The notes under the pieces: generated by a model
What the model was told of the DNA's origin: nothing
What the model saw: the letters and a program-made list of their open reading frames with translations, nothing else
Databases searched by the model: none
Assembly: GCF_024832785.1 (NCBI RefSeq)
Contig: NZ_CP116615.1
Span: forward strand, 3,472,001 to 3,536,000
Direction of reading: 5' to 3'
Origin: Fontisphaera persica
GTDB taxonomy: Bacteria > Verrucomicrobiota > Verrucomicrobiia > Limisphaerales > Fontisphaeraceae
Length of the DNA: 64,000 nt
Shown here: one piece after another, positions 1 to 64,000 of the stretch
Layout of the letters: each line of letters opens with the position of its first letter
Position numbering within the stretch: the first letter of the stretch is position 1
Translations under genes and position numbers: made by a program

Positions 1-1
1 G

Positions 2-1108
2 GCCGTGCCGCATGGGTTGACGCGCCTGGACGAGCTGCCGGTGTTTGATTTGAAGACCAATCACCTGGGCGTGCTGCGCGTGGATGTGGGGCCGGGGCTG
101 GTGGAGTACCGCGCCCGGAGCACGGAGGCTGCCACGCTGGATTCGGCGCCGGACCCGACGTTTGATTTGGACGTGCCCGAAGCGGAGCGCCCGGCGCTGG
201 CGCAGGTGGCCGCGCAATTGAAACTGGACGAGCTGCCGCTCCCGCAGCGGGTGCGGGCCATTGAGTCTTTCTTCAATCTGCACTTTGAATACAGCCTCTA
301 TCAAACCATGGCGGCGGCGCAGTACACCAACCACGTTCATCCCACGCCGCTGGCATGGTTCTTGTTGCAGGGGCGCAAGGGGCATTGCGAGTACTTTGCC
401 ACCGCCACCGTGCTGTTGCTGCGGCAGGCGGGCATTCCCGCGCGGTACGTTACCGGCTGGAGTGTGCAGGAGTCGGCGGGGCCGGGCAAATACGTCATTC
501 GCGGGCGGCATGCGCATGCCTGGTGCCTCTACTGGGACGCGCAGGCGCGCTTGTGGCGCGAGCTGGACACCACCCCGGGCACGTGGCTGGGCTTGGAGGA
601 AAATCAGCGGGGCTGGTGGGAGCCGGTGGCCGACGCCTTCTCCTGGTTGTACTGGCAGTTTTCGCGGCTGCGGTGGGGCCAGGGCCAGTTGCGCCAATAT
701 GTTTTCTGGGTGCTCATGGCGGCGGTGTTGTTGCTGGCGGCGCGGTTTGCCTGGGAGGCGCGGCGCCGGCGGCGGCGCCACAGCAGCAAGGCCGCCCCGG
801 CGGAAGCCCTCGCGCGGGCCGGGTTGGACTCCGAGTTTTTTGCGGTGGAAAAGCGCCTGGCGCAAATGGGCCTGGCGCGCGCCCCGCACGAGCCGCTCAC
901 CTTATGGCTGCAACGGATTGCCCCGGAGCTGCCGCCGGACTGGCCGCCGTGGGAGCCGGTGGTGCGCTTGCATTACCGGTTGCGGTTTGACCCGCAAAGC
1001 TTGGGACCGGAAGAACGCGCCCGTTTGCGGCAGGAAAGCGCGGCGCTGTTGGAGCAACTGGAGGCCTGGCGGAGGCGCCAGGGTAAACCCGCCGGCCGCC
1101 GCGGGTAA
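2..1108 (+). CDS. Transglutaminase-like membrane protein, C-terminal part (partial)
   Basis: The frame is open to the left window edge, so the N-terminus is missing. The visible part carries a transglutaminase-like core with a Cys-His-Asp triad: Cys in GHCEYF (about residue 128 of the visible 367), His in HAHAWC (about 171) and Asp in RELDTTPG (about 188). A single membrane segment follows near residues 234-252, then an Arg-rich cytoplasmic stretch and a helical tail resembling DUF4129. This order (transglutaminase, one TM, tail) matches the C-terminal half of TgpA-type proteins, which normally have several TM helices in front. The substrate is unknown. The core assignment is firm; the TgpA-type architecture is inferred. 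Confidence 0.8.
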   Translation, partial: AVPHGLTRLDELPVFDLKTNHLGVLRVDVGPGLVEYRARSTEAATLDSAPDPTFDLDVPEAERPALAQVAAQLKLDELPLPQRVRAIESFFNLHFEYSLYQTMAAAQYTNHVHPTPLAWFLLQGRKGHCEYFATATVLLLRQAGIPARYVTGWSVQESAGPGKYVIRGRHAHAWCLYWDAQARLWRELDTTPGTWLGLEENQRGWWEPVADAFSWLYWQFSRLRWGQGQLRQYVFWVLMAAVLLLAARFAWEARRRRRRHSSKAAPAEALARAGLDSEFFAVEKRLAQMGLARAPHEPLTLWLQRIAPELPPDWPPWEPVVRLHYRLRFDPQSLGPEERARLRQESAALLEQLEAWRRRQGKPAGRRG

Positions 1109-1135
1109 CCGTGTCACCCCCCCGGCTGCATTCGT

Positions 1136-2227
1136 TCAATCCCGCAAATAATGGCAGTTGTAGCCGCCGGGATTTTTTTGCAGGTAATCCTGGTGGTAAT
1201 CTTCAGCCGGCCAGAACTTGCCCGCTTTGGTAATCTCCGTGACGATGGGCCGTTTCCACTTGCCGCTGGCGTTGACGCGCGCTTTGACCTTTTCCGCCGT
1301 TTGCCGCTGCTCCTCGGAATGGTAAAAGATGGCCGAGCGATACTGGGTGCCCACATCATTGTGCTGACGATTCAGCGTGGTGGGGTCATGCATGCGGAAA
1401 AAGTAGCCCAGCAATTCCTCGTAGCTTAAGCGCGTGGGCTCAAACACCACCTGCACGGCCTCGGCATGGCCGGTCCGGCCGGTGCAGACTTCCTTGTAGG
1501 TGGGCGATTCCGTGGTGCCGCCCGTATATCCGACGGTGGTCTCCAGCACGCCGGGAATTTTGCGGAGGATTTCCTCCATGCCCCAGAAACAGCCCCCGGC
1601 CAGGGTGGCAATTTCGGTTTTTGCGGCGGAAGCGGCGTTGGCGGCGGCGGGTTTGGGCTTGTAAAGGCCCGCTTTGATGAACGGCTCCAGGTACTCGCCG
1701 TAACCTTCCTCGGCCATTTTTTCGACGGGGATGAAGCGCAGGGCGGCGGAGTTGATGCAATAGCGCAGGCCGGTGGGCTTGGGGCCGTCGGGAAACACGT
1801 GGCCCAGGTGGGAGTCGGCTGCTTTGGAGCGCACTTCAATGCGCTCCATGCCGTGTGAAAGGTCCGGTTTTTCGATGAGCTGGGTGCCCGGCAGCGGGCG
1901 GGTGAAGCTGGGCCAGCCGGAGCCGGAATCGAACTTGTCCAGCGAACTGAACAACGGCTCGCCGCTGACGATGTCCACATAAATGCCCGGCTTTTTATTA
2001 TCCCAGTAGGCGTTGCGGAAGGGAGGCTCGGTGCCACACTGCTGGGTAACGTGGTATTGCAAGGGGTCGAGTTTCTGCTTCAACTCGGCAGCGTCCGGTT
2101 TCTTGAAGGGAGGCGTATTTTGAGCCATAAGCAATGGGGCGACAAAAGCCAGCACGGCGGCGAGGACGGCACTCTTCACTCGCAAGCCCGCCGAGACCTT
2201 CCGATAAAATGAATGCCAGGCATTCAT
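1136..2227 (-). CDS. msrBA: Exported bifunctional methionine sulfoxide reductase MsrB-MsrA
   Basis: This protein repairs both methionine sulfoxide epimers. From the N-terminus it has a signal peptide (start MNAWHSF at 2227, hydrophobic [16 protein letters not shown]), an MsrB domain ([14 protein letters not shown] through the catalytic [11 protein letters not shown]) and an MsrA domain starting at the catalytic GCFWGMEE and ending near [10 protein letters not shown]. The order B then A is the reverse of many MsrA-MsrB fusions. The MsrB part shows no CxxC zinc pairs, as in the zinc-free subtype. The open frame runs 65 codons further upstream, but that stretch overlaps the neighbouring gene and has no signal-like sequence, so the internal Met was chosen. 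Export suggests repair of envelope proteins after oxidative damage. Confidence 0.92.
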
Positions 2228-2345
2228 CACGGAAAAGTTAGCGCATCCCGCCGCCCGCGCAATGCCGTTGCCGGAGTTATTTGGGAGGCATCGGGTGAAC
2301 GGGCATTCCCGGCGGGCGGGCTGCGCCGGCATCGCGGGCTGATGC

Positions 2346-3380
2346 TCAGCCCTGCCCCTGGCGCTGACGCTCGTCCACCGGGCCGTAGCGCGGTCCCAGG
2401 TTTTGCGCCAGCTCGCGGCCAAACTTGAGCAAATCCTGCCGCTCGGCGTCGCTTAGCGGCTGGTACTGGCGGGCCAGGGCCACATTGTGACGGGCCTGCT
2501 CGAGGGTGAAGGGGCCGATGACCGCGGAGCTGACCCCCGGCAAATCCAGCGCATAGGCCATGGCTTGGGCGAGCCGCTCAGGCGGCGTGTTGCAGCCCAC
2601 CCAGCCTTTGCGGTGATTGGGGAAGCCCCCTTTGATGCCCGCATAGACCTTCATGGCCACCACGCCCACGTTTTGCTTGCGGCACTCGGGCAGCACGGTC
2701 TCCTCAAAACCATAGATGTTGCGGTCGGCGTAATTCATCACCGTCATCATCACGTCCATCTGTTTGGTTTCCAGCATCTTGACGTATTTCCACGGATTGG
2801 CGTGGCCGGACATGCCAATGAACCGCAGCTTGCCCGCTTCCTTTTGCTTCAGCAGGTATTCGAGCACGCCGTCCTTGGCCAGCACGCGCTCCAAGTTTTT
2901 ACCGCCCAGATGGTGGATGTGCACCAAATCCACGTGGTCCACTTTGAGCAGGCGCAGGCTTTGGGTGAGGGATTTCTCGGCCTCGGCGGCGTTGTCCGTC
3001 CAGACCTTGGTGACGAGGAACAGCTTGTCGCGCCGCGCGGGCACCAGGTTGCCGAGCACTTCCTCGGCAATGCCGTAGCCGCGGGCGGTGTCAATGTAGT
3101 TGACGCCGCTGTCCATGACCTCGCCGAAAATGCGCTCGGCTTCTTTGGCATCAATGCGGGCTTCGCCCACGGGCGCAGTGCCCAGGCCCAAGATGGTCAC
3201 CTCCACGCCCGTCCGGCCCAGCACCCGTTTGGGCAGGGGGCGGCCACTGTCCAGCGGCGTTGCGGCGGCCGCGCGCATCAGGGTGGGCACTGTGCTCCAC
3301 GCAGCGCCGGCTGCCAGGGTGGCACGGAGAAAACGACGGCGGCTGCAACCGCCTCCCGGGGAGTTGGGATGGTTCATCAT
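2346..3380 (-). CDS. Tat-exported aldo/keto reductase
   Basis: This is an aldo/keto reductase-family NADPH-dependent oxidoreductase, about 345 residues. The N-terminus carries a twin-arginine signal ([15 protein letters not shown]). The barrel follows, with the conserved Asp-Tyr region (YIDTARGYG), the catalytic Lys in LFLVTKVW and the His in [11 protein letters not shown]. The C-terminal part ends in a short helical segment after the cofactor-binding SSAVIGPFT. The start is one of two adjacent Met codons (3380 or 3377); the upstream extension looks non-native. It lies next to and on the same strand as another Tat-signal enzyme (3459-4433), so both may act on sugars or sugar-derived aldehydes in the periplasm. 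The substrate cannot be read from sequence. Confidence 0.88.
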
Positions 3381-3458
3381 GAGTTTATTGGCCAGCCGGG
3401 CATAGGATGTTAATGTCCTTAAACTGCCATGTTTTGCCTGAGCTGGCAACACCGCGCT

Positions 3459-4433
3459 TTATTGAAACGCCTCCCGCAGCAGAGCCAGGCTGCGGGGCAC
3501 GCCTTCGTCCGCCGGCGCTTTGCCTTCAAATTCCACCGCCACGTAGCCCTGGTAATTGACCTCGGCCAGAATGGCCGCGATGCGGCGGTAATCCAAATCC
3601 AGGGTGTACCACTCGCCGCCGCCGAAATACGTCTTGGCCTGCACAAACACGGTGCGCGGAGCAATTTGGCGGAGTTTGTCGTACGGCTCCTCCAGGAAGT
3701 TTCCGGTATCCATCAGGGCGCCCAGCCAGGGCGAATCAAACTGCTTGAGCAGCCGCAACTGGCCTTCGGGGGTGCTGGTCAGGCCCCAATGGTTTTCCAG
3801 CGCCAGGATGACGCCGTGCTGCTCGGCCTTGGGCAGGCACTGGGCAATGCATTCCGCGCACCACTTGAATCCCTCTTCTTCCGTGTGGCCGGGGAGGATG
3901 GGCTCCACCCCGCGGGCTTTCATGAGCGCATCAAAATCCTGGATGGTATTCCACCGCCCGCTGTTGAGGCGAATGCACGGTGCGCCCAGCTCGGCGGCAA
4001 TTTCAATGCATTTGTGGGTGTGTTCCACCTGCCGCTGGAGGTAGGCCGGGTCCGGGTCCACAAAATCTTGGTGGATGGACAACGCAATGAGCGCCACCCC
4101 GTGCCTGAAAGCATGGCGCTTGAGCCGCCGCAAATAAGCCCGGTGTTCGGCCGTCAGCGGCTCGCGCTCGGGGATGTCCATTTGCCGGTGAAGGATGTCC
4201 ACCGCCGGCGCGCCCAGGGCGCTGGCCTTTTCGATGACCGTTTCAATGGGCACTTTGGGCGCGCGAAAATGCCAGTAGGAGTAACTGGAGATGCCGAGCT
4301 TGACCCTGGGGCGCCCGGCGGCCGGGGCGGCAGTGGCGGCGGCGGGCAGGGCGGTGGCGGCGGCAGCCAGTGCCAGGGTGTTGACAAAGGCCCGGCGTGG
4401 CACGCCGCCGGCGGGGCGAGGTGATATGCTCAT
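3459..4433 (-). CDS. Tat-exported TIM-barrel sugar isomerase/epimerase-like protein
   Basis: This is a xylose-isomerase-like TIM-barrel protein of the sugar phosphate isomerase/epimerase superfamily, 324 residues. A twin-arginine-type signal (VPRRAFVNTLALAAAA) precedes the barrel, so it is probably exported, which argues against a phosphorylated substrate. Barrel strands are recognisable: KLGISSYSYWHF, VDILHRQMD, IALSIHQDFVDP, CIRLNSGRWN, LALENHWG (metal-ligand Glu), LGALMDTGNF (Asp), VFVQAKTYF and VAVEFEG. It is directly upstream of the aldo/keto reductase on the same strand with about 80 bp between the genes. Such proteins often sit beside Gfo/Idh oxidoreductases in saccharide-degrading bacteria. 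The exact reaction is unknown. Confidence 0.82.
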   Translation of the reverse strand: MSISPRPAGGVPRRAFVNTLALAAAATALPAAATAAPAAGRPRVKLGISSYSYWHFRAPKVPIETVIEKASALGAPAVDILHRQMDIPEREPLTAEHRAYLRRLKRHAFRHGVALIALSIHQDFVDPDPAYLQRQVEHTHKCIEIAAELGAPCIRLNSGRWNTIQDFDALMKARGVEPILPGHTEEEGFKWCAECIAQCLPKAEQHGVILALENHWGLTSTPEGQLRLLKQFDSPWLGALMDTGNFLEEPYDKLRQIAPRTVFVQAKTYFGGGEWYTLDLDYRRIAAILAEVNYQGYVAVEFEGKAPADEGVPRSLALLREAFQ

Positions 4434-4515
4434 GGCCCGCAGTGTAAGCTATCGGCCCGCCTGAAGCAAATCTCCCATTGTCCCGTCGAAATAGTTGAGG
4501 CAGTGTTAATAGGAC

Positions 4516-5673
4516 ATGAGCGAACCGGCGAACGCCACGGGTTGGGTGCGCCCCCTCGCCAGCCGCACGCTGGCGTGGGCGGCGGTGGTGTCGCTGGTGG
4601 TGCATCTGGCCCTTTATAGCGGTTACCGGGTGGTCAAGTCATGGCATTGGGCGGGCTACGAAAAGGTCATGGCCGCCATCACCCCCAAACCCTCCGATGC
4701 GCCCGCCATCCTGATGAAGTGGCTCATCCCCAAACCCAAACCGGAAGAGAAAAAGTCCACGCCGCGGCTGGAGCCGCGGGAGTTGGCCATCCTGCTGCCA
4801 CAGCCGCCCCCGCAAATCTTTGTGCCGGTGGACCCGTTGGCCGCGACGCAGGAGGAGCCTCCCCAGGCGCGTTATTACAGCGATAAAAATTCGCGGGCCG
4901 CGAATCCGGAAATCAAGAAGGAGTCTGACCAACCCAACCTGGACGGCAAGCAAACGCGCATCCCGCGGGCCACCGAGTCCGCTCCCACCCCCGTGCGGCC
5001 CCAGCCGCAACAGAATCCGCAACCACGACCGCCCGACCGCCAGCCGGCCGAGGAAGCGCCGGAGGCCGACGTGGCGCGGCCTTTGCAGCCCGCCACGGCC
5101 CCGCCCCAACCCGAGCCGCGCCCGCCCGCTGAGCGGCAGCCGCCGGGCAATCTGGCGCTGGCCCGGCCCTCAGAAGCACTCTTGCCGCAGCCTCCGCCGC
5201 GTCCACCTGCCGAGCCGGGACCAGAGCGTCCCGCCACCCCACCGGCCCGTGTGCGCACGTTGGTGGAGGCCAAGGCCCGGATGCAGGACAACGCCATTGC
5301 CGGCCAGAAAATGAAGCAGGAAGGGGGGGTGAAAAACCGCCTGGCCATATCCGCCCTGGACGCCAAAGCCACGCCGTTTGGGGCGTACGATGCGATGATT
5401 GTCGCCGCCGTCCAGCAGCGATGGTATGACCTGCTGGAGCGCGCGCGTTTTTCCGGCGACCGCCGTGGGGTGGTGGTGGTGGATTTTCAACTGCACGCCT
5501 CGGGGCGCGTCAGTGATGTGGAGCTGGTGGAGAGCACGGTGGGGGACTTTCTGGCGTCGCTGTGCCAGATGGCCATCACCGACCCCTCACCGTATGCCAA
5601 ATGGCCGCCGGAGATGCAGCGGCTGTTCCAGGGTGGGGTGCGCAAGGTGCGCTTCACCTTTTATTATGATTAG
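4516..5673 (+). CDS. TonB-like energy transducer, proline-rich
   Basis: The 385-residue protein has one N-terminal membrane anchor (LAWAAVVSLVVHLALYSGY, about residues 19-37), a long proline-rich periplasmic spacer (about residues 70-245, many PP, QP and RP steps) and a C-terminal domain (about 285-385) with VVVVDFQLHASGRVSDVELVES and a final VRKVRFTFYYD strand, as in TonB/TolA C-terminal domains. ExbB/TolQ-like and ExbD/TolR-like genes follow on the same strand, so it probably transmits proton-motive force to an outer-membrane partner. No TonB-dependent receptor is in the window. TolA is an alternative, but the proline-rich rather than helical spacer favours TonB. Confidence 0.78.
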   Translation: MSEPANATGWVRPLASRTLAWAAVVSLVVHLALYSGYRVVKSWHWAGYEKVMAAITPKPSDAPAILMKWLIPKPKPEEKKSTPRLEPRELAILLPQPPPQIFVPVDPLAATQEEPPQARYYSDKNSRAANPEIKKESDQPNLDGKQTRIPRATESAPTPVRPQPQQNPQPRPPDRQPAEEAPEADVARPLQPATAPPQPEPRPPAERQPPGNLALARPSEALLPQPPPRPPAEPGPERPATPPARVRTLVEAKARMQDNAIAGQKMKQEGGVKNRLAISALDAKATPFGAYDAMIVAAVQQRWYDLLERARFSGDRRGVVVVDFQLHASGRVSDVELVESTVGDFLASLCQMAITDPSPYAKWPPEMQRLFQGGVRKVRFTFYYD

Positions 5674-5711
5674 GCCGGCGGCCGCCGTGGCCGGCCCAGC
5701 GCGCCGGGGGA

Positions 5712-5727
5712 TGGCAATTTGCTTGCA
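5712..5727 (+). promoter_or_regulatory. Possible sigma-54 (-24/-12) promoter before the ExbB-like gene
   Basis: The 16-mer TGGCAATTTGCTTGCA matches the sigma-54 core pattern TGGCA-N6-TTGCA, with GG and GC separated by 10 bases. It lies in the 129-bp gap between the TonB-like stop and the ExbB-like start, 75 bp upstream of that start. If real, exbB/exbD could be transcribed apart from the TonB-like gene. A single match can arise by chance, and no activator gene is nearby. Confidence 0.3.
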
Positions 5728-5802
5728 GCACGGGGCGCTTGCCCGTAAGTAACACCCGGGCGCAAGGGGAATGAACTCCTTGGGCGCGGCGGGTTTGGAA
5801 TC

Positions 5803-6399
5803 ATGGAACTCATCTTTTTGGGTTTGTTGTTGTTGACCTCGCTGGTGGGGGGCACCGTCATCGTGGAGCGCGGCCTGGCCTTGCGCCGCAGCCGCGTGGT
5901 GCCCACCGAGGTGGTGGCGGCTTTGCAGAATTGCCACGGGCCGGAAGACCTGGGCATCTTGCTCAAGATTTGCCAGCAAAAACCCTCCAGCCTCAGCCGG
6001 CTGGTGCAGGTGGCCGCGCAACATCTGGAATGGCCCAAGGCCGAAAACGCCGAGGCGGTGCAAACTCAGGCCCGCCAGGAGATTGTGGGTCTGGAACGCG
6101 GGCTGGTCATCCTGGAAATCACCGTGGGCATCGCGCCGCTGCTGGGGTTGGTGGGCACAGTGTTTGGCTTGATGAGCCTCTTTGGGACCCTGGGCACCAG
6201 CGAAATCATCCAAAGCACCGAGCTGGCCAAGGGCATTTCGGTCATTCTCACCGCCACCCTGTTGGGGCTGCTGATTGCCATTCCGGCGCTGATTGCCTGG
6301 AGCTATTACAACGCCAAAATCCAGGCCATGGCTGTGGAAATGGAAAGCCTGTGCACTGAATTTCTGCGCCGCCAATACCTGCGGCGCGCGGAAGATTGA
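5803..6399 (+). CDS. MotA/TolQ/ExbB-family proton channel protein
   Basis: The 198-residue protein has three hydrophobic segments: an N-terminal one (LIFLGLLLLTSLVGGTVIV), and two in the C-terminal half with the family hallmark ITVGIAPLLGLVGTVFGLM and the helix ISVILTATLLGLLIAIPALIAW. These match the ExbB/TolQ/MotA channel domain, which forms a pentameric proton channel with an ExbD/TolR dimer in the inner membrane. It sits between a TonB-like and an ExbD-like gene, with 6 bp to the latter, so ExbB is more likely than TolQ, but the two cannot be separated from sequence alone. No clear Shine-Dalgarno is visible in front of the ATG. Confidence 0.88.
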   Translation: MELIFLGLLLLTSLVGGTVIVERGLALRRSRVVPTEVVAALQNCHGPEDLGILLKICQQKPSSLSRLVQVAAQHLEWPKAENAEAVQTQARQEIVGLERGLVILEITVGIAPLLGLVGTVFGLMSLFGTLGTSEIIQSTELAKGISVILTATLLGLLIAIPALIAWSYYNAKIQAMAVEMESLCTEFLRRQYLRRAED

Positions 6400-6405
6400 G
6401 CCGCC

Positions 6406-6822
6406 ATGCAATTCATCACGCACCGCCGCCGCCACGCCCCCACGATTATCATCGTGGCGCTCATAGATATTCTGATTGTGCTGCTCATCTTCCTCATTGT
6501 CACCACCACCTTCAAAAACCAGCAGCCCTCCTTGCGGCTCACGCTGCCCGAATCCCGGCAGGCCCAGGCGGGGGTGTCCGAGGCGGGTGTGGTGTTGCTG
6601 GTGGAAGTGGACAAACAACCGCCCTACCTGCGCTACAATGGCATGGCGGTGACCCTGGACCAACTGCGCAAGGAGTTTGCCAGCCACGCCTCCCGCCAGC
6701 CGCCGCCGGGCGTGGCCATTCGCGCCGATGCCCTGGCGCCCTTCGAGCAGATTGTGCGCGTCATGGACGCCGCCCGCGAGGCGCGCCTGACCAACCTGAG
6801 CGCGCATGTGCGCAACCCCTGA
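6406..6822 (+). CDS. ExbD/TolR-family biopolymer transport protein
   Basis: The 138-residue protein has the classic ExbD/TolR layout: a short basic cytoplasmic N-terminus (MQFITHRRRHAP), one TM helix whose start carries the conserved Asp (IIIVALIDILIVLLIFLIVTTTF, Asp at about residue 22) and a periplasmic domain of about 95 residues. The Asp is the proton-carrying residue of the family. The gene follows the ExbB-like gene by 6 bp, so the two are almost certainly co-transcribed. With the TonB-like gene upstream they form a complete energiser module. The periplasmic domain ends normally at LTNLSAHVRNP. Confidence 0.88.
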   Translation: MQFITHRRRHAPTIIIVALIDILIVLLIFLIVTTTFKNQQPSLRLTLPESRQAQAGVSEAGVVLLVEVDKQPPYLRYNGMAVTLDQLRKEFASHASRQPPPGVAIRADALAPFEQIVRVMDAAREARLTNLSAHVRNP

Positions 6823-6837
6823 GCGCGGCAGGCCGGA

Positions 6838-7326
6838 CTAGGGCGAAGTCGTCTGGTGAAAGACGGTTTTGCCCGTCATCAACCAGGGCATGGGCGGCGG
6901 CGCCTGGGTGTCTTCCAACATGACCAGCACCAGCCGCTCGCCGTCATGCCGCAGCGCCGAGGCGGTCAGCCGCAGGTGCAGCTCCCGCACGTGCCCATGC
7001 GAGCCTAGCAAAGCGTGGTGGTTGCGTTGCACCAATGGCATGCCGGACAGCACCTCCAGCACACTTTGTTTCACGGCACATTTGGCACAAGCGGGCGCGT
7101 GGCCGCAGCCCTCGGGATGCTCCTCGGCATGAACGCAATGAAATGCCTCGCCGTTCTGGCGGTACAGCATGGCTTTGCGCTCGGCGCCGCTGAGACCGGC
7201 GGCGGCGCGGTTGACGTGCAGAAGGCGCAGGTGCTCGTCCAGCACCAGCAGCGCGTGGGGAAAGCCCTCAAAGACTTCGCGGAAGAGGTCCGACCGAGCA
7301 TAAACAGCCTGAGTTGCAGCGTTCAT
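6838..7326 (-). CDS. PAS-domain protein with a cysteine cluster
   Basis: This small protein (about 162 residues from MNAATQAVYARSD) contains a single PAS-like fold: EVFEGFPHALLVLDEHLRLLHVNRAAAGLSG at the start, then strands ending in LVLVMLEDT. Between the first helix and the later strands lies a Cys/His-rich insertion (FHCVHAEEHPEGCGHAPACAKC), with four Cys spaced like a metal or Fe-S site. No kinase, GGDEF or DNA-binding output domain is attached, so it would have to signal through a partner or act as a stand-alone sensor. It is convergent with the ExbD-like gene. The upstream Met at 7395 was rejected because the extension has no PAS character. Confidence 0.68.
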   Translation of the reverse strand: MNAATQAVYARSDLFREVFEGFPHALLVLDEHLRLLHVNRAAAGLSGAERKAMLYRQNGEAFHCVHAEEHPEGCGHAPACAKCAVKQSVLEVLSGMPLVQRNHHALLGSHGHVRELHLRLTASALRHDGERLVLVMLEDTQAPPPMPWLMTGKTVFHQTTSP

Positions 7327-7521
7327 GTGGCCCAAAGTTTTATGGTTACGCAGTAATGTAACACAGGGCGCGCCCAAGTGCCAAATCACCCACAATCTGG
7401 GAGCGCCAAGGAAAGTTACCTCTCGGTATAGGCGCCTGATATCCTGCCTCTCCCCCCAGGGGCCTGGTCGCTGACCTTTCCTGGCTTGATTGGCGCACCG
7501 GGCGGACTTTAAGCTGGGCGC

Positions 7522-9000
7522 ATGATGTCATCCGCAGCGCCCGGACAGAATTCCCCCCATCTGTGCTATGTCTGGCTCATTTCCGCCGTGGCCGCGCTGG
7601 GGGGCTTGTTGTTTGGCTGGGATTGGGTGGTGATTGGAGGGGCCAAACCGTTTTTTGAGCCGCATTTCAATCTGCCGGAAATCGCCGCGGCCTGGCGGCA
7701 GCATGGCTGGGCGCGCGCGGTGGGTTTGGACACGCCGGAAGCGCTGAGCGGGTGGGCCAACAGTTGCGCGCTGCTGGGCTGTCTGGCGGGCGCCTTGATG
7801 GCGGGCGTGCTGAGCGATGCGCTGGGCCGCAAGAAATTGCTGGTGGCGGCGGCGTTGTTGTTTGCGTTGTCGTCGGTGCTGACGGGCTGGGCGGGCAGCT
7901 TCAATCAGTTTGTGGGATGGCGCATGGCGGGCGGGGTGGCCATTGGCATGGCCTCGAACATTTCGCCGTTGTACATTGCTGAAGTGGCGCCGGCGGCGTG
8001 GCGGGGCCGGCTGGTCACCCTCAATCAACTGGCCATTGTCATCGGCATCCTGGCGGCGCAACTGGTCAATCTCGCCATTGCCCGCCCGGTGCCGGAAGGG
8101 GCCACGGCGGCAGAAATTGCGGCCTCGTGGAATGGCCAGTACGGCTGGCGCTGGATGTTCACCCTGGTGGCGGCGCCTTCGGTGGTGTTTCTGGTCTGCG
8201 CCTTGTGGGTGCCGGAAAGCCCGCGATGGCTGGTCAAAAACGGGCGTCCCGATGCCGCCCGGCGAGTGCTCGCGCGTATCGGGGGGGAGGATTATGCCCG
8301 CGTGGAAACCGAGGCCATCAGCGCCACCATTGCCGCGGAGGAGGTGGCGCGGGTGCGGCTGGGGGATTTGCTGGAGCCGCGTTTGCTCAAGGTGCTGGCG
8401 CTGGGATGCGCCCTGGCGGCGCTGCAACAGTGGAGCGGCATCAACGTGCTGTTCAATTACGCGGAAAACATTTTCAAACAAGCCGGCCTGGCAGTGAACA
8501 CCATCCTGTTTTTCATCGTGCTCACCGGCCTGGTGAATCTGATTTTCACGCTGCTGGCGCTGGGGACGGTGGACCGCTGGGGCCGCCGCCGGCTGATGCT
8601 GCTGGGGTGTGCGGGCATTGGGGCGTCGCATCTGCTCATTGGGGTGGCCTATGCCCAGCATTGGCAGGGGGTGCTGGTGCTGGTGTTTGCGTTGCTGGCA
8701 ATTGGCTGCTATGCCATGTCGCTGGCGCCGGTGACGTGGGTGCTCATCGCGGAAATCTTCCCCAACCGCATACGCGGGGCGGCCATTTCAGTGGCGGTCT
8801 CGGCCTTGTGGGTGGCCTGTTTTTTGCTGACGTTCACCTTCCCCATCCTGGAGCGGCGCCTGGGCACAGGCAACACCTTCTGGCTGTACGCCGCGATTTG
8901 CGCGGCGGGCCTGGTGCTGGTTTATTTCAAGGTGCCGGAAACACGGGGCAAATCGCTGGAAAACATTGAACGGGAGCTGGAGGGAGGGCGAGGGGCCTGA
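7522..9000 (+). CDS. MFS sugar porter (sugar:H+ symporter)
   Basis: This is a 12-TM major facilitator of the sugar porter family, 492 residues. Family signatures are in order: GGLLFGWDWVVIGGA in TM1, DALGRKK in loop 2-3, PAAWRGRLVTLNQLAIVIGI in TM4-5, PESPRWLVKNGR before the central loop, QQWSGINVLFNYAENIF in TM7, DRWGRRRLMLLG in loop 8-9, PVTWVLIAEIFPNRIRG in TM10 and PETRGKSLENIE at the C-terminus. It resembles XylE/GLUT-type transporters, so a monosaccharide taken up with protons is likely; the sugar is not determined. Two Met codons (7522 and 7525) are equally possible starts. The next gene starts 16 bp downstream. Confidence 0.92.
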   Translation: MMSSAAPGQNSPHLCYVWLISAVAALGGLLFGWDWVVIGGAKPFFEPHFNLPEIAAAWRQHGWARAVGLDTPEALSGWANSCALLGCLAGALMAGVLSDALGRKKLLVAAALLFALSSVLTGWAGSFNQFVGWRMAGGVAIGMASNISPLYIAEVAPAAWRGRLVTLNQLAIVIGILAAQLVNLAIARPVPEGATAAEIAASWNGQYGWRWMFTLVAAPSVVFLVCALWVPESPRWLVKNGRPDAARRVLARIGGEDYARVETEAISATIAAEEVARVRLGDLLEPRLLKVLALGCALAALQQWSGINVLFNYAENIFKQAGLAVNTILFFIVLTGLVNLIFTLLALGTVDRWGRRRLMLLGCAGIGASHLLIGVAYAQHWQGVLVLVFALLAIGCYAMSLAPVTWVLIAEIFPNRIRGAAISVAVSALWVACFLLTFTFPILERRLGTGNTFWLYAAICAAGLVLVYFKVPETRGKSLENIERELEGGRGA

Positions 9001-9015
9001 GTGGAGCTGAATCTG

Positions 9016-9534
9016 ATGCGCGCAAAAAAATGGTTCTGGATTGGCGCCATTGCCGCACTGCTGCTGGCGATGGCCACGGTGTGGTGGGTGCGGCGCTTCC
9101 ACCGGTACACGCCGGTGGAGGTGGTGCAAGACCTGCGGGCGGCCATGCAGGTCAAAAACCATCCCCGGCCCGTGGAGCGGTTTCTGGAATTGCGCTACGG
9201 GCCGCTGGACCTGCCCGCCAACCGGCATCGGGCGTTCATGGATTTTTTCAATCCCGGCCATGTGGAAGGCCTGCAAATGCTGACCAGCCGCCTGCCCCCG
9301 GAGCGGCGGCAAACCAACATCCAGGCCATGGCTCAATGGCTGGCCAATTACCGGCAGCAACTTTTGCCGGAAGAAAAGCAAATGCTGGCGGCGTATTTTC
9401 GCACCGAGGAGGGCCGGCGCGCCATTGAGGCCGCCACGGCCAAGTACCTCTCCCAGGATGTCTATTACCGGGCGGAGACGGCGCCGGTAATCCGGGAGTT
9501 GATGACCACCCTGACTTACCTCCAGTCGCCATGA
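9016..9534 (+). CDS. Hypothetical single-TM protein
   Basis: I do not recognise the family. The protein has a short basic N-terminus, one TM helix ([20 protein letters not shown]) and about 140 mostly helical residues outside it. The ATG at 9016 is preferred because GGAG at 9003-9006 gives a well-spaced ribosome site; a GTG at 9001 directly abutting the previous stop is the alternative. Its TGA overlaps the ATG of the following prepilin-like gene, so the two are probably translationally coupled, and the sugar porter may belong to the same transcript. A role linked to the prepilin-like protein is possible but unproven. Confidence 0.7.
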
Positions 9535-10094
9535 AATCTTCCCTTCCGCTGCTTCGCGGGGGCCGCCCCGCCTTCACGCTCATCGAGCTGTTGGTGGTGA
9601 TTGCCATCATTGCCATTCTGGCCGCTCTCCTGCTGCCGTCGCTGGGCCGCGCCAAACGTTCGGCGCGCGCCACGGCCTGCCTGAGCCAGTTGCGCCAGAT
9701 GGGGGTGGCGCTGGAACTGTATGTGCAGGAACATGAGGACCGCCTGCCTTCCTGCCCCATGCTGCCCAGCACGGATACCAACCAGACCTCCATCATGGCC
9801 GCCCTGCACCCTTACTTGAAAAACAAGGACATCTGGCGCTGTCCGGAGGATGACTCCATCTTCCCGCGCGAGCAGACCAGCTATGAGTGGAATGCCTTCC
9901 TCAACGGCGCCTCCTATACCCGCCCGGAGACGTGGTCGCCGGTCACCCAGAGCATTGTGCAGACCATTTTCGGAGGGCGCGCCAACACGCCTTTGCTGGG
10001 CGATGCCGGGACGTTTCACGCGGCGGGCGGCAGCGGCCTGGGGAAAAACGCGCTGCTTTTTGATGGGCGCGTGGAGCGCGCCAAACGCCGCTGA
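9531..10094 (+). CDS. Prepilin-type N-terminal cleavage/methylation domain protein
   Basis: The 187-residue protein begins with a basic leader and the type IV pilin/pseudopilin signature, [20 protein letters not shown] from about residue 15, cleaved before Phe and N-methylated in the family. The remainder matches the pseudopilin-like proteins abundant in Verrucomicrobiota and Planctomycetota: a long N-terminal helix ending [22 protein letters not shown], a Cys-containing segment (IWRCPEDD) and a C-terminal [10 protein letters not shown]...[13 protein letters not shown]. These are usually exported to the envelope, with unknown individual functions. It overlaps the previous gene by 4 bp. Confidence 0.88.
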
Positions 10095-10101
10095 GCCGGG
10101 C

Positions 10102-11259
10102 CTACTTGCCCACCCCCATCACAATGACCGCCAAATCAATGATGAACAGCAGCACAATCGTGGCCTCCAGCACCAGCATCCAGCGATTCGTGCGGTCGGC
10201 GTTCAGGAAATGGTAGATTTCGTCCAGGGTCTTGAGTTTGCCGTCCAGCACGCGGTGCCAGTCGGCCAGGTGAAAACGATGGGAGACGGCCTGATAGATG
10301 CGGGCCAGATGCCAGTCGCCGAAAAACTTGGTGATGTTGCTCAATTCATCGTTGAAGCGGGCCAGATCAATCTTTAACTCGCGCAGCTCGCGCATGACCT
10401 GGCTGCGGCTCCGTGTGCCCTGCCCGCTCAAATCGCGATAACTGCGCTCAATGGCATCATCCAACAGGCGGTCGTAAGCCTCCAGTTCGGCCAGTTGCAG
10501 GTTGGCCAGCTCCAAAATGTAAAGCGTTTCCTCAAACTCCTGGGGATTGTCCACCACCAGCGCGGCGTCCCAGTCCACCACCGTCAAATCGTCCTCGTAA
10601 TAACTTAGGTACAGATTGGTGGATTCCTCGGCTTCCTGGGCGGAAAGCGTCTCCTCGTTTGGTTCCTGGGTCAACAAGGCCGCCACCTCCCGCCGGTGCT
10701 GGGCCAGCCAGCTTTCGGCACGGATTTTGCCGCCATCCTCGGCGCAGAGGGGGGACTCCAGGCAAAACACCGTGTAGGCTTCTTCCTCCTCCAGCCGCTC
10801 CACCGGCCGCACGAAGTGCGATTTTAATTCCTCCCGAATTTTTTCGGCCAGTTGCCGCACCTCCGTATAGAGGTCGCCATTGGTGAAGGTCAGGTCGTGG
10901 TATTCCACCAGCTCCTGGAGGTCGGAGACGGCAAACGGCACGCGCACCGACAGACTCATTGCCCCTACGGGAAAGAGTTTGGCGGTTACTTCCAGACGCA
11001 CCGGCCCGTGCGGGCCAATCCTTTCCCACGGCGTCAAACGCACCAGCAGCGGCCGGTGAAGCATCAGGTAGCGCGGACTGCGTTTGCTGGTGTCCACGCA
11101 ATAATCGGCCACGGGCTGGCCGCATAACTGCCGCAGGGCCAAAGGGTTGATATCGTAAGCCAGATCAAAGGCGTACAGGTACACCACCACCCCGCGATAA
11201 CGGGCAGTGGCTGCCGTTGATTTCCGTTCATCCGCCGCCGTCTGCCTCGCTGTGATCAT
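10102..11259 (-). CDS. RMD1/DUF155-like protein with C-terminal TM helix
   Basis: From MITARQTAADE the protein is about 385 residues, largely soluble and helical, with one C-terminal membrane segment (MLVLEATIVLLFIIDLAVIVM). The C-terminal third, FFGDWHLARIYQAVSHRF...LDEIYHFLNADRTNRWMLVLE, has the spacing and character of the RMD1/Sif2 (DUF155) family, where a helical domain ends in a tail anchor. The first half (VVVYLYAFDLAYDI...) is consistent with the strand-rich N-terminal part of that family. Its function in bacteria is unknown. The gene is divergent from the HDOD gene with about 270 bp between starts. An upstream Met at 11328 is an alternative start. Confidence 0.55.
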   Translation of the reverse strand: MITARQTAADERKSTAATARYRGVVVYLYAFDLAYDINPLALRQLCGQPVADYCVDTSKRSPRYLMLHRPLLVRLTPWERIGPHGPVRLEVTAKLFPVGAMSLSVRVPFAVSDLQELVEYHDLTFTNGDLYTEVRQLAEKIREELKSHFVRPVERLEEEEAYTVFCLESPLCAEDGGKIRAESWLAQHRREVAALLTQEPNEETLSAQEAEESTNLYLSYYEDDLTVVDWDAALVVDNPQEFEETLYILELANLQLAELEAYDRLLDDAIERSYRDLSGQGTRSRSQVMRELRELKIDLARFNDELSNITKFFGDWHLARIYQAVSHRFHLADWHRVLDGKLKTLDEIYHFLNADRTNRWMLVLEATIVLLFIIDLAVIVMGVGK

Positions 11260-11533
11260 ATCCCGCACTAAGATACGTCCGTTTCGCCGTGGGGCACAAG
11301 TGGCTTTTATGGAACGTTTTCCCGGCATGAACCGCGGGCGGCCGCCTCATCCCAGCGAATACCCGGCTGTGAAAGCCAAACTCGCGCCAGGGACCTCCTT
11401 ATTCCCGGACCGCTGGAAAGCTCTCAATAGCGGTGGTGTGTCCAGCCCCTCGTTGCCCGGGTGCTGGCAGGTTGGGGAAATCCCAAGAATTAACTCAAGT
11501 CCGGGGCGTGCCCTGCCGATAAACAACCTGAAT

Positions 11534-12445
11534 ATGAGTCAAGTGGCCACCATGAACCGGCTGGCGCCGCTAAGCCGGCAGCAAATCAATGCACGGCTGC
11601 ATTCCTGCCCGCGCCTGCCCTCCTTGAGCACGGTGAACAGCGCGCTCCGGGAGCTGCTGGCGGCGGACCAGAGTTACACCGCGCAAATCAGCGAGGTCAT
11701 CCGGCGTGACCCGAGCTTGACCGCCCGCCTCTTGCGGCTGGTGAACTCCGTGTATTTTGGCCTCAACGTGCCGGTGAACAGCATCGAGGAGGCGGTCTTT
11801 TACCTCGGGTTGCGGCAAATCCGCCAACTGGCCATGGTCACCCCCGTCATCGAGGATTTTCAAAAAATGGCGGGCAACACCGAGTTCCCCTGGCGGGAAT
11901 TCTGGCGGCATTGCATCGGCACAGCCATCATGGCGCGCGAGGTGCTCTCCGCGGTGCGCATGCCCAACGATGAGGCCGATTACGTCGCCGGCCTGGTGCA
12001 TGACGTGGGCAAAATTGTCATGGCCTCGGTTTTTCCCCAGCATTTTGCCGAAATTCACCGCCGGGCGCTCGAGACCAAAGCGCCCCTGCAGGCCTTGGAA
12101 ATCGAGGTGCTGGGGATGGACCATGCGGAATTGGGCGGCCTGTACCTGGAGCAGCACCGCCTGCCGCAAGTAATGATTGAGTCGGCCCGCTTCCACCACT
12201 CACCCGAGCGCGCCAGCCAGCACATCCAAATTGTGGCGGCGGTGCATGTGGCGGACTTGTTGCTGCGGCACGCACAGATTGGAGTCAGCGGCAACTACCA
12301 GAACGTGGCCGCCGAGGCATGGTTTGAAGCGCCCGCCTGGCATCTCCTCTTCCCCAACCAAACCGACAGCGCCAAGGCCATTGCCCGCGCCGGGCTGAAC
12401 CGCAGCCTCGAACGGCTGCCGCTGATTTTGGAAGGATTGGTCTAG
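11534..12445 (+). CDS. HDOD-domain signalling protein
   Basis: This 303-residue protein is nearly all HDOD domain (residues about 10-215): RLPSLSTVNSALRELLAADQS, EVIRRDPSLTARLLRLVNSVYFGL, SIEEAVFYLGLRQIRQLAMV, then the HD-like core GLVHDVGKIVM and MDHAELGGLYLEQHRLP. HDOD domains are HD-GYP relatives that usually lack hydrolase activity and act in two-component and chemosensory regulation. No GGDEF, EAL or receiver domain is attached. The frame is open 109 codons upstream, but that stretch is non-native, and MSQVATMNRL (11534, or Met 11552) fits the family start. A repeat-rich, gene-free region follows. Confidence 0.85.
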   Translation: MSQVATMNRLAPLSRQQINARLHSCPRLPSLSTVNSALRELLAADQSYTAQISEVIRRDPSLTARLLRLVNSVYFGLNVPVNSIEEAVFYLGLRQIRQLAMVTPVIEDFQKMAGNTEFPWREFWRHCIGTAIMAREVLSAVRMPNDEADYVAGLVHDVGKIVMASVFPQHFAEIHRRALETKAPLQALEIEVLGMDHAELGGLYLEQHRLPQVMIESARFHHSPERASQHIQIVAAVHVADLLLRHAQIGVSGNYQNVAAEAWFEAPAWHLLFPNQTDSAKAIARAGLNRSLERLPLILEGLV

Positions 12446-12872
12446 ACCCCGGCACGAGCCGCCTTTCCCCCCAGTGGGGATGGGGAATAGAAGGCAGACG
12501 CCCTGGAGGGCGTCCCGTCATCCTTTGCCTCTCCCGATGGGAGAGGGTAATGCGGCCAGGCCGTTCAGCTTGGGCGGCGCCAGCAGAACGATGGAAGCGC
12601 CCAACGATGGAACGCCTTGACCTGCGCCTTTTTAGCAGACAGCGTTTATTCCCCTCTCTCCTTGGGACAGCGCCATGGAAAGGACGGCCAAAGTCTGTGA
12701 CCGAACTTGGTATATTTCCCTCTCCCCCGGGGAGAAGGTCAGGATGAGGGGGCGTTTTCCCCCTTCGTGCCCTTCGTTTCCTTCTGTTCAAAATCCGTGT
12801 CCATCCGTGTTCATTTACCCCATCGTGGGAAAGGACTATTGTGAAGGTGTGTAGCGCGTGCGTCGGCCTCAT

Positions 12873-12928
12873 GTAGCGCAGGCGTCCCGCCTGCGGGTTC
12901 ACGGAGCCTCCCGGCTCCGTGATTGCAG
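12873..12928 (+). repeat. GTAG-headed double-hairpin repeat, copy 1
   Basis: GTAG is followed by a perfect 8-bp hairpin (CGCAGGCG, loop TCC, CGCCTGCG), then GGTT and a perfect 9-bp hairpin (CACGGAGCC, loop TCCC, GGCTCCGTG). A 5' GTAG before an imperfect palindrome is typical of REP elements mobilised by RAYT/TnpA-REP transposases. Confidence 0.8.
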
Positions 12929-13330
12929 AACTGCCGTCGTCAAACAGACGCCCCAGTAAGCACCAAGCTGCAGTGATACAGCAGATGTCGTAGCTCAGGC
13001 TTCTCTTCTGTAGCGCAGGCGCCTCGTCCCGCAAAGCGGGATTCAGCCTCCGTCCCGCAGGCCAGGGATAGGGCAGAGGTATGTTGTTTTGAGAGATAGC
13101 CGTTTCCCCATCTTACCCCTCGCCCACGTCCAGCAAGCTCGGACGCAGATTAACCCAACGCCCGGTATCATATCCCCTCTCCCCCCGGGAGAGGGCCAGG
13201 GTGAGGGGACCGTTTCAACCCTTCGTTCCCTTCGTTCCCTTCTGTTCAAAATCCGTGTCCATCCGTGTTCCTTTACCCCATCGTGGGAAACAACTAGTGT
13301 GAGGGTGTGTAGCGCGTGCGTCGGCCTCAT

Positions 13331-13386
13331 GTAGCGCAGGCGTCCCGCCTGCGGGTTCACGGAGCCTCCCGGCTCCGTGATTGCAG
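13331..13386 (+). repeat. GTAG-headed double-hairpin repeat, copy 2
   Basis: Identical to copy 1 over all 56 bases. A degenerate partner, GTAGCGCGTGCGTCGGCCTCAT, lies directly upstream, as it does at copies 1 and 3. Confidence 0.8.
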
Positions 13387-13722
13387 AACTGCCGTCGTCA
13401 AACAGACGCTCCAGTAAGCACCAAGCTGCAATGATACAGCAGATGTCGTAGCGCAGCCGTCCCGTCCTTGTAGCGCAGGCGCCTCGTCCCGCAAAGCGGG
13501 ATTCAGCCTGCGTCCCGCAGGCCAAGGGGGGCCAAGAGCAGGATAATCCGCGCAGCTACAATTTCTCCCACTCCCTGAAGGAGAGAGTCAGGGTGAGGGG
13601 ACCGTTTCAACCCTTCGTTTCCTTCGTTTCCTTCTGTTCAAAATCCGTGTCCATCCGTGTTCATTTACCTCATCGTGGGAAACAACTAATGTGAGGGTGT
13701 GTAGCGCAGGCGTCGGCCTCAT

Positions 13723-13778
13723 GTAGCGCAGGCGTCCCGCCTGCGGGTTCACGGAGCCTCCCGGCTCCGTGATTGCAG
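13723..13778 (+). repeat. GTAG-headed double-hairpin repeat, copy 3
   Basis: Identical to copies 1 and 2 through the second hairpin. The sequence after it differs (AATTGCCAAGG instead of AACTGCCGTCG), which places the right edge of the conserved unit at about 13778. Confidence 0.8.
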
Positions 13779-14010
13779 AATTGCCAAGGTCAACCGGACG
13801 CACAGCGACTGCGTCCCGTCCCGCAAAGCGGGAGCGTCCCGCCGAAGTCAACCTCACCCACGTCACCACCTTTTGTATGCGCGCCGCACGTCCCCCTCAA
13901 AACCCTCAACCCCCTGAGTCTTCGCGCCTTTGCGTCTCTGCGTAAATTCAAACTAAATTAACATACCCCGCCCACCGCCGATGCAAGCCGGGCGGTCAGG
14001 AAGAAAAATG

Positions 14011-14285
14011 ATCATGCCGTCCCGACGGGGCTTGAGCGGATTGGTCAGGCCGCTTCTATAAACATACCACCCCGCTGGGGCTGTTTTTTCAGAGCTAATG
14101 ACGGATGGAAATATATTAGGGCAACAGCCCCAAGCCGTTTAGGGTACTCCAAGGCCAGTCCCGTAGGGACGAGTGCTAGTCACGACAGTCCCAAGCCGGT
14201 TAGAAGACTCCCGCCAGCCCCGTAGTGACGACCTGTTTATAGAAAACGTCCCCCCTCCGAATTATTTAGTCCCGTAGGGATAACA
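14011..14285. repeat. CCCGTAGGGA-type palindromic repeats
   Basis: Small palindromes recur in about 270 bp: GTCCCGACGGGGC near 14019, CCCCGCTGGGGC near 14070, GTCCCGTAGGGAC at 14158-14170, GCCCCGTAGTGACG near 14216 and GTCCCGTAGGGA near 14268. They alternate with the shared motif TATAAACA/TTTATAGA and with CCAAGCCG(T/G)TTAG. They differ from the GTAG hairpins in sequence and spacing, so they are a separate family. The flanks are AT-rich and no ORF is present. Confidence 0.65.
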
Positions 14286-14768
14286 TGAAAACAATCCACC
14301 CTCACCTCGGCCTTTTACCACGATGGTGCAGAAGGAAACGGGGTCAGTGCGCCTTGAAGGGGGAAGAGCAACCACGAATGAACACGAATGGACACAAATT
14401 TTGAACAGAAGGAAACAAAGGGAACGAAGAGGGAGAAGAAGCCCCTCACCCTGGCCCTCTCACGGGGAGAGAGAAACACACCAAGTTCGGGCACAGGCTT
14501 TGCCCTCCCTCATCTTGGCCCTCTCCCAAGGGGAGAGGGGAACTGTTAATGGGCCTTGTGGGATTTTCGCCCGCTTTTGCTGGCTGCAGGCCGGGATGAA
14601 GATGAGGGAAACGGCAGCCGCAGCAAAAAACTCATTCATCCTTTGCCCCCCGCCTGCAAGACGCAGGCATTATCCCGCCTTGCGGGACGAGAACATTTGC
14701 GTTGCGGCACAGAAAGGATTGGCGCACGGACTGGTGCTTACATGCGCGTCTGTTTGACTTCGGCAATT

Positions 14769-14824
14769 CTGCAATCACGGAGCCGGGAGGCTCCGTGAAC
14801 CCGCAGGCGGGACGCCTGCGCTAC
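14769..14824 (-). repeat. GTAG-headed double-hairpin repeat, copy 4 (inverted)
   Basis: The reverse complement of 14769-14824 matches copies 1-3. It marks the inverted end of the repeat block; an inverted copy of the cttctgttcaaaat module near 14400 agrees. Confidence 0.8.
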
Positions 14825-15018
14825 ACACCCTCACCCGGGCCCTTTCGCCATGCAAAAGGGGAAATGATACAGTGCGTTGGTTTATCCTCTTATCGTTCTT
14901 TTATGCTCGTGTTGGCAGGACGCGGTTCAGGACGAAGTTAAGGAAAGAGCAGCCGTTGAGGATGGTGATTGAGCAAACACCACCCACCCCGGCTGCGCTA
15001 ACTCCGCTGGCGCCGGTA

Positions 15019-16041
15019 TTATTTGAGGATGGGCGTGAGCACGATATTCCGATACTCCGCCTTGGTGTGGTCGCCCTGCAGGTAAATCGGGCCGGGCCGA
15101 AATTCATCCGACCACAGCGCCCCGCCGGTGCACCCCAGCAAAGGCTCGTTGTCAATAATCTTGGTGCCGTTGAGAATCACGGTCACGTGGCGGTCCACCA
15201 ACGTGATGTCCAGCGTCTGCCATTGCCCGGGCGGGCGCTCGGCGGCCACCTTGGGCGTGATGCGGCTATAGATGGCGCCCATGTTGTGCGAGTCCACCGG
15301 CCGCCCATAAGTTTCCGCCACCTGCACTTCATAGATGCCGCGCAGGTAGATGCCGCTGTTGCCGCCTTTGTCCACCATCACCTCCAGCGTCAAACGGAAG
15401 TCCTCGAATTCTTTTTCTGTGCGCAGGTTGCCGTAGTTTTTGCGTGGCTGGCCTTCCACCTGGACGGGGTTGTTAATGAGCTTGCCGTCCACCACGCTCC
15501 AGCCATTGTCCTTGCCGTGGATGAGCTGCCAGCCCGTCAAATCCTTGCCATTGAACAGCCGGATGGGCTGCCCAAACTTCAACTTGCTCAGGTCCGGTTT
15601 GGGCGGCAGGGGTGGAATGCGCTTGCCGGTGAATGCCGAAGGGCTGCTGACCTTGCCATTGGGCTCTTGGCGGACGATGCTCAAATCCATCTGGTCTCCC
15701 TTCACCTTGGCGGTGATGGTTTCCACGCTTTTCTCGGTGACGTTTTGACCAGTGTTGGGGTCTTTGCGGCGGCGTTCATAAACGCGTGTGAGCACCAGCG
15801 CATCCCCCTCCATTTTGGTGGTGGTCACCGGCACCACACTGCCGCCGCCCCACAGGATGGAGGACTTGAGCTGGCCTTGCTCCTCCACCACGCCCAACCA
15901 GCCCGCCCCGCCGCCGGGGATGGTCAAAGCCCAGCGGCCCAGAAAAGGATTCTCCGCCGCCGGCGCCAGCCAGGTGGAGCAAGCCAACAAACCCGCAGCC
16001 AATAAACTGCGGCCATTCCAGAGGAGGTGGTTGAATTTCAT
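15019..16041 (-). CDS. DUF1080 (3-keto-disaccharide hydrolase-type) exported protein
   Basis: The 340-residue protein starts with a signal peptide (SLLAAGLLACSTWLAPAAE). Residues about 30-140 form a beta-rich region not typical of DUF1080 (GRWALTIPGGGAGWLGVVEE...). The C-terminal 200 residues are a DUF1080 domain: IRLFNGKDLTGWQLI, WSVVDGKLIN, FEDFRLTLEVMVDKGGNSGIYLRGIYEVQV, the QTLDITLVDRHVTVILNG segment and GPIYLQGD, a concanavalin-like sandwich. Members act on oxidised disaccharides or bind glycans. A second DUF1080 gene lies 45 bp upstream on the same strand, so they are likely co-transcribed. Confidence 0.88.
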   Translation of the reverse strand: MKFNHLLWNGRSLLAAGLLACSTWLAPAAENPFLGRWALTIPGGGAGWLGVVEEQGQLKSSILWGGGSVVPVTTTKMEGDALVLTRVYERRRKDPNTGQNVTEKSVETITAKVKGDQMDLSIVRQEPNGKVSSPSAFTGKRIPPLPPKPDLSKLKFGQPIRLFNGKDLTGWQLIHGKDNGWSVVDGKLINNPVQVEGQPRKNYGNLRTEKEFEDFRLTLEVMVDKGGNSGIYLRGIYEVQVAETYGRPVDSHNMGAIYSRITPKVAAERPPGQWQTLDITLVDRHVTVILNGTKIIDNEPLLGCTGGALWSDEFRPGPIYLQGDHTKAEYRNIVLTPILK

Positions 16042-16086
16042 GCGTTGATGTTTTTTCTGTTGCTGCGGTTGGACTCGGCTCCGCGC

Positions 16087-16761
16087 TTACAGCTCCCGAA
16101 TCCGAATATTGCGCCACATGACTTTCAGGCCCGACTCTTTGTGGCCGTGCACTTGCAGCGCAATAAAGCCTTTGGGCGTCATGGCGTCCTTCAAGTCCGC
16201 CGCCGGCACGCCATTAATCCAGGTTTTGATGGAATCCCCCTGGCAGACAATCCGGTAATGATTCCAGTCATTGGTCTTGAAGGCCTTTTGCGCCTCCGGC
16301 TTGTTTTTCAAGTCCTGCAGCCATCCCCGGCGGCCTTCGTCGTAAATCCCGCCGCTCCACGCCCGCGCCGAAGGGTCCACCTCCACCTGATAACCATGCA
16401 CCCGTTTGGCCGGTATCTTGATGGTTTTGCCCTGCCACTCCACAGTGGTTTCCTTGTCAAAACACTGGCTGCGAATCTGGATGCCGGAATTGAGCCGCGA
16501 ATCCACCTTCAATTCCAGCTCCAGTTCAAAATCTCCGTAATCCTTCTGCGTGCACAAGAAGCTGTTGGGTGTCCCCGCCACCGTGGAACCGATGATCACC
16601 CCGTCTTTGACCTCATACAACGCCTTGCCCCCGCGCTGCACCCAGCCGTTCAACGTCTGGCCGTCAAACAAGGCCACCCATGCGCCAGCTTGCGCCGCCT
16701 GCAGGGCCACCAGCCCGGCCGCCAACAACAAACAACCCGCAATCAAACTCCGTTTTCTCAT
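16087..16761 (-). CDS. DUF1080 (3-keto-disaccharide hydrolase-type) exported protein
   Basis: From MRKRSLIAG (16761) this is a 225-residue protein with a signal peptide (LLLAAGLVALQAAQA) and a single DUF1080 domain: WVALFDGQTLNGWVQRGG, YEVKDGVIIGSTV, FELELELKVDSRLNSGIQIRS, VHGYQVEVDPSARAWSGGIYDEG, WNHYRIVCQGDSIKTWING and GFIALQVHGH. It is shorter than its neighbour because it lacks the extra N-terminal region. The pair probably degrades or binds related glycosides in the periplasm. Upstream Met codons (16809 and 16899) are in frame but lack signal-peptide character. Confidence 0.9.
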   Translation of the reverse strand: MRKRSLIAGCLLLAAGLVALQAAQAGAWVALFDGQTLNGWVQRGGKALYEVKDGVIIGSTVAGTPNSFLCTQKDYGDFELELELKVDSRLNSGIQIRSQCFDKETTVEWQGKTIKIPAKRVHGYQVEVDPSARAWSGGIYDEGRRGWLQDLKNKPEAQKAFKTNDWNHYRIVCQGDSIKTWINGVPAADLKDAMTPKGFIALQVHGHKESGLKVMWRNIRIREL

Positions 16762-17050
16762 AATCTGCCTGTTCCCCAGTGGGGTGGTTATGGACTGTTT
16801 GCTTTTCATTATCCCGCCAAAGTCTGCCCGAGGCAACCCTTGGGGGGATGCATGTTGCACTTCAGGATAATGGACGACTCGGCCGCCGCTTGCATTCATC
16901 GGCCGCCGTAGCTCCCCACCAATCCACCGAAAAAGTTGCCCGTGCGCGGCAACACCGTGCCCCCTCTCCGTGGCAGGAGGTTAACGGCAGTGAAGGAATG
17001 GGGAGCAGCTCGGCGGGGCGTGGGGCCGCGCGTCGCCTGCCGGACGCCGC

Positions 17051-18889
17051 TTACTTTTGCCCCAACGCCCGTTCCAACAACTGATTCAGCCGCTGCACCA
17101 TGGCGGACGGTTCCTCCAGCAGGCCGGCCGCAATCCGCGCATTGTCCAAAAGCTGGCGTGCCACCAGCTCTGCCAGCGCCGTATCCTGCGAGCGTAATTC
17201 ATTCAGCCGCCGCACCAGCGGATGCCGCGGATTCAGCTCCAAATTCAATTTGGGCGTGAGCGCTTCCTCCTGATGCATGGCCCGCAGCAAACGCCGCATG
17301 GTCGAGGTGACCATCCGTGACGGGTCCACCACGGCCGCCGGACTGTCCACCAGCCGTTGGGAGACCTCCACCTTTTCCACTTCCTCCCCCAAGGTCTTTT
17401 GGCACCACTCGGCCAGCTCTTTGGCCTCGGCCTCGCTCAGCGCCGCCTCGGCGGGCGGCGGCGTTTCCAAGGTCAGGCTGGCTTTTTCCGCGGAGACCAG
17501 CGGCTTGCCGTCAAACTCGCGCAGGTGGTCCAGCACCAGCTCTTCCCACGGGTCATACAGAAACAACACTTCGCGCTGGCGGGCCTTGAAGACCTCGTAA
17601 TACGGGCTGGCCTCGGCGGCCTTGCGCGAGGCTGCCGGCAGGAAATAAATCTCCTTCTGCTCCGGCGGCATGCGCTTCACATAATCCGCCAGCGCGATGT
17701 GCTCCCCTGCCTTGACGGCCGAGGACTCAAACCGCAGCAGCCGCCCCAACGCCGCCTGATGCTCCCGGTCCGTGACCACGCCTTCTTTGAGGAAACGGTG
17801 GTAGGTCTGATAAAATTCCTTGTAGCGCTCCGGCTCTTTTTCCGCCTGCTCTTCCAGGAATTTCAGGAAACGCCCGGTCAGCACCTTGCCGAGCTTCTTC
17901 ATCAGGGCCGTGTCCTGCATGGACTCGCGCGAGATGTGCAGCGGCAAATCCTCGCTGTCCACCACGCCCCGCAAAAACCGGAGCCATTCCGGCAGCAGCT
18001 CCTTGGGCCGGCTTTGGATGAGCACCTTTTTGCAGTACAAGTGCACCCCCGGCTCCGTGCGGCCCAGCCCCAGCACTTCCCAGTTGAATTTGGGCACAAA
18101 CAACAGCGCCTGAATGGCCAGCGGCGCATCGGCGGTGAAGTGCAGGCGCATCAAGGGCCCCTCGTGGTCATGCGCCACAAACTTGTAAAAGTCTTCATAT
18201 TCCTGCTCCTTGATTTCGCTCTTCTGCCGGCTCCAGATGGCCTGGATGGTGTTGATTCGTTTCCCATTCAATTCAATGGGGTACTGGATGAAATTTGAGT
18301 ACCGCTTGATTAAGCGCTCGATTTCCTCGGGTTGGGCGAAGGTTTTGGCGTCCTCTTTCAAATGCAGGATGATGGACGTGCCCCGCGGCAAATCCGCCAC
18401 CGGCTCCAGCTCATAGCCCTGCGCCCCCTCGCTGGTCCATTGCCAGCCGCTCTCCTGCGGCCGCCAGGAGCGCGTGCGCACCACCACCTTGGACGCCACC
18501 ATGAAGGCCGAATAAAACCCCACCCCAAACTGGCCAATGAGATGCGTGTCAGCCTGCTTTTCCCGCGCCAATTGCTGCAGAAAGGCGCGGGTGCCGGAAT
18601 GAGCGATGGTGCCCAGGTTCTCCACCAGCTCCGCCTGCGTCATGCCGTCGCCGGTGTCGGTGATGGTCAAGGTGCCGGCGGCTGCATCGCTCTGGATGCG
18701 AATGGCCAGCGGCGTGTCAGCCTGGTGCAACGCCTCGCCGGACGTCTGCAAAAAACGCAACCGCTCGCAGGCATCCGCGGCATTGGATATCAGCTCCCGC
18801 AAAAAGATTTCCCGGTCCGTGTACAGCGAATGAATCACAATATCCAGCAATTGCTGGATTTCCGCCTGAAATTGATGTTTCTCGCTCAT
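17051..18889 (-). CDS. htpG: Hsp90-family chaperone HtpG
   Basis: The 612-residue protein is a full-length bacterial Hsp90. The N-terminal GHKL ATPase starts at QAEIQQLLDIVIHSLYTDREIFLRELISNAADAC and includes TDTGDGMTQAELVENLGTIAHSGT and the glycine-rich lid GQFGVGFYSAFMV. The middle domain includes FHISRE-like LPLHISRESMQ, and the C-terminal dimerisation domain ends at NQLLERALGQK. It is slightly shorter than E. coli HtpG. The Met at 18889 (MSEKHQFQAEIQQ) is the family-typical start; the frame is open 15 codons further. It stands alone, with about 240 bp before the divergent amrS. Confidence 0.96.
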   Translation of the reverse strand: MSEKHQFQAEIQQLLDIVIHSLYTDREIFLRELISNAADACERLRFLQTSGEALHQADTPLAIRIQSDAAAGTLTITDTGDGMTQAELVENLGTIAHSGTRAFLQQLAREKQADTHLIGQFGVGFYSAFMVASKVVVRTRSWRPQESGWQWTSEGAQGYELEPVADLPRGTSIILHLKEDAKTFAQPEEIERLIKRYSNFIQYPIELNGKRINTIQAIWSRQKSEIKEQEYEDFYKFVAHDHEGPLMRLHFTADAPLAIQALLFVPKFNWEVLGLGRTEPGVHLYCKKVLIQSRPKELLPEWLRFLRGVVDSEDLPLHISRESMQDTALMKKLGKVLTGRFLKFLEEQAEKEPERYKEFYQTYHRFLKEGVVTDREHQAALGRLLRFESSAVKAGEHIALADYVKRMPPEQKEIYFLPAASRKAAEASPYYEVFKARQREVLFLYDPWEELVLDHLREFDGKPLVSAEKASLTLETPPPAEAALSEAEAKELAEWCQKTLGEEVEKVEVSQRLVDSPAAVVDPSRMVTSTMRRLLRAMHQEEALTPKLNLELNPRHPLVRRLNELRSQDTALAELVARQLLDNARIAAGLLEEPSAMVQRLNQLLERALGQK

Positions 18890-19125
18890 ATCCCGTTGCT
18901 CCTTCATCCCATCATTTTTCCTCAAGACCCCCACAATAAGCCAAAAACGCCTCCCAGCGTCAAGGGATGAGGGAATGGCGTCCGGCAGGCCTCCCGTGCA
19001 CCCCGACGCCGCCTGGAATGAGCCTGCCCCACTGCCCGCAGGTTCAGAAGCAAAGCCCCCAACGAATCGTCTCTGGTGCTTTGACTTGGGCGGGGGATTG
19101 GGAGTAATTTATACCACGGCGACCC

Positions 19126-20298
19126 ATGACCGCCTTTTTTAACATGGCCAAAACGGCCAACGCGGACGCTGCCGCGCAGACCCTGGGCGAGCAGTTGGAC
19201 CGCCTGACAGCGCCGGGGAGCTTGTTCCAGAAAGAGGACGGCGCCGTGCGCTGCCTGGCCTGCGGACATCGCTGCCGCATCCCCGAAGGCCGCCGTGGCG
19301 TCTGCAAGGTCCGGTTCAACCGCCAGGGCGAACTGCGCGTGCCGTTCGGCTACGTGGCCGGCGTGGCGGTGGATCCCATTGAGAAAAAACCTTTTTTTCA
19401 CGTGCTGCCCGGCGCCGATGCGCTCACCTTTGGCATGCTGGGCTGCGATTTGCATTGCAGCTACTGCCAGAACTGGATCACCAGCCAGGCCCTGCGCGAT
19501 CCAGCCGCCGGCGCCCCCGTGCAGGAGGTGACCCCCCAACAACTGGCGCGCGCCGCCCGGCGGGAAGGCGCCCAGGTGGTGGTTTCCAGTTACAACGAAC
19601 CGCTCATCACCGCCGAATGGGCCGCCGCCATTTTCGCCGAAGCGCGCCAGGCCGGACTGCTGTGCGCTTTTGTGTCCAACGGCAACGCCACCCCCGAAGT
19701 GCTCGATTTTCTCCAGCCGTACCTGGCGGCGTACAAGGTGGACCTCAAAGGCTTCAATGACCGCGCCTACCGCTCCCTGGGCTGCCCGCTGAAAAGTGTG
19801 CTGGATACACTAACGCAGTTGGTCCAGCGCGGCCTCTGGGTGGAAGTGGTCACCCTGCTCGTGCCTGGATTCAACGATGACCCGCAGGAATTGCGCGACC
19901 TGACCCGCTTCCTGGCCGGCCTCAACCGCGACCTCCCCTGGCATGTCACGGCGTTTCACCCCGATTACAAAATGACCGGCGCCCGCCGCACCGCCGCGGC
20001 GGAGCTGATGCGCGCGGCGGAAATCGGCGCCGAAGCCGGCCTGCGCTATGTGTATGCCGGCAACCTGCCCGGCCGGGCGGGCCCCTGGGAAAATACCCGC
20101 TGCCCGCAATGCCAGACCACGGTCATTGAGCGCTGCGGCTTTACCGTGCTGGCCAACCGTCTCACCGCCGAAGGCGCCTGCCCCGAATGCCGCACCCGCC
20201 TCCCCGGCATCTGGCGCACCCCCGGCGTGGAGGCGGCCCACCCCCACCTCGACGGGCGCTGGCGCGTGCCGCGCCCCATTCACCTGCCCGGCGCATGA
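19126..20298 (+). CDS. amrS: AmmeMemoRadiSam system radical SAM enzyme
   Basis: The 390-residue radical SAM protein carries the AmrS cluster motif CDLHCSYCQNW (CxxxCxxC, about residues 107-115), preceded by a zinc-like LACGHRCRIPEGRRGVCKVR segment and followed by a barrel (VVVSSYNEP, VSNGNATPEVLDFL, YKVDLKGFND, LLVPGFND). The last 60 residues contain a rubredoxin-like knuckle (CPQCQTT...CPECRTRLPG). It is part of the amrS-amrB-amrA set; its stop codon overlaps the amrB start (ATGA). The system's physiological reaction is not established. Met 19144 is an alternative start. Confidence 0.93.
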   Translation: MTAFFNMAKTANADAAAQTLGEQLDRLTAPGSLFQKEDGAVRCLACGHRCRIPEGRRGVCKVRFNRQGELRVPFGYVAGVAVDPIEKKPFFHVLPGADALTFGMLGCDLHCSYCQNWITSQALRDPAAGAPVQEVTPQQLARAARREGAQVVVSSYNEPLITAEWAAAIFAEARQAGLLCAFVSNGNATPEVLDFLQPYLAAYKVDLKGFNDRAYRSLGCPLKSVLDTLTQLVQRGLWVEVVTLLVPGFNDDPQELRDLTRFLAGLNRDLPWHVTAFHPDYKMTGARRTAAAELMRAAEIGAEAGLRYVYAGNLPGRAGPWENTRCPQCQTTVIERCGFTVLANRLTAEGACPECRTRLPGIWRTPGVEAAHPHLDGRWRVPRPIHLPGA

Positions 20299-21143
20299 AA
20301 AATCACCCCGTTTTCAATCCCCAGGCCGTGCGCGAGCCAGCAGTGGCCGGCATGTTTTACCCTGGCCAGCGCCACGCCCTGGAGCAGGAAGTCCAACAAC
20401 ACCTGAACGCAGGCGTGGAAGTCTCCGCGCCGGCGCCCAAGGCCGTCATTGCCCCGCACGCCGGTTATCTCTATTCCGGCCCCATCGCCGGCTCCGCCTT
20501 CAAACCGTGGCGCGCATGGCGCGGCAAAATCCAGCGCGTGGTGCTCATCGGCCCCTCGCACCACTGCTACTTCCAGGGACTCGCCTTGAGCCCCCACGGC
20601 CAGTGGGACACTCCCGCCGGCCGCTTCACCGTGGATGCCGCCGCCATTGAACAACTGGCCCGCCTCCCCGGCGTGCATTTCTCCGCCGAGGCCCACCGCG
20701 AGGAACACGCCCTGGAGGTCGAGCTGGCCTTCCTCCACGCCACCCTTGGCCCCGTGCCCATCGTGCCCATCCTCACCGGCGAAGTGGATGACGACACCGT
20801 GGCCGAAGCGCTGGGCACCGTCTGGGGCGGGCCGGAAACGCTCATCGTCGTCAGCAGCGACCTCAGCCATTACTACGACTACCGCACCGCGCAGAAATTG
20901 GACCGCGCCACTGCCGACGCCATCGAAGACCTTGCCCCCGGCGAAATTCATCCACCCCAGGCCTGTGGCCGGCTGGCCATTCAGGGACTGCTTCAGGTGG
21001 CTGCCGACCAAAAGCTCACCCCCTTGACGGTGGACTTGCGCAATTCCGGCGACACCGCCGGCCGCAAAGACCGCGTGGTGGGTTATGGCGCCTTCGCATT
21101 TTGCCCCCCGCCGCCAACCAACCACCCCACCCCTCCCGCTTGA
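20295..21143 (+). CDS. amrB: AmmeMemoRadiSam system protein B (MEMO1 family)
   Basis: From MKNHPVFNPQAVREPAVAGMFYPG the protein is 282 residues and spans the whole MEMO family: VIAPHAGYLYSGPIAGSAF (metal-binding His), RVVLIGPSHHCYFQGLALS, AHREEHALEVELAFLH, VPILTGEVDDD, VVSSDLSHYYDY and the C-terminal GDTAGRKDRVVGYGAFAF. MEMO proteins share the fold of class III extradiol dioxygenases and have a metal site. It overlaps amrS by 4 bp upstream and amrA by 1 bp (TGATG) downstream, so the three genes should be translationally coupled. Confidence 0.93.
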   Translation: MKNHPVFNPQAVREPAVAGMFYPGQRHALEQEVQQHLNAGVEVSAPAPKAVIAPHAGYLYSGPIAGSAFKPWRAWRGKIQRVVLIGPSHHCYFQGLALSPHGQWDTPAGRFTVDAAAIEQLARLPGVHFSAEAHREEHALEVELAFLHATLGPVPIVPILTGEVDDDTVAEALGTVWGGPETLIVVSSDLSHYYDYRTAQKLDRATADAIEDLAPGEIHPPQACGRLAIQGLLQVAADQKLTPLTVDLRNSGDTAGRKDRVVGYGAFAFCPPPPTNHPTPPA

Positions 21144-21841
21144 TGGAAATGCCGCATGGCAACTTTTCCGCGGGTGACGCCGCTGGCCCGCCGGCCTCCC
21201 AACCCGTGTCCGCCACGGAAACCGGCGTGCGCCTGCCCACCCTCACCCCCACTGAGCAACGCCTCCTCCTGACCGTCGCCAAGGCCTCCATCGAGCACGG
21301 CCTCCATCAAGGGCGCCCTTGGACGGTGGACCCTCAGTCCTTCCCCCCCACCCTGCGCGAACCTTGGGCCGTCTTCGTCACCCTGCACCACGAAGGCCGT
21401 CTGCGCGGTTGCATTGGCACCCTTGAACCCAACCATCCCCTGGTGGTGGCGGTGGCGCGCTTTGCGTGGCATGCCGCCTTCCACGACACTCGTTTCGCCC
21501 CGCTGGCCGCCAACGAACTGCCCGGCCTGCACCTGCATCTCTCCATCCTCAGCCCGCCTGCCCCCATCCCCTGCCAATCCGAGGCCGACCTGCTGGCCCG
21601 GCTCCAACCCGGCGTGGATGGTTTGCTCATTGAGGACGGTTTTCATCACGCCACCTTCCTGCCTTCCGTCTGGGACAACCTGCCGGACAAAACCGATTTT
21701 CTGCGCCACCTCAAACGCAAAGCCGGCCTCAGCCCCGACCACTGGAGCCATACCTTCCGCGCCAGCCGCTACCGCGCCCTCGGTTTCGGGGCGGACGCGG
21801 CAGAACTGGACACCCGCACCCTGCCCACACCTCCCTCCTGA
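21143..21841 (+). CDS. amrA: AmmeMemoRadiSam system protein A (AMMECR1 family)
   Basis: The 232-residue protein contains one AMMECR1 domain: LTPTEQRLLLTVAKASIEHGL, WAVFVTLHHEGRLRGCIGTLEP (the invariant LRGCIG), AFHDTRFAPLAANELPGLHLHLSIL, GVDGLLIEDGFHHATFLPSVWDNLPD and the final FRASRYRALGFG. The start codon overlaps the amrB stop. The first 30 residues look unstructured. With amrS and amrB it makes a compact three-gene set often found together in bacteria and archaea, whose substrate is unknown. Confidence 0.93.
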   Translation: MEMPHGNFSAGDAAGPPASQPVSATETGVRLPTLTPTEQRLLLTVAKASIEHGLHQGRPWTVDPQSFPPTLREPWAVFVTLHHEGRLRGCIGTLEPNHPLVVAVARFAWHAAFHDTRFAPLAANELPGLHLHLSILSPPAPIPCQSEADLLARLQPGVDGLLIEDGFHHATFLPSVWDNLPDKTDFLRHLKRKAGLSPDHWSHTFRASRYRALGFGADAAELDTRTLPTPPS

Positions 21842-21942
21842 TTCCCCGTCCGCCACCCCCGCCGTGCACCAGCGCACGAAAAATGGCCGCAATAAACCCT
21901 TGCCAATCCGCGCCTCTTGGCCTATAAATTCATCCTGAAAAC

Positions 21943-22016
21943 GCGGGTGTGGTTCAATGGTAGAACGCGGGCTTCCCAAGCCTGAAACGAGGGTTCGATT
22001 CCCTTCACCCGCTCCA
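21943..22016 (+). tRNA. tRNA-Gly (anticodon CCC)
   Basis: The sequence folds as a complete tRNA. The acceptor stem GCGGGTG pairs with CACCCGC (22006-22012), then T and an encoded CCA end at 22016. The D-arm has GGTTCAATGGTAGA, the anticodon arm is CGGGC-TTCCCAA-GCCTG with CCC in positions 34-36, and the T-arm carries GGTTCGATTCC. CCC reads the glycine codon GGG. A T-rich stretch (GTTTTTTC) follows directly. Confidence 0.96.
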
Positions 22017-22100
22017 AGTTTTTTCTAACGATTCCCCCCAGGCTTAAGTGGCTGGAGAGCTTCATGTTTTTGCGTTGAAGGGATGGCAAGGAGGGATACA

Positions 22101-23543
22101 GTGAAGGGCATGAAAGCCAACTTGCAGCGTGCACGCGCCTCGCGTCGTGCCTTTTTGAAAACCGCAGCCCTCGGCGCGGCCGGGGTGTGGCTGGCGCCGC
22201 GCGTTTATGCGCAGGCCGCCGGCGCCAATGACGCCATCCGCGTGGCGGTGGTGGGCATCAATGGCCGGGGAGCGAGCCATATCAGCGAATTCAACAAACT
22301 GCCCGGGGTGCGCGTAGTCGCGCTCTGCGACGTGGATTTGAAAGTGCTGGAGGCGCGGGCGCAAAAAATGGAAGGGGTGCAAAAATATCAGGACCTCCGG
22401 AAAATGCTGGAGAGCCGCGAGATTGATGTGGTCTCCATTGCCACCACCAATCACTGGCACGCCCTGGCCACCCTCTGGGCCTGCCAGGCCGGCAAGGATG
22501 TGTACGTGGAAAAGCCGTGCAGCCATAATGTGTTTGAAGGACGCAAATGCGTGGAGGCCGCCCGCAAATACAACCGCATCGTCCAGCACGGCACCCAGCG
22601 GCGGGCCGGCGGCGATGCGCGCATGGTGGCGCTGGCCAAAAGCGGCGTGTACGGCAAGCTGCTCGTGGCCAAGGGCTACTGCTGCAAGCCGCGCTGGAGC
22701 ATCGGCTTCAAGCCGGTGGAAGACCCCCCTGCCAGCCTGGATTTTGACCTTTGGCTGGGGCCGGCCCCCAGGCAGCCGTTTCACCGCAACCTGGTGCATT
22801 ACAACTGGCATTGGTTTTGGGACTTTGGCAACGGCGACATCGGCAACCAGGGCGTCCATGAGATGGACGTGGCGCGCTGGGTCATCGGCGGCACGCTCCC
22901 GCGCTCGGTCATCAGCCTGGGCGGGCGCTACGTCGAGGGCGAAGGGCACAAGGACCAGGGCCAGACCCCCAATCAAATGGTGACGGTGCTGGACTTTGAC
23001 GGCACGCTGCTGCTGTTCGAGACGCGCGGGCTGGTGGGCAAGCTCAAGGAATACCCCAACAAAGTGGCCAACGAATACTACTTCGAGGCGGGCGTGGTCA
23101 AAGACGGCAAGTTCTTCCCCAAGGGCAAAACCGAAGGCGAGCCACTGGCCAAAGTGGAAGCTCCCGCCCGCTCAGGCAACATCTTTGCCAACTTCATTGA
23201 ATGCGTGCGCAGCCGCAACCGCAAGCAACTGCACGCGGACATATTGGAGGGCCATCTTTCCAGCGCGTGCTGCCATCTGGGCAACATCTCCTACCGCCTG
23301 GCCAAAGAGCGGCCGTTTGAGAAGCCCAAGGATTTCAGCGACAACGAAGTGGTGGGGGAAAGCATCATGACGGTGCTGGAAAACACCAAGGCCATCGGCG
23401 TGGACCCGCAAAAGGCCACCTTGTGGGTGGGCCCCAAGCTCAACTTCGACCCCCAAAAAGAAAAATTCATCGGCAGCCCCGAGGCCGACCGCCTGCTCAC
23501 CCGCGCCTACCGCGCGCCCTTTATCGTGCCGGAAAAGGTTTAA
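22101..23543 (+). CDS. Gfo/Idh/MocA-family oxidoreductase with Tat-like signal
   Basis: This is an about 480-residue NAD(P)-dependent sugar oxidoreductase. A Tat-type signal (SRRAFLKTAALGAAGVWLAP) precedes the Rossmann domain (IRVAVVGINGRGASHISEF, VRVVALCDVD, IATTNHWHALATLWACQAGKDVYVEKPCSHN, with the EKP motif). The C-terminal domain contains HWFWDFGNGDIGNQGVHEMDVARWVIG. The GTG at 22101 is chosen because AAGGAGGG (22089-22096) is well placed in front of it; ATG 22083 and ATG 22110 are alternatives. Such exported paralogues are numerous in Verrucomicrobiota and Planctomycetota and are linked to carbohydrate modification; the substrate is unknown. Confidence 0.9.
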   Translation: MKGMKANLQRARASRRAFLKTAALGAAGVWLAPRVYAQAAGANDAIRVAVVGINGRGASHISEFNKLPGVRVVALCDVDLKVLEARAQKMEGVQKYQDLRKMLESREIDVVSIATTNHWHALATLWACQAGKDVYVEKPCSHNVFEGRKCVEAARKYNRIVQHGTQRRAGGDARMVALAKSGVYGKLLVAKGYCCKPRWSIGFKPVEDPPASLDFDLWLGPAPRQPFHRNLVHYNWHWFWDFGNGDIGNQGVHEMDVARWVIGGTLPRSVISLGGRYVEGEGHKDQGQTPNQMVTVLDFDGTLLLFETRGLVGKLKEYPNKVANEYYFEAGVVKDGKFFPKGKTEGEPLAKVEAPARSGNIFANFIECVRSRNRKQLHADILEGHLSSACCHLGNISYRLAKERPFEKPKDFSDNEVVGESIMTVLENTKAIGVDPQKATLWVGPKLNFDPQKEKFIGSPEADRLLTRAYRAPFIVPEKV

Positions 23544-23587
23544 TAGGTTGAGTTCTCAATGGGTCAAAGGGTTAAGGGCTGCACCAA

Positions 23588-25003
23588 ATGAACATGGGCA
23601 AGGGAAAAATTGGCGTGCATGGGAAGGTTTTTCGCGATCCCATTCACGGACTGATCCGGATTGAGCCGGAGGATGAATTCATTCTCGACCTGATTAACAC
23701 ACCGGAGTTTCAGCGGCTGCGCCGGGTGCGCCAACTGGGAGTCAGCAGCCTGACCTATCCCGGAGCGGAGCATTCTCGTTTCTCCCACAGTCTGGGAGTT
23801 TTCTGTTTCGCGCAGCGCATGTTAAACATGTTGCTTCATCGTTATCGGGGCAAGAGCGAGGTTACAGACTTGCTGGCCCAAGAAGGAAAAACGGTCAAGG
23901 CGGCAGCACTGCTGCATGACATTGGTCACGCCCCCTTCTCCCACATGATGGAGCGGGCCTTTCCCGCCACGGCCAACCATGAAAAAAGGACCACTGAACT
24001 GATCACGGACAAAACATCGAGCATTCCCCACATATTACAAGCTCATGGCATTGATCCTCATGGAGTCAGGGACATCATTAAAAAGGCGTCCGAACACCGG
24101 TTGCTGGTGGACATCGTGAGCAGTCAATTGGATGCAGACCGGATGGACTACATTTTAAGAGACGCCTTGGCAACCGGAGTAAAATACGGGGCTTTCGACG
24201 CTGAATGGCTTTTAAACAGCCTCTGCATCGGGGCAGAGCCAGGCACCCATTCACCCGCCAAACCGTCGGAATGGAGGCTGTGTTTGGAGGAAAAACGGGG
24301 ATTACACTCGGCTGAGCAACTCATCATTGCTCGAATGCACATGAGCTTGCAGGTTTATTACCATAAAACCACGCGCGGGTGGGAAGCACACCTGTTGTGC
24401 CTGTTCAAACATGCGGCGGACCTGGCAATGGACAAACGGTTGCCCAAAGGAACAAACAAAATCGCGCAAGCATTCTTTGCCAGCCAGGGCAGGTTGAAAC
24501 ACGCCGATTTTCTGGCGTGCGACGAGGCAACCCTGGTAGCCACGATGCAAGCATGGGCACAATCGAACGGGCGAGGATGCGAAAGGTTAAGAGAACTTTC
24601 GGCCGGATATTTGAACCGGGAAAAAAAGTATCGCTGCGCAGACGTCAGCGCCGCAGACACCACTCAGATGTTAAAGTTGACTTCTGAGTTAAACCGTCTG
24701 GGCAAAGAATACTTCGATTGGGTTCTCGATACGTCGGATTTTAATTCCTACAAGGATTTTCATTCAGGCCTTAATAAAACTGAGCACGGAGACGACGCCA
24801 GCGTGGTCGCTTCCACTGAGGCCATCCTGGTGGCCAATGGGGAACTGGGCGGATTTTCGCGTCCCGTGGAGGGGCAATCCAAGATTCTTGGCGCATTAGG
24901 AAAAAAAGATTCGCGCCACCCCGTTTATCGGTTGTATTATCACCACGGCTTGGCCGAAAACGTGCTAAAAATACTTGATAAAATGAAATTAACTTCTAGA
25001 TAA
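23588..25003 (+). CDS. HD-domain phosphohydrolase (YwfO/dGTPase-like)
   Basis: The 471-residue protein has an N-terminal HD phosphohydrolase domain: FRDPIHGLIRIEPEDEFILDLINTPEFQRLRRVRQLGVSSLTYPGAEHSRF, with metal ligands in EHSRFSHSLG (His), LLHDIGHAPFSH (His-Asp) and SQLDADRMDYILRDAL (Asp). This matches the widespread HD family near B. subtilis YwfO, related to dNTP triphosphohydrolases. The C-terminal 250 residues are mostly helical and unassigned. Base composition is visibly more AT-rich than most of the window. A YwgA-like gene follows 8 bp later, so they form one unit; ywfO and ywgA are also neighbours in Bacillus. Confidence 0.8.
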   Translation: MNMGKGKIGVHGKVFRDPIHGLIRIEPEDEFILDLINTPEFQRLRRVRQLGVSSLTYPGAEHSRFSHSLGVFCFAQRMLNMLLHRYRGKSEVTDLLAQEGKTVKAAALLHDIGHAPFSHMMERAFPATANHEKRTTELITDKTSSIPHILQAHGIDPHGVRDIIKKASEHRLLVDIVSSQLDADRMDYILRDALATGVKYGAFDAEWLLNSLCIGAEPGTHSPAKPSEWRLCLEEKRGLHSAEQLIIARMHMSLQVYYHKTTRGWEAHLLCLFKHAADLAMDKRLPKGTNKIAQAFFASQGRLKHADFLACDEATLVATMQAWAQSNGRGCERLRELSAGYLNREKKYRCADVSAADTTQMLKLTSELNRLGKEYFDWVLDTSDFNSYKDFHSGLNKTEHGDDASVVASTEAILVANGELGGFSRPVEGQSKILGALGKKDSRHPVYRLYYHHGLAENVLKILDKMKLTSR

Positions 25004-25011
25004 AACAGGTC

Positions 25012-25542
25012 ATGCACCCGATTGTGTCATTGCTCCAGTTGCTCCGCCTGCTTAAGCGGGTTGAAGGCCGAAAGAAATTGCAAAAAATAGTTCACATTCT
25101 TCAGACGCTCGGCGCTCCTTTTCCCCAGCGTTTTGAGTATTCCTATTACGGCATGTATTCCTCCCAGCTCCGCGGTGAAATTGAGCGTTTGGAGAGCGAG
25201 AGACTGGTCACAGAAAAGGAAAACCTGGCCGCGCGGGGACATTCGACCTATTTATTAACAGCGACCAAGAGGTTGGAAAAGCTCCTTGACAACCTTGACT
25301 GCCCCAAAAATCCCCCTTGGGCTGATTTGGCTCAGGAGTTGAATGATTTGTCCGCTCAACAATTGGAGGCCATCAGCACCATTTTGTTTTTGGAGGATTG
25401 TGGACTGGAAGGCGATGCGCTCAGGCAGCGGTTCCAAGCCCTCAAGCCGCATTTGGAATCCATTTTTGATCCTTGCCTAAAAAAGGCTAGAGAGTTTCGT
25501 TCCAAGCGATTGGTTTCAGCAAAATTGGTTTCAGCAAATTAA
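25012..25542 (+). CDS. YwgA-like / Panacea-like winged-helix protein
   Basis: This 176-residue protein begins LLQLLRLLKRVEGRKKLQKIVHILQTLGAPFPQRFEYSYYGMYSSQLRGEIERLESERLV. That pattern (KKLQKIVHI..., then an aromatic YGxYS and a helix) resembles B. subtilis YwgA, and more loosely the Panacea/DUF4065 antitoxin fold. The rest is helical. It follows the HD gene by 8 bp on the same strand with a similar AT-richer composition. It could regulate or neutralise the HD enzyme, but that is inference from pairing only. The tail SKRLVSAKLVSAN contains a short direct repeat. Confidence 0.6.
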   Translation: MHPIVSLLQLLRLLKRVEGRKKLQKIVHILQTLGAPFPQRFEYSYYGMYSSQLRGEIERLESERLVTEKENLAARGHSTYLLTATKRLEKLLDNLDCPKNPPWADLAQELNDLSAQQLEAISTILFLEDCGLEGDALRQRFQALKPHLESIFDPCLKKAREFRSKRLVSAKLVSAN

Positions 25543-25590
25543 GGGTTTTCCAAGCTGGTTTGACACGCAGCGGGTTAAATTGTCCTATTT

Positions 25591-27564
25591 TTAATGTCCC
25601 CCGCTGGTTTTGAGGCCGTGGAGGGATTCCGCCTGGCTGAGGCGGCTCCAGAAGAAGCCGTAAAGGGCTATGGCAATGAAGCAGGCCATGGGCACGATGA
25701 AGCCGCGGGACATGTTGGTCTGGTCCGCCACGTAACCCATGAGCTTGGGCAAAATCGCCCCGCCCATGATGGCCATGACAATGTAGGCCGAGGCTTTCTT
25801 GGCGCGCACCCCCAGGCCAAAAATCCCCAGCGCAAAAATGGTGGGGAACATGATGGACATGAAGAAGTAGCTCAGGAACACGCAGACCACCGACAGCCAG
25901 CCCAGTTTGAAAAATACCAGCAGGCAGACCAGCACGTTCATCAACCCGTAAAAGCCCAACATGCGGTGCGCGCTGAAACGCTTCAGCAGCCACGCCCCCG
26001 TGAAGCGGCCCACCAGGAAGCAGAAGAATCCGAACGAGGCCAGGTTGGAGGCGCCGGCGTCGCTAATGCAATACCGGCCGGGCGTGTAATGAATCAGACC
26101 GGCAAAACCATCCGTCAGCAACAGGCGGTTCAACAGGGGGGTGTTGCGTTCCTTTTCCGGCAACGCCAGGATTTCCTTGGCGGCGGCGCTGAGCGTAACG
26201 TTGGCGAAGATTTGCGGGTTGTAAATATTGGTGCCACGCACGATGCTTTTCAAATCCTGCACCAGCGGCACGCTCAGCAGCTTGGGATTGGTCTTGCCGG
26301 GCACATATTCCTCCAGCGCCGCCCGGGTGTCCGAGGATAATTTCTCCGCCACCAGCGCCGCCACCGGGTCGCTTTTCGCTTTCAAACGCGCCGCCAGCGC
26401 CGGCAAATCCTTCAAGTCATCCCGCGTGAAGGAGGTGTTGATTTCAATCCACTTTTTCGTGTTTTTGCCGTGCCAGGAGGCCGGCAAATCAGGCACCTCG
26501 GAGGTCACGTAATTGATGAGAAAACTGAAGATGCCCGCCTGCGCCGCCACATACAGAAACTGCGCCGCCACCGCGCCGGAAAAGTGGGGGTGCGACCAGA
26601 TGCTGTGGTGCGAGAGTTTTTTGGTCAGCGGCGCCATGACCACCGCCGCCACCACAAACAGCAGCACTCCCAGCCAGAAAAGCACCACCGTCAGCGCATG
26701 GTCCGCATTGATGGTGAAGGCCGAGGGATGCGGCAGGGCGGAGGCAATGCCTTTCAAGGCCTCGCCCACCCCCGTGGCGCTGAGAATCAGCCAGGCAATC
26801 ATCCCAAATACCAGCAGCAAAATGGCCACATTGACCAGCAACAACCCGTACACCAGGCCGCGGGACGCCGGTTTCACGGCTGCCGCGCCGCTGTTGTTCT
26901 TGTCATCCAGGTGGTAGTCGTCCTCCGTGTTGATGTCCGGCATGGGGGCAAAAAAGAAAATAACCGCCAGGATAATCACCACCACGGCCACGCCGGCGTA
27001 AGGAATCCAGAGCGTTTCCGCCCCCGTGCTGCGGCCGGTTTCATCGGTGCCATAAAAAAACAACCCGCCGGCTATGGGTCCCAGAATCCAGCCCACCCCG
27101 TTGCAGGATTGCGCCAGGTTGATGCGCGTGGCGGCGTAACGTTTGTCACCCAGCACGGTGGTGTAGGGATTGGCCACCGTTTCCAAAAAGGTCAGCCCGG
27201 CGGCAATGGTGCACACGCCCAGCAGAAAAGCCCAGAACTTGGCAATATGCGTGGCGGGAATGAACCACAGCCCGCCCACGGCTACCATCAACAAGCCCGC
27301 AATGATGCCCCCCTTGTACCCCAGCCGGATGGCCAGCCAGCCCGCCGGCAGCGCCATGATGAAATAACCCAGATAATGCGCAAACTGCACCCAGGCCGAC
27401 TGGCTCAGCGTGAGCTTCAGTTCGTTCTGGAAGTGCTTGTCCATCACGTCAATCATCCCGTTGCAGAACCCCCACAGGAGGAACAACGAGCTGACCAGCG
27501 CGAAGGTAAAGGCAACGTTTTTGCCGTCGGCGGTGACAAACAGGCTCTTTTTCTCAGTATTCAT
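25591..27564 (-). CDS. FucP-like MFS sugar transporter with large loop insertion
   Basis: From MNTEKKSLFVTADGK the protein has 657 residues, versus about 420-440 for FucP-type transporters. The family core is clear: FLLWGFCNGMIDVMDKHFQNELKLTLSQSAWVQFAHYLGYFIMALPAG, ETVANPYTTVLG and RINLAQSCNGVGWILGPIAGG. About 150 extra residues (roughly 352-500) lie between NYVTSEVPD and ASNLASFGFF; they are hydrophilic and helical. A second shorter insertion sits in the central loop (TEDDYHLDDKNNSG). The C-terminal helices (FGFFCFLVGRFTGAW, MGGAILPKLMGYVAD) are intact. It probably takes up a hexose or deoxyhexose with protons. A structured leader region lies upstream. Confidence 0.85.
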   Translation of the reverse strand: MNTEKKSLFVTADGKNVAFTFALVSSLFLLWGFCNGMIDVMDKHFQNELKLTLSQSAWVQFAHYLGYFIMALPAGWLAIRLGYKGGIIAGLLMVAVGGLWFIPATHIAKFWAFLLGVCTIAAGLTFLETVANPYTTVLGDKRYAATRINLAQSCNGVGWILGPIAGGLFFYGTDETGRSTGAETLWIPYAGVAVVVIILAVIFFFAPMPDINTEDDYHLDDKNNSGAAAVKPASRGLVYGLLLVNVAILLLVFGMIAWLILSATGVGEALKGIASALPHPSAFTINADHALTVVLFWLGVLLFVVAAVVMAPLTKKLSHHSIWSHPHFSGAVAAQFLYVAAQAGIFSFLINYVTSEVPDLPASWHGKNTKKWIEINTSFTRDDLKDLPALAARLKAKSDPVAALVAEKLSSDTRAALEEYVPGKTNPKLLSVPLVQDLKSIVRGTNIYNPQIFANVTLSAAAKEILALPEKERNTPLLNRLLLTDGFAGLIHYTPGRYCISDAGASNLASFGFFCFLVGRFTGAWLLKRFSAHRMLGFYGLMNVLVCLLVFFKLGWLSVVCVFLSYFFMSIMFPTIFALGIFGLGVRAKKASAYIVMAIMGGAILPKLMGYVADQTNMSRGFIVPMACFIAIALYGFFWSRLSQAESLHGLKTSGGH

Positions 27565-27799
27565 GCAAGTGACCTCGGGCAGGCGGGCAATGAAAACTGC
27601 CGCGCCTGCGAATGAATTGTGCTGCGTTAGTGACGCTTTGGTAACCAAAGCCGGACGGCCCGTCAAGCGCAGCCTCAGCACAAGGGGGTATCAGGATGTG
27701 CAAAATACGCCGAAAAAGCGTGCAGGAGAGGTTGATATGGCGCGTGATGCTTCAGGCTACTCACCTGCCAACATCGGGAATGGCCCGCCGTTTCAGGGC

Positions 27800-27840
27800 A
27801 AAAAAAAAACTGGCGGCCCGGTGTCCGGCCGGGCCGCCAG
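27800..27840 (-). terminator. Rho-independent terminator, minus strand
   Basis: A perfect 12-bp GC-rich stem (CTGGCGGCCCGG at 27810-27821 with CCGGGCCGCCAG at 27829-27840) and 7-nt loop are followed, in the minus-strand direction, by ten consecutive T residues (plus-strand A run 27800-27809). It would end transcripts entering from aspS or from the structured region 27841-28178. It lies 236 bp upstream of the FucP-like start, so it could also work as an attenuator. Confidence 0.85.
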
Positions 27841-28178
27841 ACAACTACTCACCCAAAGAAGAAGGCGCCAGGTGGTGTGACCCAACGCAGGGGGATGAAT
27901 ATGGAGTGCGTTTTGCCGTCACCGTGATAGCGACGGCGGTTGGCGGCAACTGTGTGAGTCCAGTAACCATAAACCAAGTTACCGCTTGGTAAGTAGCATA
28001 TACCATGCCGTGGGATAAGGTGGGTTAAACCATGGCTTCCGCCATGCGCTTATTTGGCTTTAACCCCGCAAAATCAAAGGGTTTTAGGATTTATAAAAAG
28101 CAATGGGGCCTATTGCCGTGCGCGTCCCGCACGCAAAACTGGTACGGATTTGACCAGTAGCTGGTAAGTTTTATCCCG
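27841..28178 (-). ncRNA. Candidate structured RNA or leader upstream of the FucP-like gene
   Basis: There is no ORF here, but several hairpins lie in line on the minus strand. One is a two-part stem GGGTTAAA/TTTAACCC (28022-28029 with 28059-28066) enclosing CATGGC-GGAA-GCCATG (28031-28046), where GGAA is a GNRA tetraloop only on the minus strand. Others are ACCAAG/CTTGGT (27973-27990), GCCGTC/GACGGC (27915-27937) and CGTGCG/CGCACG (28117-28133). The series ends in the strong terminator at 27800-27840. I cannot match it to a known RNA family. It may be a free small RNA, an aspS 3' region, or a regulatory leader of the transporter. Confidence 0.4.
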
Positions 28179-30020
28179 TCAGGCGCCACCGGCCGCCGGG
28201 GGCGGTTTGGGGGCCTGTGCCCCGTGGCCGCGTCCCAACTTGACCTCCAGATGCAGTTCGCGCAACTGGCGCGGCTCGGCGGCGCTGGGGGAGTTGGTCA
28301 TCAAGCATGTCCCTTTGGCGGTCTTGGGGAAGGCAATGACATCCCGAATGCTGGAAGTGCCGCAGAGGATGGCAATCAACCGGTCAAACCCAAGCGCAAT
28401 CCCCCCATGCGGCGGCGCTCCGTAACGGAAGGCCTCCAGCATGTACCCAAACCGGGCTTGGGCAATGTCGGGCGGGATTTGCAGAATGTCCTCAAAAATC
28501 GTTTTTTGCACATCCGGCTGGTGGATACGGATGCTGCCGCCGCCCAGTTCCACGCCATTGACCACCACATCGTAATGCTGGCCGCGGACTTGTTTGGGGT
28601 CGGTTTTCAATAATGGAATATCTTCCGCCACCGGCGCGGTGAACGGATGATGGCTGGAGTACCACCGGTTTTGCTCCTTGTCGAAGCTCAACAACGGGAA
28701 ATCCACCACCCAGAGGAAGTCAAAGCGGTCTGCCGGAATGCTGAGCCGCCCCATTTGTTTGAGCAATTCAGCGGCGTACAACCGTAATTTGCCCAAAATT
28801 TCACAAGAGGCCAGCCACGGACCGGCGGCAAAGAGAATCAGGTCGCCTTCCTCGATGCCCAAACGTGCCTGAAGCGCCTCCTTCTCGGCCGGCGTGAAAA
28901 ACTTGACGATGGGCGATTTCCACTCGCCGCCTTCGACTTTAATAAATGCCAGGCCCTTGGCGCCCATGCTTTTGGCCAGCTCGGTAAAAGCATCCATCTG
29001 CCCCTGGGTGGCACAGGCCAAACCCTTGGCGTTGAGGGCTTTAACCACCCCCCCATCCGCCACGGCCTGGCTGAAAACTTTGAAACTGCTGCCACGGAAG
29101 ACATCGGTTAAATCCGCCAATTCCAACGCAAAGCGGGTATCCGGTTTGTCAATGCCCCAGCGGTTCAACGCCTCCACAAAGGGGATGCGCGGGAAGGGGG
29201 TGGGTATGTCCATGCCCAGCGCCACCTTCCAAATCCGCTTCAATAGCCCCTCAATCAGCCGGTAAATGTCCTCGCGCTCGATGAAAGACATCTCCAAATC
29301 TATCTGGGTGAACTCCGGCTGGCGGTCTGCCCGTAAATCTTCGTCGCGGAAGCACTTGGCCAGTTGGAAATAGCGCTCAATGCCGGCCACCATCAGGATT
29401 TGTTTGAACTGCTGCGGCGACTGCGGCAGGGCGTAGAACTGGCCGGGGTTGGTGCGGCTGGGCACCAGAAATTCGCGGGCGCCCTCCGGGGTGCTTTTGA
29501 ACAGCATGGGCGTTTCAATTTCCAAAAAGCCCTGCTCGTCAAAATATTGCCGCGTGGCGGTGGCCACTTGATGGCGCAGGCGCAAATTGCGCAGCATCTC
29601 CGGCCGCCGCAAATCCAGATAGCGGTATTTCAACCGCAATTCCTCATTTACCTTGGAGGCCGCCTCCGGGTCATCCACCGGGAATGGCAGCACCTCGGCA
29701 TGATTCAGCACCGCCAGCTCCCGCGCCATGACCTCCACCTCGCCGGTGGCGATTTTCGGGTTGGCTGTGCCTTCGGGGCGCACGCGCACGGTGCCGGTGA
29801 CCTGCACCACCGATTCCGGCCGCAACGTGGCCGCCTGCTCGAAGACCGCAGGGGAAAGGTCCGAGGGGTCAAAAACCACCTGCGTGCGGCCCTCGCGGTC
29901 GCGGATGTCGAGAAAAATAACACCACCGAGGTCCCGGCGCGAGTGCACCCAGCCCGTCAAGGTGACCGTCAGCCCGGCGTGTTCCCGCCGCAGCTCATTG
30001 CAATGATGCGTCCGTTTCAT
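28179..30020 (-). CDS. aspS: Aspartyl-tRNA synthetase
   Basis: From MKRTHHCNELRREHAGLTVTLTGWVHSRRDLGGVIFLDIRDREG the protein is 613 residues, the usual bacterial-type AspRS. It has the OB-fold anticodon-binding domain, the class II core (motif 1 near FLEIETPMLFKSTPEGAREFLVPS; motif 2 FRDEDLRADRQPEFTQIDLEMSF; motif 3 GIALGFDRLIAILCG) and the bacterial GAD insertion (VKALNAKGLACATQGQMDAF). It charges tRNA-Asp. A transposable element is inserted about 95 bp upstream of the start codon, which may have changed its promoter. The upstream in-frame extension to 30179 runs into that element and is not native. Confidence 0.96.
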   Translation of the reverse strand: MKRTHHCNELRREHAGLTVTLTGWVHSRRDLGGVIFLDIRDREGRTQVVFDPSDLSPAVFEQAATLRPESVVQVTGTVRVRPEGTANPKIATGEVEVMARELAVLNHAEVLPFPVDDPEAASKVNEELRLKYRYLDLRRPEMLRNLRLRHQVATATRQYFDEQGFLEIETPMLFKSTPEGAREFLVPSRTNPGQFYALPQSPQQFKQILMVAGIERYFQLAKCFRDEDLRADRQPEFTQIDLEMSFIEREDIYRLIEGLLKRIWKVALGMDIPTPFPRIPFVEALNRWGIDKPDTRFALELADLTDVFRGSSFKVFSQAVADGGVVKALNAKGLACATQGQMDAFTELAKSMGAKGLAFIKVEGGEWKSPIVKFFTPAEKEALQARLGIEEGDLILFAAGPWLASCEILGKLRLYAAELLKQMGRLSIPADRFDFLWVVDFPLLSFDKEQNRWYSSHHPFTAPVAEDIPLLKTDPKQVRGQHYDVVVNGVELGGGSIRIHQPDVQKTIFEDILQIPPDIAQARFGYMLEAFRYGAPPHGGIALGFDRLIAILCGTSSIRDVIAFPKTAKGTCLMTNSPSAAEPRQLRELHLEVKLGRGHGAQAPKPPPAAGGA

Positions 30021-30099
30021 GTCGCTAAGATTGCGCGGCGTTGCTGCGCAACATACAAAACGCCGGATGCTGGCTTGAATACGACCTTTTTTCAAAGAA

Positions 30100-30114
30100 A
30101 AAAATAGGGCCGGG
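30100..30114. repeat. Left target-site duplication of the IS481-like element
   Basis: AAAAATAGGGCCGGG (15 bp) is repeated exactly at 31304-31318, immediately outside both inverted-repeat ends. Confidence 0.85.
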
Positions 30115-31303
30115 TGGGAAAGACTGGGTGAGATCATGACCCCCGTGGTTAAGATCAACGTGTTGAGTGCACGCCGCAAGGATGAGCTGCTGCACCTCCT
30201 CCGGAGGAGGTGCAGCAGCGGCGCGCCCCATCTGCTATCCTCCCGGCGTGCACACCACCTACTTTGAATTGTACCGTATGCGCACCCACCGCCATTGGTT
30301 GCGACAAAAACTCGTCGCCTTCGCCAAAACCCACGGCATCAAAGCCGCCGTCCGCGAGTTCGGCTGTTCCCGCAACACCGTCCGTAAATGGCTCCGACGC
30401 CACGTGCCCGGCAAGCCCTCCTCCCTCCAAGAACACAGCCGCCGCCCACGACGCTCCCCCCGCCGTATCCCCTCCGGCCTCGAAGGCCAAATCGTCAAAC
30501 TCCGCCACCAAACCGGCTTCGGCGCCGAACGCCTCCAGCGCGAATCCGCCCTCCCTGCAGCCACAACGCCATCGCCCGCGTCCTCCGCCAACACCATCTC
30601 CTCCGCCCACGCAAAAGAAACCCGCCACCAAAAACTCCTCCGCGCCCTCAAACGGAACTGGCCACTCTTCTCCCAACTCTCCGCCGATACCAAGTATTTA
30701 CAGGACATTCCCCATTACTGGCCCCAAATGAACCGCCTCCACCTCCCCGCTTCCAATACACCGTCCGCGAACCAGTCTCCGGCGCCTGCTTCACCGGCTA
30801 CGCCGACGAACTCTCCAAATCCTACGCCACCCTCCTGGCCACACAACTCTCCGCCCACCTCGCCGCCCACGGCGTCAACCTCACCACCCTGGTCTGGCAA
30901 ACCGACAACGGCAGTGAATTCCAAGTCAACCAACACCACCAAGGCCTCCCCGCCACCGTCCGCGCCCTCGGCTCCGACCACCGCTTCATCCCTCCCAAAC
31001 GCTACACCTGGCAAAGCGACGTCGAAACCGTCCACCGCCTGGTCGAAGACGAATTCTTCGACCGCGAAACCTTCTCCAGCCCCCAAGACTTTTGGGCCAA
31101 AATCACCACCTACTGGCTGTACTTCAACCTCGTCCGCCCCAACCGCGGCAAAGAATGGCAAAGCCCACTCCAAATCCTCAACGCCAAGGCCCCAGCCCTC
31201 GCCGGGGCCCTAATCCACTGGCTCCCCTCAACCTCTCCCAACCCCACCATCCCGACTTGCCTCCACCCCTCCACCGGGGTCATGATCTCACCCAGCTTTC
31301 CCT
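30115..31303 (+). mobile_element. IS481-like insertion sequence, 1.19 kb
   Basis: The element is bounded by near-perfect inverted repeats of about 33 bp. The left end (30115-30148) and the reverse complement of the right end (31270-31303) share GGGAAAG-CTGGGTGAGATCATGACCCC and GTGG, apart from single-base indels. A 15-bp direct repeat flanks both ends, within the 4-15 bp range known for IS481. The single transposase gene inside is frameshifted. A 32-bp perfect palindrome lies near the left end. It sits upstream of aspS and probably landed recently, since both target copies are identical. Confidence 0.88.
30187..30218. promoter_or_regulatory. Perfect 32-bp palindrome inside the IS left end
   Basis: The sequence from CTGCTGCACCTCCTCC to its exact reverse complement has no loop mismatch. 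It contains GGAGGAGG, a strong Shine-Dalgarno-like core, so a transcript reading in from outside would hide this site in a stem. Several IS elements use such stems to prevent transposase expression by read-through. The transposase-like frame starts about 60 bp further on. Confidence 0.55.
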
Positions 31304-31305
31304 AA
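30278..31305 (+). pseudogene. IS481-type transposase, frameshifted
   Basis: The reading frame changes three times. Frame A holds the HTH part (MRTHRHWLRQKLVAFAKTHGIKAAVREFGCSRNTVRKW...GFGAERLQRE). After about 30551-30556 frame B continues (CSHNAIARVLRQHHLLRPRKR). After about 30611-30620 frame A returns (LLRALKRNWPLFSQLSADTKYLQDIPHYWPQM). After 30745-30748 frame B holds the rve/DDE part (FQYTVREPVSGACFTGYADELSKSY, LVWQTDNGSEF, SDVETVHRLVEDEFF, YWLYFNLVRPNRGKEW). All breaks fall in short C or A runs. Unless these are sequencing errors, the enzyme is dead and the copy can only move in trans. Confidence 0.85.
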
Positions 31306-31318
31306 AAATAGGGCCGGG
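31304..31318. repeat. Right target-site duplication of the IS481-like element
   Basis: AAAAATAGGGCCGGG, identical to 30100-30114. Removing the element and one copy restores the uninterrupted spacer between aspS and the gene at 31364. Confidence 0.85.
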
Positions 31319-31363
31319 GAATCGCGCTTGCCTCACCGGCTGGCGGCCTTGCATCCTTGGCGC

Positions 31364-32050
31364 ATGATTGCCGGCGCAAACGCCCTTCCCGAAACGGTGG
31401 TGCGACAAATCCCGCCACCGCCGCAGCTCCAGCCGCCCGAGGACGCCTGGGCGGCGGCGGACATCATCCAGATTGCCGCCTTCCGGCCGGAGAGCAGCGA
31501 CCATCGGCCTGCGACCACCCTGCGCCTGCTGCATGATGGCGAGCATTTGTATGGGCGCTTCACCGTGCAGGATTATTACGTGCGCAGCCGGCACACCCAG
31601 TTTGGGGACCCGGTGTACCGCGACAGTTGCGTGGAAATCTTCCTGCAACCCCGCCCGGACCGCGGTTACTTCAATTTTGAATTCAACGCCGGTGGCACGA
31701 TGATGTGTTGTTACATCACCAACCCCGAGCGGGTGGGCGCCACTTTCAAAGAATACCGCAAATGGCGGCCCGAGGATGCGCGCGGCCTGCAAATCCATGC
31801 CTCGCTGCCGCCCGTGGTGGAGCCGGAGCAGGTGGGTCCGCTGACCTGGTGGCTGACGTTTGCCCTGCCGGTGCGGTTATTGGAGCCTTTTGTGGGGCCG
31901 CTCGGGCCGCTGGCCGGCCAGTGCTGGCGCATGAATGCCTACAAATGCGGCAACGAAACCTCCCATCCGCACTGGGCCGCCTGGGCGCCGGTGGACGCGC
32001 TGAACTTCCATTTGCCCCGCTGCTTTGGGAAAATGCACTGGGGTGGATAA
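31364..32050 (+). CDS. CBM9-like domain protein
   Basis: From MIAGANALPETVVRQ the protein has 228 residues without a signal peptide. It resembles the carbohydrate-binding family 9-like fold seen in many uncharacterised proteins: TTLRLLHDGEHLYGRFTVQDYYVRSRHTQFGDPVYRDSCVEIFLQP, GYFNFEFNAGGTMMCCYI, then LTWWLTFALPVRLLEPF and RMNAYKCGNETSHPHWAAWAP. The alternating strands and the DSCVEIFL segment (ligand-binding edge in the family) support this. It lies alone between the IS and convergent mnmE. What it binds is unknown. The GGTG-rich upstream stretch gives no strong ribosome site. Confidence 0.7.
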   Translation: MIAGANALPETVVRQIPPPPQLQPPEDAWAAADIIQIAAFRPESSDHRPATTLRLLHDGEHLYGRFTVQDYYVRSRHTQFGDPVYRDSCVEIFLQPRPDRGYFNFEFNAGGTMMCCYITNPERVGATFKEYRKWRPEDARGLQIHASLPPVVEPEQVGPLTWWLTFALPVRLLEPFVGPLGPLAGQCWRMNAYKCGNETSHPHWAAWAPVDALNFHLPRCFGKMHWGG

Positions 32051-32155
32051 AAACTTGTCCCGGACCTCAGAGCGGGGGGATGAGCAAGGCCTACACGCTG
32101 GCCCAAAAGTCACCGAGGGCGAGCCGGCGGAAAGCCAAGGAGGGAGCTTCGCCTT

Positions 32156-33528
32156 TTATTTGCCGATGCAAAACTGGCTGAAGATGGCATCCAGCAGGTC
32201 TTCGGTGGCGGTTTGGCCGGTGATTTCGCCCACCGTGTTGACGGCGATGCGCAAGTCAAGGGCCACACATTCGAGCGAGGCATCCGCCTGCAGGGCCTGC
32301 TGGGCGTTGGCGGTGGCCTCCAGGGCCCGGCGCAAGGCATCCTGATGGCGTGCGTTAATCATGACTTCCAGCATTTCGGCCTGTACCTCTCCGCCCCACA
32401 CCAGATTCTTGATGGCCTCTTTCAGCGCTTCGACGCCGGTCCCCGTCAGGCAACACACGGCCACGACGGGCGCAGGAAAATCGGCCGGCAGCGACCATTG
32501 GGCCGGCAAATCGCTTTTGTTGCACACAATGACGCGCGGGCGGCCCGCCAGCTCCGTCAGATGCCGCTGGTCAAGTGGCGTGAGCGGCTCGGACACGTCC
32601 AGCACGTGCAACACCAGCTCCGCGCGGCGCAACGCCTCCTGGCTCCGGCGCACGCCTTCTGCTTCGATGGCATCGGCGGCCTCCCGCAGGCCGGCGGTGT
32701 CCACAAACACCACCGGCAGGCCGCGGATGTTGGCGGTTTCCTCGATGGTGTCCCGCGTGGTACCGGCCACGGGCGAGACAATGGCGCGGTCATGGCCAAG
32801 CAACAGATTCAGCAGCGAGGATTTGCCCACATTGGGACGGCCCACGATGGCGGCGCGAATGCCCTGCCGCAGCAGTCGGCCTTCGCGGGCGGTGCGCAGC
32901 AGCTCCTGCATGAATGCCGGGCCGCCTCGAGGCGCGCGCCCAGTTGCTCGCGGCTGTCGGGCGCAATGTCCTCCTCCGGAAAATCAAGGTGCGCTTCGAT
33001 GTGGGCCAGGGTGTGGAGCAAATCCTGCCGCAGTTGGCGGATGCGCTGGGCCAGTTTGCCGGCCAGTTGCTCCTGCGCCGCCGTCAGCGCCAGCTCGGTG
33101 CGGGCGTGGATGACGTCCGCCACCGCCTCGGCCTGGGTCAAGTCCAGCCGGCCATTAAGAAAGGCCCGGCGGGTGAACTCGCCCGGATGCGCCAGCCGGG
33201 CGCCGGCCGCCAGCAAAGTTTCCAGCGCCAGCCGGGCAGCGAGCAAACCGCCGTGGCAGGAGATTTCCACCACATCTTCGCCGGTGTAAGTCCGCGGGGC
33301 GCGCATGACCGCCAGGAGCACTTCGTCCACGCGCCGGCCTTCGCGCCGCAGCTCGCCATAGTGCAGCGTATGGGTGGGAGCTTCCAGGGGGCGCTGGGAG
33401 CTGCGGCCGCGAGGGACGAAGCATTGGTCCGCAATCGCCAGCGCTCGTGGCCCGGAAAGTCGCAGCACGGCCAGCCCCCCCTCGCCCAGAGGGGTGGAAA
33501 TGGCCGCGATGGTGTCGTCAAAAACCAT
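32156..33528 (-). pseudogene. mnmE: tRNA modification GTPase MnmE, split by one frameshift
   Basis: Two overlapping frames together encode a full-length MnmE of about 457 residues. The N-terminal half (33528 to about 32922) has DTIAAISTPLGEGGLAVLRLSGPRA, VVEISCHGG and HPGEFTRRAFLNGRLDLTQAEAVADVI. The C-terminal half (about 32920 to 32156) has GRPNVGKSSLLNLLLG (P-loop), GTTRDTIEE, DTAGLRE, CNKSDLP and the terminal FCIGK with the catalytic Cys. The N-terminal frame goes wrong after ARLEAAR; one missing G near 32916-32922 would rejoin both halves in phase. MnmE works with MnmG on wobble uridines of tRNAs and is very widely conserved, so a sequencing error is as plausible as true inactivation. 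All motifs are intact. Confidence 0.88.
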
Positions 33529-33608
33529 GGCAATTCGCCCGCTTCCCTTCCCCCGCCGGCGGGGCGGTGGGAAAGGAGCCGGACCTGCGCCGGAAAAAAC
33601 CGGGCTGA

Positions 33609-34400
33609 TTAGCGGCGGCTGGTGGCGTACCAGTCGCGCACGCGCACTTCAATCTCCTTTTCGCCGGCCAGCAATTCCTTGAAACGATTCAAATCCGTGC
33701 CCCGGCAATGGTAGGGATAGACCACGCGCGGACGAAAGGCCTTGACGGCATCGGCAGCCTGCTCGGGGGTCATGGTGTAGGGCAGATTCATGCACAGGAA
33801 AGCCACGTCAATGTTTTTCAAGGCCCGCATTTCCGGAATGTCCTCGGTATCGCCGCTGAGGTACAGGCGTTTGCCGCCCAGGGTGAGGACGTATCCGTTG
33901 CCCCGGCCCTTGGGATGAAATTTCTGCCGGTCTTCTGCGAGGTTATAAGCGGCCACCGCCTCCACCAACAACCCGCCCACCGTGGCCGACTGGCCGTTGG
34001 TGAGGGAGGTGACGCGCGAGCGCCAGGCCTCGGGCAGTTGCGCCGTGACCGCCGGGGGCGCCACGAACAAGGTTTTGTCATTCACCACCGCCTGCAGCGT
34101 GGAAAGCTGCAGGTGGTCCCCGTGGATATCAGTGAGCAGTACGAGGCTGGGCGCAGGCAAATTGGTGAACAAGGCCGCGCCGCCCACCGGGTCCACATAA
34201 ACGGTGTGCTCCTTCCAACGCAAGGCCAGCGTGGCATGTTGCAAGGGTTGAATGAGAACTTCGCCACCCTCGGCCGGCAGGCGGTCCGGCGGCGGCGGTG
34301 GCGCGGCGGTGGCGGGTGCGACCCACAAGGCCGCCATGAGAGCCAGGGTGAGACAGGCATTGCGCCCGTTGCCCAATGAGGTCAAGTTCCACGCTTTCAT
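33609..34400 (-). CDS. Exported MBL-fold metal-dependent hydrolase (UlaG-like)
   Basis: From MKAWNLTSLGNGRN this is a 263-residue protein with a signal peptide (CLTLALMAALWVAPATAA) and a metallo-beta-lactamase fold: ATLALRWKEHTVYVDPVGG, LVLLTDIHGDHLQLSTLQ (metal motif; Asp-x-His-Gly-Asp-His instead of HxHxDH), LYLSGDTEDIPEM (metal Asp) and VVYPYHCRGTD (His). It resembles UlaG-type proteins. The first metal His is replaced by Asp, common in this subgroup. It is divergent from the TIM-barrel gene at 34543. The substrate is unknown. Confidence 0.85.
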   Translation of the reverse strand: MKAWNLTSLGNGRNACLTLALMAALWVAPATAAPPPPPDRLPAEGGEVLIQPLQHATLALRWKEHTVYVDPVGGAALFTNLPAPSLVLLTDIHGDHLQLSTLQAVVNDKTLFVAPPAVTAQLPEAWRSRVTSLTNGQSATVGGLLVEAVAAYNLAEDRQKFHPKGRGNGYVLTLGGKRLYLSGDTEDIPEMRALKNIDVAFLCMNLPYTMTPEQAADAVKAFRPRVVYPYHCRGTDLNRFKELLAGEKEIEVRVRDWYATSRR

Positions 34401-34542
34401 ACACCCAAGACCATGCCTCATTTTTGGCATTATTCAATCTTTTCCCTCGCGGTGGCCGACAGGCGCCCACCCCCTGAGGGTGGTTCCTTTCCCCTTCAAA
34501 AACGTGCTGGAGAGTGGCCGATTTTGCGTTACACTGGGCGGC

Positions 34543-35451
34543 ATGACAGCGATACCACGACGCTCCTTTTTGCGGTGGACGGGCAGCGCCGCCCTCCTGG
34601 GAACTCTCCTGCCGGCCTCGGCCATGGAGCCGCTCCAGCGTCCGGGGCGTCCCCGCCTCATTCCCAGCCTGGCCGCGTATTCGTTCCGCAACTATTTTCA
34701 AAAACCCGGCCAGCCGCGGAGTCTGGACATGTTTGGCTTCGTGGATTACTGCGCCGAGCAAGGGCTGCCGGCGGCGGAGGTGACCAGTTATTATTTTCCC
34801 CGGCCGGTCACCCGCGAATACTTGTTGCGGCTGCGGCGCCATGCCTTCCTGCGCGGCGTGGCCTTGAGCGGCACCGCGGTGGGCAATAACTTTGCCCGGC
34901 CCAAGGGCGAGGCCCTGCAAAAGGAAATTGCCAGCGTGAAGGAATGGATTGATTACGCCGCCATCCTGGGCGCGCCGCACATCCGCATTTTTGCCGGGCC
35001 GGCGCCCAAGGAAATTCCGCTGGCGGAGGCCACCCGCAACTGCCTTGAGGCCATTGAGGAATGTTGCGCCTATGCGGGCGAAAAAGGCGTGATGTTGGGC
35101 CTGGAAAACCACGGCGGCATCGTCACCACCGCCGAGCAGTTGCTGGCCCTGGTCAAGGCCGTGCGGAGTCCCTGGTTTGGAGTGAACCTGGACACCGGCA
35201 ATTTCACCAGCGAAGACCCCTATGCCGAGCTGGCCGCCTGTGCCCCCTATGCGGTGAATGTCCAAATCAAGGTGGAAGTGCGCCGCCAAGGCGCCCCCAA
35301 GCCGGAGCCGGCCGACTTGCCGCGGCTGGTGCGGATTTTGCGCGAGGCCAATTATCAAGGTTACGTGGCCCTGGAATACGAGGCCGCCGAGGACCCCTGG
35401 GACGCCGTGCCCCGCTGGTTGAAGGCCATGCAAGCGGCCCTGGCGTCATGA
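34543..35451 (+). CDS. Tat-exported sugar isomerase/epimerase-like TIM-barrel protein
   Basis: The 302-residue protein starts MTAIPRRSFLRWTGSAALLGTLLPASA, a Tat-type signal, and continues as a xylose-isomerase-like TIM barrel: LAAYSFRNYF, VSSYY-like VTSYYFPRPV, ALSGTAVGNNFA, HIRIFAGPAPKE, VMLGLENHGGIVTTAEQLL (metal Glu), FGVNLDTGNFTSEDPYAELA (Asp), YAVNVQIKVEV and YVALEYEAAEDPW. It is paralogous to the protein at 3459-4433 but clearly diverged. It is followed 40 bp later by the debranching-like gene on the same strand. Confidence 0.85.
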   Translation: MTAIPRRSFLRWTGSAALLGTLLPASAMEPLQRPGRPRLIPSLAAYSFRNYFQKPGQPRSLDMFGFVDYCAEQGLPAAEVTSYYFPRPVTREYLLRLRRHAFLRGVALSGTAVGNNFARPKGEALQKEIASVKEWIDYAAILGAPHIRIFAGPAPKEIPLAEATRNCLEAIEECCAYAGEKGVMLGLENHGGIVTTAEQLLALVKAVRSPWFGVNLDTGNFTSEDPYAELAACAPYAVNVQIKVEVRRQGAPKPEPADLPRLVRILREANYQGYVALEYEAAEDPWDAVPRWLKAMQAALAS

Positions 35452-35491
35452 AGCCGGACAGCGGCCATGGGCCGGCGCCGCATCCCGCGCC

Positions 35492-38400
35492 ATGATACGG
35501 CTCCACATGATGCCCGCCTGCGGCGAACGCCTGCTGCGATTTGCAGGCGACCGCGCGCGTTTTGAATTGCTCTGTGAACCCGCGCCGCCGCCGGCCGGCT
35601 GGCGGGGCATGTTGCGCACCAACCTGGGCCGCGGCGAGATGTTGCGCGAGGAAATTATCAACGCCCACTTCCAGCCGCTGCCGCTGGCGGGGGCTTCCTG
35701 GCGGGACATCCCCATGACCCCTACGGCGCGCGGCTGGGAGCTGGAATTGCCGCTGCTCGAGACCGGCTATTTCCAGGCCAAGGCCTATGCGTTGGATGCG
35801 CAGCACCGCCAGCATTGGCCGCCCGGCTTGAATGTGGGGCTGAGCGTGCATCCGGATGATTGCCGCACCGGCAACATCATTTATTGCGCCTTCACCCGGC
35901 TCTATGGCCACACCCGTCATCTGTCCCGGGCGCGGGACGAGGCGCTTGAAGAACGCTTGCGGCTTCTGGACGAGCAGGGTTACGCCGTCATTCCGCCCTC
36001 CGGCAAGCTGCGAGATTTGACCCGGCTGTTGCCCCATATCTTTGAGACCCTGGGCTGCCGGGTGTTGCAGTTGCTGCCCATCAACCCCACGCCCACCACC
36101 TATGCGCGCTTTGGCCGGTTTGGCAGCCCCTATGCCTGCCAGGACCTGACCGCCATAGACCCGGCCCTGGTGGAGTTCGACCGGCGGACCACGGCGCTGG
36201 ACCAGTTTCAGGAGCTGGTGGCAGGCGTGCATCGTTACGGAGGCAAGCTTTTTCTGGACCTCGTCATCAATCATACCGGCTGGGGCGCCACCCTCCTCAA
36301 TGAACATCCTGAATGGTACCGCCGCGAGCCGGACGGCGAGTTTGCCAGCCCGGGCGCCTGGGGCAACATCTGGCGCGACCTGGTGGAGCTGGACCAAAGC
36401 CATCCCGCCCTGTGGGATACGCTGGCCGAGGCGTTTTTAACCTGGTGCCGCCGCGGGGTGGACGGTTTCCGGTGCGATGCCGGCTACAAGGTGCCTCTGC
36501 CAGTCTGGCAGCACATCACCGCCCGCGTGCGCCAGGAATACCCGGACACAATCTTCCTGCTCGAAGGCCTGGGCGGCTCCTGGGAGGCCACCGAACTGCT
36601 GCTCACTGAAGGCGGCATGCAATGGGCGTATTCCGAGTTGTTTCAGAACTACTCGGGGCGCGAGGTCTCCAGTTATCTGGATTATGCGCTCCGGCAATCC
36701 GAGCGGGTGGGGCTTTACACCCACTACAGCGAAACCCATGACAACAACCGTCTGGCCGCGCGCGGCCGGGCCTGGTCCTTGTTGCGCAACCGCCTCTGCG
36801 CCCTCACCAGCGTGTGCGGCGGATTTGGTTTCACCGGCGGCGTGGAATGGCTGGCCGAGGAAAAAATCAACGTGCATCAATGCGCCGGCCTGAACTGGGG
36901 CGCGCCCGAGAATCTGGTGCAGGAACTGGCCGCCCTGAACCGCCTGCTGCGGCAGCATCCGTGTTTCTTCGACGGCGCCCGCCTGGAACGCTTGAGCGAG
37001 CCGGAGTCCCCGGTTTTTGCCCTGCGCCGGATTTCCGCCGAGGGCGGCGATGAAGTACTGGTGCTGGTGAACACGGATGCGGAGCAAAGTCACTCCGTGC
37101 ATTTGCGGCTGCCGCAAAAACTGGGCGGCACGCCCCTGGTGGATTTGCTGGGGCAAACACCCCCCATGGTCTTTTTCCGGCCTGACGGCCACGCCGTATT
37201 CACCCTGGAGCCGGCGGCGGTTTTTTGCCTGGCGGCCACGCCGCATCCGGTGGGTTTGCATGGCGACGAGTACCGCCGCCTGCGCGCCGCGGCGGCGTGG
37301 GCGTTGCGCGCCATCGCGCATCACGTGCCCATCGAGGCCATTGGCCCCTGCGACTGGCCCATGCTCGCGCTGATTGCCCGCCGCCAGCCCTGGGATTTCC
37401 TGGGCTGCCTGCACCGCTTGGATGCCGCGCAGACGGCCCGGCATTTGCTGGCCGCCCTGAATCAGGCGCGCGCGGGCCTTTATTATCCGCGCGTGGTGGT
37501 GTGGCAGGAAGCCGATGCGCGCCGCATTACGATGATTCCCTCGGGCCACTGGCTGGCCGTGCGCGAAGCCGCGCCGTTTCGTGCCCAACTGAGTTTTGGC
37601 GGCGCCCAGCGTCCGGTCAATGTGGCTTCCGTGGAAACCGACCAGGGGCACGTGGCCGCCTTCCCGCCGCAGGCCTTTGACGGCGAAGCGCGACTGCGCC
37701 TGGAGCGTCCCGCTCAAACACCACCCGTCCTCACCGCCACGCTGCGCTTCCTGCCGGCCGAGCCGCCACCGCCGGTGTATGAGGCCGCCCGGCTCAAGGC
37801 AGTGCCCTCACCGCTGCATTTGCCCATGGTGCTGCTGACCAACCGCGGCGGCGCCATGGCCCGGCTGGCCGTGGATTTGGGCAACCTCAAAAGCAAATAT
37901 GACGCCGTGCTGGCCGCCAACCTCCACCCCACCATGCCGGTGGACCGGCACGTGCTCGTCAAGCGCCTGCGGTTATGGGTCAACGCGGATGGTTTCATTA
38001 CGCCGCTCAACGCCGCCAATTTGCTGGAGTTTCATCCCGGCCCGCCGGCCCGCTGGCGGTTTGTGGCACATGCCGGCGATGGGCGCAGCCTGGAACTGGA
38101 ACTGACGGCCCTCATGGCCGAGGGCAAAAACACCCTCTGGTTCAAACTCAGCCGCCCGGCCCGGCTCCCCGCGCTGGGACAGCCCCTGCCGCCCCAATGC
38201 CAGGTGAGCGTGACCGCCCGCTTTGACCTGGAGGACCGCAATTTTCACTGGGAAACCAAGCACACCCCCGGGGCCGAACACCACTTCACGGCGCATCACC
38301 GGCCGCTGCGCCGGCCGGCCGGGTTTGTCTTTGAGCCTGACCCCCGGCGTCGGCTTTGTGTGGTCACGGACCGTGGTCTGTACCATCCCCAGGGCGAATG

Positions 38401-39910
38401 GTCCCATAACCTCCCGCACTGGGTGGAACAAAGCCGCGGCATGGAAGGCTGGGGCGATGCCTACAGCCCGGGCTGGTTTGAAATTCCGCTGGCGGCGGGC
38501 GAGCACGCCACGCTGGCCTGTTCCGCCGAGCCTCATTTTGAAACGGGCCGGCTCCGTTTCCCCGCGGTGCCCCGCCGCCTGCCTCCACCGCGGACTTTTG
38601 AGCAAACGCTGCGGACGGCCGTGGAAGCCTTCCTGGCCCGGCGTGAACAAGGTTGGACTCTGATTGCCGGGTATCCCTGGTTTTTGGATTGGAGCCGGGA
38701 TGCCTTGATTGGTGCGCGGGGACTGCTGGCCAGTGGTTATGTGGAGGAGGTTTCCTCCATGCTCAGCGAGCTGGGCCGGTGGGAGGAGCGCGGCACCCTG
38801 CCCAACGCCTTTTATGGGGGCGACGGCTCCAATCGCGACACCAGCGACGCCCCGCTGTGGTGGGCGCTGGTGGCCGAGGAATTGGCCGCCTTCCTTCAGG
38901 CCCGCCGCCCGGGACGCCGCCAAGCCGTTGCTTTTTATGACCAGAAGGTGGCCGATGACCGCCGCACGTATCGCGAAGTTTTAATTTCCATCGCGGAGCA
39001 CTACCTGGCGGGCACGCCCAATGGCATTCAGGTGGACCCCGCTTCGGCACTGGTCTGGAGTCCCGCGCATTTTACGTGGATGGATACCAATCATCCGGCG
39101 GCCACACCGCGCGAAGGGTATCCCATCGAAATCCAGGTGCTGTGGGTACGCTTGCTGCGGCATCTGGAGCGACTGGGCTGCACACGCCAGGGCGAAACTT
39201 ACGGCAGCCTGGCCGCCCGGGCGCAACATGCGCTGGAAACTTTCTATTGGCAGGAAGACTTGGGCTGGTGGGCGGACACCTTGCTGGCCCCGGCAGGCCA
39301 GCCAGCCCGCCAGGCGGTGCCCGACCGCTGCCTCCGTCCCAATGCCCTGTTCGGCATCACCCTGGGCGTTTTTACGGGCGAACGCGCGCGCCGTTACCTG
39401 ACGGCGGTGCAACGCCACCTTTTGGTACCCGGCGCCGTGCGCTCCCTGGCGCCCTTGCCCGCCGACCCTCCACTGCCCGTGCGCGCGGCGGACGGCCGGC
39501 TCTTGAATCATCCCGAGCAGCCTTATTGGGGCCGTTACGAAGGCGATGAAGACACCCGGCGCAAACCCGCCTACCACAACGGCACGGCCTGGACCTGGCT
39601 GCTGCCGGTCTATGCCGAGGCCCTGGCGCGGGCTTATGAGTTGGAAGCCGAGGCCGTGGCAGCGGCCCGCGGTTGTCTGGCCAGCTTGAACGACCGCCTG
39701 ACCGCCGGATGCCTGGGACACCTGCCGGAAATTGTGGACGGAGACGCCCCCCATCAAGAACGCGGCTGTGACGCCCAAGCCTGGAGCGCCACCGAAGCCC
39801 TGCGCGTCTGGCTCTGGCTGGAAAGCCTGCGCCCAAAAACCAGAACCAGCCGGCGGCCTCAAAGCGCCGGCGGAAAACCCAGGACGCGCCGGCCTTCGCG
39901 CCGCAGTTGA
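35492..39910 (+). CDS. Bifunctional glycogen-debranching-like protein (GH13 plus GH133-type)
   Basis: This 1472-residue protein contains two enzymes. An alpha-amylase-type GH13 barrel (about residues 130-560) has LFLDLVINHTGWG, DGFRCDAGYK (nucleophile Asp 329), FLLEGLGG (acid/base Glu 358) and SETHDNNR (Asp 417). A C-terminal alpha/alpha-barrel (about 1020-1450) has PWFLDWSRDALIGARGLL, ASALVWSPAHFTWMD, YPIEIQVLWVRLL, LRPNALFGITLGVF and YHNGTAWTWLLPVYAEAL, as in amylo-1,6-glucosidases. The two halves and central beta region match eukaryote-type glycogen debranching enzyme, combining 4-alpha-glucanotransferase and alpha-1,6-glucosidase. No signal peptide is present, so it acts on cytoplasmic glycogen. 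Its last 52 bp overlap the 3' end of purN on the other strand, giving a basic C-terminal tail. Confidence 0.88.
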   Translation: MIRLHMMPACGERLLRFAGDRARFELLCEPAPPPAGWRGMLRTNLGRGEMLREEIINAHFQPLPLAGASWRDIPMTPTARGWELELPLLETGYFQAKAYALDAQHRQHWPPGLNVGLSVHPDDCRTGNIIYCAFTRLYGHTRHLSRARDEALEERLRLLDEQGYAVIPPSGKLRDLTRLLPHIFETLGCRVLQLLPINPTPTTYARFGRFGSPYACQDLTAIDPALVEFDRRTTALDQFQELVAGVHRYGGKLFLDLVINHTGWGATLLNEHPEWYRREPDGEFASPGAWGNIWRDLVELDQSHPALWDTLAEAFLTWCRRGVDGFRCDAGYKVPLPVWQHITARVRQEYPDTIFLLEGLGGSWEATELLLTEGGMQWAYSELFQNYSGREVSSYLDYALRQSERVGLYTHYSETHDNNRLAARGRAWSLLRNRLCALTSVCGGFGFTGGVEWLAEEKINVHQCAGLNWGAPENLVQELAALNRLLRQHPCFFDGARLERLSEPESPVFALRRISAEGGDEVLVLVNTDAEQSHSVHLRLPQKLGGTPLVDLLGQTPPMVFFRPDGHAVFTLEPAAVFCLAATPHPVGLHGDEYRRLRAAAAWALRAIAHHVPIEAIGPCDWPMLALIARRQPWDFLGCLHRLDAAQTARHLLAALNQARAGLYYPRVVVWQEADARRITMIPSGHWLAVREAAPFRAQLSFGGAQRPVNVASVETDQGHVAAFPPQAFDGEARLRLERPAQTPPVLTATLRFLPAEPPPPVYEAARLKAVPSPLHLPMVLLTNRGGAMARLAVDLGNLKSKYDAVLAANLHPTMPVDRHVLVKRLRLWVNADGFITPLNAANLLEFHPGPPARWRFVAHAGDGRSLELELTALMAEGKNTLWFKLSRPARLPALGQPLPPQCQVSVTARFDLEDRNFHWETKHTPGAEHHFTAHHRPLRRPAGFVFEPDPRRRLCVVTDRGLYHPQGEWSHNLPHWVEQSRGMEGWGDAYSPGWFEIPLAAGEHATLACSAEPHFETGRLRFPAVPRRLPPPRTFEQTLRTAVEAFLARREQGWTLIAGYPWFLDWSRDALIGARGLLASGYVEEVSSMLSELGRWEERGTLPNAFYGGDGSNRDTSDAPLWWALVAEELAAFLQARRPGRRQAVAFYDQKVADDRRTYREVLISIAEHYLAGTPNGIQVDPASALVWSPAHFTWMDTNHPAATPREGYPIEIQVLWVRLLRHLERLGCTRQGETYGSLAARAQHALETFYWQEDLGWWADTLLAPAGQPARQAVPDRCLRPNALFGITLGVFTGERARRYLTAVQRHLLVPGAVRSLAPLPADPPLPVRAADGRLLNHPEQPYWGRYEGDEDTRRKPAYHNGTAWTWLLPVYAEALARAYELEAEAVAAARGCLASLNDRLTAGCLGHLPEIVDGDAPHQERGCDAQAWSATEALRVWLWLESLRPKTRTSRRPQSAGGKPRTRRPSRRS

Positions 39911-40503
39911 CCCCGGGCAATGGCGGCAATGCAGGCCGGGTAAAGCTCGCGCTCGGCCACTTGAATCCGCGCATGGAGGGAAGCCGGGGTGTCCTCATCC
40001 AACACCGGCACAACACGCTGGCCAATGACCGGGCCGGTGTCCACTCCTTGGTCCACAAAATGCACCGTGCAACCAGTGACCTTGACGCCGTACTCCAAGG
40101 CTTGTTTCCAGGCTTCCAAGCCCGGAAAAGCCGGCAACAAACTGGGATGAATGTTCACCACCCGCCCCTCAAACGCCTTGAGAAACGGCCCCTTCAGGAT
40201 GCGCATAAAACCTGCCAGCACCACCAAATCCACCCGCGCCTCCTGCAGACGGGCGATGTAACGGGCCTCAGTTTCCTCATCCAGCTTGGTGCGGAATTTG
40301 CCCGGCGGCAAGTACTCCGCGGGGATGCCCCGCTGGCGTGCCAGCTCAAGAATGCCTGCATTTTCCACGTCGCTCAGCACCAGCACGGGCTGGGCCGGAA
40401 CCCGGCCCGCCGCACAGGCATCAGCAATGGCGGCGAAATTGGAGCCTTTGCCCGAGCCGAGCACTCCCAGGCGAAAACTGGCGGCGGCAGCTTGCGTTTG
40501 CAT
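39859..40503 (-). CDS. purN: Phosphoribosylglycinamide formyltransferase
   Basis: The 214-residue protein is GART/PurN, transferring a formyl group from 10-formyl-THF to GAR in purine synthesis. Signatures: RLGVLGSGKGSNFAAIADAC (phosphate-binding), VVLAGFMRILKGPFLKAFEGRVVNIHPSLLPAFPG (catalytic Asn-His within NIHPS) and GCTVHFVDQGVDTGPVIGQRVV (catalytic Asp). The length is normal. Its 3' end overlaps the debranching-like gene by 52 bp tail to tail. No other purine gene is adjacent. Repeat-rich spacer lies upstream of its start. Confidence 0.95.
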   Translation of the reverse strand: MQTQAAAASFRLGVLGSGKGSNFAAIADACAAGRVPAQPVLVLSDVENAGILELARQRGIPAEYLPPGKFRTKLDEETEARYIARLQEARVDLVVLAGFMRILKGPFLKAFEGRVVNIHPSLLPAFPGLEAWKQALEYGVKVTGCTVHFVDQGVDTGPVIGQRVVPVLDEDTPASLHARIQVAERELYPACIAAIARGQLRREGRRVLGFPPAL

Positions 40504-41059
40504 GCGCCTTCTTTAGCCCGGAGCCGCCCCCATGAGCAAGCAGGAAGGGAAGGCCGGAGCAAGGGCGGGCGAAGTCAAAAATGAATTTGATGTTTTTCCG
40601 CTCCCCCTTGGCCAGACTCAGGTTGACACTGAACGCGCACACAGCAGTGCGCCGAATAATTCCCCTCTCCCTCTGGGAGAGAGCTGTCAAAGTCTATTAC
40701 TGAAATGAGTGTATTTCCCTCTCCCCGCGGGCGAGGGTCAGGGTGAGGGTGACTTAGCGCAGGCGTGCCGCCGTAGCGCAGGCGTCCTCGTCCCGCAAAG
40801 CGGGATTCAGCCTGCGTCCCGCAGGCCAAAGGGGGGCCACAGGGTTAGGGCAGGATAATCCGCGCAACTATAATTTCCCCCTCTCCCCTTGGGAAAGGGC
40901 TAGGGTGAGGGGCCTCTTCTCCCTCTTCGTTCCCTTTGTTTCCTTCTGTTCAAAATTTGTGTCCATTCGTGTTCATTCGTGGTTAGTGTTTTCCCCTTTC
41001 TCGCGCTCTGCCCCCTTTTCCCTCCACCCCATCGTGGAAAAAGGCTAAGGTGAGGGTGT

Positions 41060-41116
41060 GTAGCGCAGGCGTCCTCGCCTGCGGGTTCACGGAGCCTCCC
41101 GGCTCCGTGACTACAA
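41060..41116 (+). repeat. GTAG-headed double-hairpin repeat, copy 5
   Basis: The stem CGCAGGCG/CGCCTGCG is intact but the loop is TCCT (4 nt) rather than TCC. The second hairpin is unchanged. After it, GACTACAAAACTGCC replaces GATTGCAGAACTGCC. Confidence 0.8.
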
Positions 41117-41383
41117 AACTGCCGCGGTCATGCCGACTCGCTTACAAGCACAGTGCCACACGTCAACCTATCATTCGTCGTAGCGCAGGCGTCCACGTCC
41201 TGCGAAGCGGGATTCAGCCTCCGTCCCGCAGGCCGGAGGCAACGAATTGAGATGAGAACATCTATGGGGTTTCTATTCTTACTTTCCCTCCTCGCCTGCA
41301 TTGAGCAAACGCAGATAATGAATAATTCGAGGCACATTAACTATTTTCCCTCTCCCCCCGGGAGAAGGTCAGGGTGAGAGCAT

Positions 41384-41440
41384 GTAGCGCAGGCGTCCCC
41401 GCCTGCGGGTTCACGGAGCCTCCCGGCTCCGTGATTGCTG
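41384..41440 (+). repeat. GTAG-headed double-hairpin repeat, copy 6
   Basis: The first loop is TCCC (4 nt) with both arms of the stem intact; the second hairpin is unchanged. Together with copies 1-5 it shows loop length varying while stems stay paired. Confidence 0.8.
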
Positions 41441-41563
41441 AATTGCCAACGTAAAGAGGAAACGCTCGGAAACAACAAACCGTGCGCCAATCTTTCCTGT
41501 GCCGTAACGAAGGTAAGCACGCATCGTAAGGTTGGAATAAGCCTGCGAGACGCAGGCGGTACT

Positions 41564-41586
41564 CGCAGGCGGGACGCCTGCGCTAC
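41564..41586 (-). repeat. Single GTAG hairpin (inverted, partial copy)
   Basis: In reverse complement this reads GTAG plus the first hairpin (CGCAGGCG, TCC, CGCCTGCG) with no second hairpin, so the first hairpin can occur alone. Confidence 0.7.
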
Positions 41587-41675
41587 ATGGGGTACGCCTA
41601 CGCTACGACACCGCTCCTATGGCCTAAGTGAGGCAAGCCAAAAGCCGATTTGGGGGTGAGTGAGGGCTTGAAGGC

Positions 41676-42677
41676 ATGGGGGATTTGGGGGATATTGGGC
41701 ACGAGGTCAGCCACAAGATGCAGGTGAATGAAGCCATAGGTGCGTTGGCAATCGTGGAGGAGAAGAATTGTCCCGCAGTGTATGGGCCAATGGGTGCGGT
41801 GCGCACGCACGTGTGGGGGGTGGATTTGTCGGGGACGACACACGGGGCGTATTCGGCTTCGAGGGGTTTTGAAACTGGGTGGGTGCAAGCTGTCGGTCTC
41901 GGGGAGCGCACGCGTCCCGCGTGCAGACTTCGGCGTCCCGCCGAAGAGGAGTCATTGCTCCAAGAGACTATCGCATCCACATCACAAAGTGCGCCACAAT
42001 ACAAATACGGCCCGTTTGGCGACCTTCTTCGTGCCACGGGCTCCCCGGCCCAGACGTTCAATCATCTCTTCTCCACCAAATACTTTGACTGGGAAACCAG
42101 CCTGTACTACTACGGCCACCGCTACTACTTCTCCAACCACGCCCGCTGGCCAAACAGAGACTCGTTGCAGGAAGCAGGAGGAATCAACCTCTACGGCTTC
42201 GTTCAGAACAATCCGGTGGATTATGTGGACACAGACGGGCGAGGAATCTTCAAGCTTCCTCCAATTGAAATTCCGTGGCCGAAACTTCCTCCGATTGAAG
42301 TCCCTTGGCCCAAGATCCCGCCATTCCCGTGGCCGAAGCCGAAGCTGCCGCCAGTAAATCCACCGAACTCAGTTCGATGCGCGGGTTACTTGCCCTTCAT
42401 CGGTTCAACGTGCGACGGGGGAAAGCCTGATTCGTATCCGGCTGGAGCATACAAGTGCTGCAAGGATTTCATGGACGAGTATAAGTGCTCGGACAAAGTC
42501 CAGTGCGTTGCGAACTGTCTTCAAGCGGCCGAGGTCAATTGCCAAACGGAGGAGTCGTGCGACAACCGTAACGACTGTCGAAAGAAAGCTCACGTGGACT
42601 GTTATTCCAAGTGCCAATTTATCCCCGTGAAAGGAGTGCCAGCATCATGCATAGCGATTGGCTTGACCGGGCTTTGA
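41676..42677 (+). CDS. Truncated RHS-core protein with Cys-rich C-terminal region
   Basis: The 333-residue protein lacks the long YD-repeat N-terminus. What remains is the conserved RHS-associated core: THVWGVDLSGT near residue 46, then YKYGPFGDLLRATG, STKYFDWETSLYYYGHRYYFSNHARWPNRDSLQEAGGINLYGFVQNNPVDYVD (about residues 108-187). After the core come a proline-rich linker with PPIEIPWPKLPPIEVPWPK repeats and a tail of about 100 residues with more than ten Cys. Variable tails after the RHS core are the toxin position in polymorphic toxins. Residues about 66-95 are translated repeat hairpins. The first codons are probably not original. It overlaps the next gene by 31 bp. Confidence 0.7.
   Translation: MGDLGDIGHEVSHKMQVNEAIGALAIVEEKNCPAVYGPMGAVRTHVWGVDLSGTTHGAYSASRGFETGWVQAVGLGERTRPACRLRRPAEEESLLQETIASTSQSAPQYKYGPFGDLLRATGSPAQTFNHLFSTKYFDWETSLYYYGHRYYFSNHARWPNRDSLQEAGGINLYGFVQNNPVDYVDTDGRGIFKLPPIEIPWPKLPPIEVPWPKIPPFPWPKPKLPPVNPPNSVRCAGYLPFIGSTCDGGKPDSYPAGAYKCCKDFMDEYKCSDKVQCVANCLQAAEVNCQTEESCDNRNDCRKKAHVDCYSKCQFIPVKGVPASCIAIGLTGL
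41908..41946. repeat. Two repeat-type hairpins inside the RHS frame
   Basis: GCACGCG-TCC-CGCGTGC (41908-41924) and CTTCGGCG-TCC-CGCCGAAG (41928-41946) share the TCC loop and layout of the GTAG hairpins but have different stem sequences. They lie in frame within the coding sequence. Confidence 0.65.
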
Positions 42678-43201
42678 GCATCATGGCGAGAGCGCTGCTG
42701 TTCATCGTCAAATCGCTCTGCTTGTTCGTCCCGACGTTTTTGGTTGTTTACGTCCTCGGGACGATTCTGCTGACTGCGTGCTTTGGCATCTTGACCGGAA
42801 CACCCCATTTGATATTGTCACGAGATTTGTCGGGCATTCCGTTCATCTGGTATGCATTTGGCATGGCATGGCGCTTGGCAATCATTGCCTCGGCATTGGT
42901 GTGGATGCTGGCAACGCTATTTGCTGCAATCGGCAAGCAGCACAAAAGCTTTCTCGCATGGCTTGCGTTTATGCTCATCGTGGGTGTCCTGGTCGGCGGT
43001 CTTTCAGCACTTCCCGTTCTTTCTGCCGGAGCGTCTGAATTGAATGGACTGGACGGCTCACGCATTGTTGTCGCGTATCTCCTGTGCTTCGCCGCCGTAG
43101 GAGCTTTCGCCTGCGGTGTTCTCTCAGCACTCTGGTATTTTGCGTATCACAAATGGTTTTCCTTAAATCCAGATTCCGGCTGTCCCGCACAAACGGTGTA
43201 A
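42647..43201 (+). CDS. Small four-TM membrane protein, candidate immunity protein
   Basis: The 184-residue protein starting MHSDWLDRALSIM has about four membrane helices: LFIVKSLCLFVPTFLVVYVLGTILLTA, LAIIASALVWMLATLFAAIG, FLAWLAFMLIVGVLVGGLSALPVL and IVVAYLLCFAAVGAFACGVLSALWYF. AAGGAGTG at 42631-42638 is a well-placed ribosome site, so its start is well supported even though it overlaps the RHS gene. I do not recognise the family. Its position right after an RHS toxin-like tail, overlapping it, is where immunity genes sit, and a membrane immunity protein would suggest a membrane- or periplasm-acting toxin. Confidence 0.65.
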   Translation: MHSDWLDRALSIMARALLFIVKSLCLFVPTFLVVYVLGTILLTACFGILTGTPHLILSRDLSGIPFIWYAFGMAWRLAIIASALVWMLATLFAAIGKQHKSFLAWLAFMLIVGVLVGGLSALPVLSAGASELNGLDGSRIVVAYLLCFAAVGAFACGVLSALWYFAYHKWFSLNPDSGCPAQTV

Positions 43202-43363
43202 GGAAATCAGCCGTGCTCAGGCTGCAGTGAAGTTAAGTCGGCCACCCAGGCGTGCGCCCCGGCTGCGGCGTCGGATTGGGGAGACTGGGGTTGCAACGGT
43301 GTTGATGAGGATGCAAATACGGCTACCACGACAAGTTGATAAGCGAGTTTGCCGCGGAAAGGG

Positions 43364-43560
43364 CAGCCGGACCACGGCGGCTACGCTACCCGCGCCCAAG
43401 CGCAAGCGGACGCCTTTGCCTACTTTGAAACCGATTCCAACCGCACGCGGCTCCACAGCGCGCTCGGCTACCAATCCCCTGTGGACTTTGAGAACCAAAT
43501 CAACTCCATACAACCCATGTGCACCCCTTATTCCGGTTGTCCAACAAACCGGGGCAAGCC
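43364..43560 (+). pseudogene. IS3-family transposase C-terminal remnant
   Basis: A short frame (43349-43573) contains GYATRAQAQADAFAYFETDSNRTRLHSALGYQSPVDFE, the end of an IS3-type OrfB transposase (the family-typical YNxxRLHSALGYxSPxxFE). The catalytic DDE residues upstream are missing. The sequence from 43202 to about 43360 shows no recognisable feature. The GTTGTCCAACAAACCGGGGC stretch after the frame resembles the usual 3' tail of such elements. The remnant shows past insertion next to the RHS/immunity pair. Confidence 0.72.
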
Positions 43561-43654
43561 CAAACGGGTATGACTCGCGCGAAATATCCCTGCCACAATC
43601 TGTTTTTACTGCCTACGCCGCGAGCGGACTGATGCAGTCTTAAACTTTGAAGGC

Positions 43655-44434
43655 TTACTCAAAACTGGTGGCCACGCCAGCCTTGCTGCGTTCCTGGAGC
43701 CATTTGCGATAGTCTTCCTCGGTGTCCACCACCACATAACCGGCCATTTTGGCATGGCCGTTGCCGCACAATTGAGCGCAGGTGATCATGTACCGCCCCA
43801 CCCGCGTTGGGGTGAACTGGGTGGTGGTGGGGACGCCCGGAATGGCATCCTGGGTGGTGCGAAAAGCCACCACTTTGAAGCTGTGAATCACGTCCTTGCT
43901 GGTCAGCCGGATGACCACCGGCTTGCCGACCGGCACGTGCATTTCACCCATGGGCGGGGTGATGTCGTCCTTGGCGGCGGGGTCTTTTTCGTCGTACCCC
44001 AGGGGATTGCTGGGAGACACCAAGCTGATGTCCTGCCGGCCAAAAACACCATCCGGGCCGGGATACCGAAAGTTCCATTGGAATTGTTCGGCTGTGACGC
44101 GCACCTGGGTGACGTCACCGCCGGTGGGCAGGTTTTTGGGGTCCGTCAGCTTGGCCCACATGGGCAGCGCGAAAGCCAGCAGTATGAGGGTTTCAATGCC
44201 GGCCACCACCAGCTCGAGGTATTTCGGCGCGTTGGTTTGCGCGCCCAGGTGATTGGCTTTCGGGGTTTTGGTCTGGCGGAAGCGCAGGAGGACGTAAATG
44301 AAATACGCGCCCCAGCCGATGAACAGCACCAGCATGAGCCAGTGCAGATAATTAATCAGGCGGTCCACGTCCTGGCCGTGTTGCGAGGCCAGGGGGGGCA
44401 TGGGCACCAGATTGGCAAACAGCAACAAGTTCAT
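43655..44434 (-). CDS. coxB: Cytochrome c oxidase subunit II
   Basis: The 259-residue protein starting MNLLLFANLVPMPPLASQHGQDVDRL has the two-helix hairpin (INYLHWLMLVLFIGWGAYFIYVLL and LELVVAGIETLILLAFALPMWA) and the periplasmic cupredoxin domain. CuA ligands are seen in DVIHSFKVV (His) and CAQLCGNGHAKM (two Cys, Glu replaced by Gln, His, Met). No C-terminal cytochrome c domain is fused. It is the last gene of the minus-strand oxidase cluster, whereas subunit II usually comes first. Its start overlaps the previous small gene by 4 bp. Confidence 0.93.
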   Translation of the reverse strand: MNLLLFANLVPMPPLASQHGQDVDRLINYLHWLMLVLFIGWGAYFIYVLLRFRQTKTPKANHLGAQTNAPKYLELVVAGIETLILLAFALPMWAKLTDPKNLPTGGDVTQVRVTAEQFQWNFRYPGPDGVFGRQDISLVSPSNPLGYDEKDPAAKDDITPPMGEMHVPVGKPVVIRLTSKDVIHSFKVVAFRTTQDAIPGVPTTTQFTPTRVGRYMITCAQLCGNGHAKMAGYVVVDTEEDYRKWLQERSKAGVATSFE

Positions 44435-44706
44435 GGTTGCGGGGAGTGGGAAGCGGAAACCGCTGATTCCACCACGCGGGCTTCGGCAGCAGCCCGGCGC
44501 GAAAGATAGATGAAGAAACCCGCCAGCCAGCCCAGCACCAACAGCACCAGCCCCAGCAGGGCAAAGATGCCCATGTTCAGGCCCTCGGCCAGTTTGGAGT
44601 CGGACTTGCCAAAGCACGTGGCGCAGGCGGCCGCCGTTTGCGGCCAGTTCAGCCAGCACAGCAGCGCCAACAACGATAATCGCGCCCAGGTAACTCGCGT
44701 CTTCAT
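44431..44706 (-). CDS. Small membrane protein with CxxC motif, oxidase cluster
   Basis: The 91-residue protein (MKTRVTWARLSLLALLCWLN...) has a signal-peptide-like N-terminus, ACATCFGKSDSKLAEGLNMG and one TM helix (IFALLGLVLLVLGWLAGFFIYL). It is placed between coxC and coxB and overlaps both neighbouring reading frames by 4 bp. The periplasmic CxxC could bind copper or act in thiol exchange during CuA assembly; that is inference from position. I do not know a family name. Confidence 0.75.
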   Translation of the reverse strand: MKTRVTWARLSLLALLCWLNWPQTAAACATCFGKSDSKLAEGLNMGIFALLGLVLLVLGWLAGFFIYLSRRAAAEARVVESAVSASHSPQP

Positions 44707-44903
44707 TGGATGCCCTTCATCTTGCGCCAAAAATAAATCACGTAGCCAAACAGGACGATGCCCGACAACGCCGAGCCGCCGCCGTACACGGCAAAGGCGG
44801 TTTCGCCCGTCTTAAGGTAGATATTGAATGCCCAGGCCGCAAGGCCCAGGGTCAGGAGAAACGCGGCGGTGATGAAAAAGATATGGAGGGCTTTGAGGGG
44901 CAT
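44703..44903 (-). CDS. Small two-TM protein, oxidase cluster
   Basis: From MPLKALHIFFITAAFLLTLG this is a 66-residue protein with two TM helices (FFITAAFLLTLGLAAWAFNIYL and GGSALSGIVLFGYVIYFWRKM). It starts 7 bp after the coxC stop and overlaps the next gene by 4 bp, so it is part of the oxidase operon. It could be a small subunit or assembly partner (subunit IV-like), but no motif decides this. Confidence 0.72.
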   Translation of the reverse strand: MPLKALHIFFITAAFLLTLGLAAWAFNIYLKTGETAFAVYGGGSALSGIVLFGYVIYFWRKMKGIQ

Positions 44904-44910
44904 AAGGGCG

Positions 44911-45768
44911 CTAGAACAGGTAAAACAACGGGAAAACAATCAGCCACACAAAATCCACAAAGTGCCAGTACACCACCGAGCATTCGATGCGATTGGTGAA
45001 CCGCTCCGGCTCGGTGAACCACATGCGGCGGCCCGGGCCCCACAGGTAAAACATGACGATGATGCCGCCAATCACGTGCAGGGCATGCAACCCCGTCAGG
45101 GCATAGTAGATGGCGAAATAACTGCTATGGGCGGGCGCATAGGCAGTCATGCGGAAGATGTCGCTTACCGCGATTTTCAGCGGCTCGGCATGGCCGCCCG
45201 CGGCCACGTCCGGATACAAGGTGATTTCCTGCACGCCCTTGGCCTTGAGTTGCTTGTGGGTCAGCAGCCACGGGTTGCCCTCCAAATGGCCGGTGATGCT
45301 GCGCCGCCCCGGAAACACCCCCGGCTCCTTCAGCCATTGCTCATGATGCGGATGGGCGGCGGCAAGTTTCTCTGCGGCCTGGTCCGTCAGCCACACTTCA
45401 TAGTGAATGAACTTCTGGCGGTACTCCACGCCCTTGATGCAGAGAAAGACCACCGCGCAGAGCAAGGTCAGGCCCTGGTAGAGCTTGAACTTGTCAAATT
45501 GTTTGAGCTTGAGCGCCGTCCAGCCCATGACCACCAGGATGCTGGAGGAAATGAGGATGGCGGTGTTCATCGTGCCCATCGCCAGGCTCATCATGCGCGT
45601 GGGCCAGAAATCCGCGCCCGTCCGCAAGGCGGCATACGACGAAAACAGCGCGCCAAACAACATCACCTCCGAGGCGATAAACATCCAGATGCCCAGCTTG
45701 CCGTTGTACAAGCCGGTCTCGCGCCGGGGCGTCACTGTGTAGGGAATTTCCATGGCGGCCGAGGACAT
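44911..45768 (-). CDS. coxC: Cytochrome c oxidase subunit III
   Basis: From MSSAAMEIPYTVTPRRETGLYNGKLGIWMFIASEVMLFGALFSSY the protein has 285 residues and several TM helices. Subunit III signatures include the WMFIASEVMLF glutamate helix, SSSILVVMGWTALKL, the long helix pair near YFAIYYALTGLHALHVIGGIIVMFYLWG and the C-terminal ECSVVYWHFVDFVWLIVFPLFYLF. A hydrophilic insertion (HPHHEQWLKEPGVFPGRRS... to ...YPDVAAGGHA) sits in the middle. The start is 8 bp inside the reading end of coxA (Met 45753 is an alternative), so it is tightly coupled. Confidence 0.92.
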   Translation of the reverse strand: MSSAAMEIPYTVTPRRETGLYNGKLGIWMFIASEVMLFGALFSSYAALRTGADFWPTRMMSLAMGTMNTAILISSSILVVMGWTALKLKQFDKFKLYQGLTLLCAVVFLCIKGVEYRQKFIHYEVWLTDQAAEKLAAAHPHHEQWLKEPGVFPGRRSITGHLEGNPWLLTHKQLKAKGVQEITLYPDVAAGGHAEPLKIAVSDIFRMTAYAPAHSSYFAIYYALTGLHALHVIGGIIVMFYLWGPGRRMWFTEPERFTNRIECSVVYWHFVDFVWLIVFPLFYLF

Positions 45769-45775
45769 AGGCAAA

Positions 45776-47608
45776 TTAACGCGCGGGTTGCGGCTGGTTT
45801 TGGGGCGTAAAATCCGTGGGATGCCCCGGGATGGAATACTCGTAGGCGCTCCGGTACACCCGCACTGGCTCCAGGAAGTTGCCATGTCCGGGCGGGGTGG
45901 GCGTCTGCCACTCCAGCGTGGTGGCCTGCCACGGATTGTCTGATTTCACCGGCTCCCCATGCCGCAGGCTCCAGAAGAAGTTAATGATGAACGGAATTTG
46001 CGCCAGCATCAGTCCAATGGCGGCATGGGTGATGTTGATGTTCAAATCCACCACCCATTGCGGCAGCCCCACCACCGCCAGATTATCCGCCTGGGCGTAG
46101 GTGGCCCCGCCGTCGGACATCCGGCGGCTCATGCCATAAATGCCCTGAATGAACATGGGGAAGAAGACAAGGTTCATGAAAATGAACGACAGCACAAAAT
46201 GCACGCGCCCCCAGAACTCGTTCATAAACCGGCCGGTGGCCTTGGGGTACCAATGATAAATGGCCGCGAAAATGGCAAAGATGGTGCCCGGCGCCACCAC
46301 ATAGTGGAAGTGGCCAATCACATAATAGCTGTCATGCAGGTGGATGTCGCTGAAGCTGAAGCCCAGCGGCAGGCCGGTCAACCCCCCGATGCCAAACATG
46401 GGGAGGAAGGCCAGGGCAAACAACATGGGGGTGTTGAAGCGAATGGAGCCGCCCCAGAGCGACACAAAAAAGCAGGTGATGATGATGACCGAAGGGATGG
46501 AAATAATCATCGTGGTGGTTTGGAAAAACGTGCTCAGGCGCGTGCCCATGCCGGTCAGGTACATGTGATGCGCCCACACAATCATGGACAGAAAACCCAG
46601 CGCCAGCGAGCTGTACACCATCAACCGGTAACCCCAGATGGCTTTGCGCGTGTTGGTGGAAATGACCTCCGCCAGCGTGCCCAGCGCCGGCAAAATCAGC
46701 ACATACACCTCCGGATGCGCCAGAAACCAGAACAAATGCTGGTACAGCAAGGGACTGCCCCCGCCGGAGATGTCCAGGGGCTGGCCACCCACCACCAGGC
46801 CGGTGGGCATGAAGAAACTGGTGCCCAAAACCTTGTCCATGAGCTGCATGATGCCCGCCGCTTCCAGCGGAGGAAAGGCCAGCAGCAGCAGAAAATTGGT
46901 GACCAGTTGGGCCCAGACAAAAAAGGGCAGGCGCATCCAGGTCAGCCCCGGCGCGCGGAGTTGAATGATGGTGGTGATGATATTGATGGACCCCAGCAGG
47001 GAGGAGGTAATCAGCAGCACCATGCCAATGAGCCAGAACGTCTGCCCCATGGTGGGCACCACCACCGCCAGCGGCGAGTAACTCGTCCAGCCGGATTGCG
47101 CCGCTCCCCCCGGAATGAAGAAGCTGACCAACATCACCACCCCGCCCCAGAAATAAATGTGATAGCTCATCATGTTCAGGCGGGGGAAGGCCATGTCCGG
47201 CGCGCCAATTTGGAGCGGCACCAGGTAATTGCCCAGGGCGCCCACAATCATCGGCACCACGGCCAGAAACACCATGATGGTGCCGTGCATCGCGCCAAAG
47301 GAATTGTACAAGTCCGGCGTCATGCGCCCCCCGCGCGCCACATCGCCCAGCACGGCTTCGAGGATGGGGCCAAACACGGGAATGGGCTGGCCGGGATAGG
47401 CCAGTTGCCAGCGCATCAGCAGCATCAGGAAGAAGCCAATCAACATGAACACCAGGGCGGTGATGCCGTATTGGATGCCCACCACCTTGTGGTCCACTGA
47501 AAAAATGTAGCGCCGCCAGAAACTCAGCGGTTCATGGTGCGCCGCGTGAGCCCCATGCTCATGCGGCGCGGTGTGCGCGTGTTCTACCGTGGTTGTGTCC
47601 GACTGCAT
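45776..47608 (-). CDS. coxA: Cytochrome c oxidase subunit I
   Basis: The 610-residue 12-TM subunit has a His-rich N-terminus (HAHTAPHEHGAHAAHH) and all core residues: FGAMHGTIMVF (heme a His), HLFWFLAHPEVYVLILPALG (CuB His-Tyr pair and the proton-channel Glu, as in A1-type oxidases), WAHHMYLTG (CuB His-His), TTTMIISIPSVI (K-channel Thr/Lys region) and HDSYYVIGHFHYVV (heme ligands). It is therefore an aa3-type enzyme. The cluster order ctaA, ctaB, coxA, coxC, two small genes, coxB is compact on the minus strand, with a 110-bp break between ctaB and coxA. Confidence 0.95.
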   Translation of the reverse strand: MQSDTTTVEHAHTAPHEHGAHAAHHEPLSFWRRYIFSVDHKVVGIQYGITALVFMLIGFFLMLLMRWQLAYPGQPIPVFGPILEAVLGDVARGGRMTPDLYNSFGAMHGTIMVFLAVVPMIVGALGNYLVPLQIGAPDMAFPRLNMMSYHIYFWGGVVMLVSFFIPGGAAQSGWTSYSPLAVVVPTMGQTFWLIGMVLLITSSLLGSINIITTIIQLRAPGLTWMRLPFFVWAQLVTNFLLLLAFPPLEAAGIMQLMDKVLGTSFFMPTGLVVGGQPLDISGGGSPLLYQHLFWFLAHPEVYVLILPALGTLAEVISTNTRKAIWGYRLMVYSSLALGFLSMIVWAHHMYLTGMGTRLSTFFQTTTMIISIPSVIIITCFFVSLWGGSIRFNTPMLFALAFLPMFGIGGLTGLPLGFSFSDIHLHDSYYVIGHFHYVVAPGTIFAIFAAIYHWYPKATGRFMNEFWGRVHFVLSFIFMNLVFFPMFIQGIYGMSRRMSDGGATYAQADNLAVVGLPQWVVDLNINITHAAIGLMLAQIPFIINFFWSLRHGEPVKSDNPWQATTLEWQTPTPPGHGNFLEPVRVYRSAYEYSIPGHPTDFTPQNQPQPAR

Positions 47609-47719
47609 ATTACTTTGCCTGCCCCAAACCCAAACCCGCCATGATTCGCAACGGGCCGGCTAAAATTGTCTTGTGTCCTGGAGGTGTCAAATGGCCGCCC
47701 ACAGGTATTAAGCCGGCTG

Positions 47720-48625
47720 TTAAACCTTGTCCCACACCATTAGGCCGACCAGCACCGGCTGATAGAGAATGCTGGCCAGAAACAGCGCGCGGGCGGAGGG
47801 GCGATGGAGCCGCCGCGCAAACCAGAGCGTGGCCGAAAGAAAAAGGCCGCCCAGTACCAGGGCGCCTGCCAGGTATAACCCGCCGGTCAAGCCGAGCAGC
47901 GACGGCAGGACGCTGGCCGTCATCATGGCCATGGTATAATGCAAAGCATGGCGCGCCGTGCGCGAGCCATCCACATCCACCACCGGCAACATGACGTAGC
48001 CGCCCCGCGCATAGTCCTCGCGGTATAACCACGCGATGGCCAGAAAATGCGGCACCTGCCAGAAGAAAAGTATGGCAAACACCGCCAGCGCGCCCCAGTC
48101 CAGGCGTCCTTGAGCGGCCACCCAGCCCATCACCGGTGGCAGCGCCCCCGGCACGGCCCCCACCACCGTATTCCAGATGGTCCGCCGTTTCAGGGGAGTA
48201 TAAATGAACAAGTAAGTAATCAGGGTGACCGCCCCCAAAAAGGCGGTCAGCAAATTCACCTCGGCCGCCAGGTACACCAGGCCGGCCAGCGACAGGATGC
48301 CCCCCAGCAGCACGGCGCTTTCCGGTTTAATCCGGCCGGCGGGCAGCGGCCGGTGGGCCGTGCGCGTCATGCGGGCGTCATAGTCGCGCTCCAGGTATTG
48401 ATTCAGCACGGCCGCCCCCCCCGCCAGCAGCCCGGTGCCACTCAACACCCGCGCCAGCGCCCACCCGTCCATGGCGCCTTTGCTGCCCAGATAAAAACCG
48501 GCCGCCGTGGTCAACAGCACCAGGCTGTTGAGCCGCGCCTTGGTCAGCTCGGCGAGGGTCTGGAGCGATTCCGCGTCCAGCCACCGGCTGCGCACAGAAG
48601 AGGGATGCAGTGTTTCCGAATTCAT
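47720..48625 (-). CDS. ctaB: Protoheme IX farnesyltransferase (heme O synthase)
   Basis: The 301-residue UbiA-family membrane protein has the two Asp-rich prenyl-binding motifs: NQYLERDYDARMTRTAHRPLPAGR (NxxxDxxxD) and YTPLKRRTIWNTVVGAVPGALPPVMGW, then DYARGGYVMLPVVD. About nine TM helices fit the family. It converts heme B to heme O for the oxidase encoded downstream. Its start overlaps the ctaA stop by 4 bp. Confidence 0.94.
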   Translation of the reverse strand: MNSETLHPSSVRSRWLDAESLQTLAELTKARLNSLVLLTTAAGFYLGSKGAMDGWALARVLSGTGLLAGGAAVLNQYLERDYDARMTRTAHRPLPAGRIKPESAVLLGGILSLAGLVYLAAEVNLLTAFLGAVTLITYLFIYTPLKRRTIWNTVVGAVPGALPPVMGWVAAQGRLDWGALAVFAILFFWQVPHFLAIAWLYREDYARGGYVMLPVVDVDGSRTARHALHYTMAMMTASVLPSLLGLTGGLYLAGALVLGGLFLSATLWFARRLHRPSARALFLASILYQPVLVGLMVWDKV

Positions 48626-49689
48626 GCCATCGCCAGCGTTACCGATTTGTTACTGGTGGCCGGAGCGCCCAAGGGTTGGGTGGCGCGAGTCAATCGCCAT
48701 GCCACCAGCGAAAGCAGGCTGCCATAGACCAGCAGCACGGCGCCCAGGACCACATGCAGGGTGGCAATGTCCGCGGCCTTGTTGCTCCACACCGTGCCAG
48801 CGCCCAACAGCCCTTGCACCACCACCAGGACAAACCACCCATACGCCCACACGGTCAGGACATGCTTTGACCCCACACGCTTGCGCAAATGCCAGGCCAG
48901 CGCCGCAACACCCACCAGCAGCATCACCGCCACGCCCCGGTGGGCCATGTGCAAATACACATGAGCGGCGGTAATGGGCTTGAAGTCGCGCGCGTCCAGT
49001 CGTGTTTGGTTCACCGTTTCCAGAAATTGCGCGTCTGTGGGCGGCCAGATGCGGCCATAGGCCAGCGGAAAGTCCGGCACAGCCAAACCGGCGTGTTGGT
49101 GGCGCATGGTGGCGCCCAGCACCAACTGCAAAAGCGTCAACGCCGCCAACCCAGTGAGCCACCAGCGGTGGGCCTCCCAAGGCTGGCTTTCACGGACTTG
49201 CACAATCCGCGGCCACCAGCGCGAGGTGTACAAGGCAATGGCAAACATCAGCACCAGAAAAAGCTGCGCCAGCGTGCCGTGGACAATGCCCAGTTCATCT
49301 TTAATCAACGTGACCCGCAGCCCCCCCAGGACACCTTGCACACTAACCCCCACAAACGCCACCACCCCCAGCACCCGCAGCCATTTCCGGGATAATATCT
49401 CCGTCCGATGCACCCACATCCACACCGCCAGTATGGTGGTCAGCAAGCCCACCCCCGACGCCCATAAGCGGTGCGTGTGCTCATAGAAAATCCCACCCAC
49501 CCACTGGGAAACGGGGAACAAAAACATGTTGTACCCATAGGTGGTGGGCCAGTCCGGCACGGCCATGCCCACGCCGTGGCTGGTGACCAATCCCCCCATG
49601 CCAATCAGTCCCAGGGTGGCCAGAGCGGTCACCCAGGCAAAGCGATTCAGCCCAGTCGTGCGGACGGGCGCTAAGGGCGCATCAACCAT
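48622..49689 (-). CDS. ctaA: Heme A synthase (CtaA/COX15)
   Basis: From MVDAPLAPVRTTGLNRF the protein has 355 residues and eight TM helices. Heme-ligand histidines are in YEHTHRLWASGVGLLT, GIVHGTLAQLFLVL, VYLHMAHRGVAVMLL and IATLHVVLGAVLL. GLVTSHGVGMAVPDWPTTYG at the N-terminus is typical. It oxidises heme O to heme A. It is first in the oxidase cluster, and its length fits the longer COX15-like group. Confidence 0.93.
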   Translation of the reverse strand: MVDAPLAPVRTTGLNRFAWVTALATLGLIGMGGLVTSHGVGMAVPDWPTTYGYNMFLFPVSQWVGGIFYEHTHRLWASGVGLLTTILAVWMWVHRTEILSRKWLRVLGVVAFVGVSVQGVLGGLRVTLIKDELGIVHGTLAQLFLVLMFAIALYTSRWWPRIVQVRESQPWEAHRWWLTGLAALTLLQLVLGATMRHQHAGLAVPDFPLAYGRIWPPTDAQFLETVNQTRLDARDFKPITAAHVYLHMAHRGVAVMLLVGVAALAWHLRKRVGSKHVLTVWAYGWFVLVVVQGLLGAGTVWSNKAADIATLHVVLGAVLLVYGSLLSLVAWRLTRATQPLGAPATSNKSVTLAMA

Positions 49690-49905
49690 GCTCCAAAAGA
49701 AGAACACCTCCGGTTAAACCGCAAGAGGGATTCTCAAAAAACCTAATCCACACCATTAGCCTATCCTGCCGGCTTGCCAGGCAGAGCAGCGCCGAATGTT
49801 CAGCCAAATGTCCCGCCCGCAAAAGGACGACCGCGGCGGCAATGCAAAGCGGCAGGCATCACCAGACACGCCAGCGGCCTTCGAGGCCAACCACACTTTA
49901 CCCCT

Positions 49906-49935
49906 AAAAGCCACTCATTACCGGCTGGCTTTTTT
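49906..49935 (+). terminator. Terminator-like hairpin before the secreted-protein gene
   Basis: AAAAGCCA (49906-49913) pairs perfectly with TGGCTTTT (49926-49933) around a 12-nt loop, and the T run continues to 49935. The ribosome site GGAAAGG (49936-49942) follows directly. It may attenuate the following gene or end upstream transcription. Confidence 0.4.
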
Positions 49936-49948
49936 GGAAAGGTAAGCT

Positions 49949-51064
49949 ATGCTTCCCCCGTTGAAATCGCCCGTGACCTTTACCTTGAGCTGCCAGACCA
50001 TGGTCCAATTAAAATTACGCATTTCCGCCCTTGCCCGGGCCAGGCGCTGGTTGTGGACAGCGCTAATCCTGGGATGCAGCATCGCGACGGCGTCCGCTGC
50101 GGATGTAGAGTACTACGGCGTGGTCAAGTCGGGAGTGTACACGCAGGCCGTAGGCTCGGCGCCAGCGCCCATTGGCACCAATGCCTTTCAATTCATCAGC
50201 TTTGTCATTGCCAGCAGCACCAACGCTGTCACCAACGCCACCGTCCGCCTTCCCAACGGCACCACCCGGCAACTGGCCACCAATATCGCCGAGGGATTGA
50301 TTGGCATGCTGGCCAGCGGCACAGATGCCCTCTGGTTGTTCAGCGAGGAATTTGCCACGCTCAGCGCGTTGGACGCGGCCTACCCCAGCAGCTCCAGCCT
50401 CATCACCCCCAGCCGGTACACCATGAATATGTGGACGGTGAACGACGGCTACCACAGCCACCAATTGAGCTACGCGGGCGCCAGCATCCCGCCCACCCCC
50501 ACCATCCTCAACCTGACCAATGCCCAGGCCATTGAGCCATCGCAGGATTTCACCGTGAACTGGAGCTCGCTGGCGGGGGGATTGATTCCCCGGGTGGTGT
50601 ATTTCACGGTGCTTGACCAGCGCAATCGCATGGTGCTGAGCAGCCCTGCGCCCTTCACCGAAGGGGCGTTGGACGGCAATTCCACCAGTTATGTAATTCC
50701 AGCCAATACCCTGCAACTGGGCGAGGCCTACCTGGGCACCCTCATCGTCCTTCAACCCGCCTTGCCCAACACCGAATATGCCACCGGCCTGATTGGCCAC
50801 ATGCGCACCACCAGTTTCCCGCTGCGGACCGTCGCGCCGCCGCCGCCGGCCGCCGCCGAGCTGCGGGAACCGCGGATGGATGGCGAGCAATTTGTGTTTG
50901 AAATCCGGCTCCAGCCCGACCAACGTTACGAGCTGCAAGTGAGCGAAGATTTGCGGCAATGGACCACCGTCCAGGAGATTAACTGGCCCATGAACAATTA
51001 CCTTTATCGAGACTTCAACGTGCAGGGCAGCTCCCGCCGGTTTTACCGGGTGATTGCCCGGTGA
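49949..51064 (+). CDS. Hypothetical secreted protein
   Basis: The 371-residue protein has a signal peptide after a basic stretch (RRWLWTALILGCSIATASAA). The start at 49949 has a good ribosome site (GGAAAGG, 49936-49942). The mature protein is rich in Ser/Thr/Asn and strands: VEYYGVVKSGVYTQA, then a repetitive NAVTNATVRLPNGTTRQLATN region and an Ig-like stretch (FTVNWSSLAGGLIPRVVYFTVLD). The last 80 residues (FVFEIRLQPDQRYELQVSEDLRQWTTVQE) end in SSRRFYRVIAR, a pattern frequent at the C-terminus of Verrucomicrobiota exported proteins. The function is unknown. A GT2 gene follows 16 bp downstream. Confidence 0.72.
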   Translation: MLPPLKSPVTFTLSCQTMVQLKLRISALARARRWLWTALILGCSIATASAADVEYYGVVKSGVYTQAVGSAPAPIGTNAFQFISFVIASSTNAVTNATVRLPNGTTRQLATNIAEGLIGMLASGTDALWLFSEEFATLSALDAAYPSSSSLITPSRYTMNMWTVNDGYHSHQLSYAGASIPPTPTILNLTNAQAIEPSQDFTVNWSSLAGGLIPRVVYFTVLDQRNRMVLSSPAPFTEGALDGNSTSYVIPANTLQLGEAYLGTLIVLQPALPNTEYATGLIGHMRTTSFPLRTVAPPPPAAAELREPRMDGEQFVFEIRLQPDQRYELQVSEDLRQWTTVQEINWPMNNYLYRDFNVQGSSRRFYRVIAR

Positions 51065-51080
51065 CACGGGCCGGCGGCGC

Positions 51081-51929
51081 ATGCGTTTCTCCATCATCAC
51101 CCCTTCTTTCCGCAGCGGTGCTTGGCTTCCCTTGTGCCTGGCTTCAGTGGCGGACCAGGCCGTGGACCATGAACACATTGTCCAGGACGCCGGCTCGGAC
51201 GACGGCACCCTGGACTGGCTGCCCCAGGACCGCCGCGTCCAGCTTTTCGTGGAAAAAGACCAGGGCATGTATGACGCCATCAACCGCGGCCTGCGCCGGG
51301 CCCGCGGCGAGTACCTCGCCTATTTGAATTGTGATGAACAATATCTTCCAGGCGCGCTGGCCGCGGTGGGAGAGTTTCTGGACCGCCATCCGGAAACGGA
51401 TGTCCTGCTGGCCGATGCCATCATCGTCAACCCCGCCGGCCAGTACCTGTGTCACCGCCAGGCGCTAATCCCCCACCGGGCGCACACGTGGGTCTCCGGC
51501 AATCTCTCCCTGCTCACCTGCGCCACATTCTTCCGCCGCCGCCTCCTGGAGCGCGACCTTTTTTTCAATCCCGCCTATCGCGATTTGGGAGATGCCGAAT
51601 GGGTGTTGCGCCTCCTTGCGGCCAAGGTGCGCTTTGCCTGCCTGCCCGTGGTGACGACGGCCTTCACGGACACGGGCGAAAACATGAATCTCAAACCCAA
51701 TGCCCAGCGGGAGCGGGCGCAGTTGCTGGCCAGTGCGCCCGCCTGGGCCCGATGGCTCCGGCCGTTAATCATCTGGCATCACCGCCTCCGCCGGTTGGGC
51801 GCGGGCCATTATTTCGTGCGGCCTTTTTCCTACGCCCTGTACACCCGCGAGTCACCGGAGCAACGGGTGGTTTTCCACGTAAACCGGCCCACGGCGGTGC
51901 ACCGGCGCCACGAGGCGGCAGGCCGTTAA
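51081..51929 (+). CDS. Glycosyltransferase family 2 protein
   Basis: This 282-residue GT-A enzyme starts MRFSIITPSFRSGAWLPLCLASVADQ. The nucleotide-binding and catalytic pattern is present: HIVQDAGSDDGTLDWL, VEKDQGMYDAINRGLRRARGEYLAYLNCDEQYLPGAL (Asp-x-Asp-like NCDE metal site) and FNPAYRDLGDAEWVLRLLAA. Such enzymes transfer sugars from nucleotide donors to envelope polysaccharides. The start has no strong ribosome site. It follows the secreted-protein gene by 16 bp, and other polysaccharide genes are not adjacent, so its pathway is not clear. Confidence 0.86.
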   Translation: MRFSIITPSFRSGAWLPLCLASVADQAVDHEHIVQDAGSDDGTLDWLPQDRRVQLFVEKDQGMYDAINRGLRRARGEYLAYLNCDEQYLPGALAAVGEFLDRHPETDVLLADAIIVNPAGQYLCHRQALIPHRAHTWVSGNLSLLTCATFFRRRLLERDLFFNPAYRDLGDAEWVLRLLAAKVRFACLPVVTTAFTDTGENMNLKPNAQRERAQLLASAPAWARWLRPLIIWHHRLRRLGAGHYFVRPFSYALYTRESPEQRVVFHVNRPTAVHRRHEAAGR

Positions 51930-51995
51930 ACCTTGAAACTTCAAGCCGCGGTGGCCACGCCGGCGCCGGCTCATGCTGCCCCTTGCCCCAGCGGG

Positions 51996-52688
51996 ATGTA
52001 CTCCTGCCTTGTCAGACGCTGGCAACCGCGTATTATCTGTGGCGTGCAGGAACGTCGCACCCATTGGCTGCCCATCCTCTTGGTGATGGTGGCCGCTGCG
52101 GTAACGCGCACGCCGGAGCTCATGCCGCCCAATTTCAGCGCCATGATAGCTCTGGCGTTTTGCGCGGGCGCCTTCTTTCCGGGCCGGCTGGGCTGGGGCC
52201 TGCCCTTGCTCACGCTGCTGATTACGGATGTGCTGCTCAACCGTTTCGTGTACGGCGTCAGCCTCTTCAGTCCTGGCACCCTGGCATTTCTGGCGGGCAA
52301 TTATGCCGTGTACCTGCTGGTCATTGCCCTCGGACGCAAGGTGAGTCACCGCGCTTCCTTCCTGGGATTGCTGGGCGGCGGCCTGCTGGGCGCCATCGCC
52401 TTCTACTTTTTGACCAACACAATTTCCTGGCTGCTGAATCCGGCCTATGTCAAAACCCTGGCGGGCTGGCTGCAAAGTCTGACCACCGGCGTGCCGGGGT
52501 ATCCCCCCACCTGGACCTTCTTCCTCAACACCCTGGCCAGCACCGGCTTGTTCACCGGCTTGTTTTCGGCCGTGATGAAGTTCAGCGCGGCGGCCGAGGC
52601 GGCCCGCGAAAAAGAAGCGGAGGAAAGCGAGCGGGAGGAGGAAGCCGAACCGGTGGCCGAACCCGAGCCGGAGGAAAGCCGGGGATAA
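51996..52688 (+). CDS. DUF6580-like membrane protein with acidic tail
   Basis: A frame opening at 51933 has several possible starts (TTG 51933, ATG 51996, GTG 52044); 51996 is a compromise. The body has about six TM helices: HWLPILLVMVAAAVTRTPELMPPNFSAMIALAFCAGAFFP, LGWGLPLLTLLITDVLL, GTLAFLAGNYAVYLLVIAL, ASFLGLLGGGLLGAIAFYFLTN and FFLNTLASTGLFTGLFSAVM. This matches the DUF6580 family of putative transport proteins. The last 40 residues are almost all Glu/Ala/Arg (AAEAAREKEAEESEREEEAEP). The function is unknown. Confidence 0.7.
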   Translation: MYSCLVRRWQPRIICGVQERRTHWLPILLVMVAAAVTRTPELMPPNFSAMIALAFCAGAFFPGRLGWGLPLLTLLITDVLLNRFVYGVSLFSPGTLAFLAGNYAVYLLVIALGRKVSHRASFLGLLGGGLLGAIAFYFLTNTISWLLNPAYVKTLAGWLQSLTTGVPGYPPTWTFFLNTLASTGLFTGLFSAVMKFSAAAEAAREKEAEESEREEEAEPVAEPEPEESRG

Positions 52689-52769
52689 GCCTCCCCCTGA
52701 GCAAACCAATCATCGCCGCCCAGCCTCCTTGCGCCGGCTGGAGAAGACGCCGCCCCCCCAGCACCCCCT

Positions 52770-54164
52770 TTACACCTCCAGCGTGTCCCCCTGCCGGGGC
52801 ACCGTGATTTCAGCCTGCGGACGCCATTGGCGCAAGGCTTCAGCAAAGGCGAGGCACTGGCTTTCCTCCCCATGAATCACCGCCACTTTTTTTACCTGGC
52901 CGTCCAGGCGGCGGACGTACGCCATCAATTCATTTTTGTCCGCGTGCCCGCTGAAGGCATCTATCGAGGCCACTTTGGCGCGCACCGGGTGCGGCTCGCC
53001 AAAAATGTTGACCGGTGAGCGCCCGGCCAGGATTTGGGCGCCGAGGGTGTGCTCGGCGCAATACCCAATGAACAGCACCAGATTGGCCGGGTTGCCAATG
53101 TGGTTTTTCAAGTGATGCCGGATGCGGCCGGCTTCGGCCATGCCGGAGGCGCTGATGATGATGGCCGGCTCCTTCATCTCATTGAGCTTCATCGAGTGCG
53201 CTTGCTCCCGGATGTACGTCAGATTTTCCATGCCGAAGGGGTTGGCCACTTCGCGCAAAAACTTGTAAATGCGGTCATTGAAACACTCAGGATGCAGGCG
53301 GTAAATCTCGGTGGCGTTCACGCTCAGGGGGCTGTCCACAAAAATGGGGACCTTCGGGATGCGCCCCGCCAGGGTGGCCTGGTGCAGCTCATACACAATT
53401 TGCTGGGTGCGCCCCACCGAAAAACTGGGAATGATTACCTTGCCGTTTTGCGCAAGCGTTTCACTGACCAGGGTGGCCAGCATTTCAATGGACTGCGGTT
53501 TGGCCGTGTGCTCGCGCCCGCCGTAGGTGGCCTCAATTTGCAGGAAGTCCACTTTTTCCACCGGCTGGGGGTCGCGCAGGATGTCATCGTTGCCCCGCCC
53601 AATGTCACCACTGAACAGGTACCGGAATCGCCGGCCATTTTCGCGGATGTCCAGCACCACCTGGGCCGAGCCGAGGATGTGGCCGGCATCCCGAAAAGTC
53701 AGCGTCACGCCGTCCCCCACCGGCATGGGGCGGTCATAGTTGATGGCCACAAACTGGCGCACGGCCATTTCCGCCTCTGTGGCGGTGTAGAGCGGCTCCA
53801 CCGGCGGCAGGCCCTGCTTGGCGCGCTTTTTGGAGACAAATTCCGCGTCGGCCCTTTGAATCTGGGCCGAGTCTTCGAGCATGATGCTGGCCAGGTCCCG
53901 CGTGGCAAACGTGCAGTAGATGTTGCCGCTGAAACCGTGCCGGCAGAGGTTGGGCAGATTGCCGCAGTGGTCAATGTGGGCATGGCTCAGGATGACCGCA
54001 TCAATCCGGGCGGGGTCAAAAGGAAAGTTGCGGTTGCGTTCAATGGTTTCGCCGCGCCGCCCCTGAAACAGGCCGCACTCCAGAAGAAATCGCTGCTGGT
54101 TGACTTCCAATAAAAACAACGAGCCGGTCGTGGTGCGAGTGGCCCCATAAAACGTGACACGCAT
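52770..54164 (-). CDS. MBL-fold beta-CASP RNA metallohydrolase
   Basis: From MRVTFYGATRTTTGSLFLLEVN the protein has 464 residues. It shows the MBL motifs VILSHAHIDHCGNLP, FRDAGHILGSAQVVLDI and FSGDIGRG, and the beta-CASP features: KVIIPSFSVGRTQQIVYEL (motif A/B region), ISASGMAEAGRIRHHLKNHIGNPANLVLFIGYCAEHTLG and IDAFSGHADKNELMAYVRRL (motif C His). This family includes CPSF73-like and TTHA0252 ribonucleases. It is likely a cytoplasmic RNase in RNA maturation. It is divergent from the multidomain lipid gene. Confidence 0.92.
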   Translation of the reverse strand: MRVTFYGATRTTTGSLFLLEVNQQRFLLECGLFQGRRGETIERNRNFPFDPARIDAVILSHAHIDHCGNLPNLCRHGFSGNIYCTFATRDLASIMLEDSAQIQRADAEFVSKKRAKQGLPPVEPLYTATEAEMAVRQFVAINYDRPMPVGDGVTLTFRDAGHILGSAQVVLDIRENGRRFRYLFSGDIGRGNDDILRDPQPVEKVDFLQIEATYGGREHTAKPQSIEMLATLVSETLAQNGKVIIPSFSVGRTQQIVYELHQATLAGRIPKVPIFVDSPLSVNATEIYRLHPECFNDRIYKFLREVANPFGMENLTYIREQAHSMKLNEMKEPAIIISASGMAEAGRIRHHLKNHIGNPANLVLFIGYCAEHTLGAQILAGRSPVNIFGEPHPVRAKVASIDAFSGHADKNELMAYVRRLDGQVKKVAVIHGEESQCLAFAEALRQWRPQAEITVPRQGDTLEV

Positions 54165-54349
54165 GGCGGAAATATGCCTCCGCCATTCGGCCCGATAAAG
54201 GAGAAACCGCCTGACCCCGCCCCCCGGGCCGCGCCGTGGGCCGCCCGCCGCCGGACGCCGGCTTTCCCGCCAGCGCAGATTGCCGCCTTGCATTTCCGGG
54301 CCGCTTCTTTCTACTCTTTGTGGCTTGGGGCTTTTTGGGTTGTTTTGTT

Positions 54350-57300
54350 GTGAAAGAACCGCTTTCGATTCGCCGGTTTTTTGCCGGCAAAAAAGTGTTG
54401 TTGACCGGAGCCACGGGCTTCCTGGCCAAGGCCGTGATGGAAAAAATCCTTCACGACCTGCCGGACATCGGGGGCATTTATCTGCTCATCCGCCCCCGCC
54501 GCAAGCCCGATGGCACCCTCATTCCCGCCCGCGAGCGCTTGCGCGATGAAATCCTGCGCAACAGCGCCTTCGGCCGGCTGCGCGAAAAACTGGGGGAGGA
54601 CTTCGAGGCTTTTTGTGAATCGCGCATCCGCATCGTGAGCGGCGACCTCACCCTCCCGCGGCTGGGCCTCGCAGAAACGGAGTTCCAGGCGCTGGCGGCC
54701 GAGGTGGACATCATCATCAACAGCGCCGCCACCGTGGTGTTTGACGAGCGGCTGGACCTCGCCTTGAGCCTCAACACCCTGGGCCCCGCCCGCCTCCTCG
54801 AGCTGGCCCAGGCCGGCCATGCCCTCTACGTCCACATCTCCACCGCCTACGTCTGCGGCAAACGCACCGGCCACGTCCCCGAAAAACTGCTGGACCCCCT
54901 CGAAGCCATTGACGCCCAGCTCCCCCCCGGCGCCGAGCGGCCCGCCCGTTTCGTGGTCAAAGAGGAAATTGCCGCCCTCCACCAACTGGCCGAGCAGGTC
55001 AAAGCCCGCTGCGCCGAGGAAATCCGCCGCCGCGGCTGGGACCCCAACAGCGAGGACGCCCGCAATTACCTCGAAAAGGAGCTGGTGGACGCCGGCATGC
55101 GCCGGGCCCAGCAATTGGGTTGGAATGACACTTATACCTTCACCAAGTTTCTCGGTGAGCAACTTGTCCGCCAGGACCGCGGCAAAGTGCCCGTGGTCAT
55201 CGTCCGCCCCTCCATCATCGAATCCTCCCTCCGGGACCCCGAGCCGGGCTGGCTGGACGGCTTGCGCATGGCCGACCCCATCATCATCGGCTTCGGCAAG
55301 GGCCGCCTGAATGATTTTCCCGCCAACCGCAACATCGTGCTGGACATCATTCCCGCCGATTTCGTGGTCAACTGCGTCCTGGCCGCCGCCGCGCACATCG
55401 CCCGCGAACCGTCGGGCTTTGATTTGTTCACCGTGGCCAGCTCCACCAAAAACCCGCTGTGGTTTGAAAGCCTCTACACGCACGTGCGCGATTATTTCCT
55501 CAAGCACCCCTTCACCGACCGCAGCGGCAAACCCATCCGCGTGCAGGAGTGGAAATTCCGCCCCATCGCCGAGTACCGGCAGCTCATGGTGGCCCGCTAC
55601 CTGCGCCCCGCCCAACTGGGGCTGGCGCTGGTCAATGGCCCCGTGCCCATCCCCGGCGCGCGCAAGTGGCGGCCCCGCCTTAAAAATTACGTCAATAAAA
55701 TCGAGCAGCTCCTCTACTACGTGGACATCTACGGCCCGTATGTGAACCTGGACTGCCGCTTTGAAACCGAGCGCTCCTTTGCCCTGCTCGAATCCCTCGA
55801 GCCGGAGGAACGCAAACTCTTCAACTTTGACCCCCGCGTCTTCCACTGGCGCGGCTACCTCCAGGATGTCCACATCCCCGGCCTCAAGCGCAACATCCTC
55901 CGCATGGACGCCGTCCCCCGCACCGGCGCCAGCCAGGGCCGCCTGCTGGAGGAGGAGGGTCGCGCGGCCAAAACCGCCGCCACCACCCCCGTCATCCGCG
56001 GTGTCCCCCAAACCATTGTGGACATCGCCCGCCGCGGCCATGAACGCTTCGGCAGCAAAACCTTCCTGGAAATTCGCCGCTCCCGCGCGGAAAACGGGCC
56101 GGCGCATGTGCGGTGGAGCTACTCCGATTTCTGGGAGCTTTCCGGCCGGCTGGCGCGCAAACTGGGCGCGCACTTGAACCTGCACCTGGGCGACCGCGTC
56201 GCGCTCATGGGCGAAAACTGCCCCGAATGGGCGCTGGCCTACCTGGCCATTGTCCGCGCCGGCGCCACCGCCGTCCCCCTGGACCGCATGCTGCCCGCCG
56301 CCGAGGTGCGGCGCATTTTGCACATGGTGGGCGCGCGCGCGCTCATCGTCAGTCCCGCTTGTCTAAAGGCCCTGCGCAGCAATGGCAACGGCCACGGCGG
56401 AGCGGCGCTGCCGCTGTGTCTGAATCTGTTGCAGGACATGGAACCGTTTGACGGGGAAACCTGGCCCCATCCCGAAGCCCGCCCCGAAAGCCGCGTGCTG
56501 CGCGACCCGGCGCCCGAAGCCCTGGCCTCCCTGCTGTTTACCAGCGGCACCACCGTGGAACCCAAGGGCGTCATGCTCACCCACGCCAACTTTGTGGCCA
56601 ATGCCATGGCGGTTTCCGAAGTGCTCGAGCCCCTGGAAACCGACCGCTTCCTCTCCGTCCTCCCGCTGCACCACGCCTTTGAATTCACCGCCGGCTTTCT
56701 CATCCCGATGCTCGGCGGCGCCTCCATCTACCATCTGGAGCAGCTCAAAGCGCAGGAAGTGCTCGACGCCATGCGCTTGCATGAAATCACCGTCATGCTC
56801 GGCGTGCCCCGCCTCTTCAAGTTGTTCCGCGACGGCGTCCAGGCGCGCATCCAGGCCGCCGGCCTGCCCGGCCAGCTCATGCTTGAATTGGGCGAAATGG
56901 CCTGCCTGGCCGGCGAAGTGTTTGGCGCCGACTGGCGGCCGCGCGTCTTTCGCAAGGTGCACGAGGCCTTCGGCGGCCACATCCGCGTCTTTGTCTCTGG
57001 CGGCGCCGCGCTGGACCCCGAAATATTCCATTTCTTCAAACGCTTTGGCCTGACGATTTGCGAGGGGTACGGCCTGACCGAAACCTCCCCCGTCCTCAGC
57101 GTCAACCCCCTGGCCGCGCCCAAGGCCGGCTCCGTGGGGCCGGTCATTCCCGGCATGGAAATCAACATCCTGCCCCTGGAGGCCGACGAGGAAATCGGCG
57201 AAATCCTGGTGCGCGGCCCCTCCGTGATGCACGGTTACTGGCAGAATCCCCAGGCCACCGCCGCCGTCTTTGCCGAAGGCTGGTTCAAGACCGGTGACCT

Positions 57301-58738
57301 GGGCAAGTTTGACGAGGACGGTTACCTCTACATCACTGGCCGCCTCAAGGACATCATCGTCACCAGCGCCGGCAAGAATGTTTATCCCGATGACGTCGAG
57401 CACCACCTCCAGGGCATCCCCGGCGTCAAAGAAATGTGTGTCATCGGCCTGCCCGGGCGTGACGGCCAGGGAGAAGAAGTCACGCTGGTGGTCGTGCCGG
57501 AGAATCCCGATGCCCGCCCGGCCATCGAGGCCGCCGTGGCCCGCATCTGCGCCGAGCTGCCCAGCCACCAGCGCGTAAGCCGCCTGGAATTTCAAACGGA
57601 AGATTTGCCCAAAACCACCACCCTGAAAATTCAGCGCGCCAAAGTCCGGCAGCGCTATCTGACTGGCGCCCGCGCCCAAAAACCCACCCCCGCCCCCGCG
57701 GTGGCCGCCCTGGCTGCCACCCCCGGTGAAGCGCTGGCCGATACCAGCACCGTCGAGGTGGAAGTGGCGCGCGCCGTCGCCCGCGTGGCCGGCAACCTCC
57801 CGCCCGCCGAAGTGGAGCCGCACCACAAATTGCAGATGGATTTGGGCATTGACTCCATTGGCCGCGTGGATTTGCTCCAAAGCCTGGAAGTCCGTTTCTC
57901 CATCACTTTGCCTCAGGGCACCGAGGACCAAGTCCTGACCGTGCAGGACGTGGTGGCGGTGGTGGAAAAGGCGCGCCAGCAGCAGGCCGCCGCCCGCCCG
58001 CGCCGCGTGCGCCGTTTATGGGAGCGCGCCCATGTCCCCCACGACGCCCTCCAGGCCGGCATGCGCCAGACCCGCGCCCGCCTGCTGTTGCGCGGACTGT
58101 TCGAGGCCGTCACCGGCTTCATCATGAGCACGCATCTGCGCGTGCGCGGCGATGGCCTGGAACATTTGCCCGCCAAGGGACCGTACATCCTGGCCGCCAA
58201 CCACTCCAGCCATCTGGACCTGCCCGCCATCCGCAAAGTGCTCGGACCGGCCGCCCGCAACCTGCACGCCATGGCCGCCAAGGATTATTTCTTCAACACG
58301 CCGTTCAAGCGGTGGTTCTTTACCACCTTCCTCAACGCTCTGCCGCTGGACCGCGAGGCCAACGCCGCCGAAAGCCTGGCCGTCTGCAAAACCGTCCTCG
58401 ACAGCGGCCGCTCCATCCTCATCTTCCCCGAAGGCACCCGCTCGATTACCGGTGATTTGCAGCCCTTCAAACCCGGCGTGGGCGTCCTGGCCGTGGAACT
58501 GGATTACCCCATCATCCCCGTCTGGATTCAGGGCGCCTATGACGCCCTGCCCAAGGGCCGCGTCATTCCGCGACCGGGGCATATTGAAGTCCGCATCGGC
58601 CAGCCGGTGGATTTCGCCCATCTGCGTGCCCAGCGCGAGCAGGCCTCCGTTTCCGACCTCTACCGCCGCGCCGCCCAGATTTTGCGCGAGCAGGTGGAAG
58701 CCCTGGCGGATTTGCCGCCGCTCAAAGACCGCTCCTAG
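54350..58738 (+). CDS. Four-domain lipid enzyme: acyl reductase, AMP-ligase, ACP, PlsC acyltransferase
   Basis: The frame is open from 54236; the N-terminus to about residue 38 of that frame looks non-native, so GTG 54350 is preferred, though no ribosome site is seen. Numbering below is from 54236. Residues about 45-570: thioester/fatty-acyl reductase (NAD_binding_4), GATGF at 58-62, YTFTK with Tyr 300/Lys 304, plus a helical sterile-like domain. About 600-1130: acyl-AMP ligase (TSGTT 769-773, YGLTE at 945, GRLKDIIVTSAGK with Lys 1047). About 1165-1225: acyl carrier (DLGIDSIGRVDLL, phosphopantetheine Ser 1207). About 1280-1490: PlsC acyltransferase (NHSSHLD, His 1323/Asp 1328; FPEGTRS at 1398-1404). 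A plausible path is activation of a fatty acid, loading on ACP, reduction to aldehyde or alcohol, and acyl transfer. The product is not known. No motif is visibly missing. Confidence 0.85.
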   Translation: MKEPLSIRRFFAGKKVLLTGATGFLAKAVMEKILHDLPDIGGIYLLIRPRRKPDGTLIPARERLRDEILRNSAFGRLREKLGEDFEAFCESRIRIVSGDLTLPRLGLAETEFQALAAEVDIIINSAATVVFDERLDLALSLNTLGPARLLELAQAGHALYVHISTAYVCGKRTGHVPEKLLDPLEAIDAQLPPGAERPARFVVKEEIAALHQLAEQVKARCAEEIRRRGWDPNSEDARNYLEKELVDAGMRRAQQLGWNDTYTFTKFLGEQLVRQDRGKVPVVIVRPSIIESSLRDPEPGWLDGLRMADPIIIGFGKGRLNDFPANRNIVLDIIPADFVVNCVLAAAAHIAREPSGFDLFTVASSTKNPLWFESLYTHVRDYFLKHPFTDRSGKPIRVQEWKFRPIAEYRQLMVARYLRPAQLGLALVNGPVPIPGARKWRPRLKNYVNKIEQLLYYVDIYGPYVNLDCRFETERSFALLESLEPEERKLFNFDPRVFHWRGYLQDVHIPGLKRNILRMDAVPRTGASQGRLLEEEGRAAKTAATTPVIRGVPQTIVDIARRGHERFGSKTFLEIRRSRAENGPAHVRWSYSDFWELSGRLARKLGAHLNLHLGDRVALMGENCPEWALAYLAIVRAGATAVPLDRMLPAAEVRRILHMVGARALIVSPACLKALRSNGNGHGGAALPLCLNLLQDMEPFDGETWPHPEARPESRVLRDPAPEALASLLFTSGTTVEPKGVMLTHANFVANAMAVSEVLEPLETDRFLSVLPLHHAFEFTAGFLIPMLGGASIYHLEQLKAQEVLDAMRLHEITVMLGVPRLFKLFRDGVQARIQAAGLPGQLMLELGEMACLAGEVFGADWRPRVFRKVHEAFGGHIRVFVSGGAALDPEIFHFFKRFGLTICEGYGLTETSPVLSVNPLAAPKAGSVGPVIPGMEINILPLEADEEIGEILVRGPSVMHGYWQNPQATAAVFAEGWFKTGDLGKFDEDGYLYITGRLKDIIVTSAGKNVYPDDVEHHLQGIPGVKEMCVIGLPGRDGQGEEVTLVVVPENPDARPAIEAAVARICAELPSHQRVSRLEFQTEDLPKTTTLKIQRAKVRQRYLTGARAQKPTPAPAVAALAATPGEALADTSTVEVEVARAVARVAGNLPPAEVEPHHKLQMDLGIDSIGRVDLLQSLEVRFSITLPQGTEDQVLTVQDVVAVVEKARQQQAAARPRRVRRLWERAHVPHDALQAGMRQTRARLLLRGLFEAVTGFIMSTHLRVRGDGLEHLPAKGPYILAANHSSHLDLPAIRKVLGPAARNLHAMAAKDYFFNTPFKRWFFTTFLNALPLDREANAAESLAVCKTVLDSGRSILIFPEGTRSITGDLQPFKPGVGVLAVELDYPIIPVWIQGAYDALPKGRVIPRPGHIEVRIGQPVDFAHLRAQREQASVSDLYRRAAQILREQVEALADLPPLKDRS

Positions 58739-58804
58739 CGCCCGGCCCCTGGCCGGCGGTTTTCCGATTGCGTCCTGCCCGGGGCACACGTTAAGTTGAC
58801 GCTC

Positions 58805-59158
58805 ATGCAAACCGCTGCGCCTTTCGTGGTAGTCCTCGTCACCGCGCCCGATGTGGAGGCCGCCCGCCGCCTGGCCCAGGCCGTCCTCAACGCGCGCGCG
58901 GCGGCCTGCGCCAACCTGGTGCCCGGCGTGGAGTCGCATTACTGGTGGCAGGGAAAGCACGAAACCAGCGCGGAGGTGCTGCTGGTCTTCAAAACCACCC
59001 GGCGGCAGTTGAGCGCCCTGGAAAAAGCCGTGCGGGCACATCATCCCTACGACACCCCGGAAATCATCTCCCTGCCTCTTCACCAGGGCCATGCCAAATA
59101 CCTCCGCTGGCTGGCGGAGGAGGTGCAGCCACCCGGGCGCAAAAACCGCTCTCCCTGA
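58805..59158 (+). CDS. cutA: Divalent-cation tolerance protein CutA
   Basis: From MQTAAPFVVVLVTAPDVEAARRLAQAVLNARAAACANLVPGVESHYWWQGKHETSAEVLLVFKTTRRQLSALEKAVRAHHPYDTPEIISLPL the protein has 117 residues, the full CutA trimeric ferredoxin-like fold. Conserved Cys (ACANL), the WQGKHETSAE loop and HPYDTPEI are all present. Its role is linked to copper/divalent cation tolerance, but mechanism is unsettled. A separate metal-exporting ATPase lies about 2.8 kb away. Confidence 0.94.
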   Translation: MQTAAPFVVVLVTAPDVEAARRLAQAVLNARAAACANLVPGVESHYWWQGKHETSAEVLLVFKTTRRQLSALEKAVRAHHPYDTPEIISLPLHQGHAKYLRWLAEEVQPPGRKNRSP

Positions 59159-59255
59159 GCGGCGCGGCATCGCCCACGCGCTCCAGCGCCGCGCCGCGGT
59201 TGCCTGCTGCCAATAAGAGTTGGCCCCGCCGCACGGCCTTGCCTATACTGCCGCC

Positions 59256-60227
59256 ATGATCATGCAACGCGCGAAATGGGCCTGCGCCGGACTGGGGCTG
59301 GCGGCCACCTTCACCCTCTTGCAGGCGGGCAACCCCGTTTTCCCCGGCTGGTACGCGGACCCCGAAGTGGCCGTTTTCGGCAAGGAATACTGGATTTATC
59401 CCACCTACTCCGCCCCCTACGACCAGCAAACGTTTTTTGACGCCTTCAGTTCGCCGGACCTGGTGAACTGGAAAAAGCACAGCCGCATCCTCACCACCAA
59501 CGAAATCAAGTGGGCCCGCCGCGCCCTGTGGGCGCCCTCGGTCATCGAAAAAGACGGCCGCTACTTTTTCTTTTTTGGCGCCAACGACATTCAAAATGAC
59601 CGGCAATTGGGCGGCATCGGCGTGGCCGTGGCCGACCAGCCCGCCGGCCCCTTCAAGGATTACCTGGGCAAACCTTTGATTGACAAATTCCACAATGGCG
59701 CCCAACCCATTGACCAGTTTGTGTTCAAGGACCGCGACGGCCAGTATTACCTCATCTACGGCGGCTGGCGCCATTGCAACATCGCCCGGCTGAAGCCCGA
59801 CTTCACCGGTTTTGACCCCTTCCCGGACGGCGTGGTGTTCAAGGAAATCACCCCGCAGGGTTATGTGGAAGGCCCCTTCATGTTCATCCGCAACGGGCGT
59901 TATTACTTCATGTGGAGCGAAGGCGGCTGGACCGGCCCCAACTATTCCGTGGCCTATGCCATCGCCGACTCCCCGCTCGGGCCTTTCCAGCGCATCGGCA
60001 AAATCCTGCAACAAGACCCCACCGTGGCCACGGGCGCCGGCCATCATTCCGTCCTGAAAATCCCCAACCAAGACACCTGGTATATCGTGTACCACCGCCG
60101 GCCCCTGGGGGAAAAAGACGGCAACCACCGCGTGACCTGCATGGACCGGATGGAATTTGACGAACAGGGCTTCATCAAACCCGTCAAAATCACCTTCGAC
60201 GGCGTCCCCGCCCACCCCTTGAAATAA
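59256..60227 (+). CDS. Glycoside hydrolase family 43 protein
   Basis: The 323-residue protein begins MIMQRAKWACAGLGLAATFTLLQAG, a signal peptide (Met 59262 is an alternative start). The five-bladed beta-propeller follows with family catalytic acids: FPGWYADPEVAVF (base Asp), QPIDQFVFKDRDGQYYLIYGG (pKa-tuning Asp) and YVEGPFMFIRNGRYYFMWSEGG (acid Glu). GH43 enzymes cleave arabinose- or xylose-containing glycans. It stands alone, with cutA 97 bp upstream on the same strand and GT9 convergent downstream. Confidence 0.9.
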   Translation: MIMQRAKWACAGLGLAATFTLLQAGNPVFPGWYADPEVAVFGKEYWIYPTYSAPYDQQTFFDAFSSPDLVNWKKHSRILTTNEIKWARRALWAPSVIEKDGRYFFFFGANDIQNDRQLGGIGVAVADQPAGPFKDYLGKPLIDKFHNGAQPIDQFVFKDRDGQYYLIYGGWRHCNIARLKPDFTGFDPFPDGVVFKEITPQGYVEGPFMFIRNGRYYFMWSEGGWTGPNYSVAYAIADSPLGPFQRIGKILQQDPTVATGAGHHSVLKIPNQDTWYIVYHRRPLGEKDGNHRVTCMDRMEFDEQGFIKPVKITFDGVPAHPLK

Positions 60228-60267
60228 ATCGCTTCTCGCATCTGGCGCGAGACGGGGGAAAGTTGCG

Positions 60268-61197
60268 TTAAAAATCGGGCATCATCCGCCTTAAGGCTTC
60301 CCAGACCGTGGTGGGAGGAAGCGCAGCCAGTCCCTGGGGATGGCGCACCAGGTGGACATGCGCGCCGCGGGGACGCCAAACCGCCTCCACACTCGGCCCC
60401 CAGAGCACCAGCGAGGGCACTCCCAAAGCCGCCGCCAGATGGGTGATGCCCGAGTCGTGCCCCACGAATAATTGGCAGCCGGTCAGTTGCTCGGCCACCT
60501 CGGTGAGTGGCCGATTGCGCAGCAAGGTCAGCCGCCCCCCACCCGCCAGCGCGGCAAGCTGCTCCAGCCGGTCCCCTTCCGCCTCGCCGCCCACCAGCGT
60601 CACCTGCCACGAAGACTGGGCCAGGATTTGTTGCAAGAGGGTCTGCCAGTGGCGCGCCGGCCAGTTCTTGCGCTCGCTGCCACTGCCGGGATGCAGGGCA
60701 ACCCGCAGAGGCTGGCCCGAAGGCGTCGAAACCGGAGCGGGAACGGCCTGGCTCAGCCTGGGCACGCCGTCGGCGCCAGTGATGTCCAGCGCCTCCAGGG
60801 GCTTGAGAAAAACTTCGGTGGCATGCACGCCGGCCGCCTCATTGGGGCGGTGAGGACCGGCGATGAACTGGGCGCTGGTGCAGCTCAGCACATTATCCTG
60901 AAACACGCCGTCCGGGTCGTAAAGGTAGGAAACAATCAGGCTGCAGGAGGCAAAGTATTCACAAAGCTCAAGCTGGAGTTGCCCGCCACGCACAAAAAAG
61001 CCGGCCAGCGCCCGGCTTTCGATGGGGCGCACCGCATCCGCCAGGCCTCCCCATTGGGCCAGGCCCGCGATGTGGGGGTATCCCAGCACTTCGAGCGGAG
61101 GCTGAGGAAAACGCGCCCGCAAGGCCGCCAGCACAGGCAGGGTCAAAATGAAATCACCAATGGCGCCGCCGCGGATGACGAGGATTTTGCGCTGCAT
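60268..61197 (-). CDS. Glycosyltransferase family 9 (heptosyltransferase-like)
   Basis: From MQRKILVIRGGAIGDFILTLPVLAALRARFP the protein has 309 residues. GT9 signatures: RGGAIGDFILTLPVL, RVALHPGSGSERKNWPARHW (donor-binding), and LTGCQLFVGHDSGITHLAAALGVPSLVLWGPS. This family adds ADP-heptose to LPS cores, supporting a Gram-negative-type envelope. It starts 8 bp after the upstream membrane-protein gene, so the two are likely co-transcribed. The in-frame extension to 61395 is non-native. Confidence 0.9.
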   Translation of the reverse strand: MQRKILVIRGGAIGDFILTLPVLAALRARFPQPPLEVLGYPHIAGLAQWGGLADAVRPIESRALAGFFVRGGQLQLELCEYFASCSLIVSYLYDPDGVFQDNVLSCTSAQFIAGPHRPNEAAGVHATEVFLKPLEALDITGADGVPRLSQAVPAPVSTPSGQPLRVALHPGSGSERKNWPARHWQTLLQQILAQSSWQVTLVGGEAEGDRLEQLAALAGGGRLTLLRNRPLTEVAEQLTGCQLFVGHDSGITHLAAALGVPSLVLWGPSVEAVWRPRGAHVHLVRHPQGLAALPPTTVWEALRRMMPDF

Positions 61198-61205
61198 GCC
61201 TTGAA

Positions 61206-61754
61206 CTAAAACACAAACAAGCCAAGCAGCAACACCAGCAGGCCAAAAGCCGCCCGCAAGGCGCTGCCCACGCGCACGCGCTGCTCGGTGGCGGTGGCCC
61301 ATTGCAGCCAGTCCCGCAGCCGCCACGGGGAAACCGTGAGCCAGATGCCGGCCACCACCAGGACATAAGCCCAAACCACGATGACCAGCCGCCAATCACT
61401 CTCCGCCCACCGCGCGGTGTCCACCATCAATTTGGCCAGCAGCAGCATGAACACCGCCGCCCCGCGCACCGCCAGAAAATCCCGCACAAACAAACAGGAG
61501 CCAATCCCCACCGCAATAAAAAGCCCATACAGGTAAGGTTTGAGCGGCTCAAAATCGGCCACTTCCTCCCAGCGCACGTAATAGATAAACCATGCCGTGC
61601 TCACCAGCATCAACACCACGCCCGTCAGCCAGTGCCGGGGGAATTGCCGCGCCACCGCCGCGAATCGCGCCGGCTGCCACAGCCCATAAAGGTTGGGCGC
61701 CAGTACCGCCAGCCCCAGAATCACGGCCAAGGTGGATAATTTCACCGTCAACAT
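61206..61754 (-). CDS. Hypothetical membrane protein
   Basis: The 182-residue protein has about five TM helices: LSTLAVILGLAVLAPNLYGL, WLTGVVLMLVSTAWFIYYV, PYLYGLFIAVGIGSCLFV, GAAVFMLLLAKLMV and VIVVWAYVLVVAGIWLTVSP, with a short TM at the end (AAFGLLVLLLGLFVF). I do not recognise a family. It is directly upstream of GT9 in one minus-strand unit, which suggests an envelope role. It has no enzyme motifs. Confidence 0.78.
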   Translation of the reverse strand: MLTVKLSTLAVILGLAVLAPNLYGLWQPARFAAVARQFPRHWLTGVVLMLVSTAWFIYYVRWEEVADFEPLKPYLYGLFIAVGIGSCLFVRDFLAVRGAAVFMLLLAKLMVDTARWAESDWRLVIVVWAYVLVVAGIWLTVSPWRLRDWLQWATATEQRVRVGSALRAAFGLLVLLLGLFVF

Positions 61755-61910
61755 GCGCCTTCGTGTTTAATGCGCCCCCCAGCGCAAGTCACGCAAAATT
61801 GCAAAGCGCCCACGGCGCCAGGCTGCCCAAGCCCTTCACAAGGGGCCGAAATGCGCTTTACGCGGGTTGGCAGGGGACGCAAGATGAGTTAGTTTTAATT
61901 AGTTTGGTTT

Positions 61911-64000
61911 ATGCGCAAAGATTCTGAGCCGGCAACTCCTGCGGCCAGCCAGGGTTCCCATTGCCTGCTGAAAGTGGTGGGCGAGGCCATGCAAAAAGAC
62001 CCCACCATCGAGGCTGTCAAGGTGAACCGCGCCGACCATACCCTGTCCGTGGCCGGCCTGGGCCACGCCCCCAGTGAAACCGCCGCCCGCCATCTGACAG
62101 CAGAGGTCCAGCGCCTGCAAACCCACCAGGGCGAGCCGTGTTGTTTGCTGCGCGATGCCGCCTCCGATTGCCTCCAATGTCCGGAAACTCCCCCCGTCCT
62201 CCCGCCGCACCTCAAGGTGGAGCACCAACCCGGGAGCACGGTCATTGCCCGCGTCACCTGCCCCACCGCGCCCCGATTCTGGCGCTGGCGCCAATGGCCC
62301 CTGCCGCGGCTGGTCCCCCGCGAAGTCGAGCTGGCGGAGGAAATTGAAGAATCCGAATGGCGCTGGCAAATGGCCGCCGCTGTGCTGTGCGGCCTCCTGG
62401 CCCTGGGAGCCCACTTCACCCTGAGCTTCCGGCTGGCCGGGGACTTCAGCGAAGCCGCCAGTGTGCTGCTCTATTTGCTGGCCTACGTGGCAGGCTCCTG
62501 GTTCAACGCCCATGAAGTCTGGGAACGCCTGCAAAAAGGGGTGCTGGATGTTCATTTCCTGATGCTGGCGGTGGCGGTGGGCAGCGCCGCCATCGGCCAT
62601 TGGGGAGAGGGCGCCACGCTGTTGTTTCTCTTTTCGTTTTCCGGCGCGCTCGAGCATTACGCCCTCGGCCGCACCCAGCGCGAGATTCGCAGTCTTTTTC
62701 GCACCGCCCCCAAAACTGCCACGGTGCTGGACGAACAGGGACACGAACACACCGTGCCCGTCGAGCAGTTGCATCCCGGCCAGCGCCTCCTCATCAAACC
62801 CGGCGAGCAATTTCCCGTGGATGCCGAAGTGCTCAAAGGCAGCACCGCCGCCGATGAATCCAATCTTACCGGCGAAGCCACCCCCGTCCCCAAAACCTTG
62901 GGCGACACCGTCCTGGCGGGCACGTTGAACCTGTGGGGCGGCGTGGAGGTTGCCGTGCTGCGCCCGGCCAGCCAGAGCGCCTTGCAAAAAATCATCGCGC
63001 TGATTCAGCAGGCGCAACATCTCAAGGCGCCTTCCCAACGCTTCACCGACCGTTTCGGCACCCGCTACACTTATGGTGTGCTGGGGCTTTGCGTGCTGAT
63101 GTTTTTCGTCTGGTGGCTGGGTTTCGGCCTGCCGCCCTTTCAATCCCAAGGTGAGTCGGGCAGCGCCTTCTATCGCGCCATGATTTTGCTGGTCGTGGCC
63201 TCGCCCTGCGCACTGGTGTTGTCCATTCCCTCGGCCGTGCTCGCCGCCATCGCCTGGGCGGCGCGGCGCGGCATCCTCTTCCGCGGCGGCGCCGCCGTGG
63301 AAAACCTGGCCGGCATCCAGGTCGTCGCGCTCGATAAAACCGGCACCCTCACCACGGGCGAGCTCCGCGTGGACCGCATCGAGAGCTTCCCGCCCGGCCG
63401 CGAAACCGAAGTGGCCCAACTGGCCTTCTCCCTGGAGCGCCTTTCCCATCACCCTCTGGCCCGCGCCATCACCGCGCATGGCAAGCGCCTGCAGCTTCAA
63501 CCCCTGGAATTGCAGGACTTCACCTCCCACACCGGTTTGGGTTTGCAGGCGCGCTGCAATGGCGAAGAAGTACGCCTGGGCCGCCGCGAGTGGCTGGCCG
63601 ACGGCCCGGCAGCTCAAATTATTGCCCAAGTGCCTCCTACCGATACCAGCCATTCCGAAGTTTGGGTCTGCCGCAACGGCCTGGTGGGACGCATCCTCCT
63701 CCGCGATGACGTGCGCCCCGCCGCCCGCGAGGTCATTCGCCAAATCCGCGCCGAAGGTTTGCAAACCCTGGTCTTGACGGGCGACCGTCAGGCCGCAGCC
63801 CGCCAGCTTCAGGAAGAGCTGGGACTGGACGATGTCCGCGCCGAATTGAAACCGGAGCAAAAAGTGGCCGCCATCGTGGAATTGACCCGCCAGGGAAAAC
63901 GCGTGGCCATGGTCGGCGATGGTGTGAACGATGCCCCCAGTCTGGCGGCGGCTGATGTGGGCGTGGCCATGGGCGCTCGCGGCTCAGATGCCGCCCTCGA
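61911..64000 (+). CDS. P1B-type heavy-metal translocating ATPase, 3' end cut by window
   Basis: The frame is open from ATG 61911 through the window end (about 697 codons visible). The N-terminus has a soluble domain with a Cys cluster (EPCCLLRDAASDCLQC). TM helices follow, then LTGEATPVPKTLGDTV (actuator loop TGE), VVASPCALVLSIPSAV (SPC motif in the metal-site helix), LDKTGTLTTGE (phosphorylated Asp), ERLSHHPLARA (nucleotide-binding HP) and MVGDGVNDAPS (hinge). SPC, rather than CPC, is typical of the P1B-4 group that exports Co, Zn or Fe. The last TM segments and the stop lie beyond the window. Confidence 0.93.
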   Translation, partial: MRKDSEPATPAASQGSHCLLKVVGEAMQKDPTIEAVKVNRADHTLSVAGLGHAPSETAARHLTAEVQRLQTHQGEPCCLLRDAASDCLQCPETPPVLPPHLKVEHQPGSTVIARVTCPTAPRFWRWRQWPLPRLVPREVELAEEIEESEWRWQMAAAVLCGLLALGAHFTLSFRLAGDFSEAASVLLYLLAYVAGSWFNAHEVWERLQKGVLDVHFLMLAVAVGSAAIGHWGEGATLLFLFSFSGALEHYALGRTQREIRSLFRTAPKTATVLDEQGHEHTVPVEQLHPGQRLLIKPGEQFPVDAEVLKGSTAADESNLTGEATPVPKTLGDTVLAGTLNLWGGVEVAVLRPASQSALQKIIALIQQAQHLKAPSQRFTDRFGTRYTYGVLGLCVLMFFVWWLGFGLPPFQSQGESGSAFYRAMILLVVASPCALVLSIPSAVLAAIAWAARRGILFRGGAAVENLAGIQVVALDKTGTLTTGELRVDRIESFPPGRETEVAQLAFSLERLSHHPLARAITAHGKRLQLQPLELQDFTSHTGLGLQARCNGEEVRLGRREWLADGPAAQIIAQVPPTDTSHSEVWVCRNGLVGRILLRDDVRPAAREVIRQIRAEGLQTLVLTGDRQAAARQLQEELGLDDVRAELKPEQKVAAIVELTRQGKRVAMVGDGVNDAPSLAAADVGVAMGARGSDAAL

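Follow-up and report, generated by a model that had tools for sequence, protein, structure and literature searches.

An ElbD-type four-domain enzyme of Fontisphaera persica and its probable place in an ether-lipid pathway without alkylglycerone synthase

Which lipid is made by a protein that joins an acyl reductase, an acyl ligase, an acyl carrier and a PlsC-type acyltransferase in one chain? The question is raised by a gene in the stretch of the Fontisphaera persica genome analyzed here (64,000 nucleotides, hereafter the window). A preliminary description of the DNA had proposed a route to fatty alcohols, wax esters or ether lipids, an interpretation that is partly supported by the present analysis. 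The protein is read here as an ElbD-type multifunctional lipid enzyme, probably of an ether-lipid pathway that runs without alkylglycerone synthase (AGPS), and a probability of about 0.6 is given to this reading. The gene and its domains are as follows.

54350..58738, + strand: whole ElbD-type gene, 1462 aa; GTG start (placed by conservation), TAG stop; open frame
54401..55375, + strand: fatty acyl-CoA reductase (FAR) NAD-binding domain, PF07993 (Pfam; TGATGF, STAYV, YTFTK)
55670..55903, + strand: "Sterile" C-terminal domain of fatty acyl-CoA reductases, PF03015 (Pfam, 43.5 bits against a cut-off of 35.4)
56102..57241, + strand: AMP-binding (acyl ligase) domain, PF00501 (Pfam; TSGTT at residue 731)
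57395..57622, + strand: AMP-binding C-terminal domain, PF13193 (Pfam; LPKTTTLK with K1093)
57764..57958, + strand: acyl carrier domain, PF00550 (Pfam; codon of the phosphopantetheine Ser1169 at 57854-57856)
58142..58528, + strand: PlsC-type acyltransferase domain, PF01553 (Pfam; NHSSHLD, FPEGTR)

The gene is a single intact reading frame of 1462 residues (54350-58738, +). The frame is already open upstream of position 54236 and runs to 58738, and conservation with four relatives begins at about the GTG at 54350. From the N to the C terminus, the Pfam matches are NAD_binding_4 (3e-67), Sterile (4e-11), AMP-binding (1e-77), AMP-binding_C (6e-7), PP-binding (3e-6) and Acyltransferase (1.5e-28); all lie above cut-off, and the proposed fusion of acyl reductase, acyl ligase, ACP and PlsC is confirmed. 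The diagnostic residues named beforehand are likewise all found in the 1462-residue protein, where the reductase motifs TGATGF, STAYV and YTFTK start at residues 19, 164 and 262, the ligase motif TSGTT at 731, and the carrier and PlsC motifs DLGIDSI (with Ser1169), NHSSHLD and FPEGTR at 1164, 1284 and 1359. LPKTTTLK contains K1093, which we take to be the catalytic lysine of the acyl ligase family. Over almost its whole length, the FAR part aligns with the solved fatty acyl-CoA reductase 7eoz (E 3.5e-97), its sole solved match at E ≤ 1e-10. Carboxylic acid reductases and the enzymes of NRPS terminal reduction have the order A-T-R; a relation to these was set aside, the reductase here being N-terminal and carrying a Sterile domain.

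Seven flanking genes were scanned, among them a beta-CASP metallohydrolase, CutA, GH43, GT9 and GT2. None is lipid-related, as the preliminary description had stated for the immediate surroundings, and none is an epimerase-family (elbA/elbE-like) gene. Some 5-9 kb upstream, the ElbD-type gene is preceded by mutually related reading frames, by eye resembling cytochrome oxidase subunit I, in the window (about 45776-47659) and in three Planctomycetota loci (L062:2194-3972, L064:2365-4416 and L079:2068-3840), possibly an old common neighborhood of the gene.

ElbD of Myxococcus xanthus was reportedly described by Lorenzen et al. in 2014. In the accessible part of a review (PMC9131029), the protein is described as an N-terminal FAR1-like domain followed by ACS, ACP and an AGPAT-like acyltransferase. 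A comparison with ElbD had been called for, and the order FAR, ACS, ACP, AGPAT given in that description is the order of the window protein. The fusion is therefore of a known kind, and the suggestion that it is novel was rejected: ElbD is a named, biochemically defined family with identical domain order. As far as the same text reports, ACP and ACS activities of M. xanthus ElbD were confirmed in vitro, neither acyltransferase activity nor fatty alcohols were detected there, and insertion into elbD strongly lowers the ether lipids; how ElbD makes them is called an open question (PMC9131029). ElbD-like proteins from some bacteria in other phyla are mentioned as well, nearly all of them lacking the FAR1 domain. 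Homologues from sponge symbionts (Acidobacteriota and Poribacteria) have the same four domains in the same order, and the accessible text describes their neighbors in general terms as hydrolases/dehydratases and oxidoreductases (PMC9426513). By its architecture and motifs, set against M. xanthus ElbD as described in the review, the window protein is best classed as ElbD-type, and it probably functions in the way assumed for ElbD.

Within the order to which F. persica belongs, full-length fusions were found in 5 of 245 genomes, its own included (reductase part at E ≤ 1e-30), and the other four proteins are 59-93% identical to that of the window. In a sample of 288 genomes of the phylum, the window's genome alone gave a full-length match among the matches listed (best first), whereas ElbD homologues are reported in 43 of 270 Verrucomicrobia MAGs from the Black Sea in the accessible part of PMC11868695. 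Scanning of named genomes yielded 23 loci, comprising 18 full-length fusions (L062, with an in-frame stop, among them), 4 stand-alone reductases and 1 gene cut by a contig end, from records labeled Verrucomicrobiota, Planctomycetota, Armatimonadetes, Gemmatimonadetes, Latescibacterota, Handelsmanbacteria and one plain "bacterium"; no myxobacterial sequence was among them. Two of these loci (L060 in G299 and L061 in G333) come from Verrucomicrobia(ota)-labeled records of the same order as the window's genome. Reading frames of 1406-1541 residues from other phyla align collinearly with the four-domain protein in BLAST, which indicates that the fusion is not due to chance. Among plasmid records, no single place covered 80% of the four-domain query.

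A reductase tree of 25 rows (L062, with its in-frame stop, left out) contains a Verrucomicrobiota/Planctomycetota group (100/99), which Armatimonadota L066 joins (94/93), a group of stand-alone reductases (100/100) and a Gemmatimonadota/Latescibacterota group of fusions (100/99). Motifs were compared in 20 fused proteins; the stand-alone reductases, L062 and L065, which is truncated at the contig end, were left out. The glycine-rich motif, the STxY serine and YxxxK of the reductase are present in all 20. Ligase, ACP and PlsC motifs are complete in the eight Verrucomicrobiota/Planctomycetota fusions, so that the window's protein belongs to the branch with complete motifs. The lysine aligned with K1093 is lost in all of the other 12 (11 members of the Latescibacterota/Gemmatimonadota group and L066), and the HX4D of PlsC is lost in five fusions (L070, L073, L075, L076 and L080). 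Judged from sequence, these domains appear to have decayed within a fusion that kept its reductase motifs, and the reductase hence looks central. The Planctomycetota MAG L062 has an in-frame TAA (L062:10874-10876) within the four-domain gene, together with an AGPS and no HAD gene. The reductase of L067, labeled Gemmatimonas phototrophica, is nearly identical to that of Latescibacterota L077 (end branches of 0.011 and 0.013), which suggests a mis-binned MAG.

The stand-alone reductases, from Latescibacterota/Gemmatimonadota, provide a link to ether lipids. In 4 of 4 loci (L071, L072, L078 and L082), they adjoin a GNPAT-like gene and AGPS. The AGPS tested, that of L072, reaches 508 bits with peroxisomal alkyl-DHAP synthase and 92 with glycolate oxidase. 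This arrangement ties the reductase family to ether-lipid synthesis. The reductases are 37-40% identical to that of the window; in contrast to the window's gene, they are separate genes with AGPS present and no fused ligase, ACP or PlsC. MXAN_1675/1676 may be compared (PMC9131029, accessible part); the neighbors of AGPS are called GNPAT-like because of where they lie and by comparison with MXAN_1675 of that review. Between FAR and AGPS in L072, a 657-residue protein (L072:11637-13607) has no match in Pfam, NCBIfam or PDB and is probably a DHAP acyltransferase. The sets of L071, L072 and L082 also adjoin, by eye, opposite-strand genes resembling fabH, fabD and fabF.

The genome of the window itself appears to hold no AGPS, the enzyme that usually makes the ether bond. 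The search that had been proposed for it gave three FAD-domain matches only, the best partial and at 84 bits, and an AGPS was rejected after comparison with solved proteins in both directions: candidate L058 scores 295 and 292 bits with LctD/glycolate oxidase and 93 with AGPS. The HHH motif, presumably the signature of AGPS, was looked for in loci L083-L094, L057 and L058, and is absent from the last two. No CarF (Lipid_desat, PF10520) match was found in this genome, although all control genomes were silent too. HGD-D (PF06050), which we take to be carried by Ger/PlsA, also gave no match, with 2 of 14 controls positive. M. xanthus differs in having AGPS (MXAN_1676), CarF and elbA/C/E, according to the accessible part of PMC9131029.

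A HAD phosphatase gene and AGPS exclude each other. Of 23 reductase-bearing genomes, 12 gave a match to the HAD gene (E ≤ 3.7e-41) but none to an AGPS with the HHH motif, and in 11 such an AGPS was found without a HAD gene; none has both and none has neither (Fisher p 7e-7, kinship ignored). The count covers 23 of the 26 known reductase-bearing genomes, those of L065, L075 and L076 being left out. The 11 AGPS genomes have no HAD match better than E 1.1e-7, and the partial matches in G545 (1.1e-7) and G546 (6.9e-4) were scored as absent. An AGPS-like match of 144 bits in G535, in a reading frame without the HHH motif, was not counted as AGPS. The split largely follows phylum lines, but switches occur within groups, between L069 (AGPS) and L067, L068 and L077 (HAD), and within Planctomycetota between L062 (AGPS) and L063, L064 and L079 (HAD). 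Many of the 23 genomes are MAGs, so that single absences are weak.

The M. xanthus elb operon also includes a HAD gene, elbB, along with elbA and elbE of the NAD epimerase family and elbC, as outlined in the accessible part of PMC9131029. In the loci related to the window, a HAD gene lies directly 3′ of the ElbD-type gene in L054, L060, L061, L063, L066 and L079, that is, in 6 of the 10 Verrucomicrobiota/Planctomycetota/Armatimonadota loci that run past it, but not in the window, L053, L062 or L064; in the congener it is likewise non-adjacent. The preliminary description had seen no lipid operon around the gene. This holds for the window, but the six loci have the HAD gene directly behind, and the window's genome has its HAD gene in a cluster elsewhere (C1:1387948-1388595, unlinked to the ElbD-type gene). 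The protein is of the HAD-IB type (TIGR01490 above cut-off in two of three copies, the third at 97.5 against 98.3). In F. persica it opens a tight same-strand run of HAD, zinc alcohol dehydrogenase (ADH) and LarA-like (Lar_N) genes, and the congener (L118) has the same run. Unlike the elb operon, the ElbD-type gene here stands apart from lipid genes, with HAD elsewhere beside ADH and LarA-like genes.

The members of this run recur together with ElbD-type genes and a lipid kinase. Armatimonadota L066 has a contiguous ElbD-HAD-ADH-LarA array and G355 has ElbD-HAD-ADH; ADH and LarA-like genes are neighbors in G299, and LarA-like and DAGK/YegS lipid kinase genes in three Verrucomicrobiota (G355, G299 and G333). 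The HAD-ADH-LarA trio lies at a separate locus with DAGK/YegS and MlaD in L120-L122 (labeled Latescibacterota, two, and Gemmatimonas, one). Fused Gemmatimonadota/Latescibacterota genes lie near DAGK and MlaD in L073, L075, L076, L080 and L081, and near MlaD alone in L070 and L074. These pairwise adjacencies link ElbD, HAD, ADH, LarA and DAGK. Neighbor clustering was swamped by shadow reading frames in GC-rich DNA and served as a lead only. Across the 245 genomes of the order, HAD (E ≤ 4.5e-53; next genome 8.5e-17) and LarA-like matches (E ≤ 4.7e-282; next genome 9.5e-15) occur in exactly the five with the four-domain gene, by thresholds chosen after the gap was seen; at looser limits, some HAD match occurs in 22 genomes (E ≤ 1e-5) and some LarA-like match in 48 (E ≤ 1e-10). 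With kinship ignored, a complete match would arise by chance with a probability of 1.4e-10 by genome and 1.4e-7 by genus. Three of the five genomes belong to one family, so that the match amounts to about three independent lineages. By gene neighborhood in relatives, the HAD-ADH-LarA-like set probably acts in the same pathway as the four-domain enzyme.

The LarA-like protein is closest among solved proteins to 9q2u (E 7e-31) and 9q3j (E 5e-28); lactate and malate racemases are more distant (4e-10 to 6e-10). Four features do not vary among nine homologues: the first catalytic His (LHR), the Lys that binds the cofactor (GG[HY]K), a His located 16 residues further along, and an NxN at the place of the second catalytic His, its Asn aligning with Asn185 only with a one-residue gap. 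Part of these residue roles is presumed; the others follow the accessible part of PMC12611868. Their molecule titles and the numbering of the motifs identify 9q2u and 9q3j as the single-histidine LarA_Sp and LarA_Bw of that paper. They lack the second catalytic His as the partner protein does, but Lys76 of LarA_Sp aligns with Leu in the partner, and they adjoin glycolysis genes whereas the partner travels with ElbD. The text available describes this nickel-pincer subfamily as having no substrate assigned and proposes a role in carbohydrate metabolism from gene context (PMC12611868); such proteins may shift hydride to an adjacent site (PMC7583248, accessible part).

How, then, could the enzyme act? 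The ligase domain would activate a fatty acid with ATP and load the carrier domain of the same chain, activities known for M. xanthus ElbD only (PMC9131029, accessible part). The FAR-type reductase with its Sterile domain may take the held chain to the aldehyde or alcohol, the PlsC domain may pass an acyl chain to glycerol-phosphate or alkyl-glycerol-phosphate, and an ether lipid or a precursor would result, with the HAD, ADH and LarA-like partners contributing to the pathway. We infer this product in the face of several points: no AGPS found in the genome, and no CarF (silent controls) or HGD-D match; no acyltransferase activity or fatty alcohol reported for M. xanthus ElbD in vitro; a HAD gene that is non-adjacent in the window and the congener, and in G534 (L119) has no ADH or LarA-like gene beside it; a 5-of-5 co-occurrence of about three lineages; and loss of the ligase lysine in the HAD-bearing L067, L068 and L077 of the Latescibacterota group, so that not every genome with the HAD set retains all the activities. 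Pontiella, of the Verrucomicrobia, has ElbD homologues, yet ether lipids were not detected according to the accessible part of PMC11868695.

The Pontiella result would also suit a role like that of Aas, in which acyl-ACP synthetase and acyltransferase salvage or remodel membrane acyl chains and the reductase is an aldehyde-giving side activity. At least 26 of the 288 phylum genomes have reading frames of 819-1044 residues that match from ligase to PlsC without room for a reductase, and acyl-[ACP]-phospholipid O-acyltransferase is among the NCBIfam matches of the window protein. The latter score, 265 bits, falls well short of the cut-off of 1221, and fusions that lose the ligase lysine (12) or HX4D (5) and keep the reductase throughout argue against such a role, which is improbable. 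A different lipid from a glycerol ether is unlikely but deserves more weight: the partners would assemble or trim an unusual backbone or head group of polyol or hydroxy-acid type, to which the four-domain enzyme would add acyl or alkyl chains. The solved proteins closest to the ADH of F. persica are ketose reductase, xylitol dehydrogenase and other alcohol/polyol dehydrogenases, the carbohydrate role proposed for single-histidine LarA proteins (PMC12611868) points the same way, and DAGK/YegS adjoins the LarA-like gene in the six loci named above. Against this stand the homologous stand-alone reductases beside AGPS and the effect of ElbD on ether lipids in vivo in M. xanthus (PMC9131029, accessible part). 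That the enzyme supplies fatty alcohols to wax esters or a storage lipid is very improbable. FAR and Sterile domains, both present here, are typical of alcohol-forming reductases, but the fused partner is PlsC rather than a wax synthase and ten genomes gave no WS/DGAT (PF03007) match, the control genomes being silent too, and the wax-ester route proposed earlier is left unsupported.

For the ether-lipid reading, the new element is the AGPS-free setting with its HAD-ADH-LarA-like companions, a set that may replace AGPS or build a different backbone. A more specific proposal, quite doubtful at present, is that HAD, the polyol-dehydrogenase-like ADH, the LarA-like protein and the lipid kinase stand in for AGPS, the nickel-pincer enzyme helping to form the ether bond or an ether-ready backbone; if true, this would fill in the step still missing from the ElbD route. 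With all four domain motifs kept and no AGPS or HGD-D protein found, the lineage may isolate that route, and a link of the LarA-like protein to lipid synthesis would give a testable lead both on it and on the substrate of the nickel-pincer subfamily. In the literature searched, which excludes subscription papers such as Lorenzen 2014, no paper joining "ether lipid" with "lactate racemase" was found, and those returned for "nickel-pincer" with "phospholipid" concern other subjects by their titles. Immediately before the HAD-ADH-LarA run of F. persica lies a TPR-repeat gene with a weak, sub-cut-off match to GDSL lipases (L117:8709-10637), and a similar-looking reading frame precedes the run of the congener (L118:9836-11707).
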